This document shows positions 1-64,000 of a DNA stretch of 64,000 nt, piece after piece. The DNA is from Bacteroidia bacterium (lineage in GTDB: Bacteria; Bacteroidota; Bacteroidia; J057). The notes beneath the pieces are model-generated. The model was given only the letters and a program-made list of their open reading frames with translations, ran no database searches and was not told where the DNA came from. A program made the position numbers and the translations under genes. Location: contig JAUIKF010000011.1 in the NCBI GenBank assembly GCA_030430575.1, forward strand, positions 1 to 64,000, written 5' to 3'. Position 1 is the first letter of the stretch. Each line of letters opens with the position of its first letter.

Positions 1-288
1 TATAAGCATGACCTTGGGTTTCTTTTGTTTTAACAATCGAAGTGTTACCCCAAATGTCATGCTTTTTCCTTTAAAATCCCACTATACTCCCTGAGTATCA
101 AGACCTTAGATAAAGAACTCACGTTAAGTAAGCGGGAATATTACAAAAAGAAAGATTGGAAAATCGATGAGGAAAACGACAAAGCATTTACTGACATTCA
201 GAAGCAAATTGATCTGTTAAAAGCTGCAAAAACTGCTTTTGCAGCAATTGCTAAGGAAAGTGAACAAACCTTAAGGCTGGCAAATATT

Positions 289-798
289 GTGTACAACGAA
301 TCAGGCATTTATAGATATGAAGCAAAAGTTGCTGTAGCCTATGCATACTTAAATCGAACAGGAGGGACTGTACGCCAACCTAAAAGTGCTGAAATTAGTC
401 ATTATGAAGTTTTAAAAGATCGATGGGATAATTATAACAATGACAGTAAATTGACATTTATCAAGTGGTTTCCAGATTGTGTAAAAGCTGCCAAGCAAAG
501 GTTAAGTGACACAAAACCTGCTGATAATGACCCAACTAAGGGGGCTACTCATTGGGCAAGTCCGATGGGACTTGATAAATACGATCCTAAAAGTGAGGAA
601 CATGAGGAAAAATTAAAGAAATTTTATAAAAGGACCATCGGAAAACATACAGTGTATTATCCTAAATGGGGAAGGGATCCAAAATCTAAAGAAGCTGAAG
701 CGCTTAAAGAGAAAAGTAGTTACACAAAAGATTATAATGAATTTACCGCTAAAGATGTCCCGAAAGAAGAGTTTCTATTTTATACAGGAGTAAAATAA
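289..798 (+). CDS. SleB-like cell-wall hydrolase, 5' end unclear (possibly truncated or frameshifted)
   Basis: The frame is open from 34 to 798, but the only conventional start in it is GTG at 289, which falls inside what looks like the conserved domain (LANIVYNESGIYRYEAKVAV). The helix upstream (about 100-285, rich in K, E and A) appears to belong to the same protein. Frame +2 is open from 2 to 91 and then stops, so a frameshift near 85-95 could join the two parts. The motifs VYNESG, AVAYAYLNR, GATHWASP and the ending EFLFYTGVK resemble hydrolase_2 (SleB-type) proteins, in which the Glu after VYN is catalytic. Such proteins cut peptidoglycan and also occur beside contractile injection systems. 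No neighbouring gene confirms this. The family call is from motif memory and is tentative. Confidence 0.45.
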   Translation: MYNESGIYRYEAKVAVAYAYLNRTGGTVRQPKSAEISHYEVLKDRWDNYNNDSKLTFIKWFPDCVKAAKQRLSDTKPADNDPTKGATHWASPMGLDKYDPKSEEHEEKLKKFYKRTIGKHTVYYPKWGRDPKSKEAEALKEKSSYTKDYNEFTAKDVPKEEFLFYTGVK

Positions 799-991
799 AA
801 GGCCCGTTACAAACTAGTTTGAATCATCCATTTAAGCAGTAATGTGGTCCCTAATAATTTGCTTTTCCCAAAAATTCCTTGCATCTTCGACATGCAAGGT
901 AGCTGTCGCTACCGGCGGCTGGAAAGTAGCCCACGGAATTGACCAAAGGCGAAGCCAGTTGTGAAGTTTCATCTAAAGAAAGGAGGTACAG

Positions 992-1051
992 ATGTCTTGT
1001 TCCAATTGCAATCTCATCAATTTCATCACCATTAATGCCTATCGGAGGTAA
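992..1051 (+). CDS. 19-residue mini-ORF with an unusually strong Shine-Dalgarno site
   Basis: ATG at 992 opens MSCSNCNLINFITINAYRR and stops at 1049-1051. Its ribosome site AGAAAGGAGGT (977-987) is complementary over 11 bases to the usual 16S 3' end, with GGAGG five bases before the ATG. Bacteroidota genes rarely use such sites because the anti-SD is masked on the ribosome; this gene stands out against every other gene in the window. A second GGAGG overlaps the end of the ORF (1044-1048). The SCSNC start could bind metal or form a disulfide. I do not recognise the peptide. It may be a leader peptide, a small toxin or chance. Confidence 0.35.
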   Translation: MSCSNCNLINFITINAYRR

Positions 1052-1141
1052 TAATCGGTCTTGATTTCTCTTATCTTCGTTAGCTATAGGTGAATCACTG
1101 CCGTCAGGCAGACATGAAATTGACAGTTAACAAAGGAATAT

Positions 1142-1174
1142 AGCTGATGCCGTAGCTGGCATCAGCTTTTTTTT
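1142..1174 (+). terminator. Intrinsic terminator ending the 890-1174 unit
   Basis: A perfect 10-bp stem (AGCTGATGCC at 1142-1151, GGCATCAGCT at 1158-1167) with a six-base loop is followed directly by a T run at 1167-1174. It separates the mini-ORF region from the riboswitch promoter. Confidence 0.85.
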
Positions 1175-1190
1175 ATGTCTATTTTTCTCG

Positions 1191-1198
1191 TACCTTCG
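1191..1198 (+). promoter_or_regulatory. -7 box of the riboswitch promoter
   Basis: TACCTTCG matches the Bacteroidota -7 consensus TAnnTTTG with one change. It ends four bases before the 5' strand of riboswitch helix P1 (1203), as expected if transcription starts at the aptamer. The -33 region falls in the T run of the upstream terminator and is not a clear TTTG. Confidence 0.6.
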
Positions 1199-1202
1199 CC
1201 CC

Positions 1203-1406
1203 GTCTTGGGTGCTGGACTTCCCATTCGGGAAGGAAAGTGAAAAGGGAAACAGGTGAAAATCCTGTACTGTTCCCGCAGCTGTAAGCACCGTTTCAAGAT
1301 TATTGATTGATTCAATAATCTCCTCTGCCTGCGATCCTCAAACCACTGAGTCTGTGACTCGGGAAGGTCCGCAGCGCTGATGCAAGTCAGAAGACCTGCC
1401 CAAGAC
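1203..1406 (+). promoter_or_regulatory. Cobalamin (adenosylcobalamin-class) riboswitch
   Basis: All main parts of the aptamer are readable. P1 is GTCTTG (1203-1208) with CAAGAC (1401-1406). The core has GGGAAACAGGTGAAAATCC (about 1245-1263), the motif CCCGCAGCTGTAAGC (about 1273-1288), and a B12-box-like segment with GCAAGTCAGAAGACCTGCC (about 1382-1400). The stem near 1298-1322 (AAGATTATTG and its partner) is a peripheral helix. It lies about 190 bases before the propeller gene at 1600. Short hairpins in the intervening leader (for example GACTAC/GTAGTC near 1478-1492) could form the expression platform. Family knowledge says such switches turn genes down when corrinoid is plentiful; this predicts that the gene at 1600 serves corrinoid uptake or use. 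Confidence 0.93.
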
Positions 1407-1599
1407 AGGATAGTCTTTCTTTCGGTGAAAAGGGAAGGCTGAGATAAAGTTGAATTTCAACCATTTTTTGGATGGAGACTACTAGGTAGTCCTCACGTTC
1501 GTTTTTGATTACGAATGGACATTATTTGTTCATTCCCTTCTTCGGTTATGCCTACAGAAAGAATTTTCAATTTTTATATCTCTTTTATCACTTTTTATC

Positions 1600-3147
1600 A
1601 TGAAACACAACTACCTACTAATCAGCCTATTACTTCCTCTTATCTGCTTCATATTTGCCCCAAGCCTTTCAGCCCAAATCACTTCCGAGCGCCTTGTCAT
1701 TGGCAATGGAGGGCAGTTTGGCAATCCTTTGGAAAATGCCCATGTCATCTTCTATGACCTTGAGGGAGACAGTATTCAATCGGTCGACACCATCCAAACC
1801 CAGTCTGTTCAAGATCTGCTAATTGAGGGGGCTTATGCTTATGTAGCAGCCCAAGACTCCATCGTGAAGTACTTTATCCCCACGGGCGAACGTGTGGCGG
1901 CAACGGCATTTGGCCTGCCTAGTACGGTGAAGCTTGCCATTTACGACAGCCTGTTGCTGGTGGGCAATTGGTATGGAGCTACTGATGGCAATTTGCGGTT
2001 GTTTCATAAGGAGACCTTGGCATTTGAGGATGCTATCCTTGGAATTACGAAGGGGGCAACTGACTTTCTCATCAGAGGCGACTCTGCTTATGTGGTGCAG
2101 AATTATCCTACGGCTGCCTTTACTGACTCAGCGGGCTATTTGGCAGTGGTCGATTTGAAAAATCGCATGTGGGTCAGGGATATTACTTTTGCAAATAATG
2201 ATGAGGAACTTGGCAGAATCTTAGTCTATGATAACCTTCTTTATGGATTCAATTCTAGTTCAGAGACGGTTACTACCTATGATTTTCAAAATGGGGCTTC
2301 CAATACCGTTGATGCTAATGTCAACCTACAGCTATTTCCAAATGGTCAGCAGTTCTTTTTAAGGGGAGATTCTCTCTATTTGCCCTATGACAATCGCCTC
2401 AATATCTGGTGGATGAATACGAATTCACACTTGACAAGTCAAATAGATACTGCAGAAATAGTGGCGATGGTATACGACTCAGTTAACAACCATATTTATC
2501 TTACCCAAACAGACTTTTTCTCTTATACACAAGGCACTAGATGGGATGGCAATACCTTGCAAAAAACAGGTACATTTCCTGTTGGGAGTTCTCCACAAGC
2601 GATAGGTATCGCCTATAACAACCCTCCCACAGCCATCGACGACTATTCTTTTGCTACAGCCAATATCCCCTTAATGGTGGATGTGACTGCAAATGATATT
2701 GACCCTGAAAATGACCCTTTGACGGTGAAAATCGTCACGCAACCTGGAACGGGTATGGCTTCTGTGGTTGGTAATCAGATTCTCTACCTTAGTCCGATTG
2801 CAGGTATTGGTGACTGGATGGAGTATTCTGCTACCGATCCTTGGGGAAAGACGGACACCGCATATTTATATTTTGGAAGCTTTGAATCCATCGACCCAGC
2901 CCTATTCGGCGAAGTAAAATTGTTCCCCAATCCCGCAGAAGATATGATGAAATTAGAATTGGAAAAAATGCCTACTCATCCCATCCATCTCTCCATCCTT
3001 GACCTTCAAGGAAGAGAGGTATACCAGCAAAAAGTATTTGGCACCAATTCGCTTCAACTTCCTGTCAGTCAGCTCAGTAGCGGCAGTTACCTCTTGCGAT
3101 TGAGCAATCAGGAAGGCAGTGGGACGATCAGGTTTGTCGTGAAATAA
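1600..3147 (+). CDS. T9SS-exported beta-propeller protein under cobalamin riboswitch control (BtuG-like candidate)
   Basis: The 515-residue product has a signal peptide (1-25, ending SLSAQ), a repetitive beta-propeller-like region (about 26-340, with short blades such as AYVAAQDSIVKYF), an Ig/cadherin-like module (about 343-425, starting NNPPTAIDDYSFATANIP) and a T9SS type A sorting domain (about 440-515, with LFPNPAED and SSGSYLLRLSNQ). The T9SS would place it on the cell surface or outside. It is the first gene after a cobalamin riboswitch. In Bacteroides, BtuG, a seven-bladed surface lipoprotein, captures corrinoid for BtuB; by analogy this may be a T9SS-anchored corrinoid-binding protein. 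That role is inference from the riboswitch and fold. No btuB-type receptor lies in the window. Confidence 0.8.
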   Translation: MKHNYLLISLLLPLICFIFAPSLSAQITSERLVIGNGGQFGNPLENAHVIFYDLEGDSIQSVDTIQTQSVQDLLIEGAYAYVAAQDSIVKYFIPTGERVAATAFGLPSTVKLAIYDSLLLVGNWYGATDGNLRLFHKETLAFEDAILGITKGATDFLIRGDSAYVVQNYPTAAFTDSAGYLAVVDLKNRMWVRDITFANNDEELGRILVYDNLLYGFNSSSETVTTYDFQNGASNTVDANVNLQLFPNGQQFFLRGDSLYLPYDNRLNIWWMNTNSHLTSQIDTAEIVAMVYDSVNNHIYLTQTDFFSYTQGTRWDGNTLQKTGTFPVGSSPQAIGIAYNNPPTAIDDYSFATANIPLMVDVTANDIDPENDPLTVKIVTQPGTGMASVVGNQILYLSPIAGIGDWMEYSATDPWGKTDTAYLYFGSFESIDPALFGEVKLFPNPAEDMMKLELEKMPTHPIHLSILDLQGREVYQQKVFGTNSLQLPVSQLSSGSYLLRLSNQEGSGTIRFVVK

Positions 3148-3176
3148 TGGTGATTTATTTTCTTTTGATTATTAAA

Positions 3177-3247
3177 CCATATAAGAAATATAAGGGCATT
3201 TAAGTAAGAGAAAAACACACTTATATGTTCTTATATGCCTTATATGG
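3177..3247. repeat. Imperfect inverted repeat of the CCATATAAG family
   Basis: The left arm at 3177-3204 begins CCATATAAG and the right arm at 3220-3247 ends CTTATATGG. The right arm, read on the minus strand, matches a third copy at 14427-14455 at nearly every position. It lies between the stop at 3147 and the start at 3292 and could act as a 3' hairpin. Confidence 0.55.
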
Positions 3248-3291
3248 TTCCTCTTATCCTCTTCCATGAGAATAAAGCATAACCCAATAGC

Positions 3292-4782
3292 ATGCGCCTT
3301 TTAATTCTTTTTAGCCTTATTTCCCTCCTCCCCTTTCCCTGCGCCTTCGCCAACAACCTCCAACTCGCCCAACCAAGGCTCTTGAACCAGACTTCCTTGG
3401 CCGTCACCATCTCCTGGGACAATAGCTGGCTATTGGCAAGTAATCAACCCCCAGCCAACCACGACGCTGTCTGGTTATTTCTAAAGTACCAAACATCCCA
3501 AGGCGATTGGAAGCATGTGGACCTGAGTACTTTGGATGGAGATTTTGGGGTAATGGGAAATGTATTGGAAATCAAGGCGGTAAGTGATGGGAAAGGGATA
3601 TTTGTAAAAAGGGCAATGATGGGCGCTGGAACTATATCACCTACTGTGATTCAACTGGCGTTTGCCACTCCCCTCCCCCCTTCCTTCCAAGACCTCAAGG
3701 TCTTTGGCATCGAGATGGTTCACATCCCAGAAGGGCCGTTTTGGCTGGGGGATAGCGCCCAGTTCAATCATTTCCGAAAAGGTGACAGCGCGGGACCCTT
3801 CCCCGTTACTTCAACGCTACAGATTCCTGTAGGCACTGCGTCTGGGACGCTCTACAATGGTGGCGATGCGCCGCCAGCGGCAGATATCCCTGCCGCTTAC
3901 CCCAATGGCTACGACGGGTTCTACCTCATGAAATACGAACTCGGCCAGGCCCAATACGTCGATTTTCTCAATTGCCTCACTTATCCCCAACAAGCTGCCC
4001 ATACGGTCAAATCTCCCGACTCTCCAGTCGGTACCTATGTGCTCGCCAACCTCTCCACCAATCCCCAGCGCAACGGCATTGTGATCGCCCAGTCAGGCAT
4101 AGCTGGCATGCGTCCTGCCCGATTTGCCTGTGACGCATCAGGTGATGGGAGGCATTCTCGTCCAGACGATGGCCAAACGCGCGCCTGTAACTTCCTGAAC
4201 TGGCAAGACCTGCTGGCCTATCTGGACTGGGCCGCCCTACGGCCCATCACCGAACTGGAGTTCGAGAAGGCATGCCGAGGCCCTGAATACCCTGTCCCCC
4301 GCGGCTTCGCCTGGGGCACAGCTAGCGTCATCGACGCCAATACCATCGTTCAAGACGGTACCGAGAACGAAGGTGTCACTGAGACCGCCACAGCCACGGC
4401 GGGCCTCGCAAGCCACGGCTACAGTGGGCTGGATGGGCCGCTAAGAGCTGGTTTTGGGGGGCATGCTACAAGCAATCGCTTGCAAATCGGCGGAAGTTAT
4501 TATGGGGTTCTGGAACTGAGTGGAAATGTCTGGGAACTCTGCGTGAATGTGACCTTGGAGGGTCTTAATTATGATGGAAAACTGGGAGACGGAACGTTGG
4601 ATATCACTGGCCAAGCGGATGTGGCCAATTGGCCAATATCTGCGGGCGTTGGCCACCGTGGAGGCGCCCTGTTCAGTGGGATTGTGGGGGAATTTCGGGA
4701 CCTGGCCATCTCAGATCGGTTCTATGCGGAACTGCATCCTGGTCTGCGTCGTCATACGACGGGTGGACGGGGGGGGCGGTGA
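3292..4782 (+). CDS. Exported SUMF1/FGE-fold (EgtB/PvdO-like) protein
   Basis: The 496-residue product has a signal peptide (1-20), an N-terminal beta domain (about 21-135) and a formylglycine-generating-enzyme-like domain from about 140 (GIEMVHIPEGPFWLGD) to the end, with typical segments YDGFYLMKYELGQAQYVDFLN, RPITELEFEKACRG, YYGVLELSGNVWELCVNV and the closing GGRGGR. The end has no Cys pair of the kind that does catalysis in true FGE, so it is more likely a structural or binding relative. There is no T9SS tail. It follows the propeller gene by 144 bases on the same strand; whether it shares the riboswitch transcript depends on the hairpin at 3177-3247. Confidence 0.82.
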   Translation: MRLLILFSLISLLPFPCAFANNLQLAQPRLLNQTSLAVTISWDNSWLLASNQPPANHDAVWLFLKYQTSQGDWKHVDLSTLDGDFGVMGNVLEIKAVSDGKGIFVKRAMMGAGTISPTVIQLAFATPLPPSFQDLKVFGIEMVHIPEGPFWLGDSAQFNHFRKGDSAGPFPVTSTLQIPVGTASGTLYNGGDAPPAADIPAAYPNGYDGFYLMKYELGQAQYVDFLNCLTYPQQAAHTVKSPDSPVGTYVLANLSTNPQRNGIVIAQSGIAGMRPARFACDASGDGRHSRPDDGQTRACNFLNWQDLLAYLDWAALRPITELEFEKACRGPEYPVPRGFAWGTASVIDANTIVQDGTENEGVTETATATAGLASHGYSGLDGPLRAGFGGHATSNRLQIGGSYYGVLELSGNVWELCVNVTLEGLNYDGKLGDGTLDITGQADVANWPISAGVGHRGGALFSGIVGEFRDLAISDRFYAELHPGLRRHTTGGRGGR

Positions 4783-4846
4783 ATTGTGGAAAAGTTCAAT
4801 CGCAAAATCAAGCTCAAATTCAGCGGGAAGTCTCTTCCTAGGCCAT

Positions 4847-4894
4847 AAAAAAACAGTGCAAAAGTCGTCACTCTCGTGACTCACTTTCACACTG
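4847..4894 (-). terminator. Intrinsic terminator of tRNA-Leu
   Basis: On the minus strand the tRNA is followed by an interrupted stem: outer CAGTG/CACTG (4854-4858 with 4890-4894), middle AAAGT/ACTTT, inner GTCAC/GTGAC around a GAGA loop. A run of seven U follows (4847-4853). The layout is typical of a strong intrinsic terminator. Confidence 0.75.
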
Positions 4895-4900
4895 CTTATG

Positions 4901-4984
4901 TACCCAGGGTCGGGCTCGAACCGACACGAGTGTTACCTCATTGGTGTTTGAGACCAACGCGTCTACCAATTCCGCCACCTGGGC
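4901..4984 (-). tRNA. tRNA-Leu (anticodon CAA)
   Basis: Read on the minus strand it starts GCCCAGGTGGCGGAATTGG. The anticodon stem TTGGT/ACCAA encloses the loop CTCAAAC, giving anticodon CAA (decodes UUG). A long variable arm, the T arm with GGTTCGAGCC and the acceptor 3' strand CCTGGGT complete the class II tRNA. The bases after the discriminator are CAT, so the CCA end is not encoded. It stands alone with its own terminator. Confidence 0.95.
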
Positions 4985-5312
4985 AAAGACCTTTGCAGGA
5001 AAGGTCAGGCTGTTTGGGCGTAAGCTGTCGACCGTTCTGCAAATGGAAGGGCAAAGCTAACGAGCCACTTTCTTTTTACCAAGAAAAAATCGAAGAATCG
5101 TGAACAAAAAGCGAAGCTTTTTGGAGGGGGTACATCCCCCATCGCAAGGAAGAAGTGTGAGGTTGAGCGTGAGAGTGAAGATGAAGATGCCTTTTAGTCT
5201 CAAAGCGAGTCTTCGAGCGATCTCGCAAAGAGGAGCGCAGCGACGAACGGTCTCGCAGTGAGCGACAGCGAACGATCCCGCAGCGAAGGCGAGTCTTCGA
5301 GCCTGAGCGGTC
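4985..5312. other. Gap with degenerate GAGCGA/CTCGC repeats, no gene seen
   Basis: Between the tRNA and nadC there is no convincing reading frame. From about 5190 the sequence is built of short degenerate units such as TCTTCGAGCGATCTCGC, GAACGGTCTCGCAG and GAACGATCCCGCAG, and GAGTCTTCGAGC occurs twice. It looks like a decayed repeat tract; the tRNA promoter should lie just beyond 4985. Confidence 0.5.
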
Positions 5313-6173
5313 TCACCCGCCCAACATCACTTTCAAGCTAATATCCATGCTTTCATAGGAATGCGTCAACGCTCCCATAGAGACAAAGTCGACGCCTGTC
5401 AAGCCCACCTCTCTCACCGTCTGGAGGTTGATCCCTCCAGAAGCTTCTGTGGGGCAACGCCCGTTGATCAGCGCAACGGCTTGACGGAGGACGTCAGGTG
5501 ACATATTGTCGAGGAGGATGCGGTCTGCACCGCCGTTGTCGAGGACAGCTTGCACTTCCTGGATAGATCGCGTTTCGATTTCAATTTGGAGATCGAGTTT
5601 CCGGGCGGCGAGGTATTTGCGGGCCGCAGTAAGGGCAGGCCCTATGCCGCCAGCCACATCAATGTGGTTGTCCTTGATCAGGATCATATCATAGAGCCCA
5701 AATCGGTGATTGACGCCTCCTCCAATGAATACAGCCCATTTCTCTAGGTGACGCACCAAGGGAGTCGTCTTGCGCGTATCCAGGACGCGGCAACCAGTAC
5801 CTTCTAGCAATTGGGTGACCCGATGAGCCATCGTGGCAATACCGCTCATGCGTTGCATGACATTGAGCAGGAGTCGCTCTGCTTGCAGGATGTCTCGGGC
5901 TTCGCCTGAGACATAGAATGCAATGTCGCCTTCTTTTACTTCGGAGCCGTCTTTCAAGAGGCTCTCTATCATCAAATTGGGATTCACAGCCGCCAATACG
6001 CGGTAGGCAAAGGCTACACCAGCCAAAATGCCCGGAGACTTGACCAGGCACTGTGCTCTGGCCTGGGTCCCAGCTGGGATGGTGGATAGGCTCGTGTGAT
6101 CGCCTTCTCCAATATCCTCCCATAGGGCATCGCGAATGATTCGCTCTGTTTCAGGGTGATTCAGAAAGTTCAT
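5313..6173 (-). CDS. nadC: Nicotinate-nucleotide diphosphorylase (carboxylating)
   Basis: The 286-residue enzyme joins quinolinate and PRPP to nicotinate mononucleotide with loss of CO2, the third step of de novo NAD synthesis. Family marks are ALWEDIGEGDHTSLSTIP near the N terminus, RMSGIATMAHRVTQL, VLDTRKTTPLVRHLEKWAV with its basic substrate-binding residues, GGGVNHRFGLYDMILIKDNH, DRILLDNMSP and EASGGINLQTVREVGLTGVD. I start at 6173 (MNFLNHPETERI) because the longer frame to 6224 adds an uncharacteristic extension. It lies 94 bases downstream of the DUF4783 gene on the same strand; this pairing is common in Bacteroidota. nadE at 30102 performs the last NAD step. Confidence 0.95.
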   Translation of the reverse strand: MNFLNHPETERIIRDALWEDIGEGDHTSLSTIPAGTQARAQCLVKSPGILAGVAFAYRVLAAVNPNLMIESLLKDGSEVKEGDIAFYVSGEARDILQAERLLLNVMQRMSGIATMAHRVTQLLEGTGCRVLDTRKTTPLVRHLEKWAVFIGGGVNHRFGLYDMILIKDNHIDVAGGIGPALTAARKYLAARKLDLQIEIETRSIQEVQAVLDNGGADRILLDNMSPDVLRQAVALINGRCPTEASGGINLQTVREVGLTGVDFVSMGALTHSYESMDISLKVMLGG

Positions 6174-6267
6174 CTGGCAAATGTAATAAAGAAAAAAGCG
6201 ATCCCTAAAAAGGGATCGCCCCACTCCAATAAATAATCCAGTTTTGCTCCTAAAATCTTAAAAAAAA

Positions 6268-6675
6268 TTAATTTTCTTTCTCAAATTTAATCTGATCGAT
6301 CACATAACCGTCTTGATCTAGTTTCAGATAAAGATCTACTTCAAAGGTACCTTCTGGGCTGCGATAAGTCGCCAGTGCATAGATGGTATTTTCAGTCTGA
6401 CCTTCGTGGGTAAAGCTAAAAGCTGCGGGAGGATATGTATTGAGAAAATCCTTCATCACATATTTAGCTTGATTTTTGGCGTACTCTTTACTTTGACCTT
6501 GTAGGGTAATCTCTACTCGATCGTTGAAAAAAGTGGACAGCTTTTCAGCGTCGTGGTCTACAATACACTCTCCAATACGATTTAAAACTAACTCATTATT
6601 AGATTGTGCAATAACACTTTGACAAATAGTGGCAAGAGCAGTGGAAAGAATGAGAACTATTATACCTAACCTCAT
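6268..6675 (-). CDS. Exported DUF4783 protein (NTF2-like)
   Basis: The 135-residue protein has a signal peptide (1-23, ending SVIAQ). The rest matches the small DUF4783 pattern: ECIVDHDAEKLSTFFNDRVEI, GQSKEYAKNQAKYVMKDFL and DLYLKLDQDGYVIDQIKFEKE. These are alpha-plus-beta cup folds, probably exported to the periplasm. The function of the family is unknown. It is the upstream partner of nadC. Confidence 0.8.
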   Translation of the reverse strand: MRLGIIVLILSTALATICQSVIAQSNNELVLNRIGECIVDHDAEKLSTFFNDRVEITLQGQSKEYAKNQAKYVMKDFLNTYPPAAFSFTHEGQTENTIYALATYRSPEGTFEVDLYLKLDQDGYVIDQIKFEKEN

Positions 6676-6898
6676 GTGCTACACAAACATTGATTTTTTA
6701 TTAAATTCTTACAATCATATCGGCTAAAACCATGCCAGAAACAATACGAAGGTAAAAATCCATGATTTGGTAATAAATTTATTACGATTATTCGTCTAAA
6801 AGAACTCCAAAGGGGGATTTTTGCGATATTATGCAATATTTTTTGAATGGACTGTACAGTTTTGATGCGCTGGATTTATACACTTGTACCTTCATCGA

Positions 6899-6930
6899 TT
6901 GATAAATTGACGCATTTTCTGCTACTTTTG
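6899..6930 (+). promoter_or_regulatory. gpmI promoter (TTG - 21 bp - TACTTTTG)
   Basis: TACTTTTG at 6923-6930 is a perfect TAnnTTTG -7 box, with TTG at 6899-6901. The box ends only four bases before the gpmI ATG at 6935, so transcription should start at or next to the start codon. Confidence 0.6.
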
Positions 6931-6934
6931 CGCT

Positions 6935-8479
6935 ATGAAAACTAACAAGGCAATCCTGATCATCATGGATGGATGGGGCATAGCAGAAGATCCTACTGTG
7001 AGTGCCATTCAAGCCGCACATACACCATACTATGATCGTGCCATTTCTGCATTTCCGAATATACGATTGCAGGCATCAGGCAATTTTGTCGGGCTACCTG
7101 AAGGCCAAATGGGCAACTCCGAGGTAGGCCATATCAATATAGGCGCAGGCCGTGTCGTCTACCAGATGCTTGCCCGCATCAATAGAGACCTGTCCGATGG
7201 CACCTTCAAAGCACTATCCAAGTGGCAAGAGATAATTGCTTATTGTAAAAAGAACCATAAGCCGCTTCACCTCTTGGGCCTTCTCTCTGACGGGGGGGTG
7301 CACAGCCACCTCGATCACTTAAAGGCGATTCTCGCGCTACTGGCAGACGAAGAACTGCCTGCGGGTGTATTTGTTCATGCTTTTATGGATGGCAGGGATA
7401 CTGACCCTCAGGAAGGCATCGAGTATGTCGTAGACCTCGAAATGGCGATGGCCAAGACCACAGGCAAATTGGCGAGCCTTGTCGGACGCTATTACGCCAT
7501 GGACCGCGACAAGCGCTGGTCACGAACCAAGGTCGCTTACGACCTCCTCATCCACGGCAAAGGCACGCCTTATGCCGAAGCTACGATGGCATTGGAAGCA
7601 TCTTATGAAATGAAGGTCACCGACGAGTTTGTGAAGCCTGTCGTGTTGATGGATGAGGGGAAACCCGTCGCGACGATCCATGACGGCGATGCCGTATTGT
7701 TTTTCAACTTCCGGACGGACCGTGGCCGTCAACTCACCCAGGTGCTGACGCAGGAGGATATGCCTGCTGAAGGGATGAAGACCCTTGATCTTCATTACAC
7801 GACCCTCACCCGATATGACGACGCCTATCAAGGTGTCAAGGTCTTATTTGAAAAGGAAGAAATAGCAAATGGCATGGGAGAATACCTTGCCAAACACGGC
7901 AAACGGCAAATCCGCATTGCCGAAACGGAAAAGTATCCTCACGTCACTTTCTTTTTTAATGGAGGGAGGGAAATCCCCCTAGAAGGGGAGGAGCATTTGC
8001 TGTGTCCATCCCCTAAAGTGGCAACTTATGACTTGGAACCCACGATGAGTGCCAGAGACATCCAGGATACCATCCTGCCACGCATCGCCGACGGCGAGGT
8101 AGATTTCATCTGCCTTAACTTCGCCAATCCCGATATGGTGGGCCATACGGGGGTATTTGAAGCAGCCGTGACGGCTTGCGAGACGGTGGATGCTTGCACC
8201 CAGGCGGTGGCAGAAGCCGCCGCAAAGGCAGGCTACAAAATCCTCATCACCGCCGACCACGGCAATGCCGATCGCATGAAAAATCCCGATGGTACGCCTC
8301 ATACGGCGCATACGACGGTTCCAGTGCCCTGCATCCTGATCGACCCTGAAGGTGCTTTTACCTTCAAAGGAGAAGATGGAAAGCTCGGCGATTTGGCTCC
8401 TACGCTGTTGACTTTGATGGGGCTTCCTGTCCCAGAAGAAATGACGGGTGATGTTTTAGTAAAAAAAATTGACGAATGA
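6935..8479 (+). CDS. gpmI: 2,3-bisphosphoglycerate-independent phosphoglycerate mutase
   Basis: The 514-residue cytoplasmic enzyme interconverts 3- and 2-phosphoglycerate in glycolysis using two Mn ions and a phosphoserine. Seen: the N-terminal metal Asp in IIMDGWGIAEDP, the nucleophile Ser in PEGQMGNSEVGHINIGAGR (about residue 64), HAFMDGRDTDP, SLVGRYYAMDRDKRWSRT, FFNFRTDRGRQL, and the C-terminal metal sites NFANPDMVGHTG and ITADHGNADRM followed by PHTAHTTVPVP. Length is normal. The mRNA appears leaderless. Confidence 0.97.
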   Translation: MKTNKAILIIMDGWGIAEDPTVSAIQAAHTPYYDRAISAFPNIRLQASGNFVGLPEGQMGNSEVGHINIGAGRVVYQMLARINRDLSDGTFKALSKWQEIIAYCKKNHKPLHLLGLLSDGGVHSHLDHLKAILALLADEELPAGVFVHAFMDGRDTDPQEGIEYVVDLEMAMAKTTGKLASLVGRYYAMDRDKRWSRTKVAYDLLIHGKGTPYAEATMALEASYEMKVTDEFVKPVVLMDEGKPVATIHDGDAVLFFNFRTDRGRQLTQVLTQEDMPAEGMKTLDLHYTTLTRYDDAYQGVKVLFEKEEIANGMGEYLAKHGKRQIRIAETEKYPHVTFFFNGGREIPLEGEEHLLCPSPKVATYDLEPTMSARDIQDTILPRIADGEVDFICLNFANPDMVGHTGVFEAAVTACETVDACTQAVAEAAAKAGYKILITADHGNADRMKNPDGTPHTAHTTVPVPCILIDPEGAFTFKGEDGKLGDLAPTLLTLMGLPVPEEMTGDVLVKKIDE

Positions 8480-8579
8480 TGGAGAATAAACTCACGCCCA
8501 ACCCACTGATCTTAGCGAGACTAGGGACTATACCCATAGTCGTTCGCTTTAGGAGATATTTTCTATTCAAGGGCGTCTT

Positions 8580-8634
8580 CGCGGAAAATTTTGTAGGGTC
8601 AGGACATGTCCTGACCCTACAAAATTTATCCGCG
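8580..8634. repeat. Long perfect palindrome (MITE/REP-like)
   Basis: Bases 8586-8627 form a perfect 42-bp palindrome centred on ACATGT, flanked by CGCGGA (8580-8585) and TCCGCG (8629-8634) with one bulged A. The single-stranded form would be a 27-bp hairpin with almost no loop. It sits between gpmI and the secreted protein at 8749, in a stretch that stays open only in the frame of the next gene. Confidence 0.7.
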
Positions 8635-8684
8635 ATCTCCCGCCAAAAAGTGTTTTCAACGCTTTCGGGCGGGAGGCCCCGGAT

Positions 8685-8710
8685 ACATGCCCTGAGCGGA
8701 GCCGAAGGGG
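8685..8710 (+). repeat. CCTGAGC..CCGAAGG dispersed element
   Basis: ACATGCCCTGAGCGGAGC followed by CGAAGGGG. Related copies lie at 34333-34371, 53607-53630 and, inverted, 53822-53847. Confidence 0.5.
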
Positions 8711-8748
8711 TTTCCTCTCAAAGCATCGAAAAATTCCAGGGTGACGCT

Positions 8749-9324
8749 ATGGGCGTTAGAGTTTTTCTTCTCCTCTCACTCCTCATTTGTACTCAGCTTA
8801 CCGCTTTCAGCCAAGCTCCCCACCCAGACAGCCTTCAAAAGGCATTTGACAAACAACTGGAACTGAGTTGCCAGCACGCAGACTTTATGGCAAAGACAGT
8901 CACTGACCAGCGGGACGAAGCCATTGCCCCTCAACAGAAAGAAGTTCATGTAGAAAGGGGCGATTGCCTCCTGTCAGATGAATTGGTATATGCCCTTGAA
9001 GTATATTTTAATGAAGAAAAAACGGAAGAATTGATGGATATTCAACAGGTTGGGGATACCCTCATTGCTACCCTCAAACCTGACAAAATAGGTTCCTCTC
9101 CGCTCCGCCTACAAAAACTCGTCTTATCTCCCGACGGCAAGACGATCCGTTACCTTGAAAGCCATGTCAAGAAGGTCTATTGGCTATATGCGTCGGATGC
9201 CCATATTGCTGTGAAATTTGATGAGACAGGGCGGTATGAGTCACATTGGCTCAAGGTGACGACGAGGGTTATTTGGGTAGGGGAAAGTGTCAATGTCTTC
9301 ATCGAAGGGAGGATGACGTATTGA
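8749..9324 (+). CDS. Small exported protein of unknown function
   Basis: The product has 191 residues with a signal peptide (MGVRVFLLLSLLICTQLTAFSQ). I chose ATG 8749 because the frame upstream to 8476 runs through the palindrome and another dispersed repeat and translates to low-quality sequence. The mature part has two Cys (ELSCQHADF and VERGDCLLSDE) and a beta-rich C-terminal half (LRLQKLVLSPDGKTIRYLES, YESHWLKVTTRVIWV). I do not recognise the family. It overlaps crcB by four bases, so the two are probably translationally coupled. Confidence 0.65.
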   Translation: MGVRVFLLLSLLICTQLTAFSQAPHPDSLQKAFDKQLELSCQHADFMAKTVTDQRDEAIAPQQKEVHVERGDCLLSDELVYALEVYFNEEKTEELMDIQQVGDTLIATLKPDKIGSSPLRLQKLVLSPDGKTIRYLESHVKKVYWLYASDAHIAVKFDETGRYESHWLKVTTRVIWVGESVNVFIEGRMTY

Positions 9325-9698
9325 AGCTCTTGCTCATATTTGTAGGAGGCGGTGTGGGGAGCCTCTTGCGCTACGGCATCTCCGTCTGGCTCGCATCGCA
9401 GAGCCTGCGTTTCCCCATGGGCACCCTCGTCGCCAATGTCTTGGCTTGCCTTGTTCTGGGCACGGCCACAGCCTATTTCCTCCAGAAAACTGATATTTCT
9501 CCCGCCTATCAAGCCATGGTCCTTACCGGATTTTGTGGCGGATTCTCCACTTTCAGCACCTTTAGCCTGGAGACTTTTCGCCTCATTGAAAATGGCCACT
9601 TGATGATGGCGATGTTGTATGTCGTCCTTTCAGTTTTGCTTTGCCTGGGCGTTTTGTGGATAATTTTCAAGGTGAATTATCAGGGGTTGGGCGCGTAG
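9321..9698 (+). CDS. crcB: Fluoride channel CrcB/Fluc
   Basis: This is a 125-residue inner-membrane protein with four hydrophobic helices. Seen: FVGGGVGSLLRYGISVWL, the conserved FPMGTLVANVLACLVLG, and the signature GFCGGFSTFSTFSLETF with the Phe residues and Na-binding turn of dual-topology fluoride channels. The TTG start at 9321 overlaps the upstream stop (TTGA), giving the normal family length. The longer frame from 9246 would add an unrelated N terminus. No fluoride riboswitch is visible. Confidence 0.92.
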   Translation: MKLLLIFVGGGVGSLLRYGISVWLASQSLRFPMGTLVANVLACLVLGTATAYFLQKTDISPAYQAMVLTGFCGGFSTFSTFSLETFRLIENGHLMMAMLYVVLSVLLCLGVLWIIFKVNYQGLGA

Positions 9699-9710
9699 CT
9701 TGGACACGAA

Positions 9711-9730
9711 ACAGATTTTCTTCAATCTGT
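9711..9730. repeat. CAGATTTTCTTCAATCTG hairpin, copy 1
   Basis: ACAGATT and AATCTGT enclose TTTTCTTC just after the crcB stop. The same hairpin plus its flank (TA..T.TTCAGCC) occurs at 52841-52875. Confidence 0.5.
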
Positions 9731-9860
9731 TAGATATTCAGCCGCAACCACCTGGCAATCAAACTATAATCTCCTACTTTAATTTTAATTTCCATTTTGA
9801 CTTTAATTCCACTTTTTCGTACCTTCAATTCCACCTTTCACTAAAAACACACATATTAGT

Positions 9861-10811
9861 ATGAAAAAAATCCTTAAAATCGTTGGTTTTATCCTGGGCG
9901 GCATATTGTTGCTTGTCCTCTGTGGAGCTGCTTATGTAAACATAAAGGGGATCCCCACTTACGAGCAGCCCAAGGTCAATTTGCAAGTAGAATCGTCCCC
10001 TGAGCAAGTCGCTCGTGGAAAAAAGATCGCAGGCATGCTCTGTTTTGCCTGTCATTTGTCAAATGATGAACAAAAGCTCTCAGGTAAGCAAATGACGGAC
10101 GCGCCCCCTGAATTTGGGACCATTTACTCATCGAATATCACCCAAGACCCCGTTCATGGCATCGGGAAATACACCGATGGAGAGATCTATGCGCTCCTAC
10201 GTACAGGCATCAAACCCAACGGGGACTATATGCCCCCCTATATGCCTAAGCTACTCAATATGTCAGATAATGACATGCATGCCGTGATTGCATTCCTCAA
10301 GTCCAATGACCCTTGGATTCAGCCTTCACAGGTGGTCATGCCCAAAACAGAACCCTCCTTTCTCGTCAAGTTTCTATCAAATATTGGTGCGTTTGCCCCG
10401 TATCCCTTGCCCGAAAAGGAAGTCGTAGCACCTGACACCGCAGATGCCGTGGCATATGGCAAATACCTCGTCAATGGCTTGATGGATTGTTATACCTGCC
10501 ATTCGGCGGATTTCACTAAACTCGATTTCGCCAATCCCAATAACTCATTTGGCTATTTGGGGGGAGGAAATACGATGTACGACATGGAAGGCAATCCTAT
10601 CAAAACGCGCAATATCACTCCACATAAGGAGACAGGAATTGGTAATTGGACGCGTGAGCAGTTTTTGCAATCTGTCAAATGGGGTAAAAACCCTGATGGA
10701 AGCAACAACCGCTACCCCATGTTGCCTATGTCTCAATTGGCGGACTGGGAAGTGAATGCGATATATGATTATCTGATGACGGTGCCTGCGATTGAGAATA
10801 AAGTGGAGTAA
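9861..10811 (+). CDS. Membrane-anchored diheme cytochrome c
   Basis: The 316-residue protein has an N-terminal membrane anchor (about 5-28) and two class I cytochrome c domains facing the periplasm. Heme motifs are CFACH (about residue 61) and CYTCH (about 213). Candidate Met ligands are in MPPYMPKLLNMSDNDMHAV and YPMLPMSQLADWEVNAI, each followed by the final helix (AVIAFLKSNDP, NAIYDYLMTVPA). Such proteins shuttle electrons to oxidases or serve dehydrogenases. No partner is adjacent. Confidence 0.9.
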   Translation: MKKILKIVGFILGGILLLVLCGAAYVNIKGIPTYEQPKVNLQVESSPEQVARGKKIAGMLCFACHLSNDEQKLSGKQMTDAPPEFGTIYSSNITQDPVHGIGKYTDGEIYALLRTGIKPNGDYMPPYMPKLLNMSDNDMHAVIAFLKSNDPWIQPSQVVMPKTEPSFLVKFLSNIGAFAPYPLPEKEVVAPDTADAVAYGKYLVNGLMDCYTCHSADFTKLDFANPNNSFGYLGGGNTMYDMEGNPIKTRNITPHKETGIGNWTREQFLQSVKWGKNPDGSNNRYPMLPMSQLADWEVNAIYDYLMTVPAIENKVE

Positions 10812-10940
10812 GAAAGTTCAAACGTTCAGATGCTTCGCTGTTCAATTAGTTCAAAGGAGCTATTAACTTTTTATCTATTGCTATGAGACTTCAATCCATT
10901 GCAAGCGGGCAAAACGCTTGAACAGCAAAGCGATTGACCT

Positions 10941-10997
10941 TTTGAACTCTTGAACGCTAATACGTACCTTTAGCCTCTGAAAAAGGCACGTATTAGC
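10941..10997 (+). promoter_or_regulatory. mfd promoter inside a 10-bp inverted repeat
   Basis: TTTG (10941-10944) and TACCTTTA (10965-10972) are 20 bases apart, a good Bacteroidota promoter. GCTAATACGT (10956-10965) and ACGTATTAGC (10988-10997) are perfect inverted arms that flank the -7 box and the expected start site and end two bases before the mfd ATG at 11000. Inner CCTTT/AAAGG bases extend the match. It could be an operator, or a DNA cruciform. Confidence 0.55.
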
Positions 10998-10999
10998 CC

Positions 11000-13900
11000 A
11001 TGAAACTCTCAGACATCCTCAAAGCCTACCAACAACATGCAGACATCCAACTGTTTGCAACAGAACTTCGCAAGACCAAAAGTGATAAGTATCACCTGAA
11101 AGGCCTGGCTGGAAGCCAGTCTTCCTTCCTGATTGCGGCCCTTTGGCGGCTGGTTCACCGCAATGTCGTCATTGTCCTCAATGACAAGGAAGAAGCACTG
11201 TACTACCACAATGACCTCCAACAACTCCTTCCCAAAAAGGAGATTTTCTTTTTTCCTGCTTCTTATAAACGTCCTTATCAGATCGAGGAAGTGGACAATG
11301 CCAATGTCCTCCAACGGGCGGAGTTGCTCAATGAACTGAACCATACACGTACAGGACGGCAGGTCATCGTGACCTTTGCTGAGGCACTGAATGAGAAAGT
11401 GGTGAATAAGCAATCTTTGGTGGCCAATACTTTTGACCTGAAGAAAGGAGAAGAAATCCAGTTGGATGATATTGTGGAAATTTTGGAGGAATATGGCTTT
11501 GAGCGGGAAGACTTTGCCTATGAACCAGGCCAATACGCGGTACGTGGGGGCATTTTGGATGTCTTTTCCTTTGCCCATGAATTGCCTTATCGAATTGAAC
11601 TGTTTGGAGATGAAATCGAAAAAATAAAGACGTTTGAGCCTGCCAACCAGATAACGGTAGACGAACTGGATCGCATTTCGCTCATCCCCAATGTCCAGCG
11701 CAGCTTGATGATGGAGACCAAGGTCTCTTTTCTCGAATACATCTCGCCTACCAGCCTTATTTTTACCAAAAGCATCGAATTTATTCGTGCTGACCTGGAT
11801 CGCCTCTTTGTCAAAGCAGAGCACCATTTCTCCGAATTAATCAAAAAATCCAAAGGCGCCGCCACCAGCCTAGAACCTTCAGATCTCTACTTCTCAGGAG
11901 ATGCATTTATTGAGCAAATCAAAACCTTTCCCGTCGTAGAAGTCGCCAATACGGCCTACTATACACGTCACGAAAAGGTCATCCAGTGGAAGGGCTCAGC
12001 CCAGCCTACTTTCAAGAAAGAATTCAGCTTACTAGCAAAGCATTTTCAAGATAATGACAACATTGCTTTCACCAATTTTGTCCTCTCCACCAGCCCTAAG
12101 CAGCTCCAGCGGTTATCCGAAATTTTTGAAGAAATAGCCCCAGACACGCCGTTTGAAGGCATAGTGGGCGACATACATGAGGGCTTTCTCGATCCGCAAT
12201 TGCGCATTGCCTGCTATACCGATCACCAGATCTTCCAGCGCTATCACCGCTATAAGTCGCGTGCCCAAAAGCAACGCAGCCAGGCCATCACGCTCAAGGA
12301 ACTGAAGGCGCTAAAACCAGGCGATTTTGTGACGCATATCACCCATGGGATTGGCAAGTTTGCCGGACTGCACACGATTCAGGTAGGGGAATTCCTTCAG
12401 GAGGTAGTTAAAATCATTTACAAAGATGGAGATGCGATTTTTGTTAATGTAAATGCCCTCCACAAAGTCGCCAAATACGCGGGTAAAGAAAGTTCTGAGC
12501 CTTCCCTCTCCAAGCTAGGCACCCAGGCTTGGGTGCGTTCCAAGGCCAAGGCCAAGAAGCGCATCAAAGAGCTCGCTTTTGATCTGGTGGACCTCTACGC
12601 AAAGCGCAAAGCTAAAATCGGCCATGGATTTGCTGCCGATGACTATTTGCAGCGCGAATTGGAAGCGTCCTTCATGTATGAAGACACGCCTGACCAGCTC
12701 AAGACAACTGAGGAAGTGAAGACGGACATGGAAAAAGCCTACCCCATGGACCGTCTGGTCTGTGGAGACGTAGGCTTTGGGAAAACGGAGATTGCGATTC
12801 GAGCGGCATTTAAGTGTGCGGTTAACGGTAAACAAACGGCCATGCTCGTGCCTACCACCATTTTGGCGCTTCAGCATTATAAAACTTTTAAAGAACGGTT
12901 AGGAGACTTTCCTGTGACGGTGGATTATGTGAATCGCTTCAAAAGCGCTAAGGAGATTCGGGAAACCTTGAAGAAAGTTGAGGAGGGAAAAATTGATATT
13001 TTGATTGGCACCCACAGACTCGTCTCTAAAGATGTGAAATTCAAGGATTTGGGCTTGATGATTATTGATGAGGAACAAAAATTTGGGGTAAATGTGAAGG
13101 ATAAATTGAAGCTGCTCAAGACGGAAGTAGACACCCTCACCCTCACGGCTACGCCGATTCCGCGCACCTTGCAGTTCTCCCTGCTCAATATTCGTGACCT
13201 CTCGGTCATCCAGACCCCGCCTCCCAATCGCCAGCCGATTGAGACCATCAAGACTTCTGGATTTCATCCAGAAACGGTGCGGGACGCCATCGCTTATGAA
13301 CTGAAGCGGGGTGGCCAGGTCTATTTCATCCACCCACGCGTCCAAGACATAGAAGAAGTCGCTTCTTCCATCAAGAACCTTGTACCAGATGCCCGCATCC
13401 TCGTGGCTCACGGCCAGATGACCGGTGCCAAGCTCGAAAAAGTCATGGCTGACTTTATCGAGCAGGCAGCAGATGTGCTGGTCGCGACTAAAATCGTCGA
13501 ATCGGGCCTCGACATCCCCAATGCCAATACCATCATCATCAACCAAGCCAATAAATACGGCTTGTCCGAATTGCACCAGATGCGGGGTCGCGTAGGCCGC
13601 TCCAACCGCAAAGCGTTTTGCTACCTGCTGGCGCCGCCAGAGATTTCCTTGACCGAGGATGCACGTAAGCGCTTGCAGGCCATGGAAGAATTTACGGATT
13701 TGGGCAGTGGATTCCACATTGCGCTAAGAGACCTCGATATACGAGGGGCTGGCGATCTGCTAGGACCCGACCAGAGCGGGTTTGTAGCTGAAATCGGCTA
13801 CGACGTCTACCATAAGATCCTCAATGAAGCGATCCGCGAATTGAAGGAGGAGCACTTTGGGGAGCTATTTGCGAAGGAAATCAGGCAAAGGGAAGCGATC

Positions 13901-14401
13901 ATTGTGGAAGACTGCCAGATCGATATGGACCTCGATATCCGAATTCCACAGGCTTATATCCCCAGCACTTCCGAGCGCCTCAATTTTTACCGAAAAATCG
14001 CGCATACCGAACAAGAGCCTGAACGCATTCAGATCGAGCGAGAGTTGATGGACCGCTTTGGGCCTGTGCCTAGCGCGGTTTTCAACCTCTTGGACGCTTC
14101 GCGCATCCGTCACTTGGCCATCCGTATCGGATTGGAAAAAATTGCCCTCAGGCAGGAGCAACTCCGCTTCTACTTCGTCTCCAATAAGCAATCCATTTTC
14201 TACGAATCTCCCCAATTCCAACGCCTCATCCAATTCCTCCAACTCTATAGTGCCCGGGTCGCCATGAAGCAATCCGACAAGTACTTGTCCATGAAGTGGA
14301 ATGACGAAGTTAAGAGCGTGAAACGCGTGTTGGAACGGGTTCAGGAGTTACATGATTTCATGTTTGAGGAGGAGAAGGAGAAAATGGAGAATGGAGAATG
14401 A
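11000..14401 (+). CDS. mfd: Transcription-repair coupling factor
   Basis: The 1133-residue ATPase removes stalled RNA polymerase at DNA lesions and recruits UvrA. Domains in order: UvrB-like N-terminal region (with FLIAALWRLVHRNVVIVLND and YEPGQYAVRGGILDVFSFAHE), RNA-polymerase-interaction domain (LKPGDFVTHITHGIGKFAG), translocase with Walker A GDVGFGKTEIAIRAAFK, Walker B IIDEEQKFGV, TATPIPRTLQ and QMRGRVGRSNRKAFCYLL, then the C-terminal TRCF domain (about 980-1080). Length is normal. The last codons run into a purine-rich GAGAATGGAGAATG tract. Confidence 0.97.
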   Translation: MKLSDILKAYQQHADIQLFATELRKTKSDKYHLKGLAGSQSSFLIAALWRLVHRNVVIVLNDKEEALYYHNDLQQLLPKKEIFFFPASYKRPYQIEEVDNANVLQRAELLNELNHTRTGRQVIVTFAEALNEKVVNKQSLVANTFDLKKGEEIQLDDIVEILEEYGFEREDFAYEPGQYAVRGGILDVFSFAHELPYRIELFGDEIEKIKTFEPANQITVDELDRISLIPNVQRSLMMETKVSFLEYISPTSLIFTKSIEFIRADLDRLFVKAEHHFSELIKKSKGAATSLEPSDLYFSGDAFIEQIKTFPVVEVANTAYYTRHEKVIQWKGSAQPTFKKEFSLLAKHFQDNDNIAFTNFVLSTSPKQLQRLSEIFEEIAPDTPFEGIVGDIHEGFLDPQLRIACYTDHQIFQRYHRYKSRAQKQRSQAITLKELKALKPGDFVTHITHGIGKFAGLHTIQVGEFLQEVVKIIYKDGDAIFVNVNALHKVAKYAGKESSEPSLSKLGTQAWVRSKAKAKKRIKELAFDLVDLYAKRKAKIGHGFAADDYLQRELEASFMYEDTPDQLKTTEEVKTDMEKAYPMDRLVCGDVGFGKTEIAIRAAFKCAVNGKQTAMLVPTTILALQHYKTFKERLGDFPVTVDYVNRFKSAKEIRETLKKVEEGKIDILIGTHRLVSKDVKFKDLGLMIIDEEQKFGVNVKDKLKLLKTEVDTLTLTATPIPRTLQFSLLNIRDLSVIQTPPPNRQPIETIKTSGFHPETVRDAIAYELKRGGQVYFIHPRVQDIEEVASSIKNLVPDARILVAHGQMTGAKLEKVMADFIEQAADVLVATKIVESGLDIPNANTIIINQANKYGLSELHQMRGRVGRSNRKAFCYLLAPPEISLTEDARKRLQAMEEFTDLGSGFHIALRDLDIRGAGDLLGPDQSGFVAEIGYDVYHKILNEAIRELKEEHFGELFAKEIRQREAIIVEDCQIDMDLDIRIPQAYIPSTSERLNFYRKIAHTEQEPERIQIERELMDRFGPVPSAVFNLLDASRIRHLAIRIGLEKIALRQEQLRFYFVSNKQSIFYESPQFQRLIQFLQLYSARVAMKQSDKYLSMKWNDEVKSVKRVLERVQELHDFMFEEEKEKMENGE

Positions 14402-14421
14402 AAAATGGAAATTGAAGGATT

Positions 14422-15879
14422 TTGAACCAAATAAGGCATATAAGTTCATATAAGGATTCTTTTGGATCTAGCCTTTCTTCAAAGCATAAAATCATTCTGA
14501 TAGGCTTTGGACACCTAATATTTGGGATTTTGTTTGTGTGGGCTGCGCTATATTTTGAGGCGCGGGCGATCGCTTATGACAGTTCTTGGCGCAACCTAGA
14601 ACTCATTCAGACAGGCGCAGCAAAAATCTCTCACAGCCGCTATTTGCTCATCGCCATTCAATGGCTTCCTTTACTCGTCCTCAAATTGGGAGGCTCTCTT
14701 AAAGCTATATTATTGGCCCATTCCATCTCTTGGGTGCTGTTTTCTTATGCCGTCTATGTCGTACTCATACATGTGATGAAAGAATTGGGCGGCGGCATTT
14801 TGTTGATCCTCTCACTGGTATTAGCAACTGGTTCGACATTTTTCTACATGGCTGCTGAGCTTCCCCATTCACTGACAGTTTTTGCCCTATTTGTAGGATG
14901 CCTCAATAAACTAAATAGAAATTTGACGGAAAAGCGGAAAATTTTCTGGTTCATTGCCTGTTGCTTACTAGTCATCATCGCCTCCTATGGGCAATTGTTG
15001 ATAGGCATCGTCTTTTTATGGTTTTTGGGATTTGAGTATGTCCAAAAAAAGCAATGGAGAGATCCCATATTATTAGGGTTGATAGGCTTTGTCATCGCAT
15101 GGATTGGTTTTCGTTTCTTCACCATTTCTGCCAATTCTTATACTTCATCCAGAATCACAGACATTGCTGCATTTTCTTTTACCGACATGTTTTCCATTGA
15201 TTCAATTTATTTTGGGGGCTGGTTAATAAAGGTAAAAAAAGGTCTTTGGGTGAGTTTGTTGATTGCGGGAATATTGGTTGCCAATTATGTCAGGAGGAGG
15301 CACTATTTACTTGGGCTATTTGTAGGGGCAAGTCTTCTAGGATATGTAATCGTAGGGATAATCTTATCAGGGCAAGGAATTTTGGCTTCGGATCATTATT
15401 TGATGATCTGGGGCGGGATGATTAGTTGGCCTTTCCTATTGACAATAGGAAAGATCAGAAAACAGACAATCGCTGTCGCCACCATTGCGCTTGTCATCCT
15501 TATTGGTACTCATTACCTCCATCAGAAGCGAAGTCATTTTGTCAAACACTTTTCCTATATCAGTCAATTGTTAGTAGAATTTGAGCAGCAACAATCTCCG
15601 AAAACCCTTATTTTATCCAAAGACCTGGACTATAACTATATCTGGACGCCAGGCTATTTAGGCCCTGAAAGCCTCCTTATTAGTGCTTTGGAGGATCCTA
15701 AGGAAAGTGCAACCATTTTTGCGGCAGATGATTTGGAGAAATTTCAAACCGCCCTGACAGACAGTAGCTTGTGGTTAGGGCCCAGTTTTGCGCCATTTTC
15801 TTATCAGTCGACAGCACTCAAAAATATGTATTTTCAACTACCTGAGAGAATCTACCTAAAATTAACTCCACATAGATAA
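14422..15879 (+). CDS. Polytopic membrane protein, unknown function
   Basis: The product is up to 485 residues with about ten hydrophobic helices between residues 25 and 375 (for example HKIILIGFGHLIFGILFVWA, HSISWVLFSYAVYVVLIHVM) and a soluble C-terminal part of about 100 residues. The layout recalls GT-C type glycosyltransferase-like proteins, but I see no clear catalytic motif. The only start is TTG at 14422, and its first dozen codons lie in a dispersed repeat (14427-14455), so the true N terminus may be slightly shorter. The phosphoesterase gene follows after 10 bases. Confidence 0.65.
   Translation: MNQIRHISSYKDSFGSSLSSKHKIILIGFGHLIFGILFVWAALYFEARAIAYDSSWRNLELIQTGAAKISHSRYLLIAIQWLPLLVLKLGGSLKAILLAHSISWVLFSYAVYVVLIHVMKELGGGILLILSLVLATGSTFFYMAAELPHSLTVFALFVGCLNKLNRNLTEKRKIFWFIACCLLVIIASYGQLLIGIVFLWFLGFEYVQKKQWRDPILLGLIGFVIAWIGFRFFTISANSYTSSRITDIAAFSFTDMFSIDSIYFGGWLIKVKKGLWVSLLIAGILVANYVRRRHYLLGLFVGASLLGYVIVGIILSGQGILASDHYLMIWGGMISWPFLLTIGKIRKQTIAVATIALVILIGTHYLHQKRSHFVKHFSYISQLLVEFEQQQSPKTLILSKDLDYNYIWTPGYLGPESLLISALEDPKESATIFAADDLEKFQTALTDSSLWLGPSFAPFSYQSTALKNMYFQLPERIYLKLTPHR
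14427..14455 (+). repeat. CCAAATAAGGCATATAAG repeat copy
   Basis: Almost identical to the minus-strand reading of 3220-3247 (differences at about three positions). It overlaps the predicted first codons of the membrane protein. Confidence 0.5.
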
Positions 15880-15889
15880 GTCCTCAAAT

Positions 15890-16777
15890 ATGAAGCATTT
15901 TCTGATCATAAGTTCCTTAGTTTACTTGCTCTCCGGCTGTACCTATAGGTACATTGAGGTTAGGCCTATTCTCCAAGCCCCTGGCTACTCTTTTTTTGTT
16001 GCGGGCCATACGTATGGACATTTTGCTGTCAATAATAAAGGACTACATCCGCCCTTTGTCGAAAAATTTGACCTAATTGAAAATCATCCTGAAATCGCCT
16101 TTGGTGTCCTAACGGGGGATATCACCTATCGCGGTACTGAGCGTGATTGGATTGAGGTAGATAGCCAATTATTAGGGCTAGATGTTCCTACTTTTTTTAC
16201 TGTGGGAAATCACGATATAGGTGGCCCGATTTATCAAAACAGGTACGGAGATACTTATTATCGGTTTTTTGAGGAGAATAATGGAAAAAAGGACCTTATG
16301 CTGATCCTAGACCCCAATATAGACAAGTGGAATATTTCAGGAGATCAATTGTTTTTTTTTTACCAAAGCCTAGATTCTGCTGAGAAAATTGGCGTGCAAA
16401 ATGTCTTTATTTTCTGTCACCAACTTATCTGGTGGAGTAGTGCCCCCAATAACCCCTATCGTAATATTGGCATCAACCCGACTCAAGGCATTCCCGATAG
16501 TGTGAATTTCTGGGTAGACTTAGAGCCTAGGCTTCGGGCTTTTCCTGGCGAAGTCTTTCTATTCGCAGGAGATGTAGGCGCACATGGCTTGGCCGCCGAC
16601 TTTATGTACCACCAATATGCCAATATCACCCTCATCGCCAGTGGAATGGGCCATGGCATAGGGGATAATTTCCTCTTTGTGGACATCGACTCCAACGGTA
16701 AAGTGACCTTTGAACTCATCGCCCTACAAGGAGACATCCATTCTCTTGGGAAATTGGAAGACTATGTCTTACCTTAG
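15890..16777 (+). CDS. Lipoprotein metallophosphoesterase (calcineurin-like)
   Basis: The 295-residue product has a lipoprotein signal with lipobox LLSGC (Cys17). The calcineurin-like motif blocks are present: GHTYGHFAVN (variant of the first D-x-H block), GVLTGDITYRG (GD), FTVGNHDIGG (GNHD), FIFCHQLIWW and FLFAGDVGAHG. It should bind two metals and hydrolyse phosphoesters at the cell envelope; the substrate is unknown. The first block lacks the usual Asp (GHTYGH), so the metal site may be altered. It shares an operon with the membrane protein upstream. Confidence 0.82.
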   Translation: MKHFLIISSLVYLLSGCTYRYIEVRPILQAPGYSFFVAGHTYGHFAVNNKGLHPPFVEKFDLIENHPEIAFGVLTGDITYRGTERDWIEVDSQLLGLDVPTFFTVGNHDIGGPIYQNRYGDTYYRFFEENNGKKDLMLILDPNIDKWNISGDQLFFFYQSLDSAEKIGVQNVFIFCHQLIWWSSAPNNPYRNIGINPTQGIPDSVNFWVDLEPRLRAFPGEVFLFAGDVGAHGLAADFMYHQYANITLIASGMGHGIGDNFLFVDIDSNGKVTFELIALQGDIHSLGKLEDYVLP

Positions 16778-16813
16778 GCGTAGGAGCTACTGATCAATTT
16801 TAACCCATTACCT

Positions 16814-17155
16814 ATGTATTACATTATCTCCATTCTCGCAACGGCCCTTTCCGTCCTGCTCGTCTCTCGCCTCATGGACTCCGTCCATGTCAAAAACTAT
16901 ACGAGTGCCATCATCGTGGCTGTACTTATTTCCATCGCCAATGCGGTCCTTAAGCCCATTTTAAGCGTCATCTTCCTTCCACTCACCCTTATCACCTTCG
17001 GCTTATTCACCTTTGTGATCAACGCCATCATCATTTGGCTCGTCCCAAAAGTCTATTCCGATTTCAAAGTCGATGGGTTTGTCTCTGCGCTTGTCTTTTC
17101 TGTGCTGTTGACGATTGTCAATGCCATTATTTTCTGGCTGGTTCCAGGGATTTAG
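16814..17155 (+). CDS. Phage-holin-4-like small membrane protein
   Basis: The product has 113 residues and four hydrophobic segments. The pattern NAVLKPILSVIFLPLTLITFG followed by FVINAIIIWLVPK is typical of the Phage_holin_4_2 (DUF360) family, which is widespread in bacterial chromosomes and not a sign of prophage. It lies 36 bases after the phosphoesterase gene. The real role is unknown. Confidence 0.85.
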   Translation: MYYIISILATALSVLLVSRLMDSVHVKNYTSAIIVAVLISIANAVLKPILSVIFLPLTLITFGLFTFVINAIIIWLVPKVYSDFKVDGFVSALVFSVLLTIVNAIIFWLVPGI

Positions 17156-17162
17156 AAGAAAG

Positions 17163-17231
17163 TTCTAGGTTTTAGGTTCGGGGTTCTAGGTTAAAACTAA
17201 ACATAGAACTTAAAACCTAGAACCTAAAACT
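17163..17231. repeat. Heptamer tandem repeats forming an inverted repeat between convergent genes
   Basis: Units TTCTAGG, TTTTAGG, TTCGGGG, TTCTAGG run from 17163 to 17190; inverted units CCTAGAA and CCTAAAA lie at 17216-17229. The RNA from either strand can fold, so it may terminate both genes. Confidence 0.6.
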
Positions 17232-17236
17232 TGCCT

Positions 17237-18634
17237 TTACCACTTCACCACCCGCTGCTGGAAGCGACCATTCTTATTTTTCATCTGCAACAAATAAAGG
17301 CCTCTTGGAAACCCTGAGAGGTCCAGACTATCGGAGGAGCTGATTCGCCAGGTAGCGACCTTACTTCCCTGAATATCATATAGTTGTACTTTGGCGGGTT
17401 GTGCGCTCTCTATCCAGATTTTTTGGGTAAAAGGGTTCGGGTAGGCCCAGACTGGCTGCGGATATTTTTCTACTTCGATGTCCAAACTCAGCTGCCCAAA
17501 GAGCCATTGATAAGCGGCAGGAAATTCCCTGGCCCAGAACCATTCGGAATGTTTGCCGTCTGCTTTGGTGACAAATGCCAATTCACTGGCGGAGAAGCCA
17601 TTGTTGAGGAGTAGGTTGTACATGGCTTGCATGTCTGATACCATGCTGGCACTTTCTTGCTCGCCTGCCAGGAAGTAAATGCGCATGGGCTGCTGGTGAC
17701 CTTGGGCTTGCGCAAATGTATAGACCTGATTGGAAAACCAAAAGGAAGGCGAAAAGACGCCCAATTTTCCAAATACATCCTGATGCTTTATTCCTCCATA
17801 AAAAGAGATCAATCCGCCTAGCGAACTGCCTATTAAACCCGTAGTGGCAGGTCCAGGCAGGGTACGGAAGGTGCTGTCGATATGTGGTTTGAGGGTTTGG
17901 ATAATAAAATTGATATAGGCATCACCGTCTCCTCCTCCATGCATAGGATGAGCCCAAGGCGTATATTCGTCAATTCGTTCACTTCCTCCATTGTCGATGC
18001 CTACCACGATAGCCCCATAATCACCTTGCTGGTGAAGCGAGGTAAGGCTTTCATCTACTTCCCATTCACCTGAAAATGAGGTATTGGCATCAAATAGGTT
18101 TTGTCCATCGTGCATGTAGAGGACGGGATAGTTTTTCCCAGAAGTTGCGTAATCGGGTGGCAGGTAGAGCCAAATCCGCCGATTTTGGTTGAATTGGGGC
18201 ATAAAGAAAGCAGGATCGTAGATCTGCACTTCGGAATTGGCGGTGCCGCTTCCACTGCCCAGGTCTTCCCAACTGAGGACTTGATGAAAGACGGTGTCTC
18301 CAGCGGTAGGTGAATAAGTTCTATTGGGTCGCACATTGCCATTGGCATTTCCCTCCACGGTAGGCCAACCCCCTCGCGTGAATTTATACTCCATGGGATC
18401 AGGCAAGGAGCCTGTCAATGTGAGCACAAATTGGCCCTGGCCGTTGGGGGATAAAATGAATGATGTATCGCCAGGATTCCAGTTGTTAAAATTGCCAGCA
18501 ACATAGACTTGGTCACCCGCCGGGGTGTGCGCGGGGATGGCATCTACCACCAACGTCACTTGGGCATAACTGATTGATAAGCAGGTCGCTAGGTAGAAGA
18601 GCGATCTGATTAGAAGCTTCAATAGGATTTTCAT
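17237..18634 (-). CDS. T9SS-exported esterase with N-terminal starch-binding-like domain
   Basis: The 465-residue product has a signal peptide (1-25, SISYAQ), a CBM20/48-like beta domain (about 27-125, with VYVAGNFNNWNPGD and MEYKFTRGGWPTVEG), an alpha/beta-hydrolase esterase domain (about 130-385) and a T9SS type A tail (about 395-465, YPNPFTQKIWIE, PRGLYLLQMKNKNG). The catalytic Ser is in GLIGSSLGG (about 271) and the His in DGKHSEWFW (about 361); YMHDGQNLFD is a family hallmark. It resembles secreted esterases related to Fes and feruloyl esterases; the substrate is unknown. I chose ATG 18634 by the signal peptide, not the frame start at 18670. Confidence 0.88.
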   Translation of the reverse strand: MKILLKLLIRSLFYLATCLSISYAQVTLVVDAIPAHTPAGDQVYVAGNFNNWNPGDTSFILSPNGQGQFVLTLTGSLPDPMEYKFTRGGWPTVEGNANGNVRPNRTYSPTAGDTVFHQVLSWEDLGSGSGTANSEVQIYDPAFFMPQFNQNRRIWLYLPPDYATSGKNYPVLYMHDGQNLFDANTSFSGEWEVDESLTSLHQQGDYGAIVVGIDNGGSERIDEYTPWAHPMHGGGDGDAYINFIIQTLKPHIDSTFRTLPGPATTGLIGSSLGGLISFYGGIKHQDVFGKLGVFSPSFWFSNQVYTFAQAQGHQQPMRIYFLAGEQESASMVSDMQAMYNLLLNNGFSASELAFVTKADGKHSEWFWAREFPAAYQWLFGQLSLDIEVEKYPQPVWAYPNPFTQKIWIESAQPAKVQLYDIQGSKVATWRISSSDSLDLSGFPRGLYLLQMKNKNGRFQQRVVKW

Positions 18635-18767
18635 GGTGGCGAAATTCGGGTTTACGCAGGGCAAAAGCAAGGAGAAGACTAAGGGTAATCTATTCCCTTA
18701 ACTCAAGAGGAATAACTTTCCCATATTTTTTAGTAACTTCGAATGTAATAATTTGAACAATCATCTC

Positions 18768-18968
18768 ATGAAAACAATCACAATAGAACTTTTAAATGAG
18801 AAGGCGATAAACCTCATTAAGCAACTTGAGCAGTTAAATATTCTTAGAATAACAATTGATTCTACATCCCAAAAACGAAAAATCTCATCTCACCAATGGG
18901 TAGGTAGCCTTTCAAAAGATACTGCAAAATTGATGTTAGCTTCTGTTGATCAAAGCCGAAATGAATGA
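18768..18968 (+). CDS. Small antitoxin-like protein, orphan
   Basis: The product has 66 residues from ATG 18768 (the longer TTG start at 18753 is less likely). It begins MKTITIELLNEKAINLIKQL, a pattern seen in small cytoplasmic proteins annotated as antitoxins or unknown in Bacteroidota and cyanobacteria. No toxin-like partner is adjacent. The call is from sequence resemblance only. Confidence 0.5.
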   Translation: MKTITIELLNEKAINLIKQLEQLNILRITIDSTSQKRKISSHQWVGSLSKDTAKLMLASVDQSRNE

Positions 18969-19054
18969 AAAATAATTGTTCGTAAGGAGTACCCATCCTC
19001 TGCAAATTTTCCCTTATCTTCATGCCCTAAAATTAAATCTTAAACCTCGTAGCT

Positions 19055-19696
19055 ATGCGATTGAAAAATCTAATCTACACCCTCTTATTATTACTTCCAT
19101 TCATCATTCTAGAATCCTGTAATAGTCCTAAAGAGCTAGATGGCCTGAAAGATGGCATTTACGCCAAAATTACCATTGCCAACAAGGGCAGTATCTTGCT
19201 GTTTTTGGAGCACCAAAAAACGCCTCTAACCGTGGCCAACTTTGTGGGACTAGCAGAAGGAAAAATCGCCAACAATTTCAAAGCTGAAGGAGAACCCTTT
19301 TTTAATGGCATGGTCTTTCACCGAGTTGTCCCTAACTTCATGATCCAGGGGGGCGATCCCCAAGCCAATGGCATGGGCGGACCTGGCTACTCATTCAAAG
19401 ATGAATTTGATCCGAGCCTCAAGCACAGCCGTCCTGGCATCCTTTCCATGGCTAATTCTGGCCCTGCTACTAACGGAAGTCAGTTTTTCATCACACACGT
19501 GCCTACGCCACACCTTAACGGAAGGCATTCTGTCTTTGGCAATGTAGTGACAGGCCAGGACGTAGTGAATGCTGTGGTAGGCGGGGATGTCATTGAGTCC
19601 ATTGAGATTCTCCGCAAAGGAGGAGATGCGAAAGCATTTGATGCTGCGGAGACATTTAGCAAGGCTGAAGCTGCTGGTCAGGTTGTAAGAAGATAG
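19055..19696 (+). CDS. Peptidyl-prolyl cis-trans isomerase, cyclophilin-type lipoprotein
   Basis: The 213-residue product has a lipoprotein signal (IILESC, Cys22). The cyclophilin core runs from about 33: TPLTVANFVGLAEG, FHRVVPNFMIQGGDPQANGMG, LSMANSGPATNGSQFFITHV and LNGRHSVFGNVVTG. The active-site Arg (FHRV), the Gln of MIQGGD and the SQFFIT segment are intact, so it should speed proline isomerisation during folding in the periplasm. It appears to be a single gene. Confidence 0.93.
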   Translation: MRLKNLIYTLLLLLPFIILESCNSPKELDGLKDGIYAKITIANKGSILLFLEHQKTPLTVANFVGLAEGKIANNFKAEGEPFFNGMVFHRVVPNFMIQGGDPQANGMGGPGYSFKDEFDPSLKHSRPGILSMANSGPATNGSQFFITHVPTPHLNGRHSVFGNVVTGQDVVNAVVGGDVIESIEILRKGGDAKAFDAAETFSKAEAAGQVVRR

Positions 19697-19738
19697 ACTA
19701 GCTCTTTCAACTTAAGGCACGATCACCACAGGAAATTT

Positions 19739-19805
19739 GCCACGGATTACACGGATTTTCACGGATTCTTTTCTTTAATCTGTGCTAATCCGTGTAATCC
19801 GTGGC
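19739..19805. repeat. Inverted ATCCGTG repeat
   Basis: Perfect 19-bp arms (19739-19757 and 19787-19805) starting GCCACGGATTACACGG, with shorter CACGGATT/AATCTGTG matches inside the loop. A degenerate relative is at 29279-29304. It can form a long hairpin downstream of the cyclophilin gene but has no T run. Confidence 0.65.
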
Positions 19806-19919
19806 TCATTCTTTGACCTCCACTAAAAGGCTCGAAGAGCCTGGGTTTTCTAATCGTATCACCGATTTGTAAATGTAAGGAAGCAGAATTATTTGTAATG
19901 AATTCCGCCTGCTTTAAGG

Positions 19920-19927
19920 TAAATTTG
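19920..19927 (+). promoter_or_regulatory. -7 box four bases before the start codon
   Basis: TAAATTTG is a perfect TAnnTTTG box and ends four bases before ATG 19932, the same spacing as at gpmI. A TTTG lies upstream at 19892, but 24 bases away. This suggests a leaderless mRNA. Confidence 0.45.
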
Positions 19928-19931
19928 TGCC

Positions 19932-21830
19932 ATGAAGCGCCATTTACCCCTTAGTTTTACCCTACTTCTGTTATGTTTTACCTGTTCCAATCTTTGGGCG
20001 GAGGTCTATCCGATTTCTTTTGCCCAACGTGTGAGCCAAGCTCAGACCATCGCGCTGGTCACACTCGAAGATCAGCACAGCTATAAAGACGATCAAGGCC
20101 AGCAAATCTTTACCCTAAACCATCTCAAGGTGATGACTTATCTCAAGGGCCATCGCCAAGATGCCTTCATTTATCTGATCACCCCAGGGGGGATCGTGGG
20201 AAATGAAGGGCAATACACTTTTCCTTCGGCAAGGCTAGACAAGCACCACGAATATATCGTCATGCTTGCAGCTGACAATCAACGAATAGACGATAAGGCT
20301 TTTCGCGCTTTATACCCTAATCGAGTTCAAGCATTGGCTTATGGAAGCAAACAAGGCATCTTGACCTTACAAGATGGGCTTTATAAAGACTTGCTGGTCC
20401 TTCCGCCCAGTACCGAAGGGGCAATTTTCCGTCATATAGCGCAGCTTATTGGTGAGGAAAGCCTTACGCCTAATGGCGAATTATTTCCCCCAAGAATTCA
20501 TCAAATTCCTTCCCCTAATAGAGCGACTATCTCTGCGCTCAAGAAGCGATCAGGCGTAGGAGGGTTTGCTGGGGGCACCATCGATAGCAGTTATGTGTTG
20601 GTCATCGAAGGCGGAGATTTGAATCCGCTGGGATTGGGTTTTCCAACCCCCATGCTGACCGTTTCTACCGTAGAATTCAGCAATGCTGATGATGGGGGGG
20701 CGACGATGATCCAGTGCCCAGTCCCAATCACTGATATATTTCAGTGGCAAGCTGATAGCATTGAGGTGATGGTGCCTGATCAGGCAGGTACGGGCATCGT
20801 TCGCGTATCGCCTTTTGGGACTACAGCTGTCACCTCTCCCATCACCATTGACTGGTCCGTCGTGCCGTCTTACAGTACCACCCAAGGTTTTACCAATTCA
20901 ACGCGCCAGCGGCTGGAGTGGCTGGACATCAACAATGTAGGGGGGTATACCTTTGAGTTTGAGAGCGCCGTCCTCACCAATACCTCGGCACTGGCCGCTT
21001 ATATCCGGGCCATGGAAACTTGGCGTTGCAATTCTTCTGTAAACATTCAGTATTCGACCCTTCCTGTCAATCTATCCATTGCCCAAAATGGCATCAGTCA
21101 AGTCGTTTTTGAGCCCGCATCTAATCTTCCCGCAGGCGTCTTATACGAAGCAACGCTTCGCTTCAATAGCAGTTTTGCTGTACCTAGTTGTGTCAGGTTC
21201 AACACGCTTTGGCGGGTGACAGAGTTGGACATTGCTTTTGTGGATGCACCTGGGGCACCTTTTAGCTGGAATTTTGGGCCAGGAGCTAGCGCTGGGAATG
21301 TATATGACTTTGAGTCTGTTGCCTTGACGGCCATCGGCCGTGCCATGGGGATAGGCTATATTAATGACATCACTAGCGCTATGCACTATATGCTCCCAGC
21401 TGGAACAGATAGGCGCAACCTTTCCTCAGGTGAAATCAATGCCGCTCAGTACAAAATGGCACATTCCATTGTCCCAAATTGCATCATTCCACCTAATCCC
21501 ATGACCGCTGTCAGTAGCCTGAATTGTGTATTGGCTGGAGGCATAGATAATCCCCCAAGTGGCGATATATTTAAGGAAAATGAGACCCTATTTAGCCTAT
21601 CTCCCAATCCTGTTAAGAATTTCCTTTCTATGGAGTTATTAGGGGCGGGAAAAGGAACAGCTTCCTTTAGGCTAATGGACCTGTCTGGCCGACAATTATT
21701 GCATCAGCAATGGGAACATGAAAAAGAAAGCACAGGGCAAATAGATCTCAAGGGATTGAGTTCTGGCATTTACCTGTATCATCTGGATATAGGGCAATCA
21801 AGCTTTCAGGGGAAATTAGTGAAGGAATAA
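19932..21830 (+). CDS. T9SS-exported matrixin-like protein with degenerate zinc motif
   Basis: The 632-residue product has a signal peptide (1-23), a beta-rich N-terminal half (with VLVIEGGDLNPLGLGFP and TPMLTVSTVEFSNADDGG), a matrixin-like domain (about 325-520) and a T9SS tail (about 555-632, LSPNPVKNFLSME, SSGIYLYHLD). At 21327-21359, where relatives carry HExxHxxGxxH, this protein reads TAIGRAMGIGY, so all three His and the Glu are lost; the frame around it (VYDFESVAL, INDITSAMHYM, LSSGEINAAQYKM) is well kept. It is probably a binding protein or pseudoprotease. The frame is intact. Confidence 0.8.
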   Translation: MKRHLPLSFTLLLLCFTCSNLWAEVYPISFAQRVSQAQTIALVTLEDQHSYKDDQGQQIFTLNHLKVMTYLKGHRQDAFIYLITPGGIVGNEGQYTFPSARLDKHHEYIVMLAADNQRIDDKAFRALYPNRVQALAYGSKQGILTLQDGLYKDLLVLPPSTEGAIFRHIAQLIGEESLTPNGELFPPRIHQIPSPNRATISALKKRSGVGGFAGGTIDSSYVLVIEGGDLNPLGLGFPTPMLTVSTVEFSNADDGGATMIQCPVPITDIFQWQADSIEVMVPDQAGTGIVRVSPFGTTAVTSPITIDWSVVPSYSTTQGFTNSTRQRLEWLDINNVGGYTFEFESAVLTNTSALAAYIRAMETWRCNSSVNIQYSTLPVNLSIAQNGISQVVFEPASNLPAGVLYEATLRFNSSFAVPSCVRFNTLWRVTELDIAFVDAPGAPFSWNFGPGASAGNVYDFESVALTAIGRAMGIGYINDITSAMHYMLPAGTDRRNLSSGEINAAQYKMAHSIVPNCIIPPNPMTAVSSLNCVLAGGIDNPPSGDIFKENETLFSLSPNPVKNFLSMELLGAGKGTASFRLMDLSGRQLLHQQWEHEKESTGQIDLKGLSSGIYLYHLDIGQSSFQGKLVKE

Positions 21831-21919
21831 TTTTGAATGAGTGAATGTTGAATTTTGAATAGAACCTTAGCCATCAACTATTTATTGTTGCATAAATCAT
21901 CAGCTAAAAACTCTCTTCT

Positions 21920-21967
21920 TCATTCTATCATCCACTCATTCTATCATTCACTCCTTCTATCATTCTC
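21920..21967. repeat. Three 16-bp tandem repeats
   Basis: Three units of the form TCATTCTATCATYCAC follow each other between two convergent genes. Related tracts are at 38264-38303 and 40300-40335. Confidence 0.65.
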
Positions 21968-21969
21968 TT

Positions 21970-23358
21970 CTAGATATGCACAACCTCGCCGTAAGCTGCC
22001 GCAGCAGCTTCCATGATGGCTTCTGACATAGTCGGGTGTGGATGCACCGCCTTGATGATTTCGTGACCTGTGGTCTCTAATTTTCGCGCCAAGACGAGTT
22101 CAGCTACCATTTCGGTGACGCCCGCGCCGATCAGGTGTGCACCTAGCAATTCACCATATTTGTCGTCAAATATAAGCTTCACAAAGCCATCTTTTTTGCC
22201 TGCTGCCGTGGCTTTTCCAGACGCAGAGAAAGGAAATTTCCCAACCTTCAATTCGTAGCCTTTTTCCTTGGCTTCTTCTTCTGTGATCCCCACAGAAGCT
22301 ACCTCAGGCTGGGTATAGGTACAGCTAGGAATATTGCCGTAATCCATGGGTTCTACGTCCATTCCTGCAATTTTTTCCACACAGATAATGCCCTCATGTG
22401 AAGCCACGTGTGCCAGGGCAGGCCCAGGTACCATATCGCCAATCGCGTAAATACCCGCCACATTGGTTTCATAATAGTCATTGACAAGCACTAGCCCGCG
22501 ATCTGTCTTTATACCCAAGGCTTCCAAACCGATATTCTCCGTATTGGCGACAATACCAACGGCAGATAAGAGAATGTCTGCTTCGAGCTTTTCTTCACCT
22601 TTTTTAGTCTTGACCGTAGCTACGACCCCTGAACCCTTGGTATCTACCGCAGTGACTTCAGCGCTGGTCATGATATTGACCTTGTCTTTTTTGAAGGAGC
22701 GGTTCATGGCACGAGATACTTCTGCATCTTCTCTTGGCAGGATGCGATCCATGAATTCTACCACGGTCACTTTGGTACCAATGCTATTATAGAAATAGGC
22801 GAATTCCATCCCAATGGCACCAGAACCGACGATGATCATCGATTTGGGTTGATCTTTCAAAGACATTGCTTCGCGATAGCCGATGATCTTTTTGCCGTCT
22901 ATCGGCATGGAAGGCAGGCTGCGTGAACGCGCACCTGTAGCGAGGATGATATGCTTGGCCCCATACGTCTGGCGCTTGCCGTCAGCATCTTTGACTTCAA
23001 CCATCTTGCCAGGCTGCAAAGACGCAGTACCCATGATGACATCAATTTTATTTTTGCGCATCAAGAAGTCTATCCCCTTGCTCATATTCCCAGCGACCCC
23101 ACGACTGCGGTCAATAATCGCTGTAAAATCAGGTTGATGCCCTCCAGATTTAATCCCATAACTATCCGAATGGGCAAAATAGTTGTTCACTTCTGCACTC
23201 TTGAGGAGGGCTTTGGTGGGGATACATCCCCAGTTGAGGCAAATGCCACCCAAGGACTCTCTTTCTACAATAGCGGTTTTCAAACCGAGTTGTGATGCGC
23301 GGATAGCCGCCACATAGCCGCCAGGTCCGCTTCCAATAACGATGAGATCGTAATTCAT
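21970..23358 (-). CDS. lpdA: Dihydrolipoyl dehydrogenase
   Basis: The 462-residue flavoenzyme (E3) reoxidises the lipoamide of 2-oxoacid dehydrogenase and glycine cleavage complexes, passing electrons to NAD. Seen: the FAD site IGSGPGGYVAAIRASQLG, the redox disulfide GGICLNWGCIPTKALLKSAE, the NAD site IVGSGAIGMEFAYFYNSIG, a second FAD motif YAIGDMVPGPALAHVASHEG, and the C-terminal HPHPTMSEAIMEA with the catalytic His-Glu pair. It is divergent from folC with only 48 bases between the start codons. Confidence 0.96.
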   Translation of the reverse strand: MNYDLIVIGSGPGGYVAAIRASQLGLKTAIVERESLGGICLNWGCIPTKALLKSAEVNNYFAHSDSYGIKSGGHQPDFTAIIDRSRGVAGNMSKGIDFLMRKNKIDVIMGTASLQPGKMVEVKDADGKRQTYGAKHIILATGARSRSLPSMPIDGKKIIGYREAMSLKDQPKSMIIVGSGAIGMEFAYFYNSIGTKVTVVEFMDRILPREDAEVSRAMNRSFKKDKVNIMTSAEVTAVDTKGSGVVATVKTKKGEEKLEADILLSAVGIVANTENIGLEALGIKTDRGLVLVNDYYETNVAGIYAIGDMVPGPALAHVASHEGIICVEKIAGMDVEPMDYGNIPSCTYTQPEVASVGITEEEAKEKGYELKVGKFPFSASGKATAAGKKDGFVKLIFDDKYGELLGAHLIGAGVTEMVAELVLARKLETTGHEIIKAVHPHPTMSEAIMEAAAAAYGEVVHI

Positions 23359-23406
23359 TATTAAGGGTTTTTTATTGAGTCAATTTTGATAAACGGCTGC
23401 AAAGTT

Positions 23407-24744
23407 ATGAAATTCGCGTCAAATTTTTTCCAAGTGAATACCTATTCAGAAGCAATCTCCTTTATTTTCCGCCAACTGCCTATGTATCAGCGCATTGGCG
23501 GCAAAGCGATGAAAAAAGGCTTGGCAAATATCACCCAATTTTGTCAAGCCTTAGGCAATCCTCACCAGGACTTTCCCAGTATCCACGTGGGAGGCACCAA
23601 TGGCAAAGGCTCTGTGAGTTCTATGCTCGCGAGCATCTTGATGGCCCAAGGGCTGAAAGTTGGCTTGTATACCTCTCCTCATCTGCGGACCTTCCGCGAG
23701 CGGATTCGCATCAATGGTGAACCCATCTCTAAGGCAGATGTTGTCGCTTTTTTGAACCACCACCAAGCGATAATAGAATCTCTCCAACCCAGTTTTTTTG
23801 AGTTGAGTGTGGGCATGGCCTTTGCCCATTTCGCTACTTCGAAAGTAGACATAGCGATCATAGAAGTGGGATTGGGAGGGACTAAAGACTCAACCAATAT
23901 CATTCAGCCCATTTTGAGCATTATCACTAATATTTCCCTAGACCATGAAAATGCCTTAGGCCATAGTCTGGGAGAAATAGCTACGCATAAAGCAGGTATC
24001 ATCAAACCGCAAGTCCCGGTAGTTATTGGTGCGACACACCCTGAAACGAAAGATGTTTTTACGGAAACAGCAGCTTCACAGGGCGCCCCTATCACCTTTG
24101 CAGACCAGCAGTTTCAGGTTGTATCCAATAAGCCTTCGCCAAACGGGCAACAGGTGACGGTTCAGGATAAAAGAAGCGTCTTGAGTACGTTTGATCTCGA
24201 TTTGGCTGGTACCTATCAACAACAAAATCTCTTAACGGTTCTAGAGGCAGTGCGTCTCTTACCTTCCTTGAATCTTCCGCTGACCAAGGATGCGATTATA
24301 TCTGGGCTTCAATCTGTAGGCGCATCAACGGGCCTATCAGGCCGCTGGCACAGGCTATCTGAGCAGCCGCTGATCTACTGTGATACGGCGCACAATGAGG
24401 CAGGCGTCACACAAGTAATGGCTCAGGTAACTCAGATTCCTCACAATATCCTCCATATTGTTTGGGGGGTAGTCGCAGACAAAACGCTGACGCGGATTTT
24501 GCCCCTTTTGCCTGCTTCTGCTCAATACTACTTTGTAAAACCAGCTGTTCCAAGAGGACTTTCAGCGGATTTGTTAGCCAAACAAGCATTGGATTTCGGG
24601 CTAAAAGGAAAAGCGTATGCGTCTGTCAATCAAGGCCTTAACGCTATGCGAGCAGCTATGGGGTCTGATGATCTGGGATTTGTGGGCGGAAGTACCTTTG
24701 TGGTAGCGGAAGTGGTAGACGGGGAATCGGATGAGGAGATTTAA
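23407..24744 (+). CDS. folC: Dihydrofolate synthase / folylpolyglutamate synthase
   Basis: The 445-residue Mur-ligase family enzyme adds glutamate to dihydropteroate and folates. Seen: PMYQRIGGKAMKKGLAN, the ATP loop HVGGTNGKGSVSSML, GLYTSPHLRTFRERIRING, EVGLGGTKDSTN, SLDHENALGHSLGEIATHKAGI with the carbamylated-Lys context, and SGRWHRLSEQPLIYCDTAHN. I chose ATG 23407 rather than the TTG at 23386. It is transcribed away from lpdA. Confidence 0.95.
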   Translation: MKFASNFFQVNTYSEAISFIFRQLPMYQRIGGKAMKKGLANITQFCQALGNPHQDFPSIHVGGTNGKGSVSSMLASILMAQGLKVGLYTSPHLRTFRERIRINGEPISKADVVAFLNHHQAIIESLQPSFFELSVGMAFAHFATSKVDIAIIEVGLGGTKDSTNIIQPILSIITNISLDHENALGHSLGEIATHKAGIIKPQVPVVIGATHPETKDVFTETAASQGAPITFADQQFQVVSNKPSPNGQQVTVQDKRSVLSTFDLDLAGTYQQQNLLTVLEAVRLLPSLNLPLTKDAIISGLQSVGASTGLSGRWHRLSEQPLIYCDTAHNEAGVTQVMAQVTQIPHNILHIVWGVVADKTLTRILPLLPASAQYYFVKPAVPRGLSADLLAKQALDFGLKGKAYASVNQGLNAMRAAMGSDDLGFVGGSTFVVAEVVDGESDEEI

Positions 24745-24922
24745 ACAAAGAAAAGTAAAAATAATGAACAAGGAATAATTAAGTAAAAAGGGAAGCGAAT
24801 AGCCATAGAATTCTTTCTTCTTTCAACATAAAAGAGGCCTATTGTTTGAGAATCAAGCTATTATTTTATATGGAATTCCTTACCTTTGGCGCTCATTTTC
24901 TTAGTTTAGAATTACATTTCCT

Positions 24923-25240
24923 ATGAGTCAATTTTCAATTACAGTAACAGATACTGACGGTTCTACTCGAACGATTTCTATCCCCTCCAATCCCAAAGAA
25001 AGCCTCATGCAAGTCCTCAATAAGCAGTCGTTTGACGTGCCAGGGTCATGTGGTGGCATTGCCAGTTGTGGGACCTGCCATATAGCTATTTTGGAAGGCA
25101 AAGTGTCCACAGAAATGTCGGAGGATGAAGATTGGATGCTTGACGATTTGGATAATCGAGAGGAAAATAGCCGTCTATCTTGTCAGATTCCAACCGTGGC
25201 CGATTTAGATGGATTGAAGATCAAAGTTATCGGAGAATAG
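24923..25240 (+). CDS. 2Fe-2S ferredoxin, adrenodoxin type
   Basis: The 105-residue electron carrier has cluster Cys residues in PGSCGGIASCGTCHIAI (C-x5-C-x2-C) and the fourth in SRLSCQIP. The acidic stretch TEMSEDEDWMLDD after the third Cys fits the adrenodoxin group, which serves Fe-S assembly or hydroxylases. It appears monocistronic; TACCTTTG at 24881-24888 is a good -7 box. Confidence 0.92.
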   Translation: MSQFSITVTDTDGSTRTISIPSNPKESLMQVLNKQSFDVPGSCGGIASCGTCHIAILEGKVSTEMSEDEDWMLDDLDNREENSRLSCQIPTVADLDGLKIKVIGE

Positions 25241-25429
25241 GTTTTAGCACACATTTTGTGCAAAATATTAGTACATTTACCGTAAGAGGAAGTTAAACGT
25301 GTAATTTTTTGAAATAACATATAACTGAAATCAGTTCTATTTTCATGCTCAATTACCCTTATTAACCTCCTTTTACTCCACACTTTACCCTAGCTTTCAT
25401 CACGTAAACCATCAAAATATCTTTTTGCC

Positions 25430-26986
25430 ATGATTTGGAAGATATGTAAGAAATCCGTCTTTGTTGTATTACTTTTAGTATTTACAACGTCCCTCTCGCA
25501 AGCCAATATTACCGATATTCCCTTTTTTCAAGGAACTTTGGCTCAATTAGAAGCCCAAGCTCAGCACAGCAGAACGCCTTATTTCATCTACTTTTATGTT
25601 TCAGAATGCGATGAGTGTAGAAGAATGCAAAAGGAGACCTTTAATTATGGCCCATTGGCTAGTTTTGTAGAGAAAAATTTCCTAGCCTATCAGGTAGATG
25701 GCCTAGGTTCTAGTACAGGGAGAGCGATCAGGCATCGCTATAATGTAAAGAAAATGCCTACCTTGATCGTATTGGGACCCGAGAACCCCAATTCTTTCCG
25801 CCACCGCCAGGATGGATTCATCAGCGGCCCCCAAATGTTGAGCATTTTACAAAAAGCTGTCAAAGCGTCTGATCGCAATTTGAGCAATCGTGTGATCTCT
25901 ACGGTCTCTCAACCGAATACGACCCCCAGCGAGAGTGGTACGAGTGATGCCCCTTCCTGGGATAGCAATATTGTGAACAGGAATACCGATTCCAATTATC
26001 CCGACTACAATTCTTCTCCTTCCATTGTCAGTACCAATGGAGAACCCACCTCTCGTGGCAATCAGACGGGGATGCGCGAAAGCAATGCCTATCCCAATAG
26101 CAGTGACAAGCAAGCCTATATGGAGCGTTATTTCTCCAACCGAGGAGAAGCTCGGGCAGGGTACCGTGGCGGAAGTCAAGCGACTGCTGCTGCCACCTAT
26201 AATCCTGAAGATTATAATTATTCATTTATCGATGAGCAGCTTCAACCTGCTTACGAAGCCAGCAGTGGAAACTCGCAACCAGGATATCGTGCATCGACGA
26301 ATTCGAGTAGCGGACTCACACAGACTGATCCTTTTGGAAATTATTCTTGGGTCGATGATGCTGTTAGGACTGACCCCTCTATTCTTACCAGAAGCCAGTC
26401 CCAATCCAATGCCAGGTTCAATCCCCCACAAAATCCTCCTCAAAAAGTCCCTTCTTTCCTAGATCATATGAGTCAATCTTCTCATGCTTCTCATGGACAA
26501 AGAACAGCCTCTACAGGTAATCAAAACAGTTTGAATTTATCAAATCTGCCTAACGGCACGATGCTCTATCGCACCCAAGATGGAAGTTGGTCTGTCACGA
26601 AACCAAGTAATACAGCTTCCGCTAGTTCAGCAGGTCAACGTACACGTGGACAAGAAGCCCCAGCCCAACCAAAGGTGGTAACCCGCGAAGTGAGTCGTTC
26701 CGTTCCAGGCTTAAGCAATTATAGCCCTAAAGACATTGTTAACAACACCTTTAGCCTTGTCATAGGAAGCTTTAGCAGCCTAGGAGAGTTAAAAACTGAA
26801 ATTGCAGAATTTAAGCAACACAATAATTCACGTCTGTGGGTCTATAGCGAAAAGATTAATAATCGCCGCTTCTTCAAGCTTGCTATGGGTGAGTATGGAG
26901 GTGAGCAAGAAGCAGTCTCTGATGCTATCAGAATGGGTGCTTCCTGGGATGCAATCGAAGTAGTGAATCTCGCGAAGCTGAATTAA
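25430..26986 (+). CDS. Exported thioredoxin-fold protein fused to a C-terminal SPOR-like domain
   Basis: The 518-residue product has a signal peptide (1-25), a thioredoxin-like domain (about 28-145) with the active pair CDEC at 60-63 and the cis-Pro in KKMPTLIVLG, a long Ser/Asn/Gln/Gly-rich low-complexity linker (about 150-430) and a C-terminal region (about 440-515, NTFSLVIGSFSSLGELKTEI, NRRFFKLAMGEYGGEQEAV) that reads like a SPOR domain, which binds denuded peptidoglycan. This suggests an oxidoreductase tethered to the cell wall, perhaps at the septum. The pairing is unusual. A terminator follows at 27007. Confidence 0.78.
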   Translation: MIWKICKKSVFVVLLLVFTTSLSQANITDIPFFQGTLAQLEAQAQHSRTPYFIYFYVSECDECRRMQKETFNYGPLASFVEKNFLAYQVDGLGSSTGRAIRHRYNVKKMPTLIVLGPENPNSFRHRQDGFISGPQMLSILQKAVKASDRNLSNRVISTVSQPNTTPSESGTSDAPSWDSNIVNRNTDSNYPDYNSSPSIVSTNGEPTSRGNQTGMRESNAYPNSSDKQAYMERYFSNRGEARAGYRGGSQATAAATYNPEDYNYSFIDEQLQPAYEASSGNSQPGYRASTNSSSGLTQTDPFGNYSWVDDAVRTDPSILTRSQSQSNARFNPPQNPPQKVPSFLDHMSQSSHASHGQRTASTGNQNSLNLSNLPNGTMLYRTQDGSWSVTKPSNTASASSAGQRTRGQEAPAQPKVVTREVSRSVPGLSNYSPKDIVNNTFSLVIGSFSSLGELKTEIAEFKQHNNSRLWVYSEKINNRRFFKLAMGEYGGEQEAVSDAIRMGASWDAIEVVNLAKLN

Positions 26987-27006
26987 GATATCTCAGAATT
27001 TTCCTG

Positions 27007-27044
27007 AAAAAGTAGGGCTAGATGATTATCTAGCCCTACTTTTT
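27007..27044. terminator. Bidirectional terminator between convergent genes
   Basis: A 17-bp perfect stem (27007-27023 with 27028-27044) with loop GATT, and T runs on both strands (TTTTTTT on plus, TTTTT on minus). It serves the gene ending at 26986 and the one ending at 27045. Confidence 0.9.
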
Positions 27045-28262
27045 TTATTTGTCCTCCCAGAATCTATAGGTTGCTGTTTCTTCAAATATAGCTTCTAAAA
27101 GCACCTCTTCGATTTCAGCAAGCGTTTTACCGCGCCTACTGAGTACATGCTTGGCTACCGCTAGGGCTTTGGGCAATTGGTAAGTAGCCTGAGGTTCATG
27201 ACCTCCCCAGCTAAAAGAGGGGACAAACTTGGCAGGGAATCCCGCCCCAAAGATATTAGCTGATACACCTACCACTGTACCTGTATTGAACATCGTGTTG
27301 ATGCTTGTCTTGCTGTGGTCGCCCATCATGAGGCCACAATGTTGTGAGCCTGTGGGTTCATATTGACCTGTAGCATAGTTCCACAGTTTTACTTCCCCAT
27401 AATTACTTTTGAGGTTAGAGGTATTCGTGTCCGCTCCAAGGTTACACCAATGACCGATGACCGAATTACCAAGATATCCATCGTGAGATTTATTACTGTA
27501 TCCCATGATGACAGAATTCCCTACTTCTCCCCCCACCTTTACATGAGGCCCAAAACTGGAGTCTCCGCGCAGTTTTGCCCCCATAGAAACCTTGGCATTC
27601 GTACCAAAAGCATGTGAACGCGCAATGATGGCCCCTTCTCCAAACCGGACATTGGGACCGATATAGATGGGACCATCTTCTGCATTGATGAGATTGCCGC
27701 GCATCTCGACCCCTTCTGAGACAAAGAGATTGTCTTTCCCATATACCTTCGTGAATGGATCGGTGATCGGGGCTGATTTTCGATCTGAGATGGCCAATTC
27801 AAAGTCAAAGGCGATAAGCTGGGCATTCAGCTGGAATAAATTGGGTAATTGTCGAATGGCATTGCCTTTCCAATCGATAGTGATTTTTGTCAACCCAGAT
27901 TCTTCTAGCAGATTTCCCTGATTGGTACCAGCCTTTGAGTTCCAATTAATTGACGATCGTACCAAAAGGATCTCCTCTCCAGCAATGACAAAACTTTCAG
28001 GGGCAATTTCTTGGATAGCAGCGATTAGGAAGTCGTCTGGAATGCATTTCCCATTGATCCAGATACTTTCTCCTGAAAGAATTGGAGCATTCCATACTTT
28101 TGCCAAAAATGGCTGGGCTACCCCTTTGACAGGCTCTTTGAGCACTTTCTCCCATCGTTCACGATTCGTGAAGATTCCCGCACGCAATTCGTATATGGGC
28201 CGTGTAAAGGTAAACGGCCGTAAATCCATATGGCTAATATCTTCAAAGACAAGGTATTGCAT
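27045..28262 (-). CDS. GlmU-like sugar nucleotidyltransferase with left-handed beta-helix
   Basis: The product has 405 residues from ATG 28262 (MQYLVFEDISHMDLRPFTFT), which matches the usual N terminus of this Bacteroidota family; the longer frame to 28322 is rejected. The N-terminal half is the NTP_transf_4-type domain (RPIYELRAGIFTNRERWE). The C-terminal half has hexapeptide repeats (VRFGEGAIIARSHAFGTNAK, SVIMGYSNKSHDGYLGNSVI) and GDHSKTSINTMFNTGTVVGV. These proteins resemble GlmU but lack the usual Rossmann pyrophosphorylase loop, so the exact reaction (acetylation or uridylylation of a sugar phosphate) is not certain. Confidence 0.88.
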   Translation of the reverse strand: MQYLVFEDISHMDLRPFTFTRPIYELRAGIFTNRERWEKVLKEPVKGVAQPFLAKVWNAPILSGESIWINGKCIPDDFLIAAIQEIAPESFVIAGEEILLVRSSINWNSKAGTNQGNLLEESGLTKITIDWKGNAIRQLPNLFQLNAQLIAFDFELAISDRKSAPITDPFTKVYGKDNLFVSEGVEMRGNLINAEDGPIYIGPNVRFGEGAIIARSHAFGTNAKVSMGAKLRGDSSFGPHVKVGGEVGNSVIMGYSNKSHDGYLGNSVIGHWCNLGADTNTSNLKSNYGEVKLWNYATGQYEPTGSQHCGLMMGDHSKTSINTMFNTGTVVGVSANIFGAGFPAKFVPSFSWGGHEPQATYQLPKALAVAKHVLSRRGKTLAEIEEVLLEAIFEETATYRFWEDK

Positions 28263-28320
28263 GGGGCGAATTTGGGAAAGGATTTTCTGAATCTTATTAG
28301 GGGAATCTAAGATCAATAAC

Positions 28321-28355
28321 AAAAATAGAGCAGTTCAAAAGAACTGCTCTATTTT
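28321..28355 (-). terminator. Intrinsic terminator of rpmE
   Basis: A 15-bp perfect stem (28322-28336 with 28341-28355) around AAAA; on the minus strand it is followed by a run of U. It stands 32 bases after the rpmE stop. Confidence 0.85.
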
Positions 28356-28386
28356 CTTAAAACATCTGCTGTAAAGCAAAAGATGT

Positions 28387-28635
28387 TTATGATTTCTTGC
28401 CATAACGACGGTAGAACTTGTCTACACGACCCGCGGTATCAATCAGTTTCTGCTTTCCTGTGAAGAAAGGATGTGAGTCACTTGAGATTTCAAGTTTCAC
28501 CAAAGGATACTCATTTCCATCTTCCCAAGTGATTTTGTCACCTGTTTTGATGGTGGAGCGGGTCTTAAAGGCAAAGTCGGTAGAGATGTCCTTGAAGATA
28601 ACTTCTCTATATTCTGGATGAATTCCTTCTTTCAT
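28387..28635 (-). CDS. rpmE: 50S ribosomal protein L31 type B
   Basis: The 82-residue L31 has [20 protein letters not shown] at the N terminus and [20 protein letters not shown] followed by FYRRYG near the end. The Cys pairs of zinc-binding L31 are absent, so it is the zinc-independent type (ykgM-like), the usual form in Bacteroidota. It is monocistronic with its own terminator. Confidence 0.95.
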
Positions 28636-28686
28636 GATTGTTCAAATTATTGTTTGGACCGCAAATATAAAAGCTTGAGAGGAAAT

Positions 28687-28746
28687 AACCAACGCTTGCG
28701 AGTCCATTTTCGCATGAACCAACGCTTGGTACCCCATTTTCGTTGG
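28687..28746 (+). repeat. 30-bp tandem duplication
   Basis: Two adjacent copies of a 30-base unit starting AACCAACGCTTG and containing CCATTTTCG (28687-28716, 28717-28746) lie between divergent genes. They differ at about seven positions. Confidence 0.5.
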
Positions 28747-28760
28747 GAAGGAAAGGCAAT

Positions 28761-28791
28761 TTTGAGAGAATACAAAGAAATAATACCTTTG
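28761..28791 (+). promoter_or_regulatory. Canonical promoter TTTG - 19 bp - TACCTTTG
   Basis: TTTG at 28761-28764 and TACCTTTG at 28784-28791 match both consensus boxes at ideal spacing. A start near 28797 gives a short leader to the ATG at 28813. Confidence 0.7.
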
Positions 28792-28812
28792 CCTTTAGGA
28801 TTGTCGTCTGCT

Positions 28813-29217
28813 ATGCACAAAACACACTACTTACTTCTTATTAGTTTTTGCTGTTTGCTTTTTGCTCAGCAAGCCCATGCGCAGTCTATGAACCTCAACC
28901 ACTTCATGGCCAAGTCTGAAGGGGCATCTGTCATTGTCAAATGGGAACTCCAAGATGAAGCAGGGGTGACGGAGTTTAAGCTTTATCGAAAAATAGATCA
29001 ATCAGGAGAGTATGAGCTTGTAGAGACCCTTCAAGCCAATGGTGCGCTCACTTATACGTTTATGGATGATGACATTTTCAAAAATGAGTCCAGCATCATC
29101 ACGTATGAGCTACATGTATTGCATAATGGGCAATACATCAAGTTTTATACAACCCTTTCCCATAACCCCACCGCTATCCAGCGTACCTGGGGGAGCATCA
29201 AGTCGATGTTTAAATAA
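28813..29217 (+). CDS. Small exported fibronectin-III-like protein
   Basis: The 134-residue product has a signal peptide (MHKTHYLLLISFCCLLFAQ, cleaved near AHAQ). The mature chain reads as one beta-sandwich: SVIVKWELQDEAGVTEFKLY, GEYELVETLQANG, YTFMDDDIFK and YELHVLHNGQY, close to fibronectin type III or similar domains seen just before T9SS tails, but there is no sorting domain. I start at ATG 28813, just after a canonical promoter; the frame upstream to 28618 covers the 30-bp duplication. Function unknown. Confidence 0.75.
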   Translation: MHKTHYLLLISFCCLLFAQQAHAQSMNLNHFMAKSEGASVIVKWELQDEAGVTEFKLYRKIDQSGEYELVETLQANGALTYTFMDDDIFKNESSIITYELHVLHNGQYIKFYTTLSHNPTAIQRTWGSIKSMFK

Positions 29218-29240
29218 AAAATCCTAAGAGGATTTTTTTT
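29216..29240. terminator. Intrinsic terminator after the FnIII-like gene
   Basis: AAAAAATCCT (29216-29225), loop AAG, AGGATTTTTT and further T to about 29241. It begins at the stop codon of the upstream gene. The arms are A/T rich, so it could also work on the minus strand for kdsB. Confidence 0.75.
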
Positions 29241-29304
29241 TTATAAGAGGCGATCTCAGATTTAGGGAATTATTTTCTGTGGTAATCTGCGTAAATCTGT
29301 GGTG

Positions 29305-30060
29305 TTATCTCTTTTCTTTTGCTTTTATTAATTCAATAACCATAACCAAATCCTCCGGGCTATCCACAGCCGGAGACTCGAACTCCGTCTTGCCTACCCG
29401 AATCGGGTACCCATTGGCGAGCCAGCGAAGCTGCTCTAGGGACTCTGTCTCTTCCAGATAGGAAGGCTTCATCTGGCTGACAGCCAGCAAAGCATTTCGC
29501 TCAAATCCATAGATACCTACATGCTTTAGGAAAACACCCTTTTTTATCCATTTATCCAACGCTTCTTTATCCCTTACATAAGGAATAGGCGCCCTACTGA
29601 AATACAGCGCATTTCCCTTATGGTCTAGCACCACCTTCACTGCATTCGGGCTTTGCAGAAAGGAAGCGCTCTGGATCGTTCTAGCAAGGGTTGCAATTTT
29701 TGCTTGGTCTGAACCATGTAGCAACGCCCCCAACTGATCTATCTGCCGAGGATCGATCAAGGGCTCATCCCCTTGGATATTCACATAATGGCTGAAATCA
29801 GGCCATTTCTCTGCAACCTCCCCTACCCTTTCTGTTCCTGAAAGATGGTCCGATCGTGTCATCACTACTTTTCCCCCAAACCTATTGACCGCCGACGCTA
29901 TTCGCTCATCATCCGTTGCGACCACCACATCCGCCAACGAATGGGCTTGCACACATCGCTCATAGACATGCTGGATCATGGGTTTACCCAAAATATCAAC
30001 CAAGGGCTTACCAGGGAATCGTGTAGAGGCATAGCGGGCAGGGATGACACCAAGAATCAT
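29305..30060 (-). CDS. kdsB: 3-deoxy-manno-octulosonate cytidylyltransferase
   Basis: The 251-residue cytoplasmic enzyme makes CMP-Kdo from CTP and Kdo for lipid A core synthesis. Seen: the nucleotide loop IPARYASTRFPGKPLVDILG, MIQHVYERC, VVVATDDERI, VMTRSDHLSGTERVGEVAEK, YVNIQGDEPLIDP and YGFERNALL. Length and motifs are normal. It is divergent from nadE with 41 bases between starts. Confidence 0.96.
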   Translation of the reverse strand: MILGVIPARYASTRFPGKPLVDILGKPMIQHVYERCVQAHSLADVVVATDDERIASAVNRFGGKVVMTRSDHLSGTERVGEVAEKWPDFSHYVNIQGDEPLIDPRQIDQLGALLHGSDQAKIATLARTIQSASFLQSPNAVKVVLDHKGNALYFSRAPIPYVRDKEALDKWIKKGVFLKHVGIYGFERNALLAVSQMKPSYLEETESLEQLRWLANGYPIRVGKTEFESPAVDSPEDLVMVIELIKAKEKR

Positions 30061-30101
30061 AGGGGATTGAGTTAATTGCTAATTTTTTGCTTATTTCAGA
30101 C

Positions 30102-32033
30102 ATGAAATACGTCAAACTCGCAGGCGCCTGCCTGAACCAGACGCCCTTGGATTTCAGGCACAATGTCGAAAATATTCTCCAGACCATCCAATCCGCCCAA
30201 AAAGAAGAAGTGAGTATTCTCTGCCTACCAGAACTCGCGATCAGCGGGTATGGATGTGAAGATGCTTTCTTCAGTGAAGATGTCCTCCAACGATCCCTTG
30301 AGGGCCTAAAACGCATCGCAGCAGCTGCGGCAGACATCACTGTTTCTGTGGGATTGCCGATGGTCTTTGAAAATTGTCTGTACAATTGCTCCTGTTTTAT
30401 CCACAACGGCCAGGTCATGGGCTTTGTGGCTAAACAAGAGTTGGCGGGAGATGGCATTTATTATGAACCGCGATGGTTCAAGCGTTGGCCAGAAGGCCTG
30501 GTGGTGGAGTACTTGTGGGAAGGAGAATCCTACCCCTTTGGGGATGTCCTGTTTGAAATCGATACGGTCCGTATAGGATTTGAGATTTGCGAAGACGCCT
30601 GGAACGGCGTCCGTCCCGCCCAACGTCACTACCGCCACAACGTCGATCTCATTCTCAACCCCAGCGCTTCTAATTTTGCGCTCGGCAAAACCAAAATACG
30701 GGAACTCCTCGTGACCGAGACTTCTCGGTCCTATAACTGTACCTACCTCTACAGCAACCTCCTCGGCAATGAATCTGGGCGCATCATCTATGATGGTGAA
30801 ATTCTCATCGCCCAGTGTGGGAACCTCCTGGCACGCAATAAGCGCTTCAGCTTTGAACCCTTCCAACTGCTCACAGCCGTCGTAGACCTCGATTTTGTCA
30901 ACTTACATCGAAAGAAATCCTTCAATTTTGAACCCGAGATTCCCCCTTTTCTGGTCCAAATAGCAGGCAAACTGCCCTTGGCAAGGCCACAATCGGAGGC
31001 CAATCTGGTGGAACCGATTGAGTCCAAATTCGAAGAATTCTATTTGGCAGAGACCTTAGCACTTTTCGATTATATGCGAAAGAGTTATAGCAAAGGCTTT
31101 GTCCTCTCTCTTTCGGGTGGCGCAGACTCCAGTTGCTGTGCGGTATTGATTGCAAAGACTTTTGACCGAGCTGAAGAAGAACTAGGTCGTGATCAGTTGT
31201 TGAAAATGCTTCAGTATGCCAATCTTTCGCCCGATGCTTCCATCTCTTCCCAATTGCTGACCTGCGTCTATCAAGCTACTGCGAATAGCGGCGATGCGAC
31301 CCTTGAGAGTGCGAGAGAGCTCGCCAATGGCCTCGGCGCTACTTTCCATCTCTGGGATGTAGAGGGCCTTCACAAGGGCTATAAAGCCTTAGCAGCCCAG
31401 GCTTTAGGGCGAGATCTTAGTTGGGAGCAGGACGATTTGAGTTTGCAAAATATTCAGGCCCGCCTTCGGGCACCCGGGATCTGGATGCTCGCCAATCTCA
31501 ATCGCGCCTTGCTAGTCACGACCAGCAATAGAAGTGAAGCTGCCGTAGGTTATGCCACCATGGATGGGGATACCGCAGGGGGATTGGCGCCTTTGGGGGG
31601 GATAGACAAGGCTACCCTAATAGAATGGCTACATTGGGCAGAAAAGGAATTGGATATTCCTTCTTTGAAGTACGTCAACTCTCTGACGCCCACGGCCGAG
31701 CTTCGCCCCTCTGACAATAAGCAAACAGATGAAACGGATTTGATGCCTTATCCCATTTTGGAAGCTATAGAAGAAAAGGCGATTGGGGAATATAAATCGC
31801 CTGTGGAGGTTTTCCATAGCTTGCAGGGGATAGTAGCTGATGAATTGCTTCGAAATTATATCCGAAAATTCTTCACATTGTGGAGCCGCAATCAGTGGAA
31901 GCGGGAACGCTATGCGCCTTCTTTTCATCTCGATGATAAGAATCTCGACCCTAAGACTTGGTGTCGGTTTCCTATTTTGAGCGGCGGATTTCGGGAAGGG
32001 TTGGCGGAATTGGAAGAATTATCGATTGATTGA
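30102..32033 (+). CDS. nadE: Glutamine-dependent NAD(+) synthase
   Basis: The 643-residue two-domain enzyme turns deamido-NAD into NAD using ammonia from glutamine. The N-terminal nitrilase-like amidase (about 1-290) carries the Glu-Lys-Cys triad in CLPELAISGYG, FVAKQELAGDGIYYEPRW and GFEICEDAWNG. The C-terminal synthetase (about 310-643) has the ATP pyrophosphatase loop LSLSGGADSSCCAVL, TTSNRSEAAVGYATMDGD and PTAELRP. I start at ATG 30102 (MKYVKLAGACLNQTPLDF); the TTG frame start at 30087 only adds five residues. Confidence 0.96.
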   Translation: MKYVKLAGACLNQTPLDFRHNVENILQTIQSAQKEEVSILCLPELAISGYGCEDAFFSEDVLQRSLEGLKRIAAAAADITVSVGLPMVFENCLYNCSCFIHNGQVMGFVAKQELAGDGIYYEPRWFKRWPEGLVVEYLWEGESYPFGDVLFEIDTVRIGFEICEDAWNGVRPAQRHYRHNVDLILNPSASNFALGKTKIRELLVTETSRSYNCTYLYSNLLGNESGRIIYDGEILIAQCGNLLARNKRFSFEPFQLLTAVVDLDFVNLHRKKSFNFEPEIPPFLVQIAGKLPLARPQSEANLVEPIESKFEEFYLAETLALFDYMRKSYSKGFVLSLSGGADSSCCAVLIAKTFDRAEEELGRDQLLKMLQYANLSPDASISSQLLTCVYQATANSGDATLESARELANGLGATFHLWDVEGLHKGYKALAAQALGRDLSWEQDDLSLQNIQARLRAPGIWMLANLNRALLVTTSNRSEAAVGYATMDGDTAGGLAPLGGIDKATLIEWLHWAEKELDIPSLKYVNSLTPTAELRPSDNKQTDETDLMPYPILEAIEEKAIGEYKSPVEVFHSLQGIVADELLRNYIRKFFTLWSRNQWKRERYAPSFHLDDKNLDPKTWCRFPILSGGFREGLAELEELSID

Positions 32034-32041
32034 TTATTATA

Positions 32042-32069
32042 GTAGAGGCGCGATTTATCGCGACTCTAC
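32042..32069. repeat. GTAGAG..CGCGAT hairpin element
   Basis: GTAGAG, CGCGAT, a TT loop, ATCGCG and CTCTAC give a 12-bp stem with one mismatch, nine bases after the nadE stop. The form is like an interspersed palindrome common in several phyla; no T run follows. Confidence 0.6.
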
Positions 32070-32093
32070 CATCAAAAATATTATTATTTCAAC

Positions 32094-33437
32094 ATGCGCA
32101 TCATCATTGCAGGAGCTGGGGAAGTCGGGTACCATTTGGCAAAAATGTTGGCAGATGAGGAGCACGATATCATTTTGATAGATCGCGCAGAATCTGCGTT
32201 GCAACGCGCATCGAACCACCTGGATGTCATCACGCTACGCGGCAGCTCTATTTCTATCCAATTGCTGGAAGAAGCACGCGTGGCTGACGCGGACTTGCTG
32301 ATAGCTGCTACTTCTTCTGAAGAAACCAATATTTCTACCGCAATCATCGCAAAGCACTTGGGCGTCAAACGGACGATCGCCCGCATTAGCAACCTGGAGT
32401 TTCAGATCGAGAAGGAGAAATTGGACCTCAATCAATTGGGAATAGATGCCATGGTCTTTCCTGAAGACCTTGCTGCCAAGGAGATCTCACGCCTCATCAA
32501 ACGCTCCGCACTTACCGACTCATTCGAGTTTGGAGGAGGGAAACTCACCCTTACGGGGGTCATTCTGGAAGAGGAGGCCCCTATTATCGACAAGACCATT
32601 GTAGAGGCGGTAAAGCTGGTTCAAGGGCTAAAATTCACTGTTGTGGCCATTCATCGCAATGGAGAAACGATAATCCCCAGAGGGGAAACTGTTTTCGAAG
32701 CAGGAGATCACGCCTATTTTATCAGTCACCCAGAGCGGCTGGGAGACATCATGAAACTCTCTGGCAAAACCAAAGTAGGCATCAAAAATATCATGATCCT
32801 TGGCGGAAGCCTCATCGCTCGGCTTTTTGCCCAAAAATCCCAACACAAATACAACCTCAAGCTCATTGAGATCGATCGCGAAAAGTGTTATGACTTAGCA
32901 GATGAACTCAAAGAGACCCTGGTCATCCATGGGGATGGTAGTGATGTGGAGCTATTAGAAGAAGAAGGCATTTCTGAAATGGATGCCTTTATCGCCGTCA
33001 CCGGCAATTCAGAAACGAATATCATTTCGAGTCTGGTGGCCAAGACCCATGGCGTCCAGCGCACCATCGCCCTGGTCGAAAACATTGCCTATATCAACCT
33101 TTCACAGAATATTGGCATTGATACCCTAATCAACAAAAAGCTGATCACGGTGAACAACATCTTCCGATATGTTCGGGAAGGAGAAGTAGCAGCCCTGACA
33201 AGTCTACATGGGATAGATTCCGAGGTGCTGGAATTTGTGGTAAAAAAAGACTCTAAGATCACTCAATCACCTATCAAAAACCTGGTCGGGTTTCCGAGAG
33301 AAGCTGTCATTGGAGGAATAATCCGTAAACAAAAAAGCTTTATCGCTAGTGGAAATATCCAAATCAAAGCAGATGACCATGTGGTGGTTTTTTCTGTTCC
33401 CAATTGCATCCATCAGGTTGAGAACTTTTTTAAATAA
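32094..33437 (+). CDS. trkA: Trk system potassium transporter subunit TrkA
   Basis: The 447-residue peripheral membrane protein gates a TrkH/KtrB-type K+ channel. It is a tandem of RCK units: TrkA-N (MRIIIAGAGEVGYHLAKML, with the acidic end of strand 2 in ILIDRAE), TrkA-C (about 140-225), TrkA-N (IMILGGSLIARLFAQ, ending LIEIDREKC) and TrkA-C (about 370-447). The second loop GGSLIA departs from GxGxxG. No trkH lies in the window. Confidence 0.94.
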   Translation: MRIIIAGAGEVGYHLAKMLADEEHDIILIDRAESALQRASNHLDVITLRGSSISIQLLEEARVADADLLIAATSSEETNISTAIIAKHLGVKRTIARISNLEFQIEKEKLDLNQLGIDAMVFPEDLAAKEISRLIKRSALTDSFEFGGGKLTLTGVILEEEAPIIDKTIVEAVKLVQGLKFTVVAIHRNGETIIPRGETVFEAGDHAYFISHPERLGDIMKLSGKTKVGIKNIMILGGSLIARLFAQKSQHKYNLKLIEIDREKCYDLADELKETLVIHGDGSDVELLEEEGISEMDAFIAVTGNSETNIISSLVAKTHGVQRTIALVENIAYINLSQNIGIDTLINKKLITVNNIFRYVREGEVAALTSLHGIDSEVLEFVVKKDSKITQSPIKNLVGFPREAVIGGIIRKQKSFIASGNIQIKADDHVVVFSVPNCIHQVENFFK

Positions 33438-33458
33438 ACCTGCAACCTTTGTCCCCTT

Positions 33459-33475
33459 TTGGCATCTTTAATGCA
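33459..33475 (+). promoter_or_regulatory. Candidate sigma-54 promoter
   Basis: TTGGCATCTTTAATGCA has GG (33461-33462) and GC (33473-33474) exactly ten bases apart, with TGGCA and TGCA matching the -24/-12 consensus. It lies 22 bases after the trkA stop and points into a gap without a gene that ends in a terminator at 33733. Confidence 0.4.
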
Positions 33476-33485
33476 CGCTAAACAA

Positions 33486-33733
33486 AAGGAGATATCATTT
33501 AGTTGGTAAGCCTTTCGATAAAAAATAAGTCTTAACAATTATTTAACTTTTATTCCAACACTTTCACACAAGTGTTCCGTATAGCATAGTAGTTTGAGGA
33601 ATTATTGATGTATTGATTAAAATAATTACTAATTCTTTACCCTACTTTTTCATTCATATTGACAAAAAAATTTCATGTAAATACTCAGCTTTTGGTTTGA
33701 TGAAGCTCGCCACCACGGCGAGCTTTTCTTTTT
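33486..33733 (+). ncRNA. Putative small RNA after trkA
   Basis: No reading frame of useful length exists here. A candidate sigma-54 promoter stands upstream and a strong intrinsic terminator ends the stretch, so a transcript of about 250 bases is predicted. AACACTTTCACACAAGTGTT (about 33557-33576) can fold. It could instead be the long 3' end of the trkA mRNA. No known family recognised. Confidence 0.3.
33705..33733 (+). terminator. Intrinsic terminator
   Basis: GCTCGCC (33705-33711), loop ACCAC, GGCGAGC (33717-33723), then TTTTCTTTTT. Nearest coding gene upstream is trkA, which stops about 270 bases earlier. Confidence 0.85.
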
Positions 33734-33786
33734 AAAAGACCTCGGAGGATTTAACCAGAATTGTGGCTAATCCTCCGAGGTCTTTT
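33734..33786. repeat. CCTCGGAGG inverted element, copy 1
   Basis: Arms of 18 bases, AAAAGACCTCGGAGGATT (33734-33751) and its complement (33769-33786), with a 17-base loop. Same family as 46963, 52166 and 63814. Confidence 0.7.
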
Positions 33787-33792
33787 CCCATC

Positions 33793-33826
33793 AAAAAGGG
33801 CCAATCCACAATGGATTGGCCCTTTT
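33793..33826 (-). terminator. Intrinsic terminator of the rpmG operon
   Basis: A 15-bp perfect stem (33794-33808 with 33812-33826) with loop CAA; on the minus strand it ends in a U run. It is 22 bases beyond the stop of the DUF4295 gene. Confidence 0.85.
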
Positions 33827-33848
33827 GGTATTCTTATAGATACGGATG

Positions 33849-34010
33849 TTATTTGTTGTTCTTCACAAAATCATTGATCTGATCTGAAGGAACAATCTCT
33901 TCCTTGAAGGTGTAAGCACCTGTCTTGGGATTTTTGATTGGAAGTATCACTTTGGTAAAGGCTTTTGCTTTACTCTTATCGCGGTATCCTGCAACTGTTT
34001 TCTTTGCCAT
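33849..34010 (-). CDS. DUF4295 small protein (Bacteroidota ribosome-associated)
   Basis: The 53-residue basic protein reads MAKKTVAGYRDKSKAKAFTK at the N terminus and ends DQINDFVKNNK. This matches the short DUF4295 family found directly downstream of rpmG across Bacteroidota. From memory, a protein of this type has been described as an additional large-subunit ribosomal protein (bL38) in Flavobacterium. It is 11 bases after rpmG and shares its terminator. Confidence 0.88.
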   Translation of the reverse strand: MAKKTVAGYRDKSKAKAFTKVILPIKNPKTGAYTFKEEIVPSDQINDFVKNNK

Positions 34011-34021
34011 GATTCAAATGA

Positions 34022-34210
34022 TTATTTGGTCTCTTTGTGGATGGTATGCCTTTTAAGGATCGGATTGTACTTCTTGAGTTCAAGACGTCCGGATGTATTT
34101 CGGCGATTTTTGGTGGTCACATAGCGTGAAGTCCCTGGCTGGCCAGATTTCTTATGCTCTGTGCACTCCAAAATAACCTGAATTCGATTTAATTTACTCT
34201 TTTTTGCCAT
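34022..34210 (-). CDS. rpmG: 50S ribosomal protein L33
   Basis: The 62-residue L33 has [40 protein letters not shown] and [12 protein letters not shown]. Only one Cys remains, so it is a zinc-free form. In many Bacteroidota rpmB (L28) lies directly upstream; here the upstream neighbour on the same strand is the beta-helix gene, which ends at 34398, so rpmB must be elsewhere. Confidence 0.95.
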
Positions 34211-34332
34211 GATATGGAAATTGTCACATGTTTATTCGTAAGGGGTGCAAATTTAGGGAAAATCTCCTTTATCCAAAAGCTTTAAGTGTATAATTTTGAA
34301 TGAATGGGGAACAATTTTGAATAAATGAATGC

Positions 34333-34371
34333 TTGTCCTGAGTTGTCCCTGAGCCAGTCGAAGGGTATCGA
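34333..34371 (+). repeat. CCTGAG..GTCGAAGGG element
   Basis: TTGTCCTGAGTTGTCCCTGA then GCCAGTCGAAGGG and a second TCGAAGGG. Family of 8685, 53607 and 53822. Direct AATTTTGAATRAATG repeats flank it. Confidence 0.5.
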
Positions 34372-34397
34372 AGGGTTGAATTTTGAATACTTGCTAT

Positions 34398-36698
34398 CTA
34401 CTTCAAGATGATTTTTTGACCAAATTCCCCTATTGACGTCGAAACCAGAACCTGATACATACCTTTTGGCAAGTCATTTACCCTAAACTGCTTGCCAGCG
34501 ATATTGGCTGTTAGGACTTTTTGCCGCCACACCTCCTGCCCCATTATATTCACCAACCTCACAGAAACTTCGGGGTCAGTTATCACAGAGATAGGAAGTT
34601 TCAGGCTAAATATTCCTGTACAGGGATTGGGAAATACAGTCAGCAGGTGCCTTGTCAAATCATTCTCAAGTCCTGTTGCAGGGTCATGCTCATAAGCCCC
34701 CATGTCAGGAGTCCCATTTGCCATACGGCCAAACCCTCGCTGATCCACAGCAGGCAGTCCTACAGAGGCGGCATTTCCTGCATCTATCGCTGGGCTTCCG
34801 CTGCCAAGGGCATGGGTATAGGTCAATCCGCCGTGGTACTGTAGCCCCCCAAGCTTGGGGTCCTGGTTGACCAGGTCCCCTGTCTGAGTCTGGAAAGCAG
34901 TCATTGTGGTATCACCAATCAGGTTATAGCCTTCAGAAGTGACCTTTCCATACAGGTCATTTCCTTCATCTCCCATATTCCCCGCCACAATGGTATGGTT
35001 CAAAGTGACATCAGCCATTGGCTGGTTGTAAATCGCTCCCCCCCTTTTTTTGGCTTTGTTCAGGGTAAAAGTGCAAAATTGAAAATTGGCGGAGGTAGGA
35101 TGGGTAAAGGAATAATTGTCCAAAGCACCTCCGTCCACCAAGGTAGCCGTGTTTTCACTAAAGGTACTATTGACCACAAGCAAGTCTGCTGGTGCGCCAT
35201 CTCCATAGTTGGCAATGGCTCCACCACTCACCGCCTCATTTTGGAAGAAAGTGCACCGTTGAACCTCAAGGTTTCCCTTATTGAGGATGGCTCCACCACC
35301 AAAGCGAGCCGGGCGCCCATACGCCAACGTCAGGTCTTGCAAGTGAATATTGACGGAGGTATCTACTTCAAATATCCGCGTACGGCCCGTTGCTTTCAGC
35401 CATACACCTATTGAGCTATTGCCAAAAATACTCAAGTCTTTATCCAGAAAAATCTCTTCTGCCACCCAGAGCGTCCCGCTGACCTGGTCCAATTGAATGG
35501 TATCTCCTGGGCAGGCGTTTAAGACAGCATGTCGCAACGAGCCTGCACCGTCGCTCTCCTTGCTCCTCACACTGGCATCATACCCCCCATCTCGCTCCAA
35601 AGCGCCCATATCGGGTGCCATATCACGCATATGGCCCCGCTGGTCCATCCCCGGCAAGCCAGCTTCATTTACCCCACCGTCTATCGCGAGGCTATTGCAC
35701 TGCAAGGCATGGGTAGGAACGGGGCTTCCATTTTCTGCCAAAGGGCTCAAGTGTGGGTCTACATTGAGGGTATCCTTGGAACCCCGAACGTGATTGATCG
35801 AAGGGCCATAGGTGATTTTCCCCATCATCAATCCGCCCAAAGAATGCAGGTTCCCAAATACATTGGGGTTATTGATACGTCCGCGATTTCCAGCGATGAT
35901 GGTGTTTTTATAGTAGGTAAGCCCAAACTTTGCGGCATCTACGCCCCCTGCCTCATCGGCTTCATTGTCAGTGATGGTGCAGTGGATACAGACAAAGGAG
36001 CGGGTGGAGTCGGTTTCGTCTTGAAAGATCTGAACGGCTCCGCCTGTTTTGGAGGCTTTATTTCCAGAAAAAGTGGTGTTAATGGCCAGGATTTTTCCGC
36101 GTCCGCCAAATCTACCTTCAGTAAAGATGGCGCCTCCTGCCTCAGGAATAGGGCTGACGTCTATGGTAGCAGGAGGCGTAGCCGTATTATTGACAAATGC
36201 ACAATCATTGAGGGTAATTATAGCATTGCCTCCATTTTCTCCCGAATTCAGAATCGCTCCTCCAAAAGCCCCTGAATTCGCCAGAAACACGCATTTCTCA
36301 AATATTACTTCCCCAAAATTTCTTAAGGCCCCTCCTCCGGCAAACTGGTAAGAAGTGTCAATCATGGCATTACCATGGCTGAGGGTAAGGTCAGATATAT
36401 AGACCACCGTCGCCGTATCAATCAGCATAATCCGCACCTTATCAGCCCCGCTGATGGTCAATTGGTCAGCTCCTGGCCCAAAGAGAGACAGAGATTTGTC
36501 AAATTTCAGCGAAGCATTCAAAGAGATTTCACCTGCAACGGCAAAGGAGATGCTATCGCCAGCAGCGGCATTCGCAATCGCTTCTCGAAGGCTACCCGCC
36601 CCTGTATCAGAAAGAGAGCTTACAGTAATGGTGCTGGCGCTAGTTGTCTGTAACAAAAGAAAGCAAGCGACCATTAGTAGCATTTTTTGGAAAATCAT
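34398..36698 (-). CDS. T9SS-exported parallel beta-helix protein (Pmp-like repeats)
   Basis: The 766-residue product has a signal peptide (MIFQKMLLMVACFLLLQ) and two homologous halves. Each opens with the same module (VSSLSDTGAGSLREAIANA at about 25; VRSKESDGAGSLRHAVLNA at about 385) and continues with repeats of the form GGAIxN and NSTFSENTA, then an ending with DQRG and PDMGA. This is the choice-of-anchor/Pmp-type right-handed beta-helix. The T9SS tail (about 690-766, VFPNPCTGIFSLKLP, PKGMYQVLVSTS) sends it outside. It may bind or degrade polysaccharide or act as adhesin; no catalytic motif seen. ATG 36698 chosen over 36728 by the signal peptide. Confidence 0.88.
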   Translation of the reverse strand: MIFQKMLLMVACFLLLQTTSASTITVSSLSDTGAGSLREAIANAAAGDSISFAVAGEISLNASLKFDKSLSLFGPGADQLTISGADKVRIMLIDTATVVYISDLTLSHGNAMIDTSYQFAGGGALRNFGEVIFEKCVFLANSGAFGGAILNSGENGGNAIITLNDCAFVNNTATPPATIDVSPIPEAGGAIFTEGRFGGRGKILAINTTFSGNKASKTGGAVQIFQDETDSTRSFVCIHCTITDNEADEAGGVDAAKFGLTYYKNTIIAGNRGRINNPNVFGNLHSLGGLMMGKITYGPSINHVRGSKDTLNVDPHLSPLAENGSPVPTHALQCNSLAIDGGVNEAGLPGMDQRGHMRDMAPDMGALERDGGYDASVRSKESDGAGSLRHAVLNACPGDTIQLDQVSGTLWVAEEIFLDKDLSIFGNSSIGVWLKATGRTRIFEVDTSVNIHLQDLTLAYGRPARFGGGAILNKGNLEVQRCTFFQNEAVSGGAIANYGDGAPADLLVVNSTFSENTATLVDGGALDNYSFTHPTSANFQFCTFTLNKAKKRGGAIYNQPMADVTLNHTIVAGNMGDEGNDLYGKVTSEGYNLIGDTTMTAFQTQTGDLVNQDPKLGGLQYHGGLTYTHALGSGSPAIDAGNAASVGLPAVDQRGFGRMANGTPDMGAYEHDPATGLENDLTRHLLTVFPNPCTGIFSLKLPISVITDPEVSVRLVNIMGQEVWRQKVLTANIAGKQFRVNDLPKGMYQVLVSTSIGEFGQKIILK

Positions 36699-36811
36699 GG
36701 CGATAATTGGAGTTAAGGAATAAATCAAAGGGAAAACGTAGAAAAGACACCAAAAGTACGCATTTATTTTAGGCTATAAAATCGTAGCTTTCGCCGAAAT
36801 TCTATCAAGTG

Positions 36812-38239
36812 ATGTCCCGCATTGATCCCCGAAATTCGCTTTTTCTGATCAGTATTGCCTATCTCATCATAGGAATTCTGACCATTATTTTCTTTCCTGG
36901 AACGGGGGATTCGGGGGATAGTGTGAACCACTATCTCCATGCAAAATATGCTTTAGCTCATCCGCATCTTTTTTTTAGTCATTGGGGGAAGCCCATCTTC
37001 ACCCTCCTCAGCTTCCCCTTTGCGCAGTTTGGATTTGCGGGGATGAAGGTCTTTAACCTTTTGGTGTCTCTTGCGACGATGGCACTGACCTATCAGACGG
37101 CCAGGCACCTGAAGTATCCCAACTATGCGTTGATTGGGCTATTGTGGCTGTTTGCCCCCCTGGTATTTGTCCTGACATTTAGTGGTCTGACTGAGCCGTT
37201 GCTTGCGTTAAGCTTTATTTTGGGTATCTACTTGTTGGTAAGAGAAAAATATGTTGCAGCAGCAGTCATTATCTCTTTCACCCCATTTATCCGCCCTGAA
37301 GGGCTGATCTTTATGGGCATGTACGCCATTTTCTTTGCTTATATAAAGCAGTGGAAGGCGATTCTTTGGCTAGCCACAGGCCATATATTTTATTCCTTGG
37401 CGGGATACCCGCTGTATCAGGACCTGCTTTGGATCTTTACTAAAAACCCCAATGCGATTTTGGGCAGTCAGTACAATACAGGGGATCCTTTCCATTTCTT
37501 CATCCAGATGACCTATATATTGGGGATTCCGTTGTATGGCTTGCTCTGGCTAGGCGTGGTGCGATTTGGGTGGAAAGCGATCAAGGATCGGGCAAGTCTG
37601 CTGTCATTGGAAGTCTGGATGGTCTATGGCTGCTTTGGGGCTTATTTTTTGGCACATACGCTGTTTAACTATTTTGGATTGTTCAAATCCATGGGGATGA
37701 ATAGGGTCTTTATCGGGGTTATGCCGTTGATGGCGTTGATCATCTTGCGCGGCTTCAATTTTCTCACGGAGGAACTGAAATTGCTCAAGAACCCTAAGCT
37801 GAAACGTGGTTTTCAAGGAGCGATTATCTTTTACCTGGTCATTTTCCCTTTTACCTCCAATCCTGCTGCGATAGACTGGAACCGCGATTTGACATATGGT
37901 ACCGATCAGCAAGTGATTTATGAAGTGGTAGATGGATTAACACAAAAGGACGGCTTTGATCCCAACGCACAAAAATTCTTTTACTCCCATCCTTTTTTGA
38001 GTCAGGTCCTGGATATTGATCATTTTGATCGCAACCAAAGGCTCCAACTGCTTAAGGGCGAGCTGAAATATCACTTGGAAGCCGGTGACCTGATCATCTG
38101 GGACCACTGGTTTTCAGTAGTAGAAGATCACGTTCCCCTGGAATTTCTAGAACAACACCCCAAACTCGAAAAGGTCCAGTCTTACCAAAAATACCGAGGA
38201 AATATCCTCGTTCAATTAGTCGTCTTCAGGGCCATTTAA
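36812..38239 (+). CDS. Polytopic GT-C-like membrane glycosyltransferase
   Basis: The 475-residue product has about ten hydrophobic helices. An acidic first loop (GTGDSGDSVNHYLHAKYA) after helix 1, the Pro/Arg loop FTPFIRPEGLIFMG and a C-terminal soluble part are typical of dolichol-phosphate-mannose-type GT-C transferases in bacteria. The sugar and acceptor are unknown. I start at ATG 36812 (GTG at 36809 is one codon upstream). Confidence 0.72.
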   Translation: MSRIDPRNSLFLISIAYLIIGILTIIFFPGTGDSGDSVNHYLHAKYALAHPHLFFSHWGKPIFTLLSFPFAQFGFAGMKVFNLLVSLATMALTYQTARHLKYPNYALIGLLWLFAPLVFVLTFSGLTEPLLALSFILGIYLLVREKYVAAAVIISFTPFIRPEGLIFMGMYAIFFAYIKQWKAILWLATGHIFYSLAGYPLYQDLLWIFTKNPNAILGSQYNTGDPFHFFIQMTYILGIPLYGLLWLGVVRFGWKAIKDRASLLSLEVWMVYGCFGAYFLAHTLFNYFGLFKSMGMNRVFIGVMPLMALIILRGFNFLTEELKLLKNPKLKRGFQGAIIFYLVIFPFTSNPAAIDWNRDLTYGTDQQVIYEVVDGLTQKDGFDPNAQKFFYSHPFLSQVLDIDHFDRNQRLQLLKGELKYHLEAGDLIIWDHWFSVVEDHVPLEFLEQHPKLEKVQSYQKYRGNILVQLVVFRAI

Positions 38240-38263
38240 TGTTGCCATTTTTTATACTCAGGA

Positions 38264-38303
38264 CATTCATTCTATCATCCTATCATTCACTCATTTTATC
38301 ATT
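38264..38303. repeat. ATTCTATCAT tandem repeat tract
   Basis: Degenerate units of CATTCTATCATYC, same family as 21920-21967. It lies just before the recQ start and extends that frame in error. Confidence 0.5.
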
Positions 38304-38319
38304 CTATATTACTTGTGAC

Positions 38320-40230
38320 ATGTCCAAAGTCGCTGACATCCTGAAGCAGTATTGGGGCTACGATTCATTCCGTACGCCACAAGCTGAGATCATCGAATCT
38401 GTGCTGTCTGGGAAGGATACAGTAGCTTTGCTTCCAACTGGTGGCGGCAAGTCGGTGTGCTTTCAAGTGCCTGGAATGGCCTTGGAAGGGATGACCCTGG
38501 TGATCTCTCCGCTTATCGCTTTAATGAAAGACCAGGTGGATGGCCTTAGGCGGATGGGCATTTCTGCTGCGCTCATTTCAAGTGGCATGCCACTTCAAGA
38601 AATAGATCGCGTCCTTCAACAAGCTATGGATGGTGCTTATAAATTCCTGTACGTCGCGCCCGAGCGTCTGCATTCGGAGATGTTTCAGCTTCGCCTGCCT
38701 CGCATGAACGTCTCTCTGCTAGCCGTGGACGAAGCCCATTGCATCAGTCAGTGGGGATATGACTTTCGCCCGACCTACCTCGAAATCCCATTGATCCATC
38801 AACTTCTTCCTCGTATTCCCACCATTGCACTTACCGCTTCGGCTACCAAAATGGTCCAAACGGACATCATTGAGAAGCTGGAGCTGAATCAACCTGCCGT
38901 TTTCAGCAAGAGCTTCAGGCGGGAGAATCTTCGGTATTTTGTGATAAAGGAGGAAAATGTAGAAGAGCGAATATTGACCATCTGCTCACGCATGCAAGGC
39001 ACGGGCATCATCTATGTCCGGACGCGCAAGCTCAGTACAACTGTGGCGACTTTGCTCCTCAAAAAGGGCTTCAAAGCCGCTGCTTATCACGGCGGCATGC
39101 CCAATTCCGAACGGGACAGGGTGCAAAAATCGTGGATAGAAAACGAAACGCGCATCATCGTCGCCACCAATGCCTTTGGCATGGGCATCGATAAGCCCGA
39201 CGTAAGATTTGTCCTACATTACAATCTTCCATTTGACCTGGAAAGCTATTACCAGGAGGCTGGAAGAGGCGGCAGGGATGGCAAAACGGCCTTGGCAATA
39301 GCCTTTGACAATCCCATCGATATTGCAGAGGCCAAACGTTGGCAAGCCCAGAAGTATCCTTCTTGGGAGCAAGTGCAGCGGCATTATACCTTTCTTGTAA
39401 ATCATTTTAACCTCCCCAACAAAGGCAGTGTCTACTTACGGGTTCCTTTTGACATCAAAAGGCTAGCGAAGGAAAGTGGGGAAAGTGTACTTCCATTTTA
39501 CAATAGCGTCAAGTTATTGGATCGAGAGGGATTGCTGAAGTTGGAAGAGGACAAAGACGACTACGGATGGATGATGATCAAGGCGAGGCCGAGAGATGTA
39601 TTTTCATTTAAGGAAAATCATCCAGAGGAAGGGGAGGTATTGGACTATGCCTTGAGAACTTTGGGCGGAGAGGTTTACTCTGTAGACATGCGGTTTTTGC
39701 CAGGACATTGGGCACATCGGTTAGGGATACAGCCCGAACAGATGCAAGCGATCTTGGGTCGATTGGTTGCTTACAAAATGATCCGGTATCGTCCTCCTCA
39801 AGGCACTCCGATGATTACTTTTTTTGAAGCAAAACGACGTCTAGTGCCTCAGGACATCAATTGGGACAAATATACCTTCCTCAGAAAGCAGTCAGATTTT
39901 CGCTTCCAAGAAATATTGCACTATCTTCACCAAACGGCTGTATGTAGGAGCCTGATCATTCAGCACTATTTTGGGGAACAAGCCCACGAACCATGTGGGA
40001 AGTGCGATGTATGCATAGGCAGGCACAAAACGAAGGTCTCTGACAACGACTTTCAGCATATAAAGGGGGCTGTCCTCACAGCAGTGAAAAGTGGCACCAT
40101 GACCTATCGGGAGGTCTTACAAAGCCTTGGAGTCGGAACGCCTGCCCAGCGAGAAAAAGTACTACGCTATTTGATCGATAAAGAAATTATCCAGGCCACC
40201 ACGAAAGGGGAATTAAAGTTAAGTAAATAG
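38320..40230 (+). CDS. recQ: ATP-dependent DNA helicase RecQ
   Basis: The 636-residue 3'-5' helicase acts in recombination and fork repair. Seen: LLPTGGGKSVCFQVPG (Walker A), VISPLIALMKDQVDGL, AVDEAHCISQWGYDFRPTYL (Walker B with RecQ loop), ALTASATKMV, IIVATNAFGMGIDKPDVRFV and QEAGRGGRDG. The zinc-binding Cys residues are in VCRSLIIQHY and CGKCDVC, followed by a short RQC-type end; an HRDC domain is absent, so this is the short RecQ form. I start at ATG 38320 (MSKVADILKQYWGYDSFR); the 27 codons upstream are a translated repeat. Confidence 0.95.
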   Translation: MSKVADILKQYWGYDSFRTPQAEIIESVLSGKDTVALLPTGGGKSVCFQVPGMALEGMTLVISPLIALMKDQVDGLRRMGISAALISSGMPLQEIDRVLQQAMDGAYKFLYVAPERLHSEMFQLRLPRMNVSLLAVDEAHCISQWGYDFRPTYLEIPLIHQLLPRIPTIALTASATKMVQTDIIEKLELNQPAVFSKSFRRENLRYFVIKEENVEERILTICSRMQGTGIIYVRTRKLSTTVATLLLKKGFKAAAYHGGMPNSERDRVQKSWIENETRIIVATNAFGMGIDKPDVRFVLHYNLPFDLESYYQEAGRGGRDGKTALAIAFDNPIDIAEAKRWQAQKYPSWEQVQRHYTFLVNHFNLPNKGSVYLRVPFDIKRLAKESGESVLPFYNSVKLLDREGLLKLEEDKDDYGWMMIKARPRDVFSFKENHPEEGEVLDYALRTLGGEVYSVDMRFLPGHWAHRLGIQPEQMQAILGRLVAYKMIRYRPPQGTPMITFFEAKRRLVPQDINWDKYTFLRKQSDFRFQEILHYLHQTAVCRSLIIQHYFGEQAHEPCGKCDVCIGRHKTKVSDNDFQHIKGAVLTAVKSGTMTYREVLQSLGVGTPAQREKVLRYLIDKEIIQATTKGELKLSK

Positions 40231-40237
40231 GGTAATT

Positions 40238-40335
40238 ATGAATGTTGAATATTGAATGATAAATGTTGAATGAGGAAGGTTTTATTCAAAAAATTTATTC
40301 TATCATCCGCTCATTCAATCATGCTCTCATTCAAA
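40238..40335. repeat. Heptamer-like GAATGTT repeats followed by ATTCTATCATCC units
   Basis: GAATGTT GAATATT GAATGAT AAATGTT GAATGAG units run from about 40238 and then TTCTATCATCCGCTCATTC-type units follow, forming an imperfect inverted pair. It holds no gene. Confidence 0.5.
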
Positions 40336-40346
40336 ATCGATTAGGT

Positions 40347-42527
40347 ATGAAGGGATTAAAGATCATCTGTATAGGCGTGTGGATGGGGGGCTTAATGGCT
40401 TGCCTGTTTGGGCAAAGTACCAGTGCCACTATGTGGGCACATGAAGAAAGGCTTTTCCAGGACCCTGGTTATGCTGGTGATATGGCCCAGATGGATCAGC
40501 AGCTGATGCGCTTGCAGATGCATGCGGCTGGCACTTCCAGCCGTCAAGACGATTCCTCTCTGCTACAGATTCCCGTTGTATTTCATATCCTCTCCGCCAA
40601 CAGTAGCAATTTCCTCGCAAATACCCGTGTCTTCAGTGCCCTTGACAAGCTCAATGAAGCCTTTCGCAAGAAAGGATTTTATAATCAAGGCGCTAGTGCC
40701 GACATGCACATTCAATTCTGCATGGCTGCTATTGCCCCTGATGGTTTACCCACGAATGGGATCAATCGCATCACTACCCCTTTTGCCAGAGTCCCTTCTC
40801 TCGAAAAAAACATTGAACTCAAAGAAACTTTTAACTGGGACCCCAGCAGTTACCTCAATATTTATGTGGTCAGTGAGATCCGGTTTTCAACCAATGGCGT
40901 TGACACACTTGATGTCAACAGCATTGCTACTTTTCCCGTTGACGCAGGGAAAATCTCAGACGGAATCACCATCCGTGGCAACTTCATAGGGCATGTAGGC
41001 TATCCAGAGAATGCCGCCCAACTGGTGAAGGAAGTTGGGCATTATTTGGGACTTTTCAGCACCTTTTATGAGGGATGTGCCAATGACGACTGTATGCTCC
41101 AAGGCGACCGCGTATGTGACACTCGACCAGACAATAATGCTGTGGTCAATGAAGGCTGCTTTCCCAATAATAACTGCCTGACGGATGCACATGATTCACG
41201 CAAAATAAATCCCTTTGTGTTGGACAGTTTTGACATGAATCACCTATTCATGGACCAAAATGACCTCAGTTGTCTATATGCCTTTACTGATGGGCAAAGA
41301 GCACGTGCCCGGGCAGCCTTGAAGTACTTTCGAGGTAGCCTACAGCAGTCAAGGGCCTGCATGACCCCTGAACCTTATGATGCAGGCCTATCCCAATTAG
41401 ATAGTCCATCATTAATCCATTGCCAAGAGATGGTCAGTCCACGAGTCGAATTGATCAATTATGGGCTGGTGCCTTTGACGGAGGTAAAAATCAAATACCA
41501 ATTGGATCAGGATACTATCTATTCCTTACAGTGGGCTGGGAACCTGAAGTATACTGAAAGAGAATTCTGTAGTTTGCCGAGTATCCCCGCAGCCTTCGGC
41601 TTCCACCAGTTGACAGTGTACACTGACTCCCCCAACCTATTCGCAGATGGCCAGCCATCGAATGATACGGTACGCCTAGGCTTCACAAGGCCCATTCCTT
41701 TGGCTAAACCTTTTTTGATTGATTTTGAGGAGGATATTCCCGATAAATGGGCCATTGACAACCCCCAAGGGGAGACGTGGGAGAGGGTAAAAAAAGGATG
41801 TAATCCGAACTTAGGAAATGCCTATTGCCTGACTCTGAATAACCAATCTTTCTACGAAACAGGCTATGCAGATGCCTTCATATCTCCTCCCATCGACCTG
41901 ACGCAACTCCAGCAGAGTTTACTTTCCTTCGATATTGCCTACGGGTTCGACCCTTCCGTCTCCCAAGGGACTGATACCTTATCCGCCCTCATTTCGCTAG
42001 ATTGTGGGCAAACTTTCTTCTCTGTACCCCTCTTTTCTCGGTCAGGCAGCAACCTCGCTACCCAGATCATCAGCACAGATACAGTAGACCTGTGGCAACC
42101 CCGACGGTGTGAAGACTGGAAGACAATCTCCGTCAATATTGACCTCTTCACAGGCCGTCATGCCATGATCAAATTTGTCTACAGGAAGTCCCAAAATGGA
42201 TTTCCCATTTATCTCGACAATATTCGAATAGATGCTTTTCCTACCCTTCCCGTAGCAGAAGATCTTTCTCAGCCTGCCGATATCCAAGTATACCCCAATC
42301 CTTCCTCAGGAGACTTTTTTGTAAATATTCAGACAACCCAGCCACAAACGGGCCAACTCGAAATCTGGAATGCTATAGGGCAAAAAATACACACCCAGCC
42401 AATCTCCATTGATCCCGGCGCCGCCCCTTTGTCCATACATTTGCCTCCCAATTTGGCTGGGCTATTTTTCCTAAAGGCCCACCTCCCTACAAGAATCCTG
42501 GTGAAGAAGATTGTAATAGGAAAATAA
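40347..42527 (+). CDS. T9SS-exported M43-type (pappalysin-like) protein with broken active site
   Basis: The 726-residue product has a signal peptide near 1-25 (GLMACLFGQS), a pro-region (ERLFQDPGYAGDMAQMDQQ), an M43-like domain (about 70-345), a CARDB-like domain, a MAM/choice-of-anchor-J-like domain (FDIAYGFDPSVSQG, IYLDNIRIDAF) and a T9SS tail (YPNPSSGDFFV). At 41028-41060 the zinc motif reads KEVGHYLGLFS where its two neighbours read HE(V/L)GHxxGLYH: the first and third His are Lys and Ser. The Met-turn is LFMDQN, not NYMDYN. It should not bind catalytic zinc. ATG 40347 avoids a translated repeat. Confidence 0.87.
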   Translation: MKGLKIICIGVWMGGLMACLFGQSTSATMWAHEERLFQDPGYAGDMAQMDQQLMRLQMHAAGTSSRQDDSSLLQIPVVFHILSANSSNFLANTRVFSALDKLNEAFRKKGFYNQGASADMHIQFCMAAIAPDGLPTNGINRITTPFARVPSLEKNIELKETFNWDPSSYLNIYVVSEIRFSTNGVDTLDVNSIATFPVDAGKISDGITIRGNFIGHVGYPENAAQLVKEVGHYLGLFSTFYEGCANDDCMLQGDRVCDTRPDNNAVVNEGCFPNNNCLTDAHDSRKINPFVLDSFDMNHLFMDQNDLSCLYAFTDGQRARARAALKYFRGSLQQSRACMTPEPYDAGLSQLDSPSLIHCQEMVSPRVELINYGLVPLTEVKIKYQLDQDTIYSLQWAGNLKYTEREFCSLPSIPAAFGFHQLTVYTDSPNLFADGQPSNDTVRLGFTRPIPLAKPFLIDFEEDIPDKWAIDNPQGETWERVKKGCNPNLGNAYCLTLNNQSFYETGYADAFISPPIDLTQLQQSLLSFDIAYGFDPSVSQGTDTLSALISLDCGQTFFSVPLFSRSGSNLATQIISTDTVDLWQPRRCEDWKTISVNIDLFTGRHAMIKFVYRKSQNGFPIYLDNIRIDAFPTLPVAEDLSQPADIQVYPNPSSGDFFVNIQTTQPQTGQLEIWNAIGQKIHTQPISIDPGAAPLSIHLPPNLAGLFFLKAHLPTRILVKKIVIGK

Positions 42528-42594
42528 TGATCGTAATTTAATTGTAAATTAAATTTACTTGGTAACCATTTACCATCATCTCTTCCTCCTCTTC

Positions 42595-44769
42595 ATGCAA
42601 CACATCTACCTCTGTTTCCTTTGGATCTTCTGTCTTTGCTCTGTGTGTTTTGGGCAAAACCATTTTGCGCCCTGTGGTTCACGGTGTGACCATGAAGCGA
42701 CGATGGCAGAATTCCCTGCCACTGAGATTCTAGAACAGCGGCTAGATGCTTTTTTGATGCGGCGAATCCTCCAAGACAGACTGGTGGGAAGGCGGAGTGG
42801 GGATTCTGCCATCCATACGATTCCTGTCGTGTTTCATGTCATGCACGAGTGGGGCCTAGAGCAATTGTCTATGAGCCAAATTCAGTTGGAACTCACTCGG
42901 TTAAATGATGCATACCGCAATCGAGGGTATTTTGATCAAGGGGAAGGCGTGGATACCCACATCGAATTTTGCCTGGCCCAAGTGGACCCCGATGGGAATC
43001 CTACTTCTGGGGTAGAACTGGTCTATAGTCCTTTTGCGGACATTAAATCCCGCACAGAGAACTACGACATGCGCGCCCAATACAATTGGGATGCGTCGCG
43101 CTATTTGAACATCTACACGACTAGGAGTATCCAATTTCTCATCGGTTTTGATACTGTGAATGTGATTGGTACAGGTTCCTACCCTACCGATATTGGAACG
43201 GGCAGAGATGCCCTTACGATCATCGCATCAGTGATCGGGGTACCCAATGACCCTGAACAGTCTATCACCTTGGTTCACGAAGTAGGCCATTTCCTCGGCC
43301 TCTATCACCCCTTCACCAATGGCTGCGCCAATAAGGACTGCCTTATGGATGGGGACCGCGTATGTGATACGCCACCTGATAATCTATCCACTACCTTCGA
43401 AGGGTGTATCGTCAATAATAATTGCACCACCGATTCGGATGATCCGCGCAGCATCAATCCCTTTGTGGTTGATGTCCCTGACCTGAACAATCTGTACATG
43501 GATTATAACTTGTCAGGGTGCAAGAATATGTTCACTGCAGGGCAGCGAGAGCGTATGCGGGCCGTGCTCACCTATATCAGACCTGACCTACTCATTCATC
43601 AGGTATGTGCCCCATTATTCGCAATAGATTATGGTGTGACGCCCTTGGCAAGGGAAGGCATGGTCGTTTGTGAATCCATTTTCACCCCAAAACTCTCCCT
43701 CACGAATTTTGGCACTTCTCCTATCACTGGAACCACCATTTATTACCAGATCGATCAACAAATGACTCAATCTATTCCCTGGACGGGGCAATTGACAAAA
43801 GGCCAAACCACCACTATTTCGCTTCCTCCCCTATCGCTTGCGCCAGGTCAGCATAGCTTTTCAGCCTCTGTGTCAGTACCCACCGATCAGTATCCTAAGA
43901 ATGACAGTATGATGCAGGCCTTTTTTATCCCAAGTACTGAGAGCCTACCTTTTTTTGAAGGGTTTGAGGGAGATTGGAAAAGGAAATGGGGCCTGGTCAA
44001 TCCTGAAGGAAAGGGATGGACTGTAGGGCCTTATGGGTGTGATCCTCCACTGGACCGTCGAGCGATCCGCATTAGCAATACCTATTTCTATGAAACAGGA
44101 TTTAAAGATGGCCTGATCAGTCCTGTGATTGATCTGACAGGCTATGCGGATGCACACCTCTTCTTCGATGTCGCTTATGGCAATAAAACCAGTTCCTTGA
44201 TCAATCAAGATGAGCTATGGATAGAAGTATCCACCGATTGTGGAGAATCATTTGATCAAGGGATTATTTACAAGAAAAGCCGTACTCAACTGAGTACCAG
44301 GGATATAAGTGGCGACACATCACTAGTCTGGCAGCCAACAGATTGCCAGGATTGGCGAAGAGAGCGTGTAGACCTCAGTCAGTTTGCAGGAGAAGAAGTC
44401 ATGCTAAAATTTGTGTTTAGCAAGTATAGAAATGGGTTGACGGTGTATTTGGACAATATTTCGGTTGAGGGGAACCCTTCTTCTTCTGTTCCATCTCCAT
44501 ATGATCAGGAAGTGCCTTTTCGGTTATTCCCCAACCCTACTCAGGCTGATTTCAACATTCATATTTCTCCTCCCCTTTTAGAACCTGCCGTATTGAACAT
44601 TTATTCCCTAGGAGGAAAAGTCATTTGGTCAAAGGCTCTTGACCCCATCGAATTCCAACATAGCCAGCAGGCAGTCTCACTCCCTGAATTGCCATCTGGT
44701 GTTTATCTTTTTCAATTAACAAATCACCACCAATTTGTCACCCAGAAACTCATCATTTCACCTCGATAA
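42595..44769 (+). CDS. T9SS-exported M43-type metalloprotease
   Basis: The 724-residue product has the same layout as its neighbours: signal peptide (FCLCSVCFGQ), pro-region (LMRRILQDRLVGRRSGD), catalytic domain with HEVGHFLGLYH at 43276-43308 and Met-turn LYMDYN, the disulfide-rich loop CLMDGDRVCDTPPDN, CARDB-like and MAM-like domains, and T9SS tail (LFPNPTQADFNIH). Zinc ligands and catalytic Glu are intact, so it should be an active secreted endopeptidase. ATG 42595 chosen by signal peptide. TTTAATT/AATTAAA (42537-42553) is a palindrome next to the likely promoter. Confidence 0.9.
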   Translation: MQHIYLCFLWIFCLCSVCFGQNHFAPCGSRCDHEATMAEFPATEILEQRLDAFLMRRILQDRLVGRRSGDSAIHTIPVVFHVMHEWGLEQLSMSQIQLELTRLNDAYRNRGYFDQGEGVDTHIEFCLAQVDPDGNPTSGVELVYSPFADIKSRTENYDMRAQYNWDASRYLNIYTTRSIQFLIGFDTVNVIGTGSYPTDIGTGRDALTIIASVIGVPNDPEQSITLVHEVGHFLGLYHPFTNGCANKDCLMDGDRVCDTPPDNLSTTFEGCIVNNNCTTDSDDPRSINPFVVDVPDLNNLYMDYNLSGCKNMFTAGQRERMRAVLTYIRPDLLIHQVCAPLFAIDYGVTPLAREGMVVCESIFTPKLSLTNFGTSPITGTTIYYQIDQQMTQSIPWTGQLTKGQTTTISLPPLSLAPGQHSFSASVSVPTDQYPKNDSMMQAFFIPSTESLPFFEGFEGDWKRKWGLVNPEGKGWTVGPYGCDPPLDRRAIRISNTYFYETGFKDGLISPVIDLTGYADAHLFFDVAYGNKTSSLINQDELWIEVSTDCGESFDQGIIYKKSRTQLSTRDISGDTSLVWQPTDCQDWRRERVDLSQFAGEEVMLKFVFSKYRNGLTVYLDNISVEGNPSSSVPSPYDQEVPFRLFPNPTQADFNIHISPPLLEPAVLNIYSLGGKVIWSKALDPIEFQHSQQAVSLPELPSGVYLFQLTNHHQFVTQKLIISPR

Positions 44770-44770
44770 T

Positions 44771-46939
44771 ATGAAAACAACGTTACCCTTTCTACTCATC
44801 ATCCCCCTGCTTCTTTGTGTCCAGACCATCAAGTCTCAGACCACAAGTACTTTTTGCGGCATGCATTTACTGCATGATGAGCGCTTAGATACAGATCCCG
44901 CTTACGCCCAAAAAATGGCGGAGCTTGATCAATACCTTATGCGAACGATCTTACAAGAAAGGTCACTCGGGAGTCGGTCTGAGGACACAGCGCTCTATAC
45001 TATCCCTGTTGTATTCCATATACTACACAATAATGGCAATGAAAACATAGCCGATTCTCGAATTTATCAAGAACTCGTCAACCTCAATGAGGCTTATCGA
45101 AATATTGGCTACTTCGATCAGGGAGCAGGCATTGATATGAACATAACATTCTGTCTGGCTTCCGTAGACCCTGATGGCTTTCCTACAAATGGAATTGAAC
45201 GAATTCAAACCGCTGATTATAATATTACCTCACGTACCCAAAATGCCCAAATGCGAAGAAAATACAATTGGGATCCCAATCGCTACTTGAATTTCTATAC
45301 AGCTGAAAATATCAATTTTAATGGCCAAGGAATTGCGGGAACAGCCATCTTTCCAGATGATGCTGGGCAGCCAGAAGATGGCATTACCATCCTCGCAGAC
45401 CTCATTGGGCTAGCGAATACCAAATATGAAAGTGCGACGATGGCACATGAGTTGGGGCACTATTTTGGGTTATATCATACCCACCAGGGAGGGTGTGAGA
45501 ACTTTGACTGTATGCTCCAAGGAGACCGTGTGTGTGATACGCGGCCTGATAATAATTCCATCACTTTTGAAGGGTGTATCAACCAAAACAATTGTTCCAC
45601 AGACGCGGATGATCCTCGTATCGTCAACCCTTTCAAAACAGACAGTTTCGACATGAATCGAAATTATATGGATTATAACAGCAGACGCTGCAGAATTTCT
45701 TTTACGGAAGGACAAAGAGAGCGTGTCCGCGCGGTAATACGCAACCTGAGAAGCTCTCTGCTTACCTCCAATGTCTGCAGGAACCCAATGCCTTACGATG
45801 CAGGCGTCACACAGATTGAAGCCCCTAACTACCTCATTTGCGACTCTGTTTTTCTCCCAGAAGTCTCCCTTACTAATTTTGGGTTGGCTCCCATATCCAC
45901 AGTCGATATTCTATACCAGGTGGATGGAGGCCCTATCCAAACCTTTTCATGGAGCGGCAATGTGCCATATACCCAGACGACCACTGTCTTACTTGATCCA
46001 CTACAGGTAACCAAGGGCCTCCACGAATTGCGTGTTTTCACCTCCATGCCTAACGGGCAACAAGATGGGTATGCTGATAATGATACTACCCTTACATATT
46101 TCACTTATTCTCCCCTCGAACAGGTTCCTGTTCAGGTAAACTTTGAACAAGGCATCCCGGATAATTGGACTATTTACAACCCATATGGATATACATGGGA
46201 ACACCGAGAAGACGGTTGCGATTCTGCGCTAGGCAATGCGCATTGCTTAGTTATGGACAATACTTTGTTTTATGGGGGAGGATATGAAGATGGCTTCACC
46301 TCCCCGGCCATAGACTTGACTTATGCCAGTTCTGCTACCTTAAGCTTTGATTATGCATATGGCTTTAAAACCAATATGGGAGATATTTCTGACCAATTGA
46401 GCATACAAGTGTCTACTGATTGTGGAAAAACCTTCCAGACTGGAGGGCTTTGGATAAGGCAAGGAACAAACCTCTCAACCAAAAACATCAACAATGATAC
46501 TGCTAGTGTATGGAAACCTACTGATTGTGGAGATTGGCAAAATGCCACAGTTAATTTAGGGCTTTTCCTAGGTAGAGAAGTTGTCATTCAGTTTTTGTAT
46601 ACTAAATCGAGAAATGGCTTTCCCATTTACCTCGATAATATCAATATTGACGGAATCATATCCGTGGACCTAGAAGAAGACCTCCTCCCAGCTCAAACCA
46701 TAACGGTGTTTCCCAATCCTAATAGGGGCCAATTTTTTATGGAAACCTTATTGCCTCAGCACACCGATCTCCACTTGACACTGACAGATTTTACAGGCCG
46801 GGTTGTGATGCGCTCTATGGCGTCCACCCACCAAGGAGGTCGTATCCCCATCACAACTGGCGAGGTTCCCAAAGGTATCTACTTACTCAAAGTAGACACA
46901 TCTTTGGGTAGTCATACCGCCAAAGTTGTGATTCTTTAA
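44771..46939 (+). CDS. T9SS-exported M43-type metalloprotease
   Basis: The 722-residue paralog starts one base after the preceding stop, so the two are certainly one transcript. It has a signal peptide (MKTTLPFLLIIPLLLCVQ), a pro-region (LMRTILQERSLGSRSED), an intact zinc motif HELGHYFGLYH at 45446-45478, Met-turn NYMDYN, CMLQGDRVCDTRPDN, CARDB-like and MAM-like domains (DYAYGFKTN, IYLDNINIDG) and a T9SS tail (VFPNPNRGQFFM, PKGIYLLKVDT). An active secreted protease is expected. ATG 44771 was preferred to the frame start at 44735, which overlaps the previous gene. Confidence 0.91.
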   Translation: MKTTLPFLLIIPLLLCVQTIKSQTTSTFCGMHLLHDERLDTDPAYAQKMAELDQYLMRTILQERSLGSRSEDTALYTIPVVFHILHNNGNENIADSRIYQELVNLNEAYRNIGYFDQGAGIDMNITFCLASVDPDGFPTNGIERIQTADYNITSRTQNAQMRRKYNWDPNRYLNFYTAENINFNGQGIAGTAIFPDDAGQPEDGITILADLIGLANTKYESATMAHELGHYFGLYHTHQGGCENFDCMLQGDRVCDTRPDNNSITFEGCINQNNCSTDADDPRIVNPFKTDSFDMNRNYMDYNSRRCRISFTEGQRERVRAVIRNLRSSLLTSNVCRNPMPYDAGVTQIEAPNYLICDSVFLPEVSLTNFGLAPISTVDILYQVDGGPIQTFSWSGNVPYTQTTTVLLDPLQVTKGLHELRVFTSMPNGQQDGYADNDTTLTYFTYSPLEQVPVQVNFEQGIPDNWTIYNPYGYTWEHREDGCDSALGNAHCLVMDNTLFYGGGYEDGFTSPAIDLTYASSATLSFDYAYGFKTNMGDISDQLSIQVSTDCGKTFQTGGLWIRQGTNLSTKNINNDTASVWKPTDCGDWQNATVNLGLFLGREVVIQFLYTKSRNGFPIYLDNINIDGIISVDLEEDLLPAQTITVFPNPNRGQFFMETLLPQHTDLHLTLTDFTGRVVMRSMASTHQGGRIPITTGEVPKGIYLLKVDTSLGSHTAKVVIL

Positions 46940-46962
46940 CCTTTTTGGTGATATTTGAGTGA

Positions 46963-46999
46963 TTAGACCTGGTGGGTTTTGAAAACCTACTAGGTCTAA
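46963..46999. repeat. Inverted element, copy 2 (ACCTGGTGGGTTTT)
   Basis: TTAGACCTGGTGGGTTTT (46963-46980) pairs with 46982-46999 over 18 positions with two G-T pairs. It is 23 bases after the M43 stop and probably acts as its 3' hairpin. Confidence 0.65.
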
Positions 47000-47033
47000 A
47001 TATTTTAGGGGAATTTTTTAAGCCAATCCAATT

Positions 47034-49256
47034 ATGAACAAAACATCCTTTTTTCATGCAGTCTGTCTAGCCACCTGCATGCTTTTTTTGCCATTTCTTC
47101 ACGCCCAGAACTCCGTCTCATCTGATGGCAAAGTCACCCTGGAAGACCTCTGGATTTACTACAAATACTTTCCGCAGTCTGCTAGTGAATTTCGGTGGAT
47201 GAATGACGACCAGTATTATTCCACGTTGGAGTCTGAAGGAGGATTGACGATTTGGAAAAATGGTATCGTGGAGGGGAAACGGCTAGAGGCCATCCTAAAC
47301 ATTACGCAACTGGACTTAGGGGAAGAGGTAGATGCCAAGGATGTCACAGACTATAGCTTCAATAGCGATGAAAGCAAGATCCTGCTGAAAGCTAAGATAG
47401 AACCTATCTATCGCCGATCACGCAAGGAAATCTCCTACGTTTACGACCGCCAAACCAAAAACCTCTTCCAACTCCATGATGGCCAGAAGGTCAGTTATGC
47501 TACCTTCTCTCCCGATGCCAGCAAGATCGCTTACACCTTTGACAACAACCTCTATTACTACGACTTTACTTCCCAAAAACGGATTCAAGTCACCTATGAT
47601 GGTAAGCTCAACCACATCATCAATGGATCTACAGACTGGGTCTATGAGGAAGAATTGAGCTTTGCCAAGGCCTTTGAATGGTCGCCAGACAATCAGCGAA
47701 TAGCTTTCTTTCGCTTTGACGAAACCCGCGTACTGGAGTTCTCCATGGTCATGTATGGAGAGCTTTACCCCGATCAGCATCGCTTCAAATATCCCAAAGC
47801 AGGCGAGCAGAATGCGCTTGTCACCATTCAGATCTACGACTTGAATACCAAGGCCACCATGCCTGCTGACATAGGTCCAGAAACGGATCAATACATTTCT
47901 CGCATGGCGTGGACTCCCAATGATAATCAGTTGGCCCTACTCCGTTTGAATCGCCTCCAAAACCAGGTGGACCTTCTCTTGGTAGAACCTGCCTCTGGCA
48001 AGTCTACTACTTTGCTTACCGAAAAGACGGATACCTATGTAGAAGTAGAAAAGGACAAATGGCATTTTCTTTCTAACTCTACAGACTTTATCTGGACGAG
48101 TGAAGCCAGTGGGTACAACCATATTTATCGCTATAGCCGTGAAGGGAAGCTGGTCAAGCAACTCACCAAGGGGAAATTCGATGTAGATGAGATATTGGGA
48201 GCTGATGAAGAAAATAATAAGATTTACTTTACTTCAACTGAAGTCTCCCCGTTGGAACGGCACCTCTATTCGATCAGCTTGGAAGGCAAAGGAAAAAAGC
48301 AGTTGACCAAGCAGGAAGGGATGCACAATATCACTTTCAGCTCCAGTTATAGCTATTATGTAGATAATTACAGTACTGCTAGAGATCCCAACAGGACTGT
48401 TTTGGCCCATAATAATGGCAAGACGGAAAAGACCTTAGTGGACAATAACGGGTTACGGGAACGTGTCAATGCCCTGAACATCCGCCAGCCTGAGTTCTTC
48501 AATTTTGAAACTAGTGAGGGGATTTCTCTTAATGGGTGGATGATCAAACCCAAAAACTTTGATCCCAACACGAAACATCCGGTCCTGATGTTCTGCTATG
48601 GAGGCCCCGAGTCTCAGGAAGTCCTGAATGCATGGGGACATGGCGACCCTTTCAATTATATGTGGTTTCAACACCTTGCACAAGAAGGCTATATCGTCGC
48701 TTGCGTAGACAACCGCGGCACCAATGGACGCGGCACCGCTTTCAAGAAAGCGACCCATGGAGACCTGGGTAGACTAGAGACGATCGATCAGATCGAGACA
48801 GCGAAATACTTGCAACAGCAGACCTATGTAGATCCCGATCGCATTGGGATATGGGGATGGAGTTATGGCGGGTATCTTACGTCATTGTGTATGGTAAAAG
48901 GAGGCGGTATCTTTAAGGCAGGAATCGCAGTAGCTCCCGTGACCAACTGGCGATTCTACGATACCATTTACACAGAACGCTACTTGAAACGACCTCAGGA
49001 AAATGCTAAAGGCTATGATGAAAACTCTCCGATCAATTATGCGAAAGACCTCCAAGGTGCTTATTTGCTAGTTCACGGCATGGCAGATGACAATGTCCAT
49101 TACCAAAACTCTGTCGAGTGGGTAGACGCCCTCATCCGCGCCAATAAGCAGTTTGACATGTTCTTTTACCCTAACAAAAATCACGGTATATTTGGTGGCA
49201 TCACACGCTACCACCTCTATACAAAAATGACTAATTTTATCAAGGAGAACTTGTAA
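47034..49256 (+). CDS. Dipeptidyl peptidase IV, S9B family
   Basis: The 740-residue product has a signal peptide (about 1-24, FLHAQ) and probably works in the periplasm or envelope; it removes X-Pro or X-Ala dipeptides from peptides made by the secreted proteases. The N-terminal beta-propeller carries the substrate-binding DWVYEEELS motif (about residues 200-208). The hydrolase domain has YGGPESQEV, VDNRGTNGRG, the nucleophile in IWGWSYGGY, the Asp in GMADDNVH and the His in NKNHGIFG. All residues are intact. There is no T9SS tail. Confidence 0.95.
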   Translation: MNKTSFFHAVCLATCMLFLPFLHAQNSVSSDGKVTLEDLWIYYKYFPQSASEFRWMNDDQYYSTLESEGGLTIWKNGIVEGKRLEAILNITQLDLGEEVDAKDVTDYSFNSDESKILLKAKIEPIYRRSRKEISYVYDRQTKNLFQLHDGQKVSYATFSPDASKIAYTFDNNLYYYDFTSQKRIQVTYDGKLNHIINGSTDWVYEEELSFAKAFEWSPDNQRIAFFRFDETRVLEFSMVMYGELYPDQHRFKYPKAGEQNALVTIQIYDLNTKATMPADIGPETDQYISRMAWTPNDNQLALLRLNRLQNQVDLLLVEPASGKSTTLLTEKTDTYVEVEKDKWHFLSNSTDFIWTSEASGYNHIYRYSREGKLVKQLTKGKFDVDEILGADEENNKIYFTSTEVSPLERHLYSISLEGKGKKQLTKQEGMHNITFSSSYSYYVDNYSTARDPNRTVLAHNNGKTEKTLVDNNGLRERVNALNIRQPEFFNFETSEGISLNGWMIKPKNFDPNTKHPVLMFCYGGPESQEVLNAWGHGDPFNYMWFQHLAQEGYIVACVDNRGTNGRGTAFKKATHGDLGRLETIDQIETAKYLQQQTYVDPDRIGIWGWSYGGYLTSLCMVKGGGIFKAGIAVAPVTNWRFYDTIYTERYLKRPQENAKGYDENSPINYAKDLQGAYLLVHGMADDNVHYQNSVEWVDALIRANKQFDMFFYPNKNHGIFGGITRYHLYTKMTNFIKENL

Positions 49257-49273
49257 GAACGGTTCAAACGTTC

Positions 49274-49315
49274 AGGGTTTAGGGTTTAGGGTTTAGGGTT
49301 TAGGGTTTAGGGTTC
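49274..49315 (+). repeat. Six AGGGTTT heptamers
   Basis: Six units in tandem, five exact AGGGTTT and a last AGGGTTC, in a gap between two genes. The flanks carry TTCAAACGTTCA and TTGAACG-type direct and inverted repeats as at 10815-10955. Confidence 0.9.
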
Positions 49316-49392
49316 GAATAATTAAGACTCTTTGAACGCCTTGAACCTTTTTGAACGAATTGAACCGCTAACACACATTAACATTTCTATAT

Positions 49393-49989
49393 ATGAACAA
49401 ATTTCTCAAAGACTCCCTCCAAGAACTAGACGATCTCGAAATCCATCTTGATCTGCCTGATGATGCGGTTTCAGACTTTTTTGAAGCGCAAAAAGAAGGC
49501 CTGAAAGGCTGGGTAGAAAAAACCAAAGAGCATCTCCAATCTGTAGAATTGGGGGAAGAAGGTAATAAGCTGAAAGCCAAATTGGAGCATATGCAAGTGC
49601 AACTTGCCCTGGGCAAAGCAGAAGGCCGTGATGCCTTTGAGGCTCAAAAAGAAAAGCTCGAGCATTCAATAAATGATACAGCTTCGCAGCTCAAAAAATG
49701 GGAAGATGGGGCTGAGGCAGGCATCGATAAGTTCTCAGATGATTTTCATCAGATGGCAGACGCTTTCAAAGATCGCCTGGAGCTCCTACGGCTTAAGTAC
49801 ACCTTGGGCAAGGCAGACCTCAAAGATGAATTTGAAGAAAAACGCAAAGATCTCAAAGACAAGATTCAAGCCATTAAATCAAAGGCTCCTAAGGAAGAAG
49901 ATGGGGATGACAAGTGGGATGAAGTAAAGGAAGAAATAGGAGAAGCATATGACCATTTGAAGAAAGCCGTGAGAGGCATCTTTTCCTAA
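49393..49989 (+). CDS. Cytoplasmic coiled-coil protein with internal repeats
   Basis: The 198-residue, highly charged, helical protein has no signal peptide and no Cys. Two similar segments repeat: LKAKLEHMQVQLALGKAEGR (about 58) and FKDRLELLRLKYTLGKADLK (about 124), each followed by F-E-x(2)-K and a Lys-rich helix. The layout suggests a coiled-coil bundle, such as a stress or scaffold protein. I do not recognise the family. A terminator follows at 50099. Confidence 0.65.
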   Translation: MNKFLKDSLQELDDLEIHLDLPDDAVSDFFEAQKEGLKGWVEKTKEHLQSVELGEEGNKLKAKLEHMQVQLALGKAEGRDAFEAQKEKLEHSINDTASQLKKWEDGAEAGIDKFSDDFHQMADAFKDRLELLRLKYTLGKADLKDEFEEKRKDLKDKIQAIKSKAPKEEDGDDKWDEVKEEIGEAYDHLKKAVRGIFS

Positions 49990-50098
49990 GCGGTGAGTTC
50001 ACTTTTTCTGAGTGTCTACGACTCACTTCTATACGAACCTCACTCAGTCTTTGAATTTGGATTATGTGTCAGTCTTTGATCATGGCTGCACAACACAT

Positions 50099-50130
50099 CA
50101 CCCCAGGGCAAATCGCCTTGGGGTGTTTTT
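50099..50130 (+). terminator. Intrinsic terminator
   Basis: CACCCCA (50099-50105) with TGGGGTG (50119-50125), inner GGC/GCC and five T afterwards. It ends the coiled-coil gene about 110 bases after its stop. Confidence 0.85.
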
Positions 50131-50151
50131 ATTAATACTTTTTAATAATCG

Positions 50152-50197
50152 TTAATGAGGCATTAAACCTTTTTCTGCACTGAAACCCGCAATTTTG
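50152..50197 (+). promoter_or_regulatory. Promoter with TTAATGAGGCATTAA operator-like element
   Basis: A palindrome, TTAATG-AGG-CATTAA (50152-50166), lies 23 bases before the -7-like box CAATTTTG (50190-50197). The same element (TTAACCAGGCCTTAA) at the same spacing precedes the gene at 54967. Confidence 0.45.
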
Positions 50198-50220
50198 GGC
50201 ATACCTCAATTAATACTATT

Positions 50221-52110
50221 ATGAGATTGCCCAATAATTACCTTTTCACCTTTGTGCTCTTTGTAGCCATTTCTCAATTTACATTTGCTCAAGATCTAAA
50301 TCTAGACCTCAACTTCACCCCGACTGAGCGGGATAGGAGCATGCCTGAGGAACTTCCCATGGATGTCGATCTATATGTATTGTGCCAATATGCCAAGGCG
50401 CCCACTAGCCAGGAAACCAGCATTTCGGTGTTAGACCGCATGCAGAGCCTTAGCTATTTCACTATGCCTGACGGACGGGTTTTGGTGGGGGTTCGCAATG
50501 AAACCAAAGGGCGTCCGATAAGCCGCGAAATCGTGGCGGCAGTTGGAGGAGAGGTGATCAGCCAATGGCGCTATTTAGCAGATGTCTACATCGCCCCAGA
50601 TAAGCTCATTGACTTGGCCAAACGCCTGCCAAAGGATTACTTCCTCTATGCGCAAGCCCTCTCCAATGACTTTGAGGGCATTTCGGATTCCGTCACCAAT
50701 TCCTTTAACTATAAAGCCAATGGTGCTGATGGCAAGGGAAAGACAGTTGCAGTCATTGACAATGGTTACGCCAGCTTTAACCTCATGCCCTATGACAATT
50801 ATGGGACGACCTATGATACGGTAGACTTCACAGGAAACGGTTTTCTTTCTGGAGGCACACATGGCCAAGCCTGTGCTGGGCGGGTATTCGACCATGCGCC
50901 AGGTGCTAATTTCTTGCTGTACAATGCCCCAGGCGAATCAGCTATGGGCAATGCCTTTGATGATGCCATCAGCAAAAACGTAGACGTGATTACCCTGTCC
51001 CAAAGTGCCCAAAATACAGGTTGGGATGACAATACAGGAACCCGCTGTGAGCAGGTGCATGACGCGACAGACGCAGGCGCGATCGTATTTTGCTCCTCTG
51101 GAAATAGAGGCAATAAGCACTGGGAAGGCAATTTCAGTGACCCAGACAATGATGATTGGCATAATTGGCTGGGAGGGGTAGAACTCAATATGGTGGAATT
51201 GGATTCTAGTAATAGTGGAAATCCAGGTACTATTTCTGTTTCTCTGCAATGGGACTATAACGGCATTGGTGACCTCTCAACTTATGAGCTTTATCTCGTC
51301 AATGTGGTCAATGGCCAGATACAAGGGGTCGTTCAAAGTGACATAGGTTGGCTGCCTTTGAAGAGAAACAGATTTGTTTCATATACCCAAGCCAATAAAT
51401 TCCAAAAGGAACAAATTGGCATCGCCGTTAGAGATCGTGGCATCACAGGGACGCCTAAGTTTGAAATTGTGGTCACTGGAAGTGGCGTCGGGCTTTTTGA
51501 TGTGATAGGCGTCAATATCCCTGCGGGTTCTACCACTTCTCCTTCCAATAGTACTGACCCCAACGTGATCTCCGTAGGAGGGGTTGAGTTTGATGTGTAT
51601 GCCCCTGGCTCAGGAGCCTCTGGCTTGATCGTAAATTATAGCAGCCAAGGGCCTACCAATAATGGCAACCTTGCTCCACGCATCACAGGTCCCACCAAAA
51701 CCGGGAATTTTCATGGTACGAGCTGCTCTACCCCTGAAAGCGCAGGCGCATGCCTCGCGCTCTGGTCTACCGTCCCCAACTATTCTCGTGCGGGCATCCG
51801 CTATTTAATCTATGAGCTGGCCCATATCTTCAAAGACTGGGGCGCCAATGGCCCTGACAATGTCTATGGCCACGGGGGTATTTACCTTTATGACTATGCG
51901 CCTGGAACTGTCTGGGTGGACAATCGCTTCAATAATGTACAAGGTCTCCCTTTTGGCCCATATTATTTCGTTCAGCATGCAAGGGATGCTGTTCCCAATA
52001 ATGGCAGGATGATGTTTATTGGGCAGAGCTATCCATTGCCCATTACCATGGCGATGCCAAAGAGCTTCTTGATGAAGACGATTGGCTATCATGCGACTGT
52101 GGGGGATTAG
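50221..52110 (+). CDS. Subtilisin-like serine protease (S8), exported, no T9SS tail
   Basis: The 629-residue product has a signal peptide (1-23, SQFTFAQ), an N-terminal prodomain-like region (about 24-165), and the S8 domain from about 170. Catalytic residues are readable: Asp in TVAVIDNGYASF, His in SGGTHGQACAGRVF, Asn-containing oxyanion region in FCSSGNRGNK and Ser in FHGTSCSTPESAGACLALW. A beta domain of about 140 residues (VELNMVELDSSNSG to FEIVVTGSGVG) is inserted between His and Ser. The tail is not a sorting domain, so location may differ from neighbouring T9SS proteases. Confidence 0.9.
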   Translation: MRLPNNYLFTFVLFVAISQFTFAQDLNLDLNFTPTERDRSMPEELPMDVDLYVLCQYAKAPTSQETSISVLDRMQSLSYFTMPDGRVLVGVRNETKGRPISREIVAAVGGEVISQWRYLADVYIAPDKLIDLAKRLPKDYFLYAQALSNDFEGISDSVTNSFNYKANGADGKGKTVAVIDNGYASFNLMPYDNYGTTYDTVDFTGNGFLSGGTHGQACAGRVFDHAPGANFLLYNAPGESAMGNAFDDAISKNVDVITLSQSAQNTGWDDNTGTRCEQVHDATDAGAIVFCSSGNRGNKHWEGNFSDPDNDDWHNWLGGVELNMVELDSSNSGNPGTISVSLQWDYNGIGDLSTYELYLVNVVNGQIQGVVQSDIGWLPLKRNRFVSYTQANKFQKEQIGIAVRDRGITGTPKFEIVVTGSGVGLFDVIGVNIPAGSTTSPSNSTDPNVISVGGVEFDVYAPGSGASGLIVNYSSQGPTNNGNLAPRITGPTKTGNFHGTSCSTPESAGACLALWSTVPNYSRAGIRYLIYELAHIFKDWGANGPDNVYGHGGIYLYDYAPGTVWVDNRFNNVQGLPFGPYYFVQHARDAVPNNGRMMFIGQSYPLPITMAMPKSFLMKTIGYHATVGD

Positions 52111-52115
52111 GAAAG

Positions 52116-52150
52116 TTCTACGTTCTACGTTCTACGTTCTACGTTCTACG
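52116..52150 (+). repeat. Five TTCTACG heptamers
   Basis: Five exact tandem units start five bases after the S8 protease stop. The unit is close to TTCTAGG at 17163. Confidence 0.9.
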
Positions 52151-52165
52151 TTTTTGACGTGCTAT

Positions 52166-52203
52166 ACACCTCGGAGGTTTAGGAAAACCTCCGAGGTGTT
52201 TTT
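52166..52203. terminator. CCTCGGAGG inverted element, copy 3, terminator-like
   Basis: ACACCTCGGAGGTTT (52166-52180) and its exact complement (52185-52199) around AGGA, followed by T to 52203. Confidence 0.75.
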
Positions 52204-52375
52204 GATTGATAGTCAGTATGTTATGTGATTGGATATACGGGAATTCCCTTATCTTTTTATGTGAATTTTCGGATGAAACTAGCCCTATTTTTTCCATGGC
52301 CCTTTTCCATGCTTTCACGAGTTTTGAGCGATTTAAACATCAAACCTTTTTTATTCACCCCTAATATCAAATCAC

Positions 52376-52738
52376 ATGAAAGCCTTTACTTTTTTCTGTA
52401 TTCTCATGTTTCCTTTTTTAGTGGCAGGTCAAATGAATGGTGATCGTCCAGTAGCTTTACCATCCCCTATTCCTGTGGAAGTTACTTTTGCTTACGATAC
52501 CCTTTACCTCGAAATGCCTGATCTCGAAGTTTCGGATTTGCTTCAATTGCCTATCCAGGTGGGAGAGGTGCCTGCTTTTGAGGTGCATGCTCCGCGGAGG
52601 CGGGAGCTTTATATAGCTGTCGCAGGGTATCCTGAGACGGTGGTGAAAGCCAAGTTGGTTGAAGGATATAATCGCTTGGAGTTGGCGCTTTGGCACTTGG
52701 GGAAAGGGATTTGGGAGGTGCGGGTTGAGGGGAAGTGA
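52376..52738 (+). CDS. Small exported protein, unknown
   Basis: The 120-residue product has a signal peptide (MKAFTFFCILMFPFLVAGQ). The mature part is short and beta-rich with a final YNRLELALWHLGKGIWEVRV. No family recognised. It has a normal gene composition and stands alone. Confidence 0.6.
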   Translation: MKAFTFFCILMFPFLVAGQMNGDRPVALPSPIPVEVTFAYDTLYLEMPDLEVSDLLQLPIQVGEVPAFEVHAPRRRELYIAVAGYPETVVKAKLVEGYNRLELALWHLGKGIWEVRVEGK

Positions 52739-52786
52739 CCATCGTTTTGCTTCAATAAGCACCTGATAGGTAGCACGCGTAGCACC

Positions 52787-52822
52787 GACATCCAACAGGT
52801 TCAAGAAAACCTGTTGGATGTC
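52787..52822. repeat. GACATCCAACAGGTT inverted element
   Basis: GACATCCAACAGGTT (52787-52801) with the exact complement at 52808-52822. Shares the inner AGGTT/AACCT core with the CCTCGGAGG elements. Confidence 0.65.
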
Positions 52823-52840
52823 AATTGTCAATAAGATGTG

Positions 52841-52860
52841 CCAGATTTTCTTCAATCTGG
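52841..52860. repeat. CAGATTTTCTTCAATCTG hairpin, copy 2
   Basis: CCAGATT/AATCTGG around TTTCTT; the flank TACGTCTTCAGCC resembles that of copy 1 (9711). Confidence 0.55.
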
Positions 52861-52916
52861 TACGTCTTCAGCCCACAATTGCTGATCAACATTTCCCTAT
52901 ATTTACCCTCAAAAAG

Positions 52917-53426
52917 ATGAAAAGAACCATGGTCATTGGATGTTGTGGGGCGGGAAAATCGACGTTCTCCAGAAAACTTCATGCCATTACGGGCACAGAG
53001 TTGATTCACCTCGATCAGCATTTTTGGAAGCCTGATTGGGTAGAAACGGAGAAAGACGTCTGGGCTGAAAAAGTGAGAGACTTAGCTGACAAACCCGAAT
53101 GGATCATTGATGGGAATTATGGAGGGACCATGGACATCAGGTTACAAAGAGCTGACACGATCATTTTTTTGGACTACCCTACCTGGAAATGCCTATGGCG
53201 CATCACCAAGCGGATTCTAAAAGATTATGGCAGGTCCCGACCAGACATGCCTGAAGGATGTAAGGAGCGTATTAACTGGCCATTTTATCGGTATGTGGCG
53301 ACTTACAATGTGAGGAAGCGGCCTCAAATTTTACAAAAACTAGCCGCCCTGCCAGCTGAAACAAGGGTAATCATTTTTACCAATGATCAGGCAGCAACTG
53401 AATTTCTGAAGTCGCTTAGCGGCTAA
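52917..53426 (+). CDS. P-loop kinase-like protein (DNA topology modulation FlaR family)
   Basis: The 169-residue product starts MKRTMVIGCCGAGKSTFSRK with the Walker A GCCGAGKST. HLDQHFWKPDW, EWIIDGNYGGTMDIRLQRAD and IIFLDYPTWKCLWRITKR follow, the pattern of the adenylate-kinase-like topology modulation (FlaR) group. The substrate is unknown. I start at ATG 52917; the upstream frame to 52818 translates two hairpin repeats. Confidence 0.88.
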   Translation: MKRTMVIGCCGAGKSTFSRKLHAITGTELIHLDQHFWKPDWVETEKDVWAEKVRDLADKPEWIIDGNYGGTMDIRLQRADTIIFLDYPTWKCLWRITKRILKDYGRSRPDMPEGCKERINWPFYRYVATYNVRKRPQILQKLAALPAETRVIIFTNDQAATEFLKSLSG

Positions 53427-54071
53427 TGGCGTCTTGCTCATTCAAAACTGAAGGTTGCCTGGCGATTAAATTTCTTGGTTCTTTGACAAATTCCGTGAGA
53501 AGCTTGTCGCTTCTTACGAACACATCTCTGCACGCACAGGCCGCAACCTCTTCAAAGAGGTTTTCGCGCCAACCAGGGCTTGTGGAAAGTCCTCTTTGAA
53601 GAGGAGCCTGTCCTGAGCGCAGTCGAAGGAGGGCCTGAGGGGTTCAGGAGATGTGAAAGCCAAAGTGGACACTCCACTAAAATTGTCAGAGAACCAATTT
53701 CTTGTCCAAACAACACGGTTCATTTCGAACGCCAAATGGGCTGGTCCCCACGCCAAAAGATGATGACATTGGAAGGCTTTGCCTTGACGCATTGAACCCA
53801 CCCTTTCGTTTCGACGCCCTCTCCTTCGGCTAGGCTCAGGACATGCCTTGGAAATGGAGGGCTAACGAGCCTCAAAATGGCGAAGCCATTTTCTAGTGTC
53901 CCTTCTTGAGGGGACGCCAAAGCCGAAGGCTTTGGCAGGGGTTCAAACGAGCAAAAAGAACAATAGTATAAATAACTGGCAGTCAATGAGATACAAAAAC
54001 TTGTCACTGGGAACGAAGTGAGAAATCTAACGATGTAGTTTAGCTTGATGGTCGAAGCCTATGATAGCCAG
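53427..54071. other. Repeat-rich gap, no credible gene
   Basis: The gap holds two CCTGAGC..GTCGAAGG elements in opposite orientation (53607-53630 and 53822-53847), hairpins CCTCTTCAAAGAGG (53549-53562) and TCCTCTTTGAAGAGGA (53590-53605), a hairpin at 53495-53517 and AAGCCGAAGGCTT near 53920. The 95-codon minus-strand frame at 53514-53801 contains FDCAQDR, the typical translation of this element. It looks like a decayed repeat cluster. Confidence 0.6.
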
Positions 54072-54788
54072 TTATTCCAACCCATTCACCAATCGATCCC
54101 GATTGTAGCTCATCTCTTCTGGCAATATAGCGTGCAAGGCGCGGTTGATATTTGGGTTAAAGTTCTCAATACCTCTTATCGTCCAGGGCAAGGTCAGGTC
54201 CCCCTGGCTATTGCAATAGGCAATCAAGGTATCTCCTTCTGTAGAAATAACCGTCATCCCTACCATGGGATAATAGCTGGTCCATACTCTGCCAAATATG
54301 TAATCAAAACTCGGATCCAAGGCATTCTGAGCCAAAAAGGTATCCTTTTCTACAAAAGGCGCCTGAAGTGCTGCGAGCAAGTTGATGACTTTATTGGAGT
54401 CTAGGGTTTGGACAAATCCCCAGGCTATCGTATCAAGATAGTGTTCATAATCATGATACAATGCGATTCTCATGGATCGTATATTTTTCCGTAGGCTATC
54501 ATTTCCAAATACATCCTTATTGTGATCTTTTATTAGGGCTAAAAGGCTATCAAACTTAGCGGCATTATATTGTTCTTGAAAGGCTTTTTGAGGTATTTTG
54601 TTTTTTACCCACAATTCGATTTTCTCTTCAAATCTGATTTCAAACCCATAGTATTTCACCGACTCATAATTAATATTCACCTTATCCAAAATCGAAATCG
54701 ACGAGACATTGTGAAGGGTAATTTGGGCAAAGGAAAAAGAAGTACTAAACAGAAATGATAGGAGAACCCAGATATTGTTGCTTTTCAT
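54072..54788 (-). CDS. Exported protein, unknown function
   Basis: The 238-residue product has a signal peptide (about 1-21, TSFSFAQ). The mature part is mostly helical with a beta-rich end (YPMVGMTVISTEGDTLIAYC). No domain recognised. It has a good start and an even composition. It is divergent from the ELWxxDGT gene at 54967. Confidence 0.65.
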   Translation of the reverse strand: MKSNNIWVLLSFLFSTSFSFAQITLHNVSSISILDKVNINYESVKYYGFEIRFEEKIELWVKNKIPQKAFQEQYNAAKFDSLLALIKDHNKDVFGNDSLRKNIRSMRIALYHDYEHYLDTIAWGFVQTLDSNKVINLLAALQAPFVEKDTFLAQNALDPSFDYIFGRVWTSYYPMVGMTVISTEGDTLIAYCNSQGDLTLPWTIRGIENFNPNINRALHAILPEEMSYNRDRLVNGLE

Positions 54789-54896
54789 ATGATTAAGAGC
54801 ACCTTTAATAGGTGTTTTCCATAAATCTCCCTATTCTGGATATAGTCGTATCCCAAGCCTCTCCATCATCCCTTATTTAACTTTTTTTAATACTTC

Positions 54897-54942
54897 TTAA
54901 CCAGGCCTTAATATTTTGACGGCAATGGTCCCTGTAGTTTTG
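54897..54942 (+). promoter_or_regulatory. Promoter with TTAACCAGGCCTTAA element
   Basis: TTAACCAGGCCTTAA (54897-54911), 23 bases, then TAGTTTTG (54935-54942), a perfect -7 box. The arrangement repeats that at 50152-50197. Distance from element to ATG is 55 versus 54 bases. The 5' context TTAATACTT is also shared. Confidence 0.5.
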
Positions 54943-54966
54943 GTATAGAAACTTAATACCAACACT

Positions 54967-57900
54967 ATGAAACGGTTCACCTTTCTTTTCCTCACCTCTC
55001 TTGCCCTCCTACTTTCTCCCTTAGCGGCCTTCAGCCAAGCCGTCATGCTCAACGACATCAACCAGGGTTTATATGACAACTATAGCAGCGAGCCTGGCTA
55101 CTTTGTGGAAATGAATGGCATTGCCTATTTCATCGCAGAGACGTCTATTCACGGGTTAGAGCTCTGGCGATCAGATGGTACCGATGCAGGGACGTGGATG
55201 GTCTATGACCTGAATCCTGGAGCTGGGACTTCACATAACTTATTCCCTATCCGTATGGAAGTGGTCGGCAATACCTTATTTTTTGTAGCGAATGACTACC
55301 AATATGGCCGTGAGTTGTGGAAATCAGATGGTACGGCTTCAGGAACCGTAATGGTCAAAGATATCACAGCAGGGAAATCAGATACAGGGATTCGAGAACT
55401 GACTGCTGTGGGTTCGGTCCTTTATTTTTCGGCTGAAACAGATGAAGAAGGCTATGAGCTTTGGCGATCAGATGGTTCTGAAGCAGGCACCTATATGGTG
55501 AAAGATATTTATCCTGGACCGGACAATTCTTATCCCGACTTCCTTACCTCCTATAACGGATACTTATTCTTTGCTGCCAGAACAGCGACGCATGGCCGTG
55601 AACTGTGGCGCTCCAACGGGACCGAGTCAGGCACCTATATGGTCAAAGACCTGAATCCAGGGACAGATCACGGTGTGTTGAGCGACTTTGATGGGATGGA
55701 AATGGAGGTATCTAATGGTAAGCTCTTTTTTCTGGGAGAAAATGCCAGCGGCCGCGAACTATTTGTGACGACGGGCTTTTCCTGGACGACCCATTTGGTC
55801 AAAGACATTAATCCAGGCGCTAGCTGGGCAAGCCCTCGAGACCTGACAGATGTCAATGGTACCCTTTATTTTGCAGCTCGGGACGCGAGTCACGGCGCAG
55901 AATTATGGAAATCGGATGGGACCTTTGCTGGGACTGTCATGGTAGAAGATATATTTCCTGGAGGGAGCAACCACAGTGTGCCGCGCGACCTCACTGCCGC
56001 AGGCAGCATCCTTTACTTCACCGCTATCGGCTCCGCCGGAGAAGGGCGAGAATTGTGGCGCAGTCTGGGCACAGCCGCCAATACGTACCGCATCAAAGAC
56101 ATCCGTCCTGGATCTGATGATTCTAATATTAGCAGCATGGTCTACCGGGCTGGTGTGGTCTATTTCACCGCAGATGACGGCACCAATGGCCGCGAGCTAT
56201 GGCGCACCACAGGCGGCAATGCCACCACCTATATCGTCAAAAACATCAACGGTGCCAATTGGAGTTCTATTTACAGTCCCTATAATGCGCCCAATTTAGC
56301 ATTGATCAATAATACCTTATTCTTTGGGGCGTCAGATGGAGTTTCGGGATATGAATTGTGGAAAAGTACAGGAACCAGTGCGAGCACGGTTTTGGTCAAG
56401 GACATCAATGCCCCTCAACAAAGAGGGACAGCCCTCAATACCATTACCTCCTTAAATGGAATGGCCTACTTTCCTGCCGTTGACCAGACCAACGGATGGG
56501 AGCTATGGCATACTGATGGTACCCCAACAGGTACGCAGCTCCTCAAAGACATCGTCCCTGGAACTGATGGAGCACATGTCGTGAATATGACTACAGTTGG
56601 CAATTACGTCTATTTCAGCGCGCAAACTCCAGCTAATGGAAGCGAACTCTGGCGGACGGACGGCACCCCTGCTGGTACCCAACTCACCAAGGACCTCAAT
56701 GCGGGTGCTTCTGGAAGTTCTCCTAGCCATTTTATGCCCTACCTAAATAAGCTCTTCTTTGTAGCGACCAGCAACATCTATGGCAGGGAGATCTTTTTTT
56801 CCCAAGGAACAAACGCTACCACCAATCTACTTAGAAACATCAACCTCGCAGGTGATGCCGACCCTCAAAATCTCTATGTCCATAATGGCATCTTGTATTT
56901 CTCCGCGGACAACGGCACGGATGGCCATGAATTGTGGAGGAGTGATGGGACTTATGCAGGTACCTATATGCTAAAGGATATTCGCGCTGGAGGGAGTAGT
57001 TCTCCTAAGCAGTTTATCTCTTTCCAAGGGTATCTATACTTCGTGGCAGATGATGGGGTAAAGGGTGAGGAACTGTGGCGGACAGATGGCACAGCCTCTG
57101 GGACCACCTTGTTTAAAGACATTCGCATAGGTCCCAATGACAGTTATATCAGCTACCTGACAGTCTCAGACAATAAGCTATTCTTTTCAGCTTGGGGATT
57201 TATTGGCGGACGTGAATTATATGTAGCTGATGGAAATATCAATAATACCAAACGCGTCAAAGACATCCTCCCTGGAGAGGGCAGCAGCAGCCCCAGCAAT
57301 CTGGTGGATATGAATGGCGTCTTGTATTTCACTGCAAACGACGGCACGCACGGCGATGAACTCTGGAAGAGTCAAGGCACAGCTGCCACTACTACGATGG
57401 TCAAAGACATCAATCCTGGATCCAAGGGGGCCGATCCCAAGTATTTGGAGGTATTGGGAAATACCTTGTATTTCGCTGCGGTGGAGGAGGTAAACGGCGG
57501 CGAATTGTGGAAATCAGACGGGACTGCCGCTGGCACCCAGCTATTTCAAGACATCTTGCCAGGGGCGGAAGGCAGCTTCCCCCGTTACCTCACAGCTGTC
57601 GACGGCAAGCTCTTCTTCTCTGCCTACCTGCCTAGCACAGGCGTCGAAAACTGGGCTTTCAATCCCGCCCAGCCTTTCCCAGTAGAGTTATTGGAATTCT
57701 CTGCCACGCCTATCGACCAGCAGGTCTCATTGAGCTGGACTACCCTCAGCGAAGTCAATAATGACTTCTTCACCGTCGAGCGTTCCGCTGACGGCCAAGC
57801 ATTTGAAATGCTAGAAACCATTCCTGGCATAGGAACCAGCGATATGCCCCAGCAATACCAGACGGTAGACCTTAAGCCATTTACAGGCGTTTCCTACTAC

Positions 57901-58236
57901 CGCCTCAAGCAGACCGACATCAATGGTGCATTTACTTACTCCCAAATCGTAGAAGTAAATCTCCATACGCCTGACGCCTTTAGCATTACCCTTTACCCCA
58001 ATCCTATCCAAGGCAATCAACTACAGTTTTCGCTGAATGGGTCACAAGGAAACAGTTTGCAAGCAACCATCTTTGACCTTCAAGGCCGTGTGCTCCTACA
58101 GCGAACCGTTGAGGTCCCTGCTAATCATGGGCAGGTGGTCATGAATTTGGGCGGACAATTGAGTAAAGGATACTACTTCCTGAGTCTCAATGATGGGTTG
58201 AGTAAATGTGTGAAGCGCTTTCAGGTGGTTCAATAA
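54967..58236 (+). CDS. T9SS-exported ELWxxDGT repeat protein
   Basis: The 1089-residue product has a signal peptide (1-23) and 17 repeats of about 50 residues with the core G-x-ELW-x(2)-DGT-x(2)-GTxMVKDI, from GLELWRSDGT (about 55) to GGELWKSDGT (about 840). Copies 5, 12 and 15 have drifted (GRELFVTTG, GREIFFSQG, GRELYVADG). Then come an FnIII-like domain (about 900-1000, PVELLEFSA, VERSADGQAFE) and a T9SS tail (YPNPIQGNQLQF, SKGYYFLSLND). Repeats form a beta-propeller or solenoid; such proteins are thought to be surface adhesins. Confidence 0.92.
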   Translation: MKRFTFLFLTSLALLLSPLAAFSQAVMLNDINQGLYDNYSSEPGYFVEMNGIAYFIAETSIHGLELWRSDGTDAGTWMVYDLNPGAGTSHNLFPIRMEVVGNTLFFVANDYQYGRELWKSDGTASGTVMVKDITAGKSDTGIRELTAVGSVLYFSAETDEEGYELWRSDGSEAGTYMVKDIYPGPDNSYPDFLTSYNGYLFFAARTATHGRELWRSNGTESGTYMVKDLNPGTDHGVLSDFDGMEMEVSNGKLFFLGENASGRELFVTTGFSWTTHLVKDINPGASWASPRDLTDVNGTLYFAARDASHGAELWKSDGTFAGTVMVEDIFPGGSNHSVPRDLTAAGSILYFTAIGSAGEGRELWRSLGTAANTYRIKDIRPGSDDSNISSMVYRAGVVYFTADDGTNGRELWRTTGGNATTYIVKNINGANWSSIYSPYNAPNLALINNTLFFGASDGVSGYELWKSTGTSASTVLVKDINAPQQRGTALNTITSLNGMAYFPAVDQTNGWELWHTDGTPTGTQLLKDIVPGTDGAHVVNMTTVGNYVYFSAQTPANGSELWRTDGTPAGTQLTKDLNAGASGSSPSHFMPYLNKLFFVATSNIYGREIFFSQGTNATTNLLRNINLAGDADPQNLYVHNGILYFSADNGTDGHELWRSDGTYAGTYMLKDIRAGGSSSPKQFISFQGYLYFVADDGVKGEELWRTDGTASGTTLFKDIRIGPNDSYISYLTVSDNKLFFSAWGFIGGRELYVADGNINNTKRVKDILPGEGSSSPSNLVDMNGVLYFTANDGTHGDELWKSQGTAATTTMVKDINPGSKGADPKYLEVLGNTLYFAAVEEVNGGELWKSDGTAAGTQLFQDILPGAEGSFPRYLTAVDGKLFFSAYLPSTGVENWAFNPAQPFPVELLEFSATPIDQQVSLSWTTLSEVNNDFFTVERSADGQAFEMLETIPGIGTSDMPQQYQTVDLKPFTGVSYYRLKQTDINGAFTYSQIVEVNLHTPDAFSITLYPNPIQGNQLQFSLNGSQGNSLQATIFDLQGRVLLQRTVEVPANHGQVVMNLGGQLSKGYYFLSLNDGLSKCVKRFQVVQ

Positions 58237-58259
58237 AAATACCGTTTCTATTTCACATA

Positions 58260-58297
58260 GGCTGTCGCGTGCCATAAAGGCGTGCGGCGGCCTTTTT
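58260..58297 (+). terminator. Intrinsic terminator of the ELWxxDGT gene
   Basis: A 14-bp stem with G-T pairs (58260-58273 with 58279-58292), loop ATAAA and TTTTT. It overlaps the stop of the convergent gene. Confidence 0.8.
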
Positions 58298-58904
58298 ATG
58301 TTCTTCTAGGTCGCTCTTTTAACCACTTATAGGCGGATAGCCCCATATATAGCAATGTCGCAGGTGTTCCTATCCACAGACAAATATTTGCCCCCAATTC
58401 TATCTCAAAACGCTCAAATAGGTAGATCCCTAAGACACTCAGAGCCATCACTGGCAACAGAATCTCCAAAGCCGTTTTTATCCATTTTCCCTCAATAGCA
58501 GCCTGCCAAGCTCTGTATCGGTCATTGTCAGGGAATCGCTGATTGAGCAGATTAAAATCACGCTTAGCGGTTTGGTAGTTTTTTAAATAATAATTGGCCA
58601 CGGCTTGACTCGCGATAAGTGATTCATAGTAGGGGATGTTATACAAATCTCCGCCCGCTAGGTCAGGGGCGGATTCAAACAAGTCTATAGCCTTTTTGAT
58701 AACTGGAAGTGCTTTCCCATAACTCTCTCGTCGCACCAAATTATGTACATAATCAGCCGTCAGTCGCATCATCTGCCTGAGGGTTTCTGCATTGTCTTCT
58801 TTATCAAAGGAAACATCGACAGATTCAAAAATATTGATAAACTCGGCAGAATCTTTAGGCGGATTTTGATAGTAAATTTGCTGATAAAATTCCGCTATAG
58901 TCAT
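58296..58904 (-). CDS. TPR-like protein with two C-terminal membrane helices
   Basis: The 202-residue cytoplasmic-facing protein has two or three TPR-like helical pairs (about 30-130: YGKALPVIKKAIDLFESAPD, YLKNYQTAKRDFNLLNQRFP) then two hydrophobic helices (ALEILLPVMALSVLGIYLFE, ANICLWIGTPATLLYMGLSA) and a basic tail. It may be an inner-membrane scaffold. No named family recognised. Confidence 0.7.
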   Translation of the reverse strand: MTIAEFYQQIYYQNPPKDSAEFINIFESVDVSFDKEDNAETLRQMMRLTADYVHNLVRRESYGKALPVIKKAIDLFESAPDLAGGDLYNIPYYESLIASQAVANYYLKNYQTAKRDFNLLNQRFPDNDRYRAWQAAIEGKWIKTALEILLPVMALSVLGIYLFERFEIELGANICLWIGTPATLLYMGLSAYKWLKERPRRT

Positions 58905-58963
58905 TTTTCAATCATTTTTATTCCCATCAATATCCCTAAAAAACGACAAATTAAAAAGACTTT

Positions 58964-59542
58964 CTACTCCAAAACCACCTCCAACACCGCCTTCGCCTGC
59001 TGGGCCATCACCTGATGGCCCGCTTCATTGGGATGGAGTCCATCCGCCATAAATAGACTTGGCTCCATCCCGATAGAGAAGTCAATCGTGGGCAAGCCAT
59101 CCTTTGTCGCAAATTGTCTCAGCCGCTCCTGAAAGCCTTCAATCCGCTCTCGATAGCCGGTTGTATCCATAAACAACCCCGTATCAGGGGGTGTCATTTC
59201 ATCAAAAAAGGGCGTGGGAATCCCGATGATCGCGCTGATCTCATGATGACGCGCATGGCGTGTCATTGCCAGGATATTGGCGATGATCTGCGCATCTGAG
59301 TGGCCATACCAGAGGTCATTGGTTCCGCCCAAGATGATGACGTGGCTAGGATTGTGATCAATAACCATGGGTTGGAACCTCGCCAACATGCCCCCAGTAG
59401 TATCGCCCGAAATGCCACTGTTGACCATTTCTAGGCTCATTTCCTTTTGTAATAAACTGCACCAGCAGTCAGCTTGGGAAATGCCGTAGCCTTCTGTCAG
59501 GCTGTCGCCCATGCAAACGATTTTGGGCCTTTTGATCATCAT
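58964..59542 (-). CDS. SGNH/GDSL hydrolase
   Basis: The 192-residue protein carries all four blocks: I in CMGDSLTEGYG (Ser nucleophile), II in NSGISGDTTGG, III in ILGGTNDLWYG and V in MADGLHPNEAGH (Asp-His). It should hydrolyse an ester or acyl group; the substrate is unknown (related enzymes include lysophospholipases and acetylesterases). There is no signal peptide. ATG 59542 (MMIKRPKIVCMGD) chosen over the frame start at 59596. Confidence 0.9.
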   Translation of the reverse strand: MMIKRPKIVCMGDSLTEGYGISQADCWCSLLQKEMSLEMVNSGISGDTTGGMLARFQPMVIDHNPSHVIILGGTNDLWYGHSDAQIIANILAMTRHARHHEISAIIGIPTPFFDEMTPPDTGLFMDTTGYRERIEGFQERLRQFATKDGLPTIDFSIGMEPSLFMADGLHPNEAGHQVMAQQAKAVLEVVLE

Positions 59543-59657
59543 AAAATGGCGCTTTTTTTGGAACTTAAATTTGAGGTTAAATTTTCGAACAATCATTCAC
59601 TTAAACAACAAATCCACAGTTTTGTATCGAGATAATTTTTCAAGATATTTAGCCCTT

Positions 59658-60461
59658 ATGAAACACCTCATCTTCCTCTGTGCATACCTATATGCCAATC
59701 TGCTGGTGGCCCAGAACTATGAGAACGTCGATTCGACCTTCAAACCTGGCCAGCATGTGGCTGTTTTTGGCCATCATGTAAACCTCAGGTCAGCGCCTTC
59801 TATCAAAGCATCTGCAGTAGCGATGTTACGCATAGGTGATAGGGTCGAAATCGTAACCCGGACGTCGGAGACATTCCAATACAATGGGAATACATGGCCT
59901 TGGTACAAAGTAAAGAATCAGGAAGATAACGTTGGATATGTTGTGGGGGGGTTATTAGCAATAGATAATTTCATTATCGATGGCCAGCACTTTTTATTTA
60001 GCATCAAAAAAGTGGAAAATGGCCCCACCTTCCTCGTCACAAGAACCATCCAAGGCGTCAAACAATTTGTAACCTTGGAAACGGAACTGGTTCATAACCA
60101 TATATCAGTCGAGGTTGCCGATGGGAAAGGCATTAAAGGGGTAAAAAATGTCATTTTTATCGACTACATCAGCGAAGCTTGCGGAATGGAAGGTGGTGGA
60201 TATTATCTCTTTTATGACGGGCAAGGCCTCTTCAATGTGCTACACATAGAGGAAATCGCAGATGCTGGTGTCTTTTATAGCCGCGAAGAAATCATTTTCC
60301 CTTCGGACCCTGACGGAAAACCTGATAAGCTCATTTATAGCATGGAGGTTACCCGAACAATCGACGAAGCTACTAATTGGGTGGAGGGCAAATCGATGTC
60401 AAGGGAGCTTGAATGGCGCGAAGGAGCTTTGTATCCAGCGGATTTTAAGAAAAAGCCTTAA
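59658..60461 (+). CDS. Exported SH3b-domain protein, first gene of a three-gene operon
   Basis: The 267-residue product has a signal peptide (MKHLIFLCAYLYANLLVAQ) and an SH3b domain (about 30-105: VAVFGHHVNLRSAPSIKASA, MLRIGDRVEIV, WPWYKVKNQEDNVGYVVGG). The rest (about 110-267) is beta-rich and unknown (YYLFYDGQGLFNVLHIEEI). SH3b domains bind cell-wall peptides or metals. The next start codon follows the stop at once (60459-60462). The longer frame to 59511 is rejected in favour of the signal peptide. Confidence 0.78.
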   Translation: MKHLIFLCAYLYANLLVAQNYENVDSTFKPGQHVAVFGHHVNLRSAPSIKASAVAMLRIGDRVEIVTRTSETFQYNGNTWPWYKVKNQEDNVGYVVGGLLAIDNFIIDGQHFLFSIKKVENGPTFLVTRTIQGVKQFVTLETELVHNHISVEVADGKGIKGVKNVIFIDYISEACGMEGGGYYLFYDGQGLFNVLHIEEIADAGVFYSREEIIFPSDPDGKPDKLIYSMEVTRTIDEATNWVEGKSMSRELEWREGALYPADFKKKP

Positions 60462-61490
60462 ATGAAATCTCCCATTTTCATCCTCGCCCTGCTTATCAGC
60501 GTGCTTTCATGTGATACTCCACCCAAATCACCACCTCCTACTATTTCCTTTTACCATTGGAAATCCAAAGCAATATTTAGTGAATCCCAGGCAAAGGCAT
60601 TAACAAAAGCACATACCTCTACCATTTACTTGCATTATTTTGATGTAGACTTTGTAAAAGGGGAAAGCTCCTCCAACCAGGGCCTTTTTCCGAAATATGT
60701 CCTCAAGGAAGTAGATTCGGCCTATAAAAACTTTCAGATCATTCCCGTTGTTTTCATGACCAATGAAAGCCTAAAAGAATCAAGCCTGAATCGGGGAGTT
60801 GACTTGCTGGCACTCAGCATTCAGATTCGCGAACTGATAGATCAAATCAGCTTACACCATTTTCACCAAAAACATACCGAAATACAGCTGGACTGCGACT
60901 GGACAGAAAGTACGAAGGTGCGCTTCTTCAGGCTTATCAATTTGCTCAAAATGCATTACACCGTAAGTGCCACCATCCGTCTCCACCAGATCAAATACCC
61001 CGACAAAACTGGCGTGCCGCCTATAGACAACGGCACTTTGATGCTTTACAATATGGGGGACCTCGCTGACATGAATCGAAATTCGATTGTATCGGCGGAT
61101 ATTGTACGCCAATACATTGATCATCAGACTGATTACCCCCTAGAATTGACTATCGCATTGCCCCTTTTTTCTCAAACCATTCTCAAAAGCAATCGCGACC
61201 AGATCAAAATTATCACGGAAGCTGAAAGGGCATTATTTGAAGTGGATCGTTACCATTTTGAACAAGTCACTCCTACCCTATTCGAAGTCAAAAATGACAC
61301 CCTGTACAGCGGTTTTTATTTATCAAAAGGCTACCAGATCAAGCTAGAGGAGGCAGACGAGGAGGAAATAATTGCGGCATACGCGCTTATCAAAGATAGC
61401 CAGCTAAAGACTTCTGGCGTCATTTTCTACCATTTGGCGGATGCTGTTTTGGCCGATATTGAGTTAGATAAATTATTGGAAAAATTATGA
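60462..61490 (+). CDS. Lipoprotein with possible TIM-barrel fold, unknown function
   Basis: The 342-residue product has a lipoprotein signal (ISVLSC, Cys17) and a Pro-rich linker. The mature part runs as beta/alpha units: TISFYHWKSKAIFSESQAKA, STIYLHYFDVDFVKG, EIQLDCDWTESTKVRFFRLI, VSATIRLHQIKYPDKTGVPP, NGTLMLYNMGDL and PLELTIALPLF. The LDCDWT and RLHQIKYP segments are placed like acidic and basic active-site residues of a glycoside-hydrolase barrel, but this is inference. The next gene overlaps by four bases (ATGA). Confidence 0.72.
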   Translation: MKSPIFILALLISVLSCDTPPKSPPPTISFYHWKSKAIFSESQAKALTKAHTSTIYLHYFDVDFVKGESSSNQGLFPKYVLKEVDSAYKNFQIIPVVFMTNESLKESSLNRGVDLLALSIQIRELIDQISLHHFHQKHTEIQLDCDWTESTKVRFFRLINLLKMHYTVSATIRLHQIKYPDKTGVPPIDNGTLMLYNMGDLADMNRNSIVSADIVRQYIDHQTDYPLELTIALPLFSQTILKSNRDQIKIITEAERALFEVDRYHFEQVTPTLFEVKNDTLYSGFYLSKGYQIKLEEADEEEIIAAYALIKDSQLKTSGVIFYHLADAVLADIELDKLLEKL

Positions 61491-63805
61491 AATATGCACT
61501 GACTTTTGCCCTCCTTATGCTTACCCTGGTGGCAAAGCCTTGTGGCTGGTCACAGGAAGAAGGCCAATTTTTTTACAATATCTTTGACCAAACCGCTATC
61601 TCTTCGGAAGTATATTATCCCTTTTTGCGGACGGACGATGCGCTATTCTATATGGACCCTGCATACGAAGATTGGCGATATGACGGGAACATCGAACTAT
61701 GGAATCAATTGCTTCCCAAGTGGACACCGGAAGAGATAAAAAAGGTGCTTTATGCGCTAAGACCTACTGAATGGCAACGATTTTGGGATGGGCGAAATAC
61801 GGCCTTAGAGGTAGCTGCGAAGACCTATATCTCCTTTGCGCTGAAGTGTGGAAATGTGTTCAACTTCCGAAGTGATCGATCTTGGGATTATGAAGAACTA
61901 TTGGCACAAAAGACAGTAGAGGTAGGGCCTTTATTGGAAGAAGGTATACAGTTGTATCAGGCTGAAAAAAATCAACAGCTCAGGCTCCGCTATGCCTACC
62001 AAATCGTGCGGATTCTTCATTACACACAACACCATCAGGAAGCCGTCTCTTTTTTTGAACAAAAAGTGCCTCCTCCCGCCCAAAAGACAGAGATTTACTA
62101 TTACCTCATTGACCAGTTAGCTGGGTGCTATTATTCCCTTGGTGAGCGCGCCAAGGCAGGGCGTCTGTTCATGGAAGTGGTACTTCACAGTCGAGACCGC
62201 AAGGCGTCTGCCTATAGGAGTTTTCGCTACTGTGAAGAATCCTTAGAGGTAAGTGAATACCTGGAAACAGCCACAGACAGCCTGGATTTTGTTTTGCTAA
62301 AAAGTCTTAATGGATTCTCTGATGGGTTGGCTGTGCTTAAAGAATTGGCGGAGATGGCCCCAGCTGACGAACGCGTGGAGCTGCTATTCATGCGTACCCT
62401 CAATGATATAGAAAGGGAAGTATGGCCTACTCAGATAGGCATGCAGGCAAAAGATTTCCCTCACATTGAACCCAAAACCCAATTGCGTATCGAGGCCCTT
62501 GATGACCTTGCCAAAAAGCTGATGGCTGCCCCAGCAGTAACCAACATTTCCTTTTGGCAACTTACAAGCTCCTATCTCTCCTTCCTTCAAGGGAGAATTC
62601 CTGAAGCCCAAAAGAAGTTAGACCGCTTGAATGGGAACCAGCATGAAGCGCAGAAGCAATTATTGGCGCGTGTCTACGAGGTGTTTTCTTGGGATAACAT
62701 TAGGACAAAAGAAGAGCAATCCCTGGATGAGATGTTAGGTGATCTTATTTCACAGGAATCCATGGAATATTATGACATACTTCCTTCCACTTGGCAAGGC
62801 TTTATATTGGAGCGTGTGGGCCATATTTATTACAAAAATGGTCAATTGGCCAAAGCTTTTTTGGTTCACAATAACATAGAAGAACTAGATCGCATCGGTT
62901 CACTCCCTTTATTGGATGACTTGCTGGTATTTATGGATAAAGCAGATAAGAATACTTTTGAAAAAAGCTTAGCCAAAAGAAGCAAGACCAAGTCTACAGG
63001 CTATGAAGGGAAAGTTTATATCACTTATCTAAAGGGCCTTTATTACCTCCAACAGGCAAAGCCTGAGATGGCCCTAGCTCCATTAACTGTCAAAACTGCG
63101 ACTGGCTATCCACTCGGCGGCTATGTTTCGGCCAAGGTATTCAGCAACAATACAATGGAGTGCTTTAGCTGCCCTGAGGAGCAGGTGATGGTTGATTCTG
63201 TTTACCTGAGTTTTGCTTTTATCAAAGACCGCTTTAGAAAGTATGAATTGGCGGCTTATCTGATCAAACTAGACTCCATCGCTGAGCATGCGACTGATTG
63301 GAAAAAGAAGCTTGCCCATTACCTGCTCGGCAATTATTATTTCAACGTGTCGAACACGGGATACTACAGGGGGCTGCTGTGGGAGCGACACAATTGCTGC
63401 CACGGTGACTATGCCTTTTATGAACCAAGCAGCCATATAGCCGCGAAGGACCAAGTAACAACAGGAAAAGGATATAATTTTTTTGGAATAGACCGCTTTT
63501 ACACGTCTTCCTTTGGCCTGCAACTACACGCCATGAAGCATTACCAACAAGTCATTTCCCACTCCACCAATAAAGAATTGAATGCGCGTTGTTATTATAT
63601 GATGGCTAAATGTGAGCTAAATGACTTGTACAATACACACGGTAGGGCAGAATTAAGGTATAGGGAAATTAGCGGAAAGCCTACTGAGGTTACCCTGCCC
63701 TATAAGCAAAGTTTTCAGCAACTCAAGGCAGCCTATAGCGACACTGAATTTTATCGACAAATCATTAAGGAGTGTAGTTTTTTTAAAACTTATTGTTCGT
63801 TTTGA
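61487..63805 (+). CDS. Large exported TPR-like protein, partner of the lipoprotein
   Basis: The 772-residue product has a signal peptide (about 1-22) and a conserved-looking start (CGWSQEEGQFFYNIFDQ), then TPR-like helical pairs (for example YLIDQLAGCYYSLGERAKAG, LERVGHIYYKNGQLAKAFLV, YLKGLYYLQQAKPEMALAPL) and a C-terminal part with Cys residues (ECFSCPEEQ, RHNCCHGD) and NARCYYMMAKCELND. It overlaps the lipoprotein gene by four bases, a sign of coupled translation. The pair occurs, from memory, in other bacteria as unknown neighbours. Function unknown. Confidence 0.78.
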   Translation: MKYALTFALLMLTLVAKPCGWSQEEGQFFYNIFDQTAISSEVYYPFLRTDDALFYMDPAYEDWRYDGNIELWNQLLPKWTPEEIKKVLYALRPTEWQRFWDGRNTALEVAAKTYISFALKCGNVFNFRSDRSWDYEELLAQKTVEVGPLLEEGIQLYQAEKNQQLRLRYAYQIVRILHYTQHHQEAVSFFEQKVPPPAQKTEIYYYLIDQLAGCYYSLGERAKAGRLFMEVVLHSRDRKASAYRSFRYCEESLEVSEYLETATDSLDFVLLKSLNGFSDGLAVLKELAEMAPADERVELLFMRTLNDIEREVWPTQIGMQAKDFPHIEPKTQLRIEALDDLAKKLMAAPAVTNISFWQLTSSYLSFLQGRIPEAQKKLDRLNGNQHEAQKQLLARVYEVFSWDNIRTKEEQSLDEMLGDLISQESMEYYDILPSTWQGFILERVGHIYYKNGQLAKAFLVHNNIEELDRIGSLPLLDDLLVFMDKADKNTFEKSLAKRSKTKSTGYEGKVYITYLKGLYYLQQAKPEMALAPLTVKTATGYPLGGYVSAKVFSNNTMECFSCPEEQVMVDSVYLSFAFIKDRFRKYELAAYLIKLDSIAEHATDWKKKLAHYLLGNYYFNVSNTGYYRGLLWERHNCCHGDYAFYEPSSHIAAKDQVTTGKGYNFFGIDRFYTSSFGLQLHAMKHYQQVISHSTNKELNARCYYMMAKCELNDLYNTHGRAELRYREISGKPTEVTLPYKQSFQQLKAAYSDTEFYRQIIKECSFFKTYCSF

Positions 63806-63813
63806 TAGCAGAA

Positions 63814-63850
63814 AAACACCTCGGAGGTTTTGGAAACCTCCGAGGTGTTT
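63814..63850. terminator. CCTCGGAGG inverted element, copy 4, between convergent genes
   Basis: AAACACCTCGGAGGTTT (63814-63830), TGG, and the exact complement (63834-63850). Nine bases after the stop at 63805. T/A-rich ends allow termination in both directions. Confidence 0.75.
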
Positions 63851-63875
63851 ATGCACTGATAATCAACACTTTACC

Positions 63876-64000
63876 CTACCTCACTACCACCTTCTCCACT
63901 ACCCTCCCTTTAGCTAAAACCAGTTCTACCAAATAAAATCCAGCCGACAAACCCTCAGCCTCCACTGAGACCTTCAATTCCTTCGAAAAATCATTTTCCC
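63876..64000 (-). CDS. T9SS sorting-domain protein, C-terminal fragment cut by the window edge
   Basis: On the minus strand 41 codons are visible before the stop (TAG at 63876-63878). They read ENDFSKELKVSVEAEGLSAG then FYLVELVLAKGRVVEKVVVR, the last strands of a T9SS type A sorting domain (LSAGFYLVEL, KVVV). The rest lies beyond 64000, so the cargo is unknown. Confidence 0.8.
   Translation of the reverse strand, partial: ENDFSKELKVSVEAEGLSAGFYLVELVLAKGRVVEKVVVR

Follow-up and report, generated by a model that had tools for sequence, protein, structure and literature searches.

A T9SS-tailed propeller family related to BtuG behind cobalamin riboswitches in Bacteroidota

Corrinoid capture by surface propellers has so far been known from the lipoproteins of gut Bacteroides. 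The propeller BtuG (BtuG1-3 of Bacteroides thetaiotaomicron; PDB 8bmy, 8bai, 8okv and 3dsm) is a DUF5074/YncE-like surface lipoprotein, and for Bacteroides, BtuG, BtuH, BtuJ and BtuK have been reported to be lipoproteins of the cell surface or accessory proteins that bind B12 (PMC6143338, PMC10404256, PMC8941943, PMC12751083, PMC13398666). BtuK1 (BT_1486, PDB 9s6c), a B12-binding lipoprotein which also has the propeller fold, is assigned an accessory role in a riboswitch-controlled operon (PMC12751083). BtuH and the DUF4465 protein BtuJ are likewise accessory extracellular partners in cobalamin-riboswitch operons, but they are not propellers; DUF4465/BtuJ is reported to be a jelly roll (PMC12751083, PMC13398666) and the BtuH domain to be without close structural relatives (PMC8941943). 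In the F. psychrophilum transcriptome a cobalamin riboswitch is reported to be located ahead of a TonB receptor (PMC9723704). An earlier note on the locus described below suggested that it could be an undescribed type of corrinoid-capture module. No account of such a family was found in the literature on BtuG, cobalamin and T9SS propellers that was covered, with most subscription papers lying outside this coverage.

The locus is located at one end of the window, by which we mean the whole 64-kb stretch of DNA that was analyzed. The window begins at base 1 of its contig, and only 1.2 kb of DNA are visible upstream. The earlier note described a cobalamin aptamer with its own promoter, leading directly into a propeller protein with a T9SS tail, and the covariance and profile matches agreed with both parts of this description. 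The features of the locus are the following:

1142-1175, + strand: terminator-like hairpin with a T run (11 pairs, 6 of them G-C, tail TTTTTTTATG), closing the preceding unit
1191-1198, + strand: promoter-like -7 box TACCTTCG of the Bacteroidota type, with 5 of the 6 fixed bases of TAnnTTTG
1191-1417, + strand: cobalamin riboswitch aptamer, RF00174, covariance match of 94.8 bits, E 2.5e-22
1418-1605, + strand: predicted expression platform, in which a helix at about 1420-1432 pairs with the start-codon region at about 1591-1605
1600-3147, + strand: intact ORF, the first behind the aptamer, for a 515-aa T9SS-tailed, BtuG-related propeller protein
1600-1674, + strand: signal peptide with probable cleavage between SLSA and Q26, assigned by reading and from a helix at residues 3-19 in the structure model
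1681-2622, + strand: propeller domain, residues 28-341, from the AlphaFold2 model and structural superposition
1846-1872, + strand: AAQDSIVKY segment, residues 83-91, with QDS aligned to NNS of BtuG
2617-2862, + strand: Big_9 immunoglobulin-like domain, residues 340-421, 43.8 bits
2920-3138, + strand: T9SS type A C-terminal sorting domain, residues 441-513, from Pfam and NCBIfam matches
3292-4782, + strand: SUMF1/FGE-sulfatase-like protein of 496 aa, PF03781, 43.2 bits

The aptamer match covered all of the model positions 1-189, at a gathering score of 31.5. Among the candidates scored in the 8.16-Mb genome (150 of the 303 from a first look), it was the sole RF00174 match above the cut-off, and the next-best candidates reached only 12.9 and 12.5 bits. 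The -7 consensus of Bacteroidota promoters is TAnnTTTG. The box at 1191-1198 overlaps the beginning of the covariance match, so that transcription probably begins near position 1203. The hairpin upstream of the box belongs to a type of terminator-like site that occurs six times in 4 kb, versus 4.0 times in shuffled sequences. A transcript ending before position 1600, which the earlier note named as a result that would speak against its reading, was also looked for; between the aptamer and the start codon of the window leader no convincing intrinsic terminator was found, only a weak site at 1496-1517. The folding of this leader had a z value of -2.77, and 2 of 200 shuffled sequences were equally stable. 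The predicted helix suggests that the riboswitch in the window perhaps acts by hiding the start codon. The leader of another member of the family (L048) contains a long hairpin and a T run that reaches the ATG, which by reading resembles an intrinsic terminator.

The T9SS tail of the window protein was recognized by PF18962 with 50.4 bits (cut-off 27) and by TIGR04183 with 43.7 bits (cut-off 23), and the T9SS translocon protein SprA was found in the same genome with 2190.7 bits. No Pfam or NCBIfam model scored above its cut-off over the propeller of the window protein, and repeat models, DUF6923 and LVIVD among them, gave weak and incomplete matches in some family members. The predicted cleavage before Q26 agrees with the Bacteroidetes Q-rule (PMC5837995). 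By reading, there is no standard lipobox in this protein, the sequence PLIC having I before C. Hence, the window protein shares the signal peptide, the Ig-like linker and the Por_Secre_tail with T9SS type A cargo, while it differs from this cargo in being located under a cobalamin riboswitch and in having a propeller of the BtuG branch. It differs from BtuG in carrying a T9SS tail and neither a lipobox nor a lipoprotein export signal. The SUMF1-like gene that follows is possibly the second gene of the riboswitch unit, and a neighbor 62% identical to it is found at the same position in another genome of the genus (G009).

Further members of the family were sought with a profile of three propellers, from the window genome (G000), G009 and G012, which was run on a genome collection of 84,980 species. 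From 78 matches to the patterns AQDSIV[KR]Y and [FI]YL[TS]QTDF, 24 loci were kept, nearly all of them labelled Bacteroidota; because both patterns are peptides, the choice of the loci was independent of the RNA. Two loci (L029 and L030) are apparently those of G009 and G012 again. An aptamer above the gathering score was located directly upstream of the propeller, on the same strand, at 19 of the 24 loci (L029-L044 and L048-L050). At L052 there was a sub-threshold match of 25.0 bits overlapping the start of the ORF, and no aptamer was found upstream of L045, L046, L047 and L051. In the 20 leaders made up by these 19 loci and the window, with the starts picked by eye, the distance from the end of the aptamer to the start codon was 38-201 nt. 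An exact TAnnTTTG box was present beside the aptamer in 18 of these leaders, as compared to 6.6% of mononucleotide shuffles, while TTG in the -33 region was present in seven, the window leader not being among them. The T9SS tail was present in 23 of the 24 profile rows and Big_9 in three. The tail-less row must be L029, which was trimmed before the tail; the full ORF of this locus carries one.

The association with the aptamer was also seen at the level of genomes. Among the 22 genomes behind L031-L052, with at most 72 candidates scored in each, 17 had an aptamer above the cut-off; for 16 of them the aptamer before the propeller, matched to the locus by its coordinates, was the only one found. 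The taxonomic family of the window is represented by 13 genomes, including its own; the propeller is present in three of them (G000, G009 and G012), each time behind the single aptamer found above the cut-off. In six others (G001, G002, G006, G007, G008 and G010) the aptamer instead precedes a TonB receptor, and the next gene encodes either a DUF4465 protein with a T9SS tail, as in the operon of G010 where it is the second gene, or a DUF5074 lipoprotein; these domains were assigned by Pfam for G001, G008, G010 and one of G006, and were read from the sequence for the rest. A search of 22 genomes at the level of the order found three more distant members (L056-L058), for which no aptamer was seen upstream in the stretch examined, and which have other letters in place of QDS. 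Two of them (L057 and L058) have a match to the BtuB profile immediately upstream, with 337.6 and 142.5 bits, the one at L058 being clipped by the end of the locus.

To describe the gene context, profiles of BtuB, BtuG and a T9SS protein of about 320 aa were run on the 24 loci and on the first 20 kb of the window. The typical order was riboswitch, propeller, ~320-aa protein, BtuB and BtuG lipoprotein. BtuB was located in line at 10 of the 24 loci (L035, L036, L038, L039, L041-L045 and L048), eight of which had supplied rows of the profile, and one further locus (L040) had only a weak receptor match of 26 bits. The ~320-aa protein was present at 12 of the 24 loci, one of them partial. It had no relative among PDB sequences at E≤0.01 except T9SS tails, and its structure model was poor (pLDDT 59.6). 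In the L036 operon, the genes beyond BtuG encode a Peripla_BP_2 protein and then a Diphthami_syn_2 protein. BtuG itself was found behind BtuB at 8 of the 24 loci, where canonical BtuG and the propeller thus co-occur. In such operons capture would already be covered, and the propeller would need a separate job.

Ten of the 19 aptamer-bearing loci were without BtuB in the locus, although three of the loci (L030, L031 and L040) have little or no downstream DNA. In the 22 genomes as a whole, BtuB was found in 18 with at least 470 bits (eight of them profile rows) and as partial matches only in two, while in the remaining two there was none at E≤1e-30. In G023, G024, G025, G028, G040 and G041 it is located elsewhere, away from a lone propeller. 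The propeller of L037, from Aureispira sp. CCB-QB1, is likewise of the lone form. In a tree of the 24 propellers, the root of which is arbitrary, btuB-linked members were present in both deep halves while the lone loci clustered, and at least three changes of the linkage state were counted; for these reasons the separation from btuB is more likely to be later than original.

The kinship with BtuG, on which the reading of the earlier note depended, was examined by structure and by sequence. The AlphaFold2 model based on the 24-row alignment (mean pLDDT 83.9, pTM 0.70) superposes on BtuG, a seven-bladed propeller. Foldseek ranked 3dsm, a B. uniformis BtuG, first among PDB entries (E 1.7e-13), closely followed by designed propellers and the YVTN protein 1l0q. 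In VIA-align, the best 11 entries were all BtuG (Z 27.6-28.8, rmsd 2.5-2.8 Å, 287-294 residues), with 14-15% identity between the window propeller and the BtuG structures. These entries were followed by 6-phosphogluconolactonase (Z 26.9 and 26.8) and BtuK1 (Z 25.4), and because Z differences below 1 are ties, the fold alone cannot single out BtuG. The Z value of BtuK1 is no higher than those of unrelated propellers, and the family profile, run on PDB sequences, gave no match to it at E≤1. A viral fold library contained no relevant match.

The sequence comparison was more specific at the level of the family. Profile-profile comparison (hhalign) with ten operonic DUF5074 proteins gave a probability of 99.0 and an E value of 6.1e-18. 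The 24-row profile matched BtuG chains among PDB sequences with E values between 7e-6 and 2e-5, the matches being confined to profile positions 227-334, and had no non-BtuG match to the propeller domain below E 0.1. The BtuG link of the window protein runs via this family: the BtuG profile scored 2.9 bits on it, and alone it gave only chance matches among PDB sequences. The 3-row profile missed BtuG, its best propeller match being a YVTN S-layer protein (E 0.006). PF16819 (DUF5074) was absent from the window protein at E≤10, and it matched one of the 24 family members (E 0.0025).

In an alignment that included BtuG2, Asn54, Gly56, Gln93 and Ser109 were common to both groups (at least 90% in each). 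The BtuG residues Asn107-Asn108 are replaced by Gln-Asp in all 24 rows (NNS to QDS), which is partly a selection effect of the search pattern. The NNS motif, SPR (131-133) and Tyr316, which do not vary among the ten operonic BtuGs and BtuG2, are not kept in the propeller family, while the tyrosine at position 335 is retained in half of the 24 rows and replaced by Phe in the window. In BtuG2, the upper-ligand cavity is reported to be narrowed by Trp194 and Trp272 together with Tyr316 (PMC10404256). The two tryptophans are missing from the propeller family, but their loss says little because they are also missing from the ten operonic BtuGs. QDS was considered as a signature of the family but not accepted: AQDSIV[KR]Y had itself been a search pattern, which makes the argument circular, and the distant members lack QDS. 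Because NNS of BtuG reads QDS in the 24 rows, the propeller was treated as a sister branch. From these alignments we read the family as a remote relative, or sister branch, of BtuG which would have a pocket of its own, and not as BtuG itself. A generic WD40/YVTN propeller is disfavored by the linkage to riboswitches and btuB, not by the fold alone. At the family level, the likeness to BtuG thus extends to the propeller fold, the occurrence in Bacteroidota and the position behind cobalamin riboswitches in btuB operons, of which the window has the riboswitch only. These data point to a sister of BtuG within the cobalamin-riboswitch regulon that is predicted to be exported by the T9SS.

The absence of btuB from the neighborhood, as stated in the earlier note, was confirmed for the 64-kb window, where the BtuB and BtuG profiles gave no match at E≤1, but it does not extend to the family, given the in-line BtuB at ten loci. 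Canonical BtuB was also not found in either genome of the window's genus (G000 and G009). The best scores of the BtuB profile were 164.4 and then 66.3 bits in G000 and 127.5 bits in G009, as compared to 652-822 bits in the six genomes of the taxonomic family that have a btuB operon; five of those six are rows of the profile, and the fair yardstick is provided by non-rows, which are G002 at 652 bits and the lone-propeller genomes at 470-642 bits. The distant TonB receptors of G000 could still import B12. In G012, a fragment that the profile matched over 227 positions (217.6 bits) probably represents a genuine BtuB truncated at a contig end. Another contig of G000 encodes a divergent BtuG-like lipoprotein (145 bits; PF16819, 44.6 bits), and there was no match to BtuB within the 17 kb around it. 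A FecCD permease was not matched in G000 at E≤1e-10, while it is present in all 12 other genomes of the taxonomic family; this could be an assembly gap, as the assembly consists of 127 contigs. Three proteins of G000 contain a B12-binding domain, with frames of 720, 1229 and 1163 aa, which by their size we take to be methylmalonyl-CoA mutase, MetH and a fused mutase, and therefore the genome has a use for corrinoid. In G009, the aptamer-propeller pair is kept and the propeller is doubled.

The explanation that we favor, and consider fairly probable, is that the locus is a B12-repressed gene for extracellular corrinoid capture. It is built on the riboswitch, the domain architecture, the relationship to BtuG and the recurring linkage to riboswitches and btuB, together with the B12-binding-domain proteins and SprA present in the window genome; the steps that it proposes are that B12 represses the gene and that the protein is exported, binds corrinoid and hands it over. 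When corrinoid is low in the cell, the aptamer would be empty and the mRNA expressed, while plentiful corrinoid would make the aptamer shut the gene, in the window perhaps through the hidden start codon. The protein would pass through Sec and the T9SS to the outer face of the outer membrane, or be released, and would there bind corrinoid and hand it over to a TonB-dependent transporter, which in most relatives would be BtuB of the same operon or genome. For the window's genus we can also imagine capture independent of BtuB, in which the T9SS-exported, sometimes doubled propeller, as the sole riboswitch target, would possibly be a released "cobalophore" serving a non-BtuB transporter and maybe bypassing the FecCD-type permease, but this we consider unlikely.

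The propeller could instead be an accessory of the B12 regulon which does not bind corrinoid itself, serving as partner or lid for BtuB or the ~320-aa protein, or promoting vesicle release, a role that has been reported for BtuL. The eight loci that already encode BtuG and the loss of NNS, SPR and Tyr316 are consistent with such a role, as is the precedent of the B. thetaiotaomicron uptake operons, where B12 binding is reported not to have been observed for BtuL and BtuK2 (PMC12751083). On the other hand, ten of the 19 aptamer-bearing loci lack a neighboring BtuB, BtuB is located elsewhere in six of these genomes, and no canonical BtuB was matched in the window's genus, so that a purely BtuB-bound role does not fit there. 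We regard the accessory role as unlikely. The differences in the conserved BtuG motifs would also be explained if the propeller, switched on when B12 is short, bound something other than a corrinoid, such as a glycan, a host or algal surface, or a foreign B12-binding protein, in order to reach a source of the vitamin. Many propellers of the same fold bind other ligands, several among the VIA-align matches, and the window neighbor is an unrelated SUMF1-type protein. T9SS type A cargo often consists of adhesins or enzymes, which suits this idea as well. However, among solved structures the sequence kinship points to BtuG, and the family is strongly linked to riboswitches and btuB, which makes a non-corrinoid ligand quite improbable.

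It is also conceivable that the window locus is a relic of an ancestral riboswitch-btuB operon which lost btuB, the riboswitch and the first gene persisting without a B12 role. The tree with BtuB-linked loci in both deep halves and clustered lone loci, the failure to find canonical BtuB in G000 or G009, and the missing match to a FecCD permease, peculiar to G000 among the genomes of its family, are in agreement with such a loss. This is contradicted by the intact state of both aptamer and ORF, by the pair retained in G009 with a propeller that is even doubled, by the B12-binding-domain proteins still encoded in the genome, and by the recurrence of the lone arrangement in several genomes; hence a relic appears very improbable, and B12-repressed corrinoid capture outside the cell remains the reading that we prefer.

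Overall, these data suggest that other Bacteroidota use a second branch of the BtuG fold, delivered by the T9SS. In most of the genomes searched the propeller is located behind the only cobalamin riboswitch found, and it is retained in genomes where btuB has been relocated or was not found. The definition of the family allows these proteins to be annotated, and it bears on the scavenging of B12 by a secreted as opposed to a lipid-anchored protein.

The propeller profile search of the genome collection yielded 24 propeller loci, and a profile search of these loci showed that 12 of them, one with a partial copy, also encode a T9SS-tailed protein of about 320 amino acids, located mostly directly 3′ of the propeller gene. 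The family is marked by two characteristic segments, DFAVFEN and FLELAFVEVSSDG.

L036:9205-10167, ~320-aa T9SS-tailed protein (profile match)
L031, L032, L035, L038, L039, L041, L043, L044, L045 and L048, other carriers; L046, partial copy

The Pfam scan of one member detected no domain besides the T9SS tail, and the PDB search with the ~320-aa protein returned matches to tails only. Hence, this family is probably a second unnamed protein of the B12 operons. The domain scan of L036 showed that the last genes of its operon encode a Peripla_BP_2 protein and an ATP pyrophosphatase of the Diphthami_syn_2 family, and the same ending was assigned to the L038, L039 and L043 operons by similarity to L036. 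One of the carriers, L041 (BPGB01000009.1), is labeled Candidatus Woesearchaeota; it bears a Bacteroidota-type T9SS/btuB operon with its own riboswitch, and the contig is probably misassigned.

Within the genus of the window, the orthologue of the propeller in G009 (L018:3681-6548) is a 955-aa protein, in which a tandem pair of propeller and Big_9 units is followed by a single T9SS tail. The second unit is a divergent copy, which scored 103 bits against the propeller profile. In both genomes the next gene encodes a SUMF1/FGE-like protein (62% identity between the two), for which we know of no tie to B12.

Window 3292-4782 and L018:6521-8023, SUMF1/FGE-like protein, next after the propeller

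The FecCD permease had no match in the whole genome of the window at E≤1e-10, and at least one match in each of the 12 other family genomes, which reflects either an assembly gap or a real loss. Another family genome, G010, contains a second cobalamin riboswitch preceding the small and large chains of ribonucleotide reductase, with a 4HBT thioesterase in between; L027 (G001) has a like arrangement, read by similarity only.

L026:4968-8256, second cobalamin riboswitch of G010 and downstream genes
L022:10307-11566 (G001), 419-aa T9SS-tailed BtuG-like protein in a riboswitch-btuB-DUF5074 operon

The 419-aa protein of G001 scored 34.5 bits against the BtuG profile and 14.8 bits against the propeller profile. 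More distant propeller proteins were matched by the propeller profile in three order-level genomes (L056-L058 in G013, G020 and G021). A BtuB-like gene is immediately 5′ of the propeller gene in two of the three loci, the BtuG profile matched L056 and L057 weakly (about 24 bits), and the QDS residues, which align with NNS of BtuG, are absent from all three proteins. These proteins are possible intermediates between the propeller and BtuG branches. Because the T9SS-tailed protein of G001 is itself BtuG-like, the fusion of T9SS tails to BtuG-type propellers may have occurred more than once.
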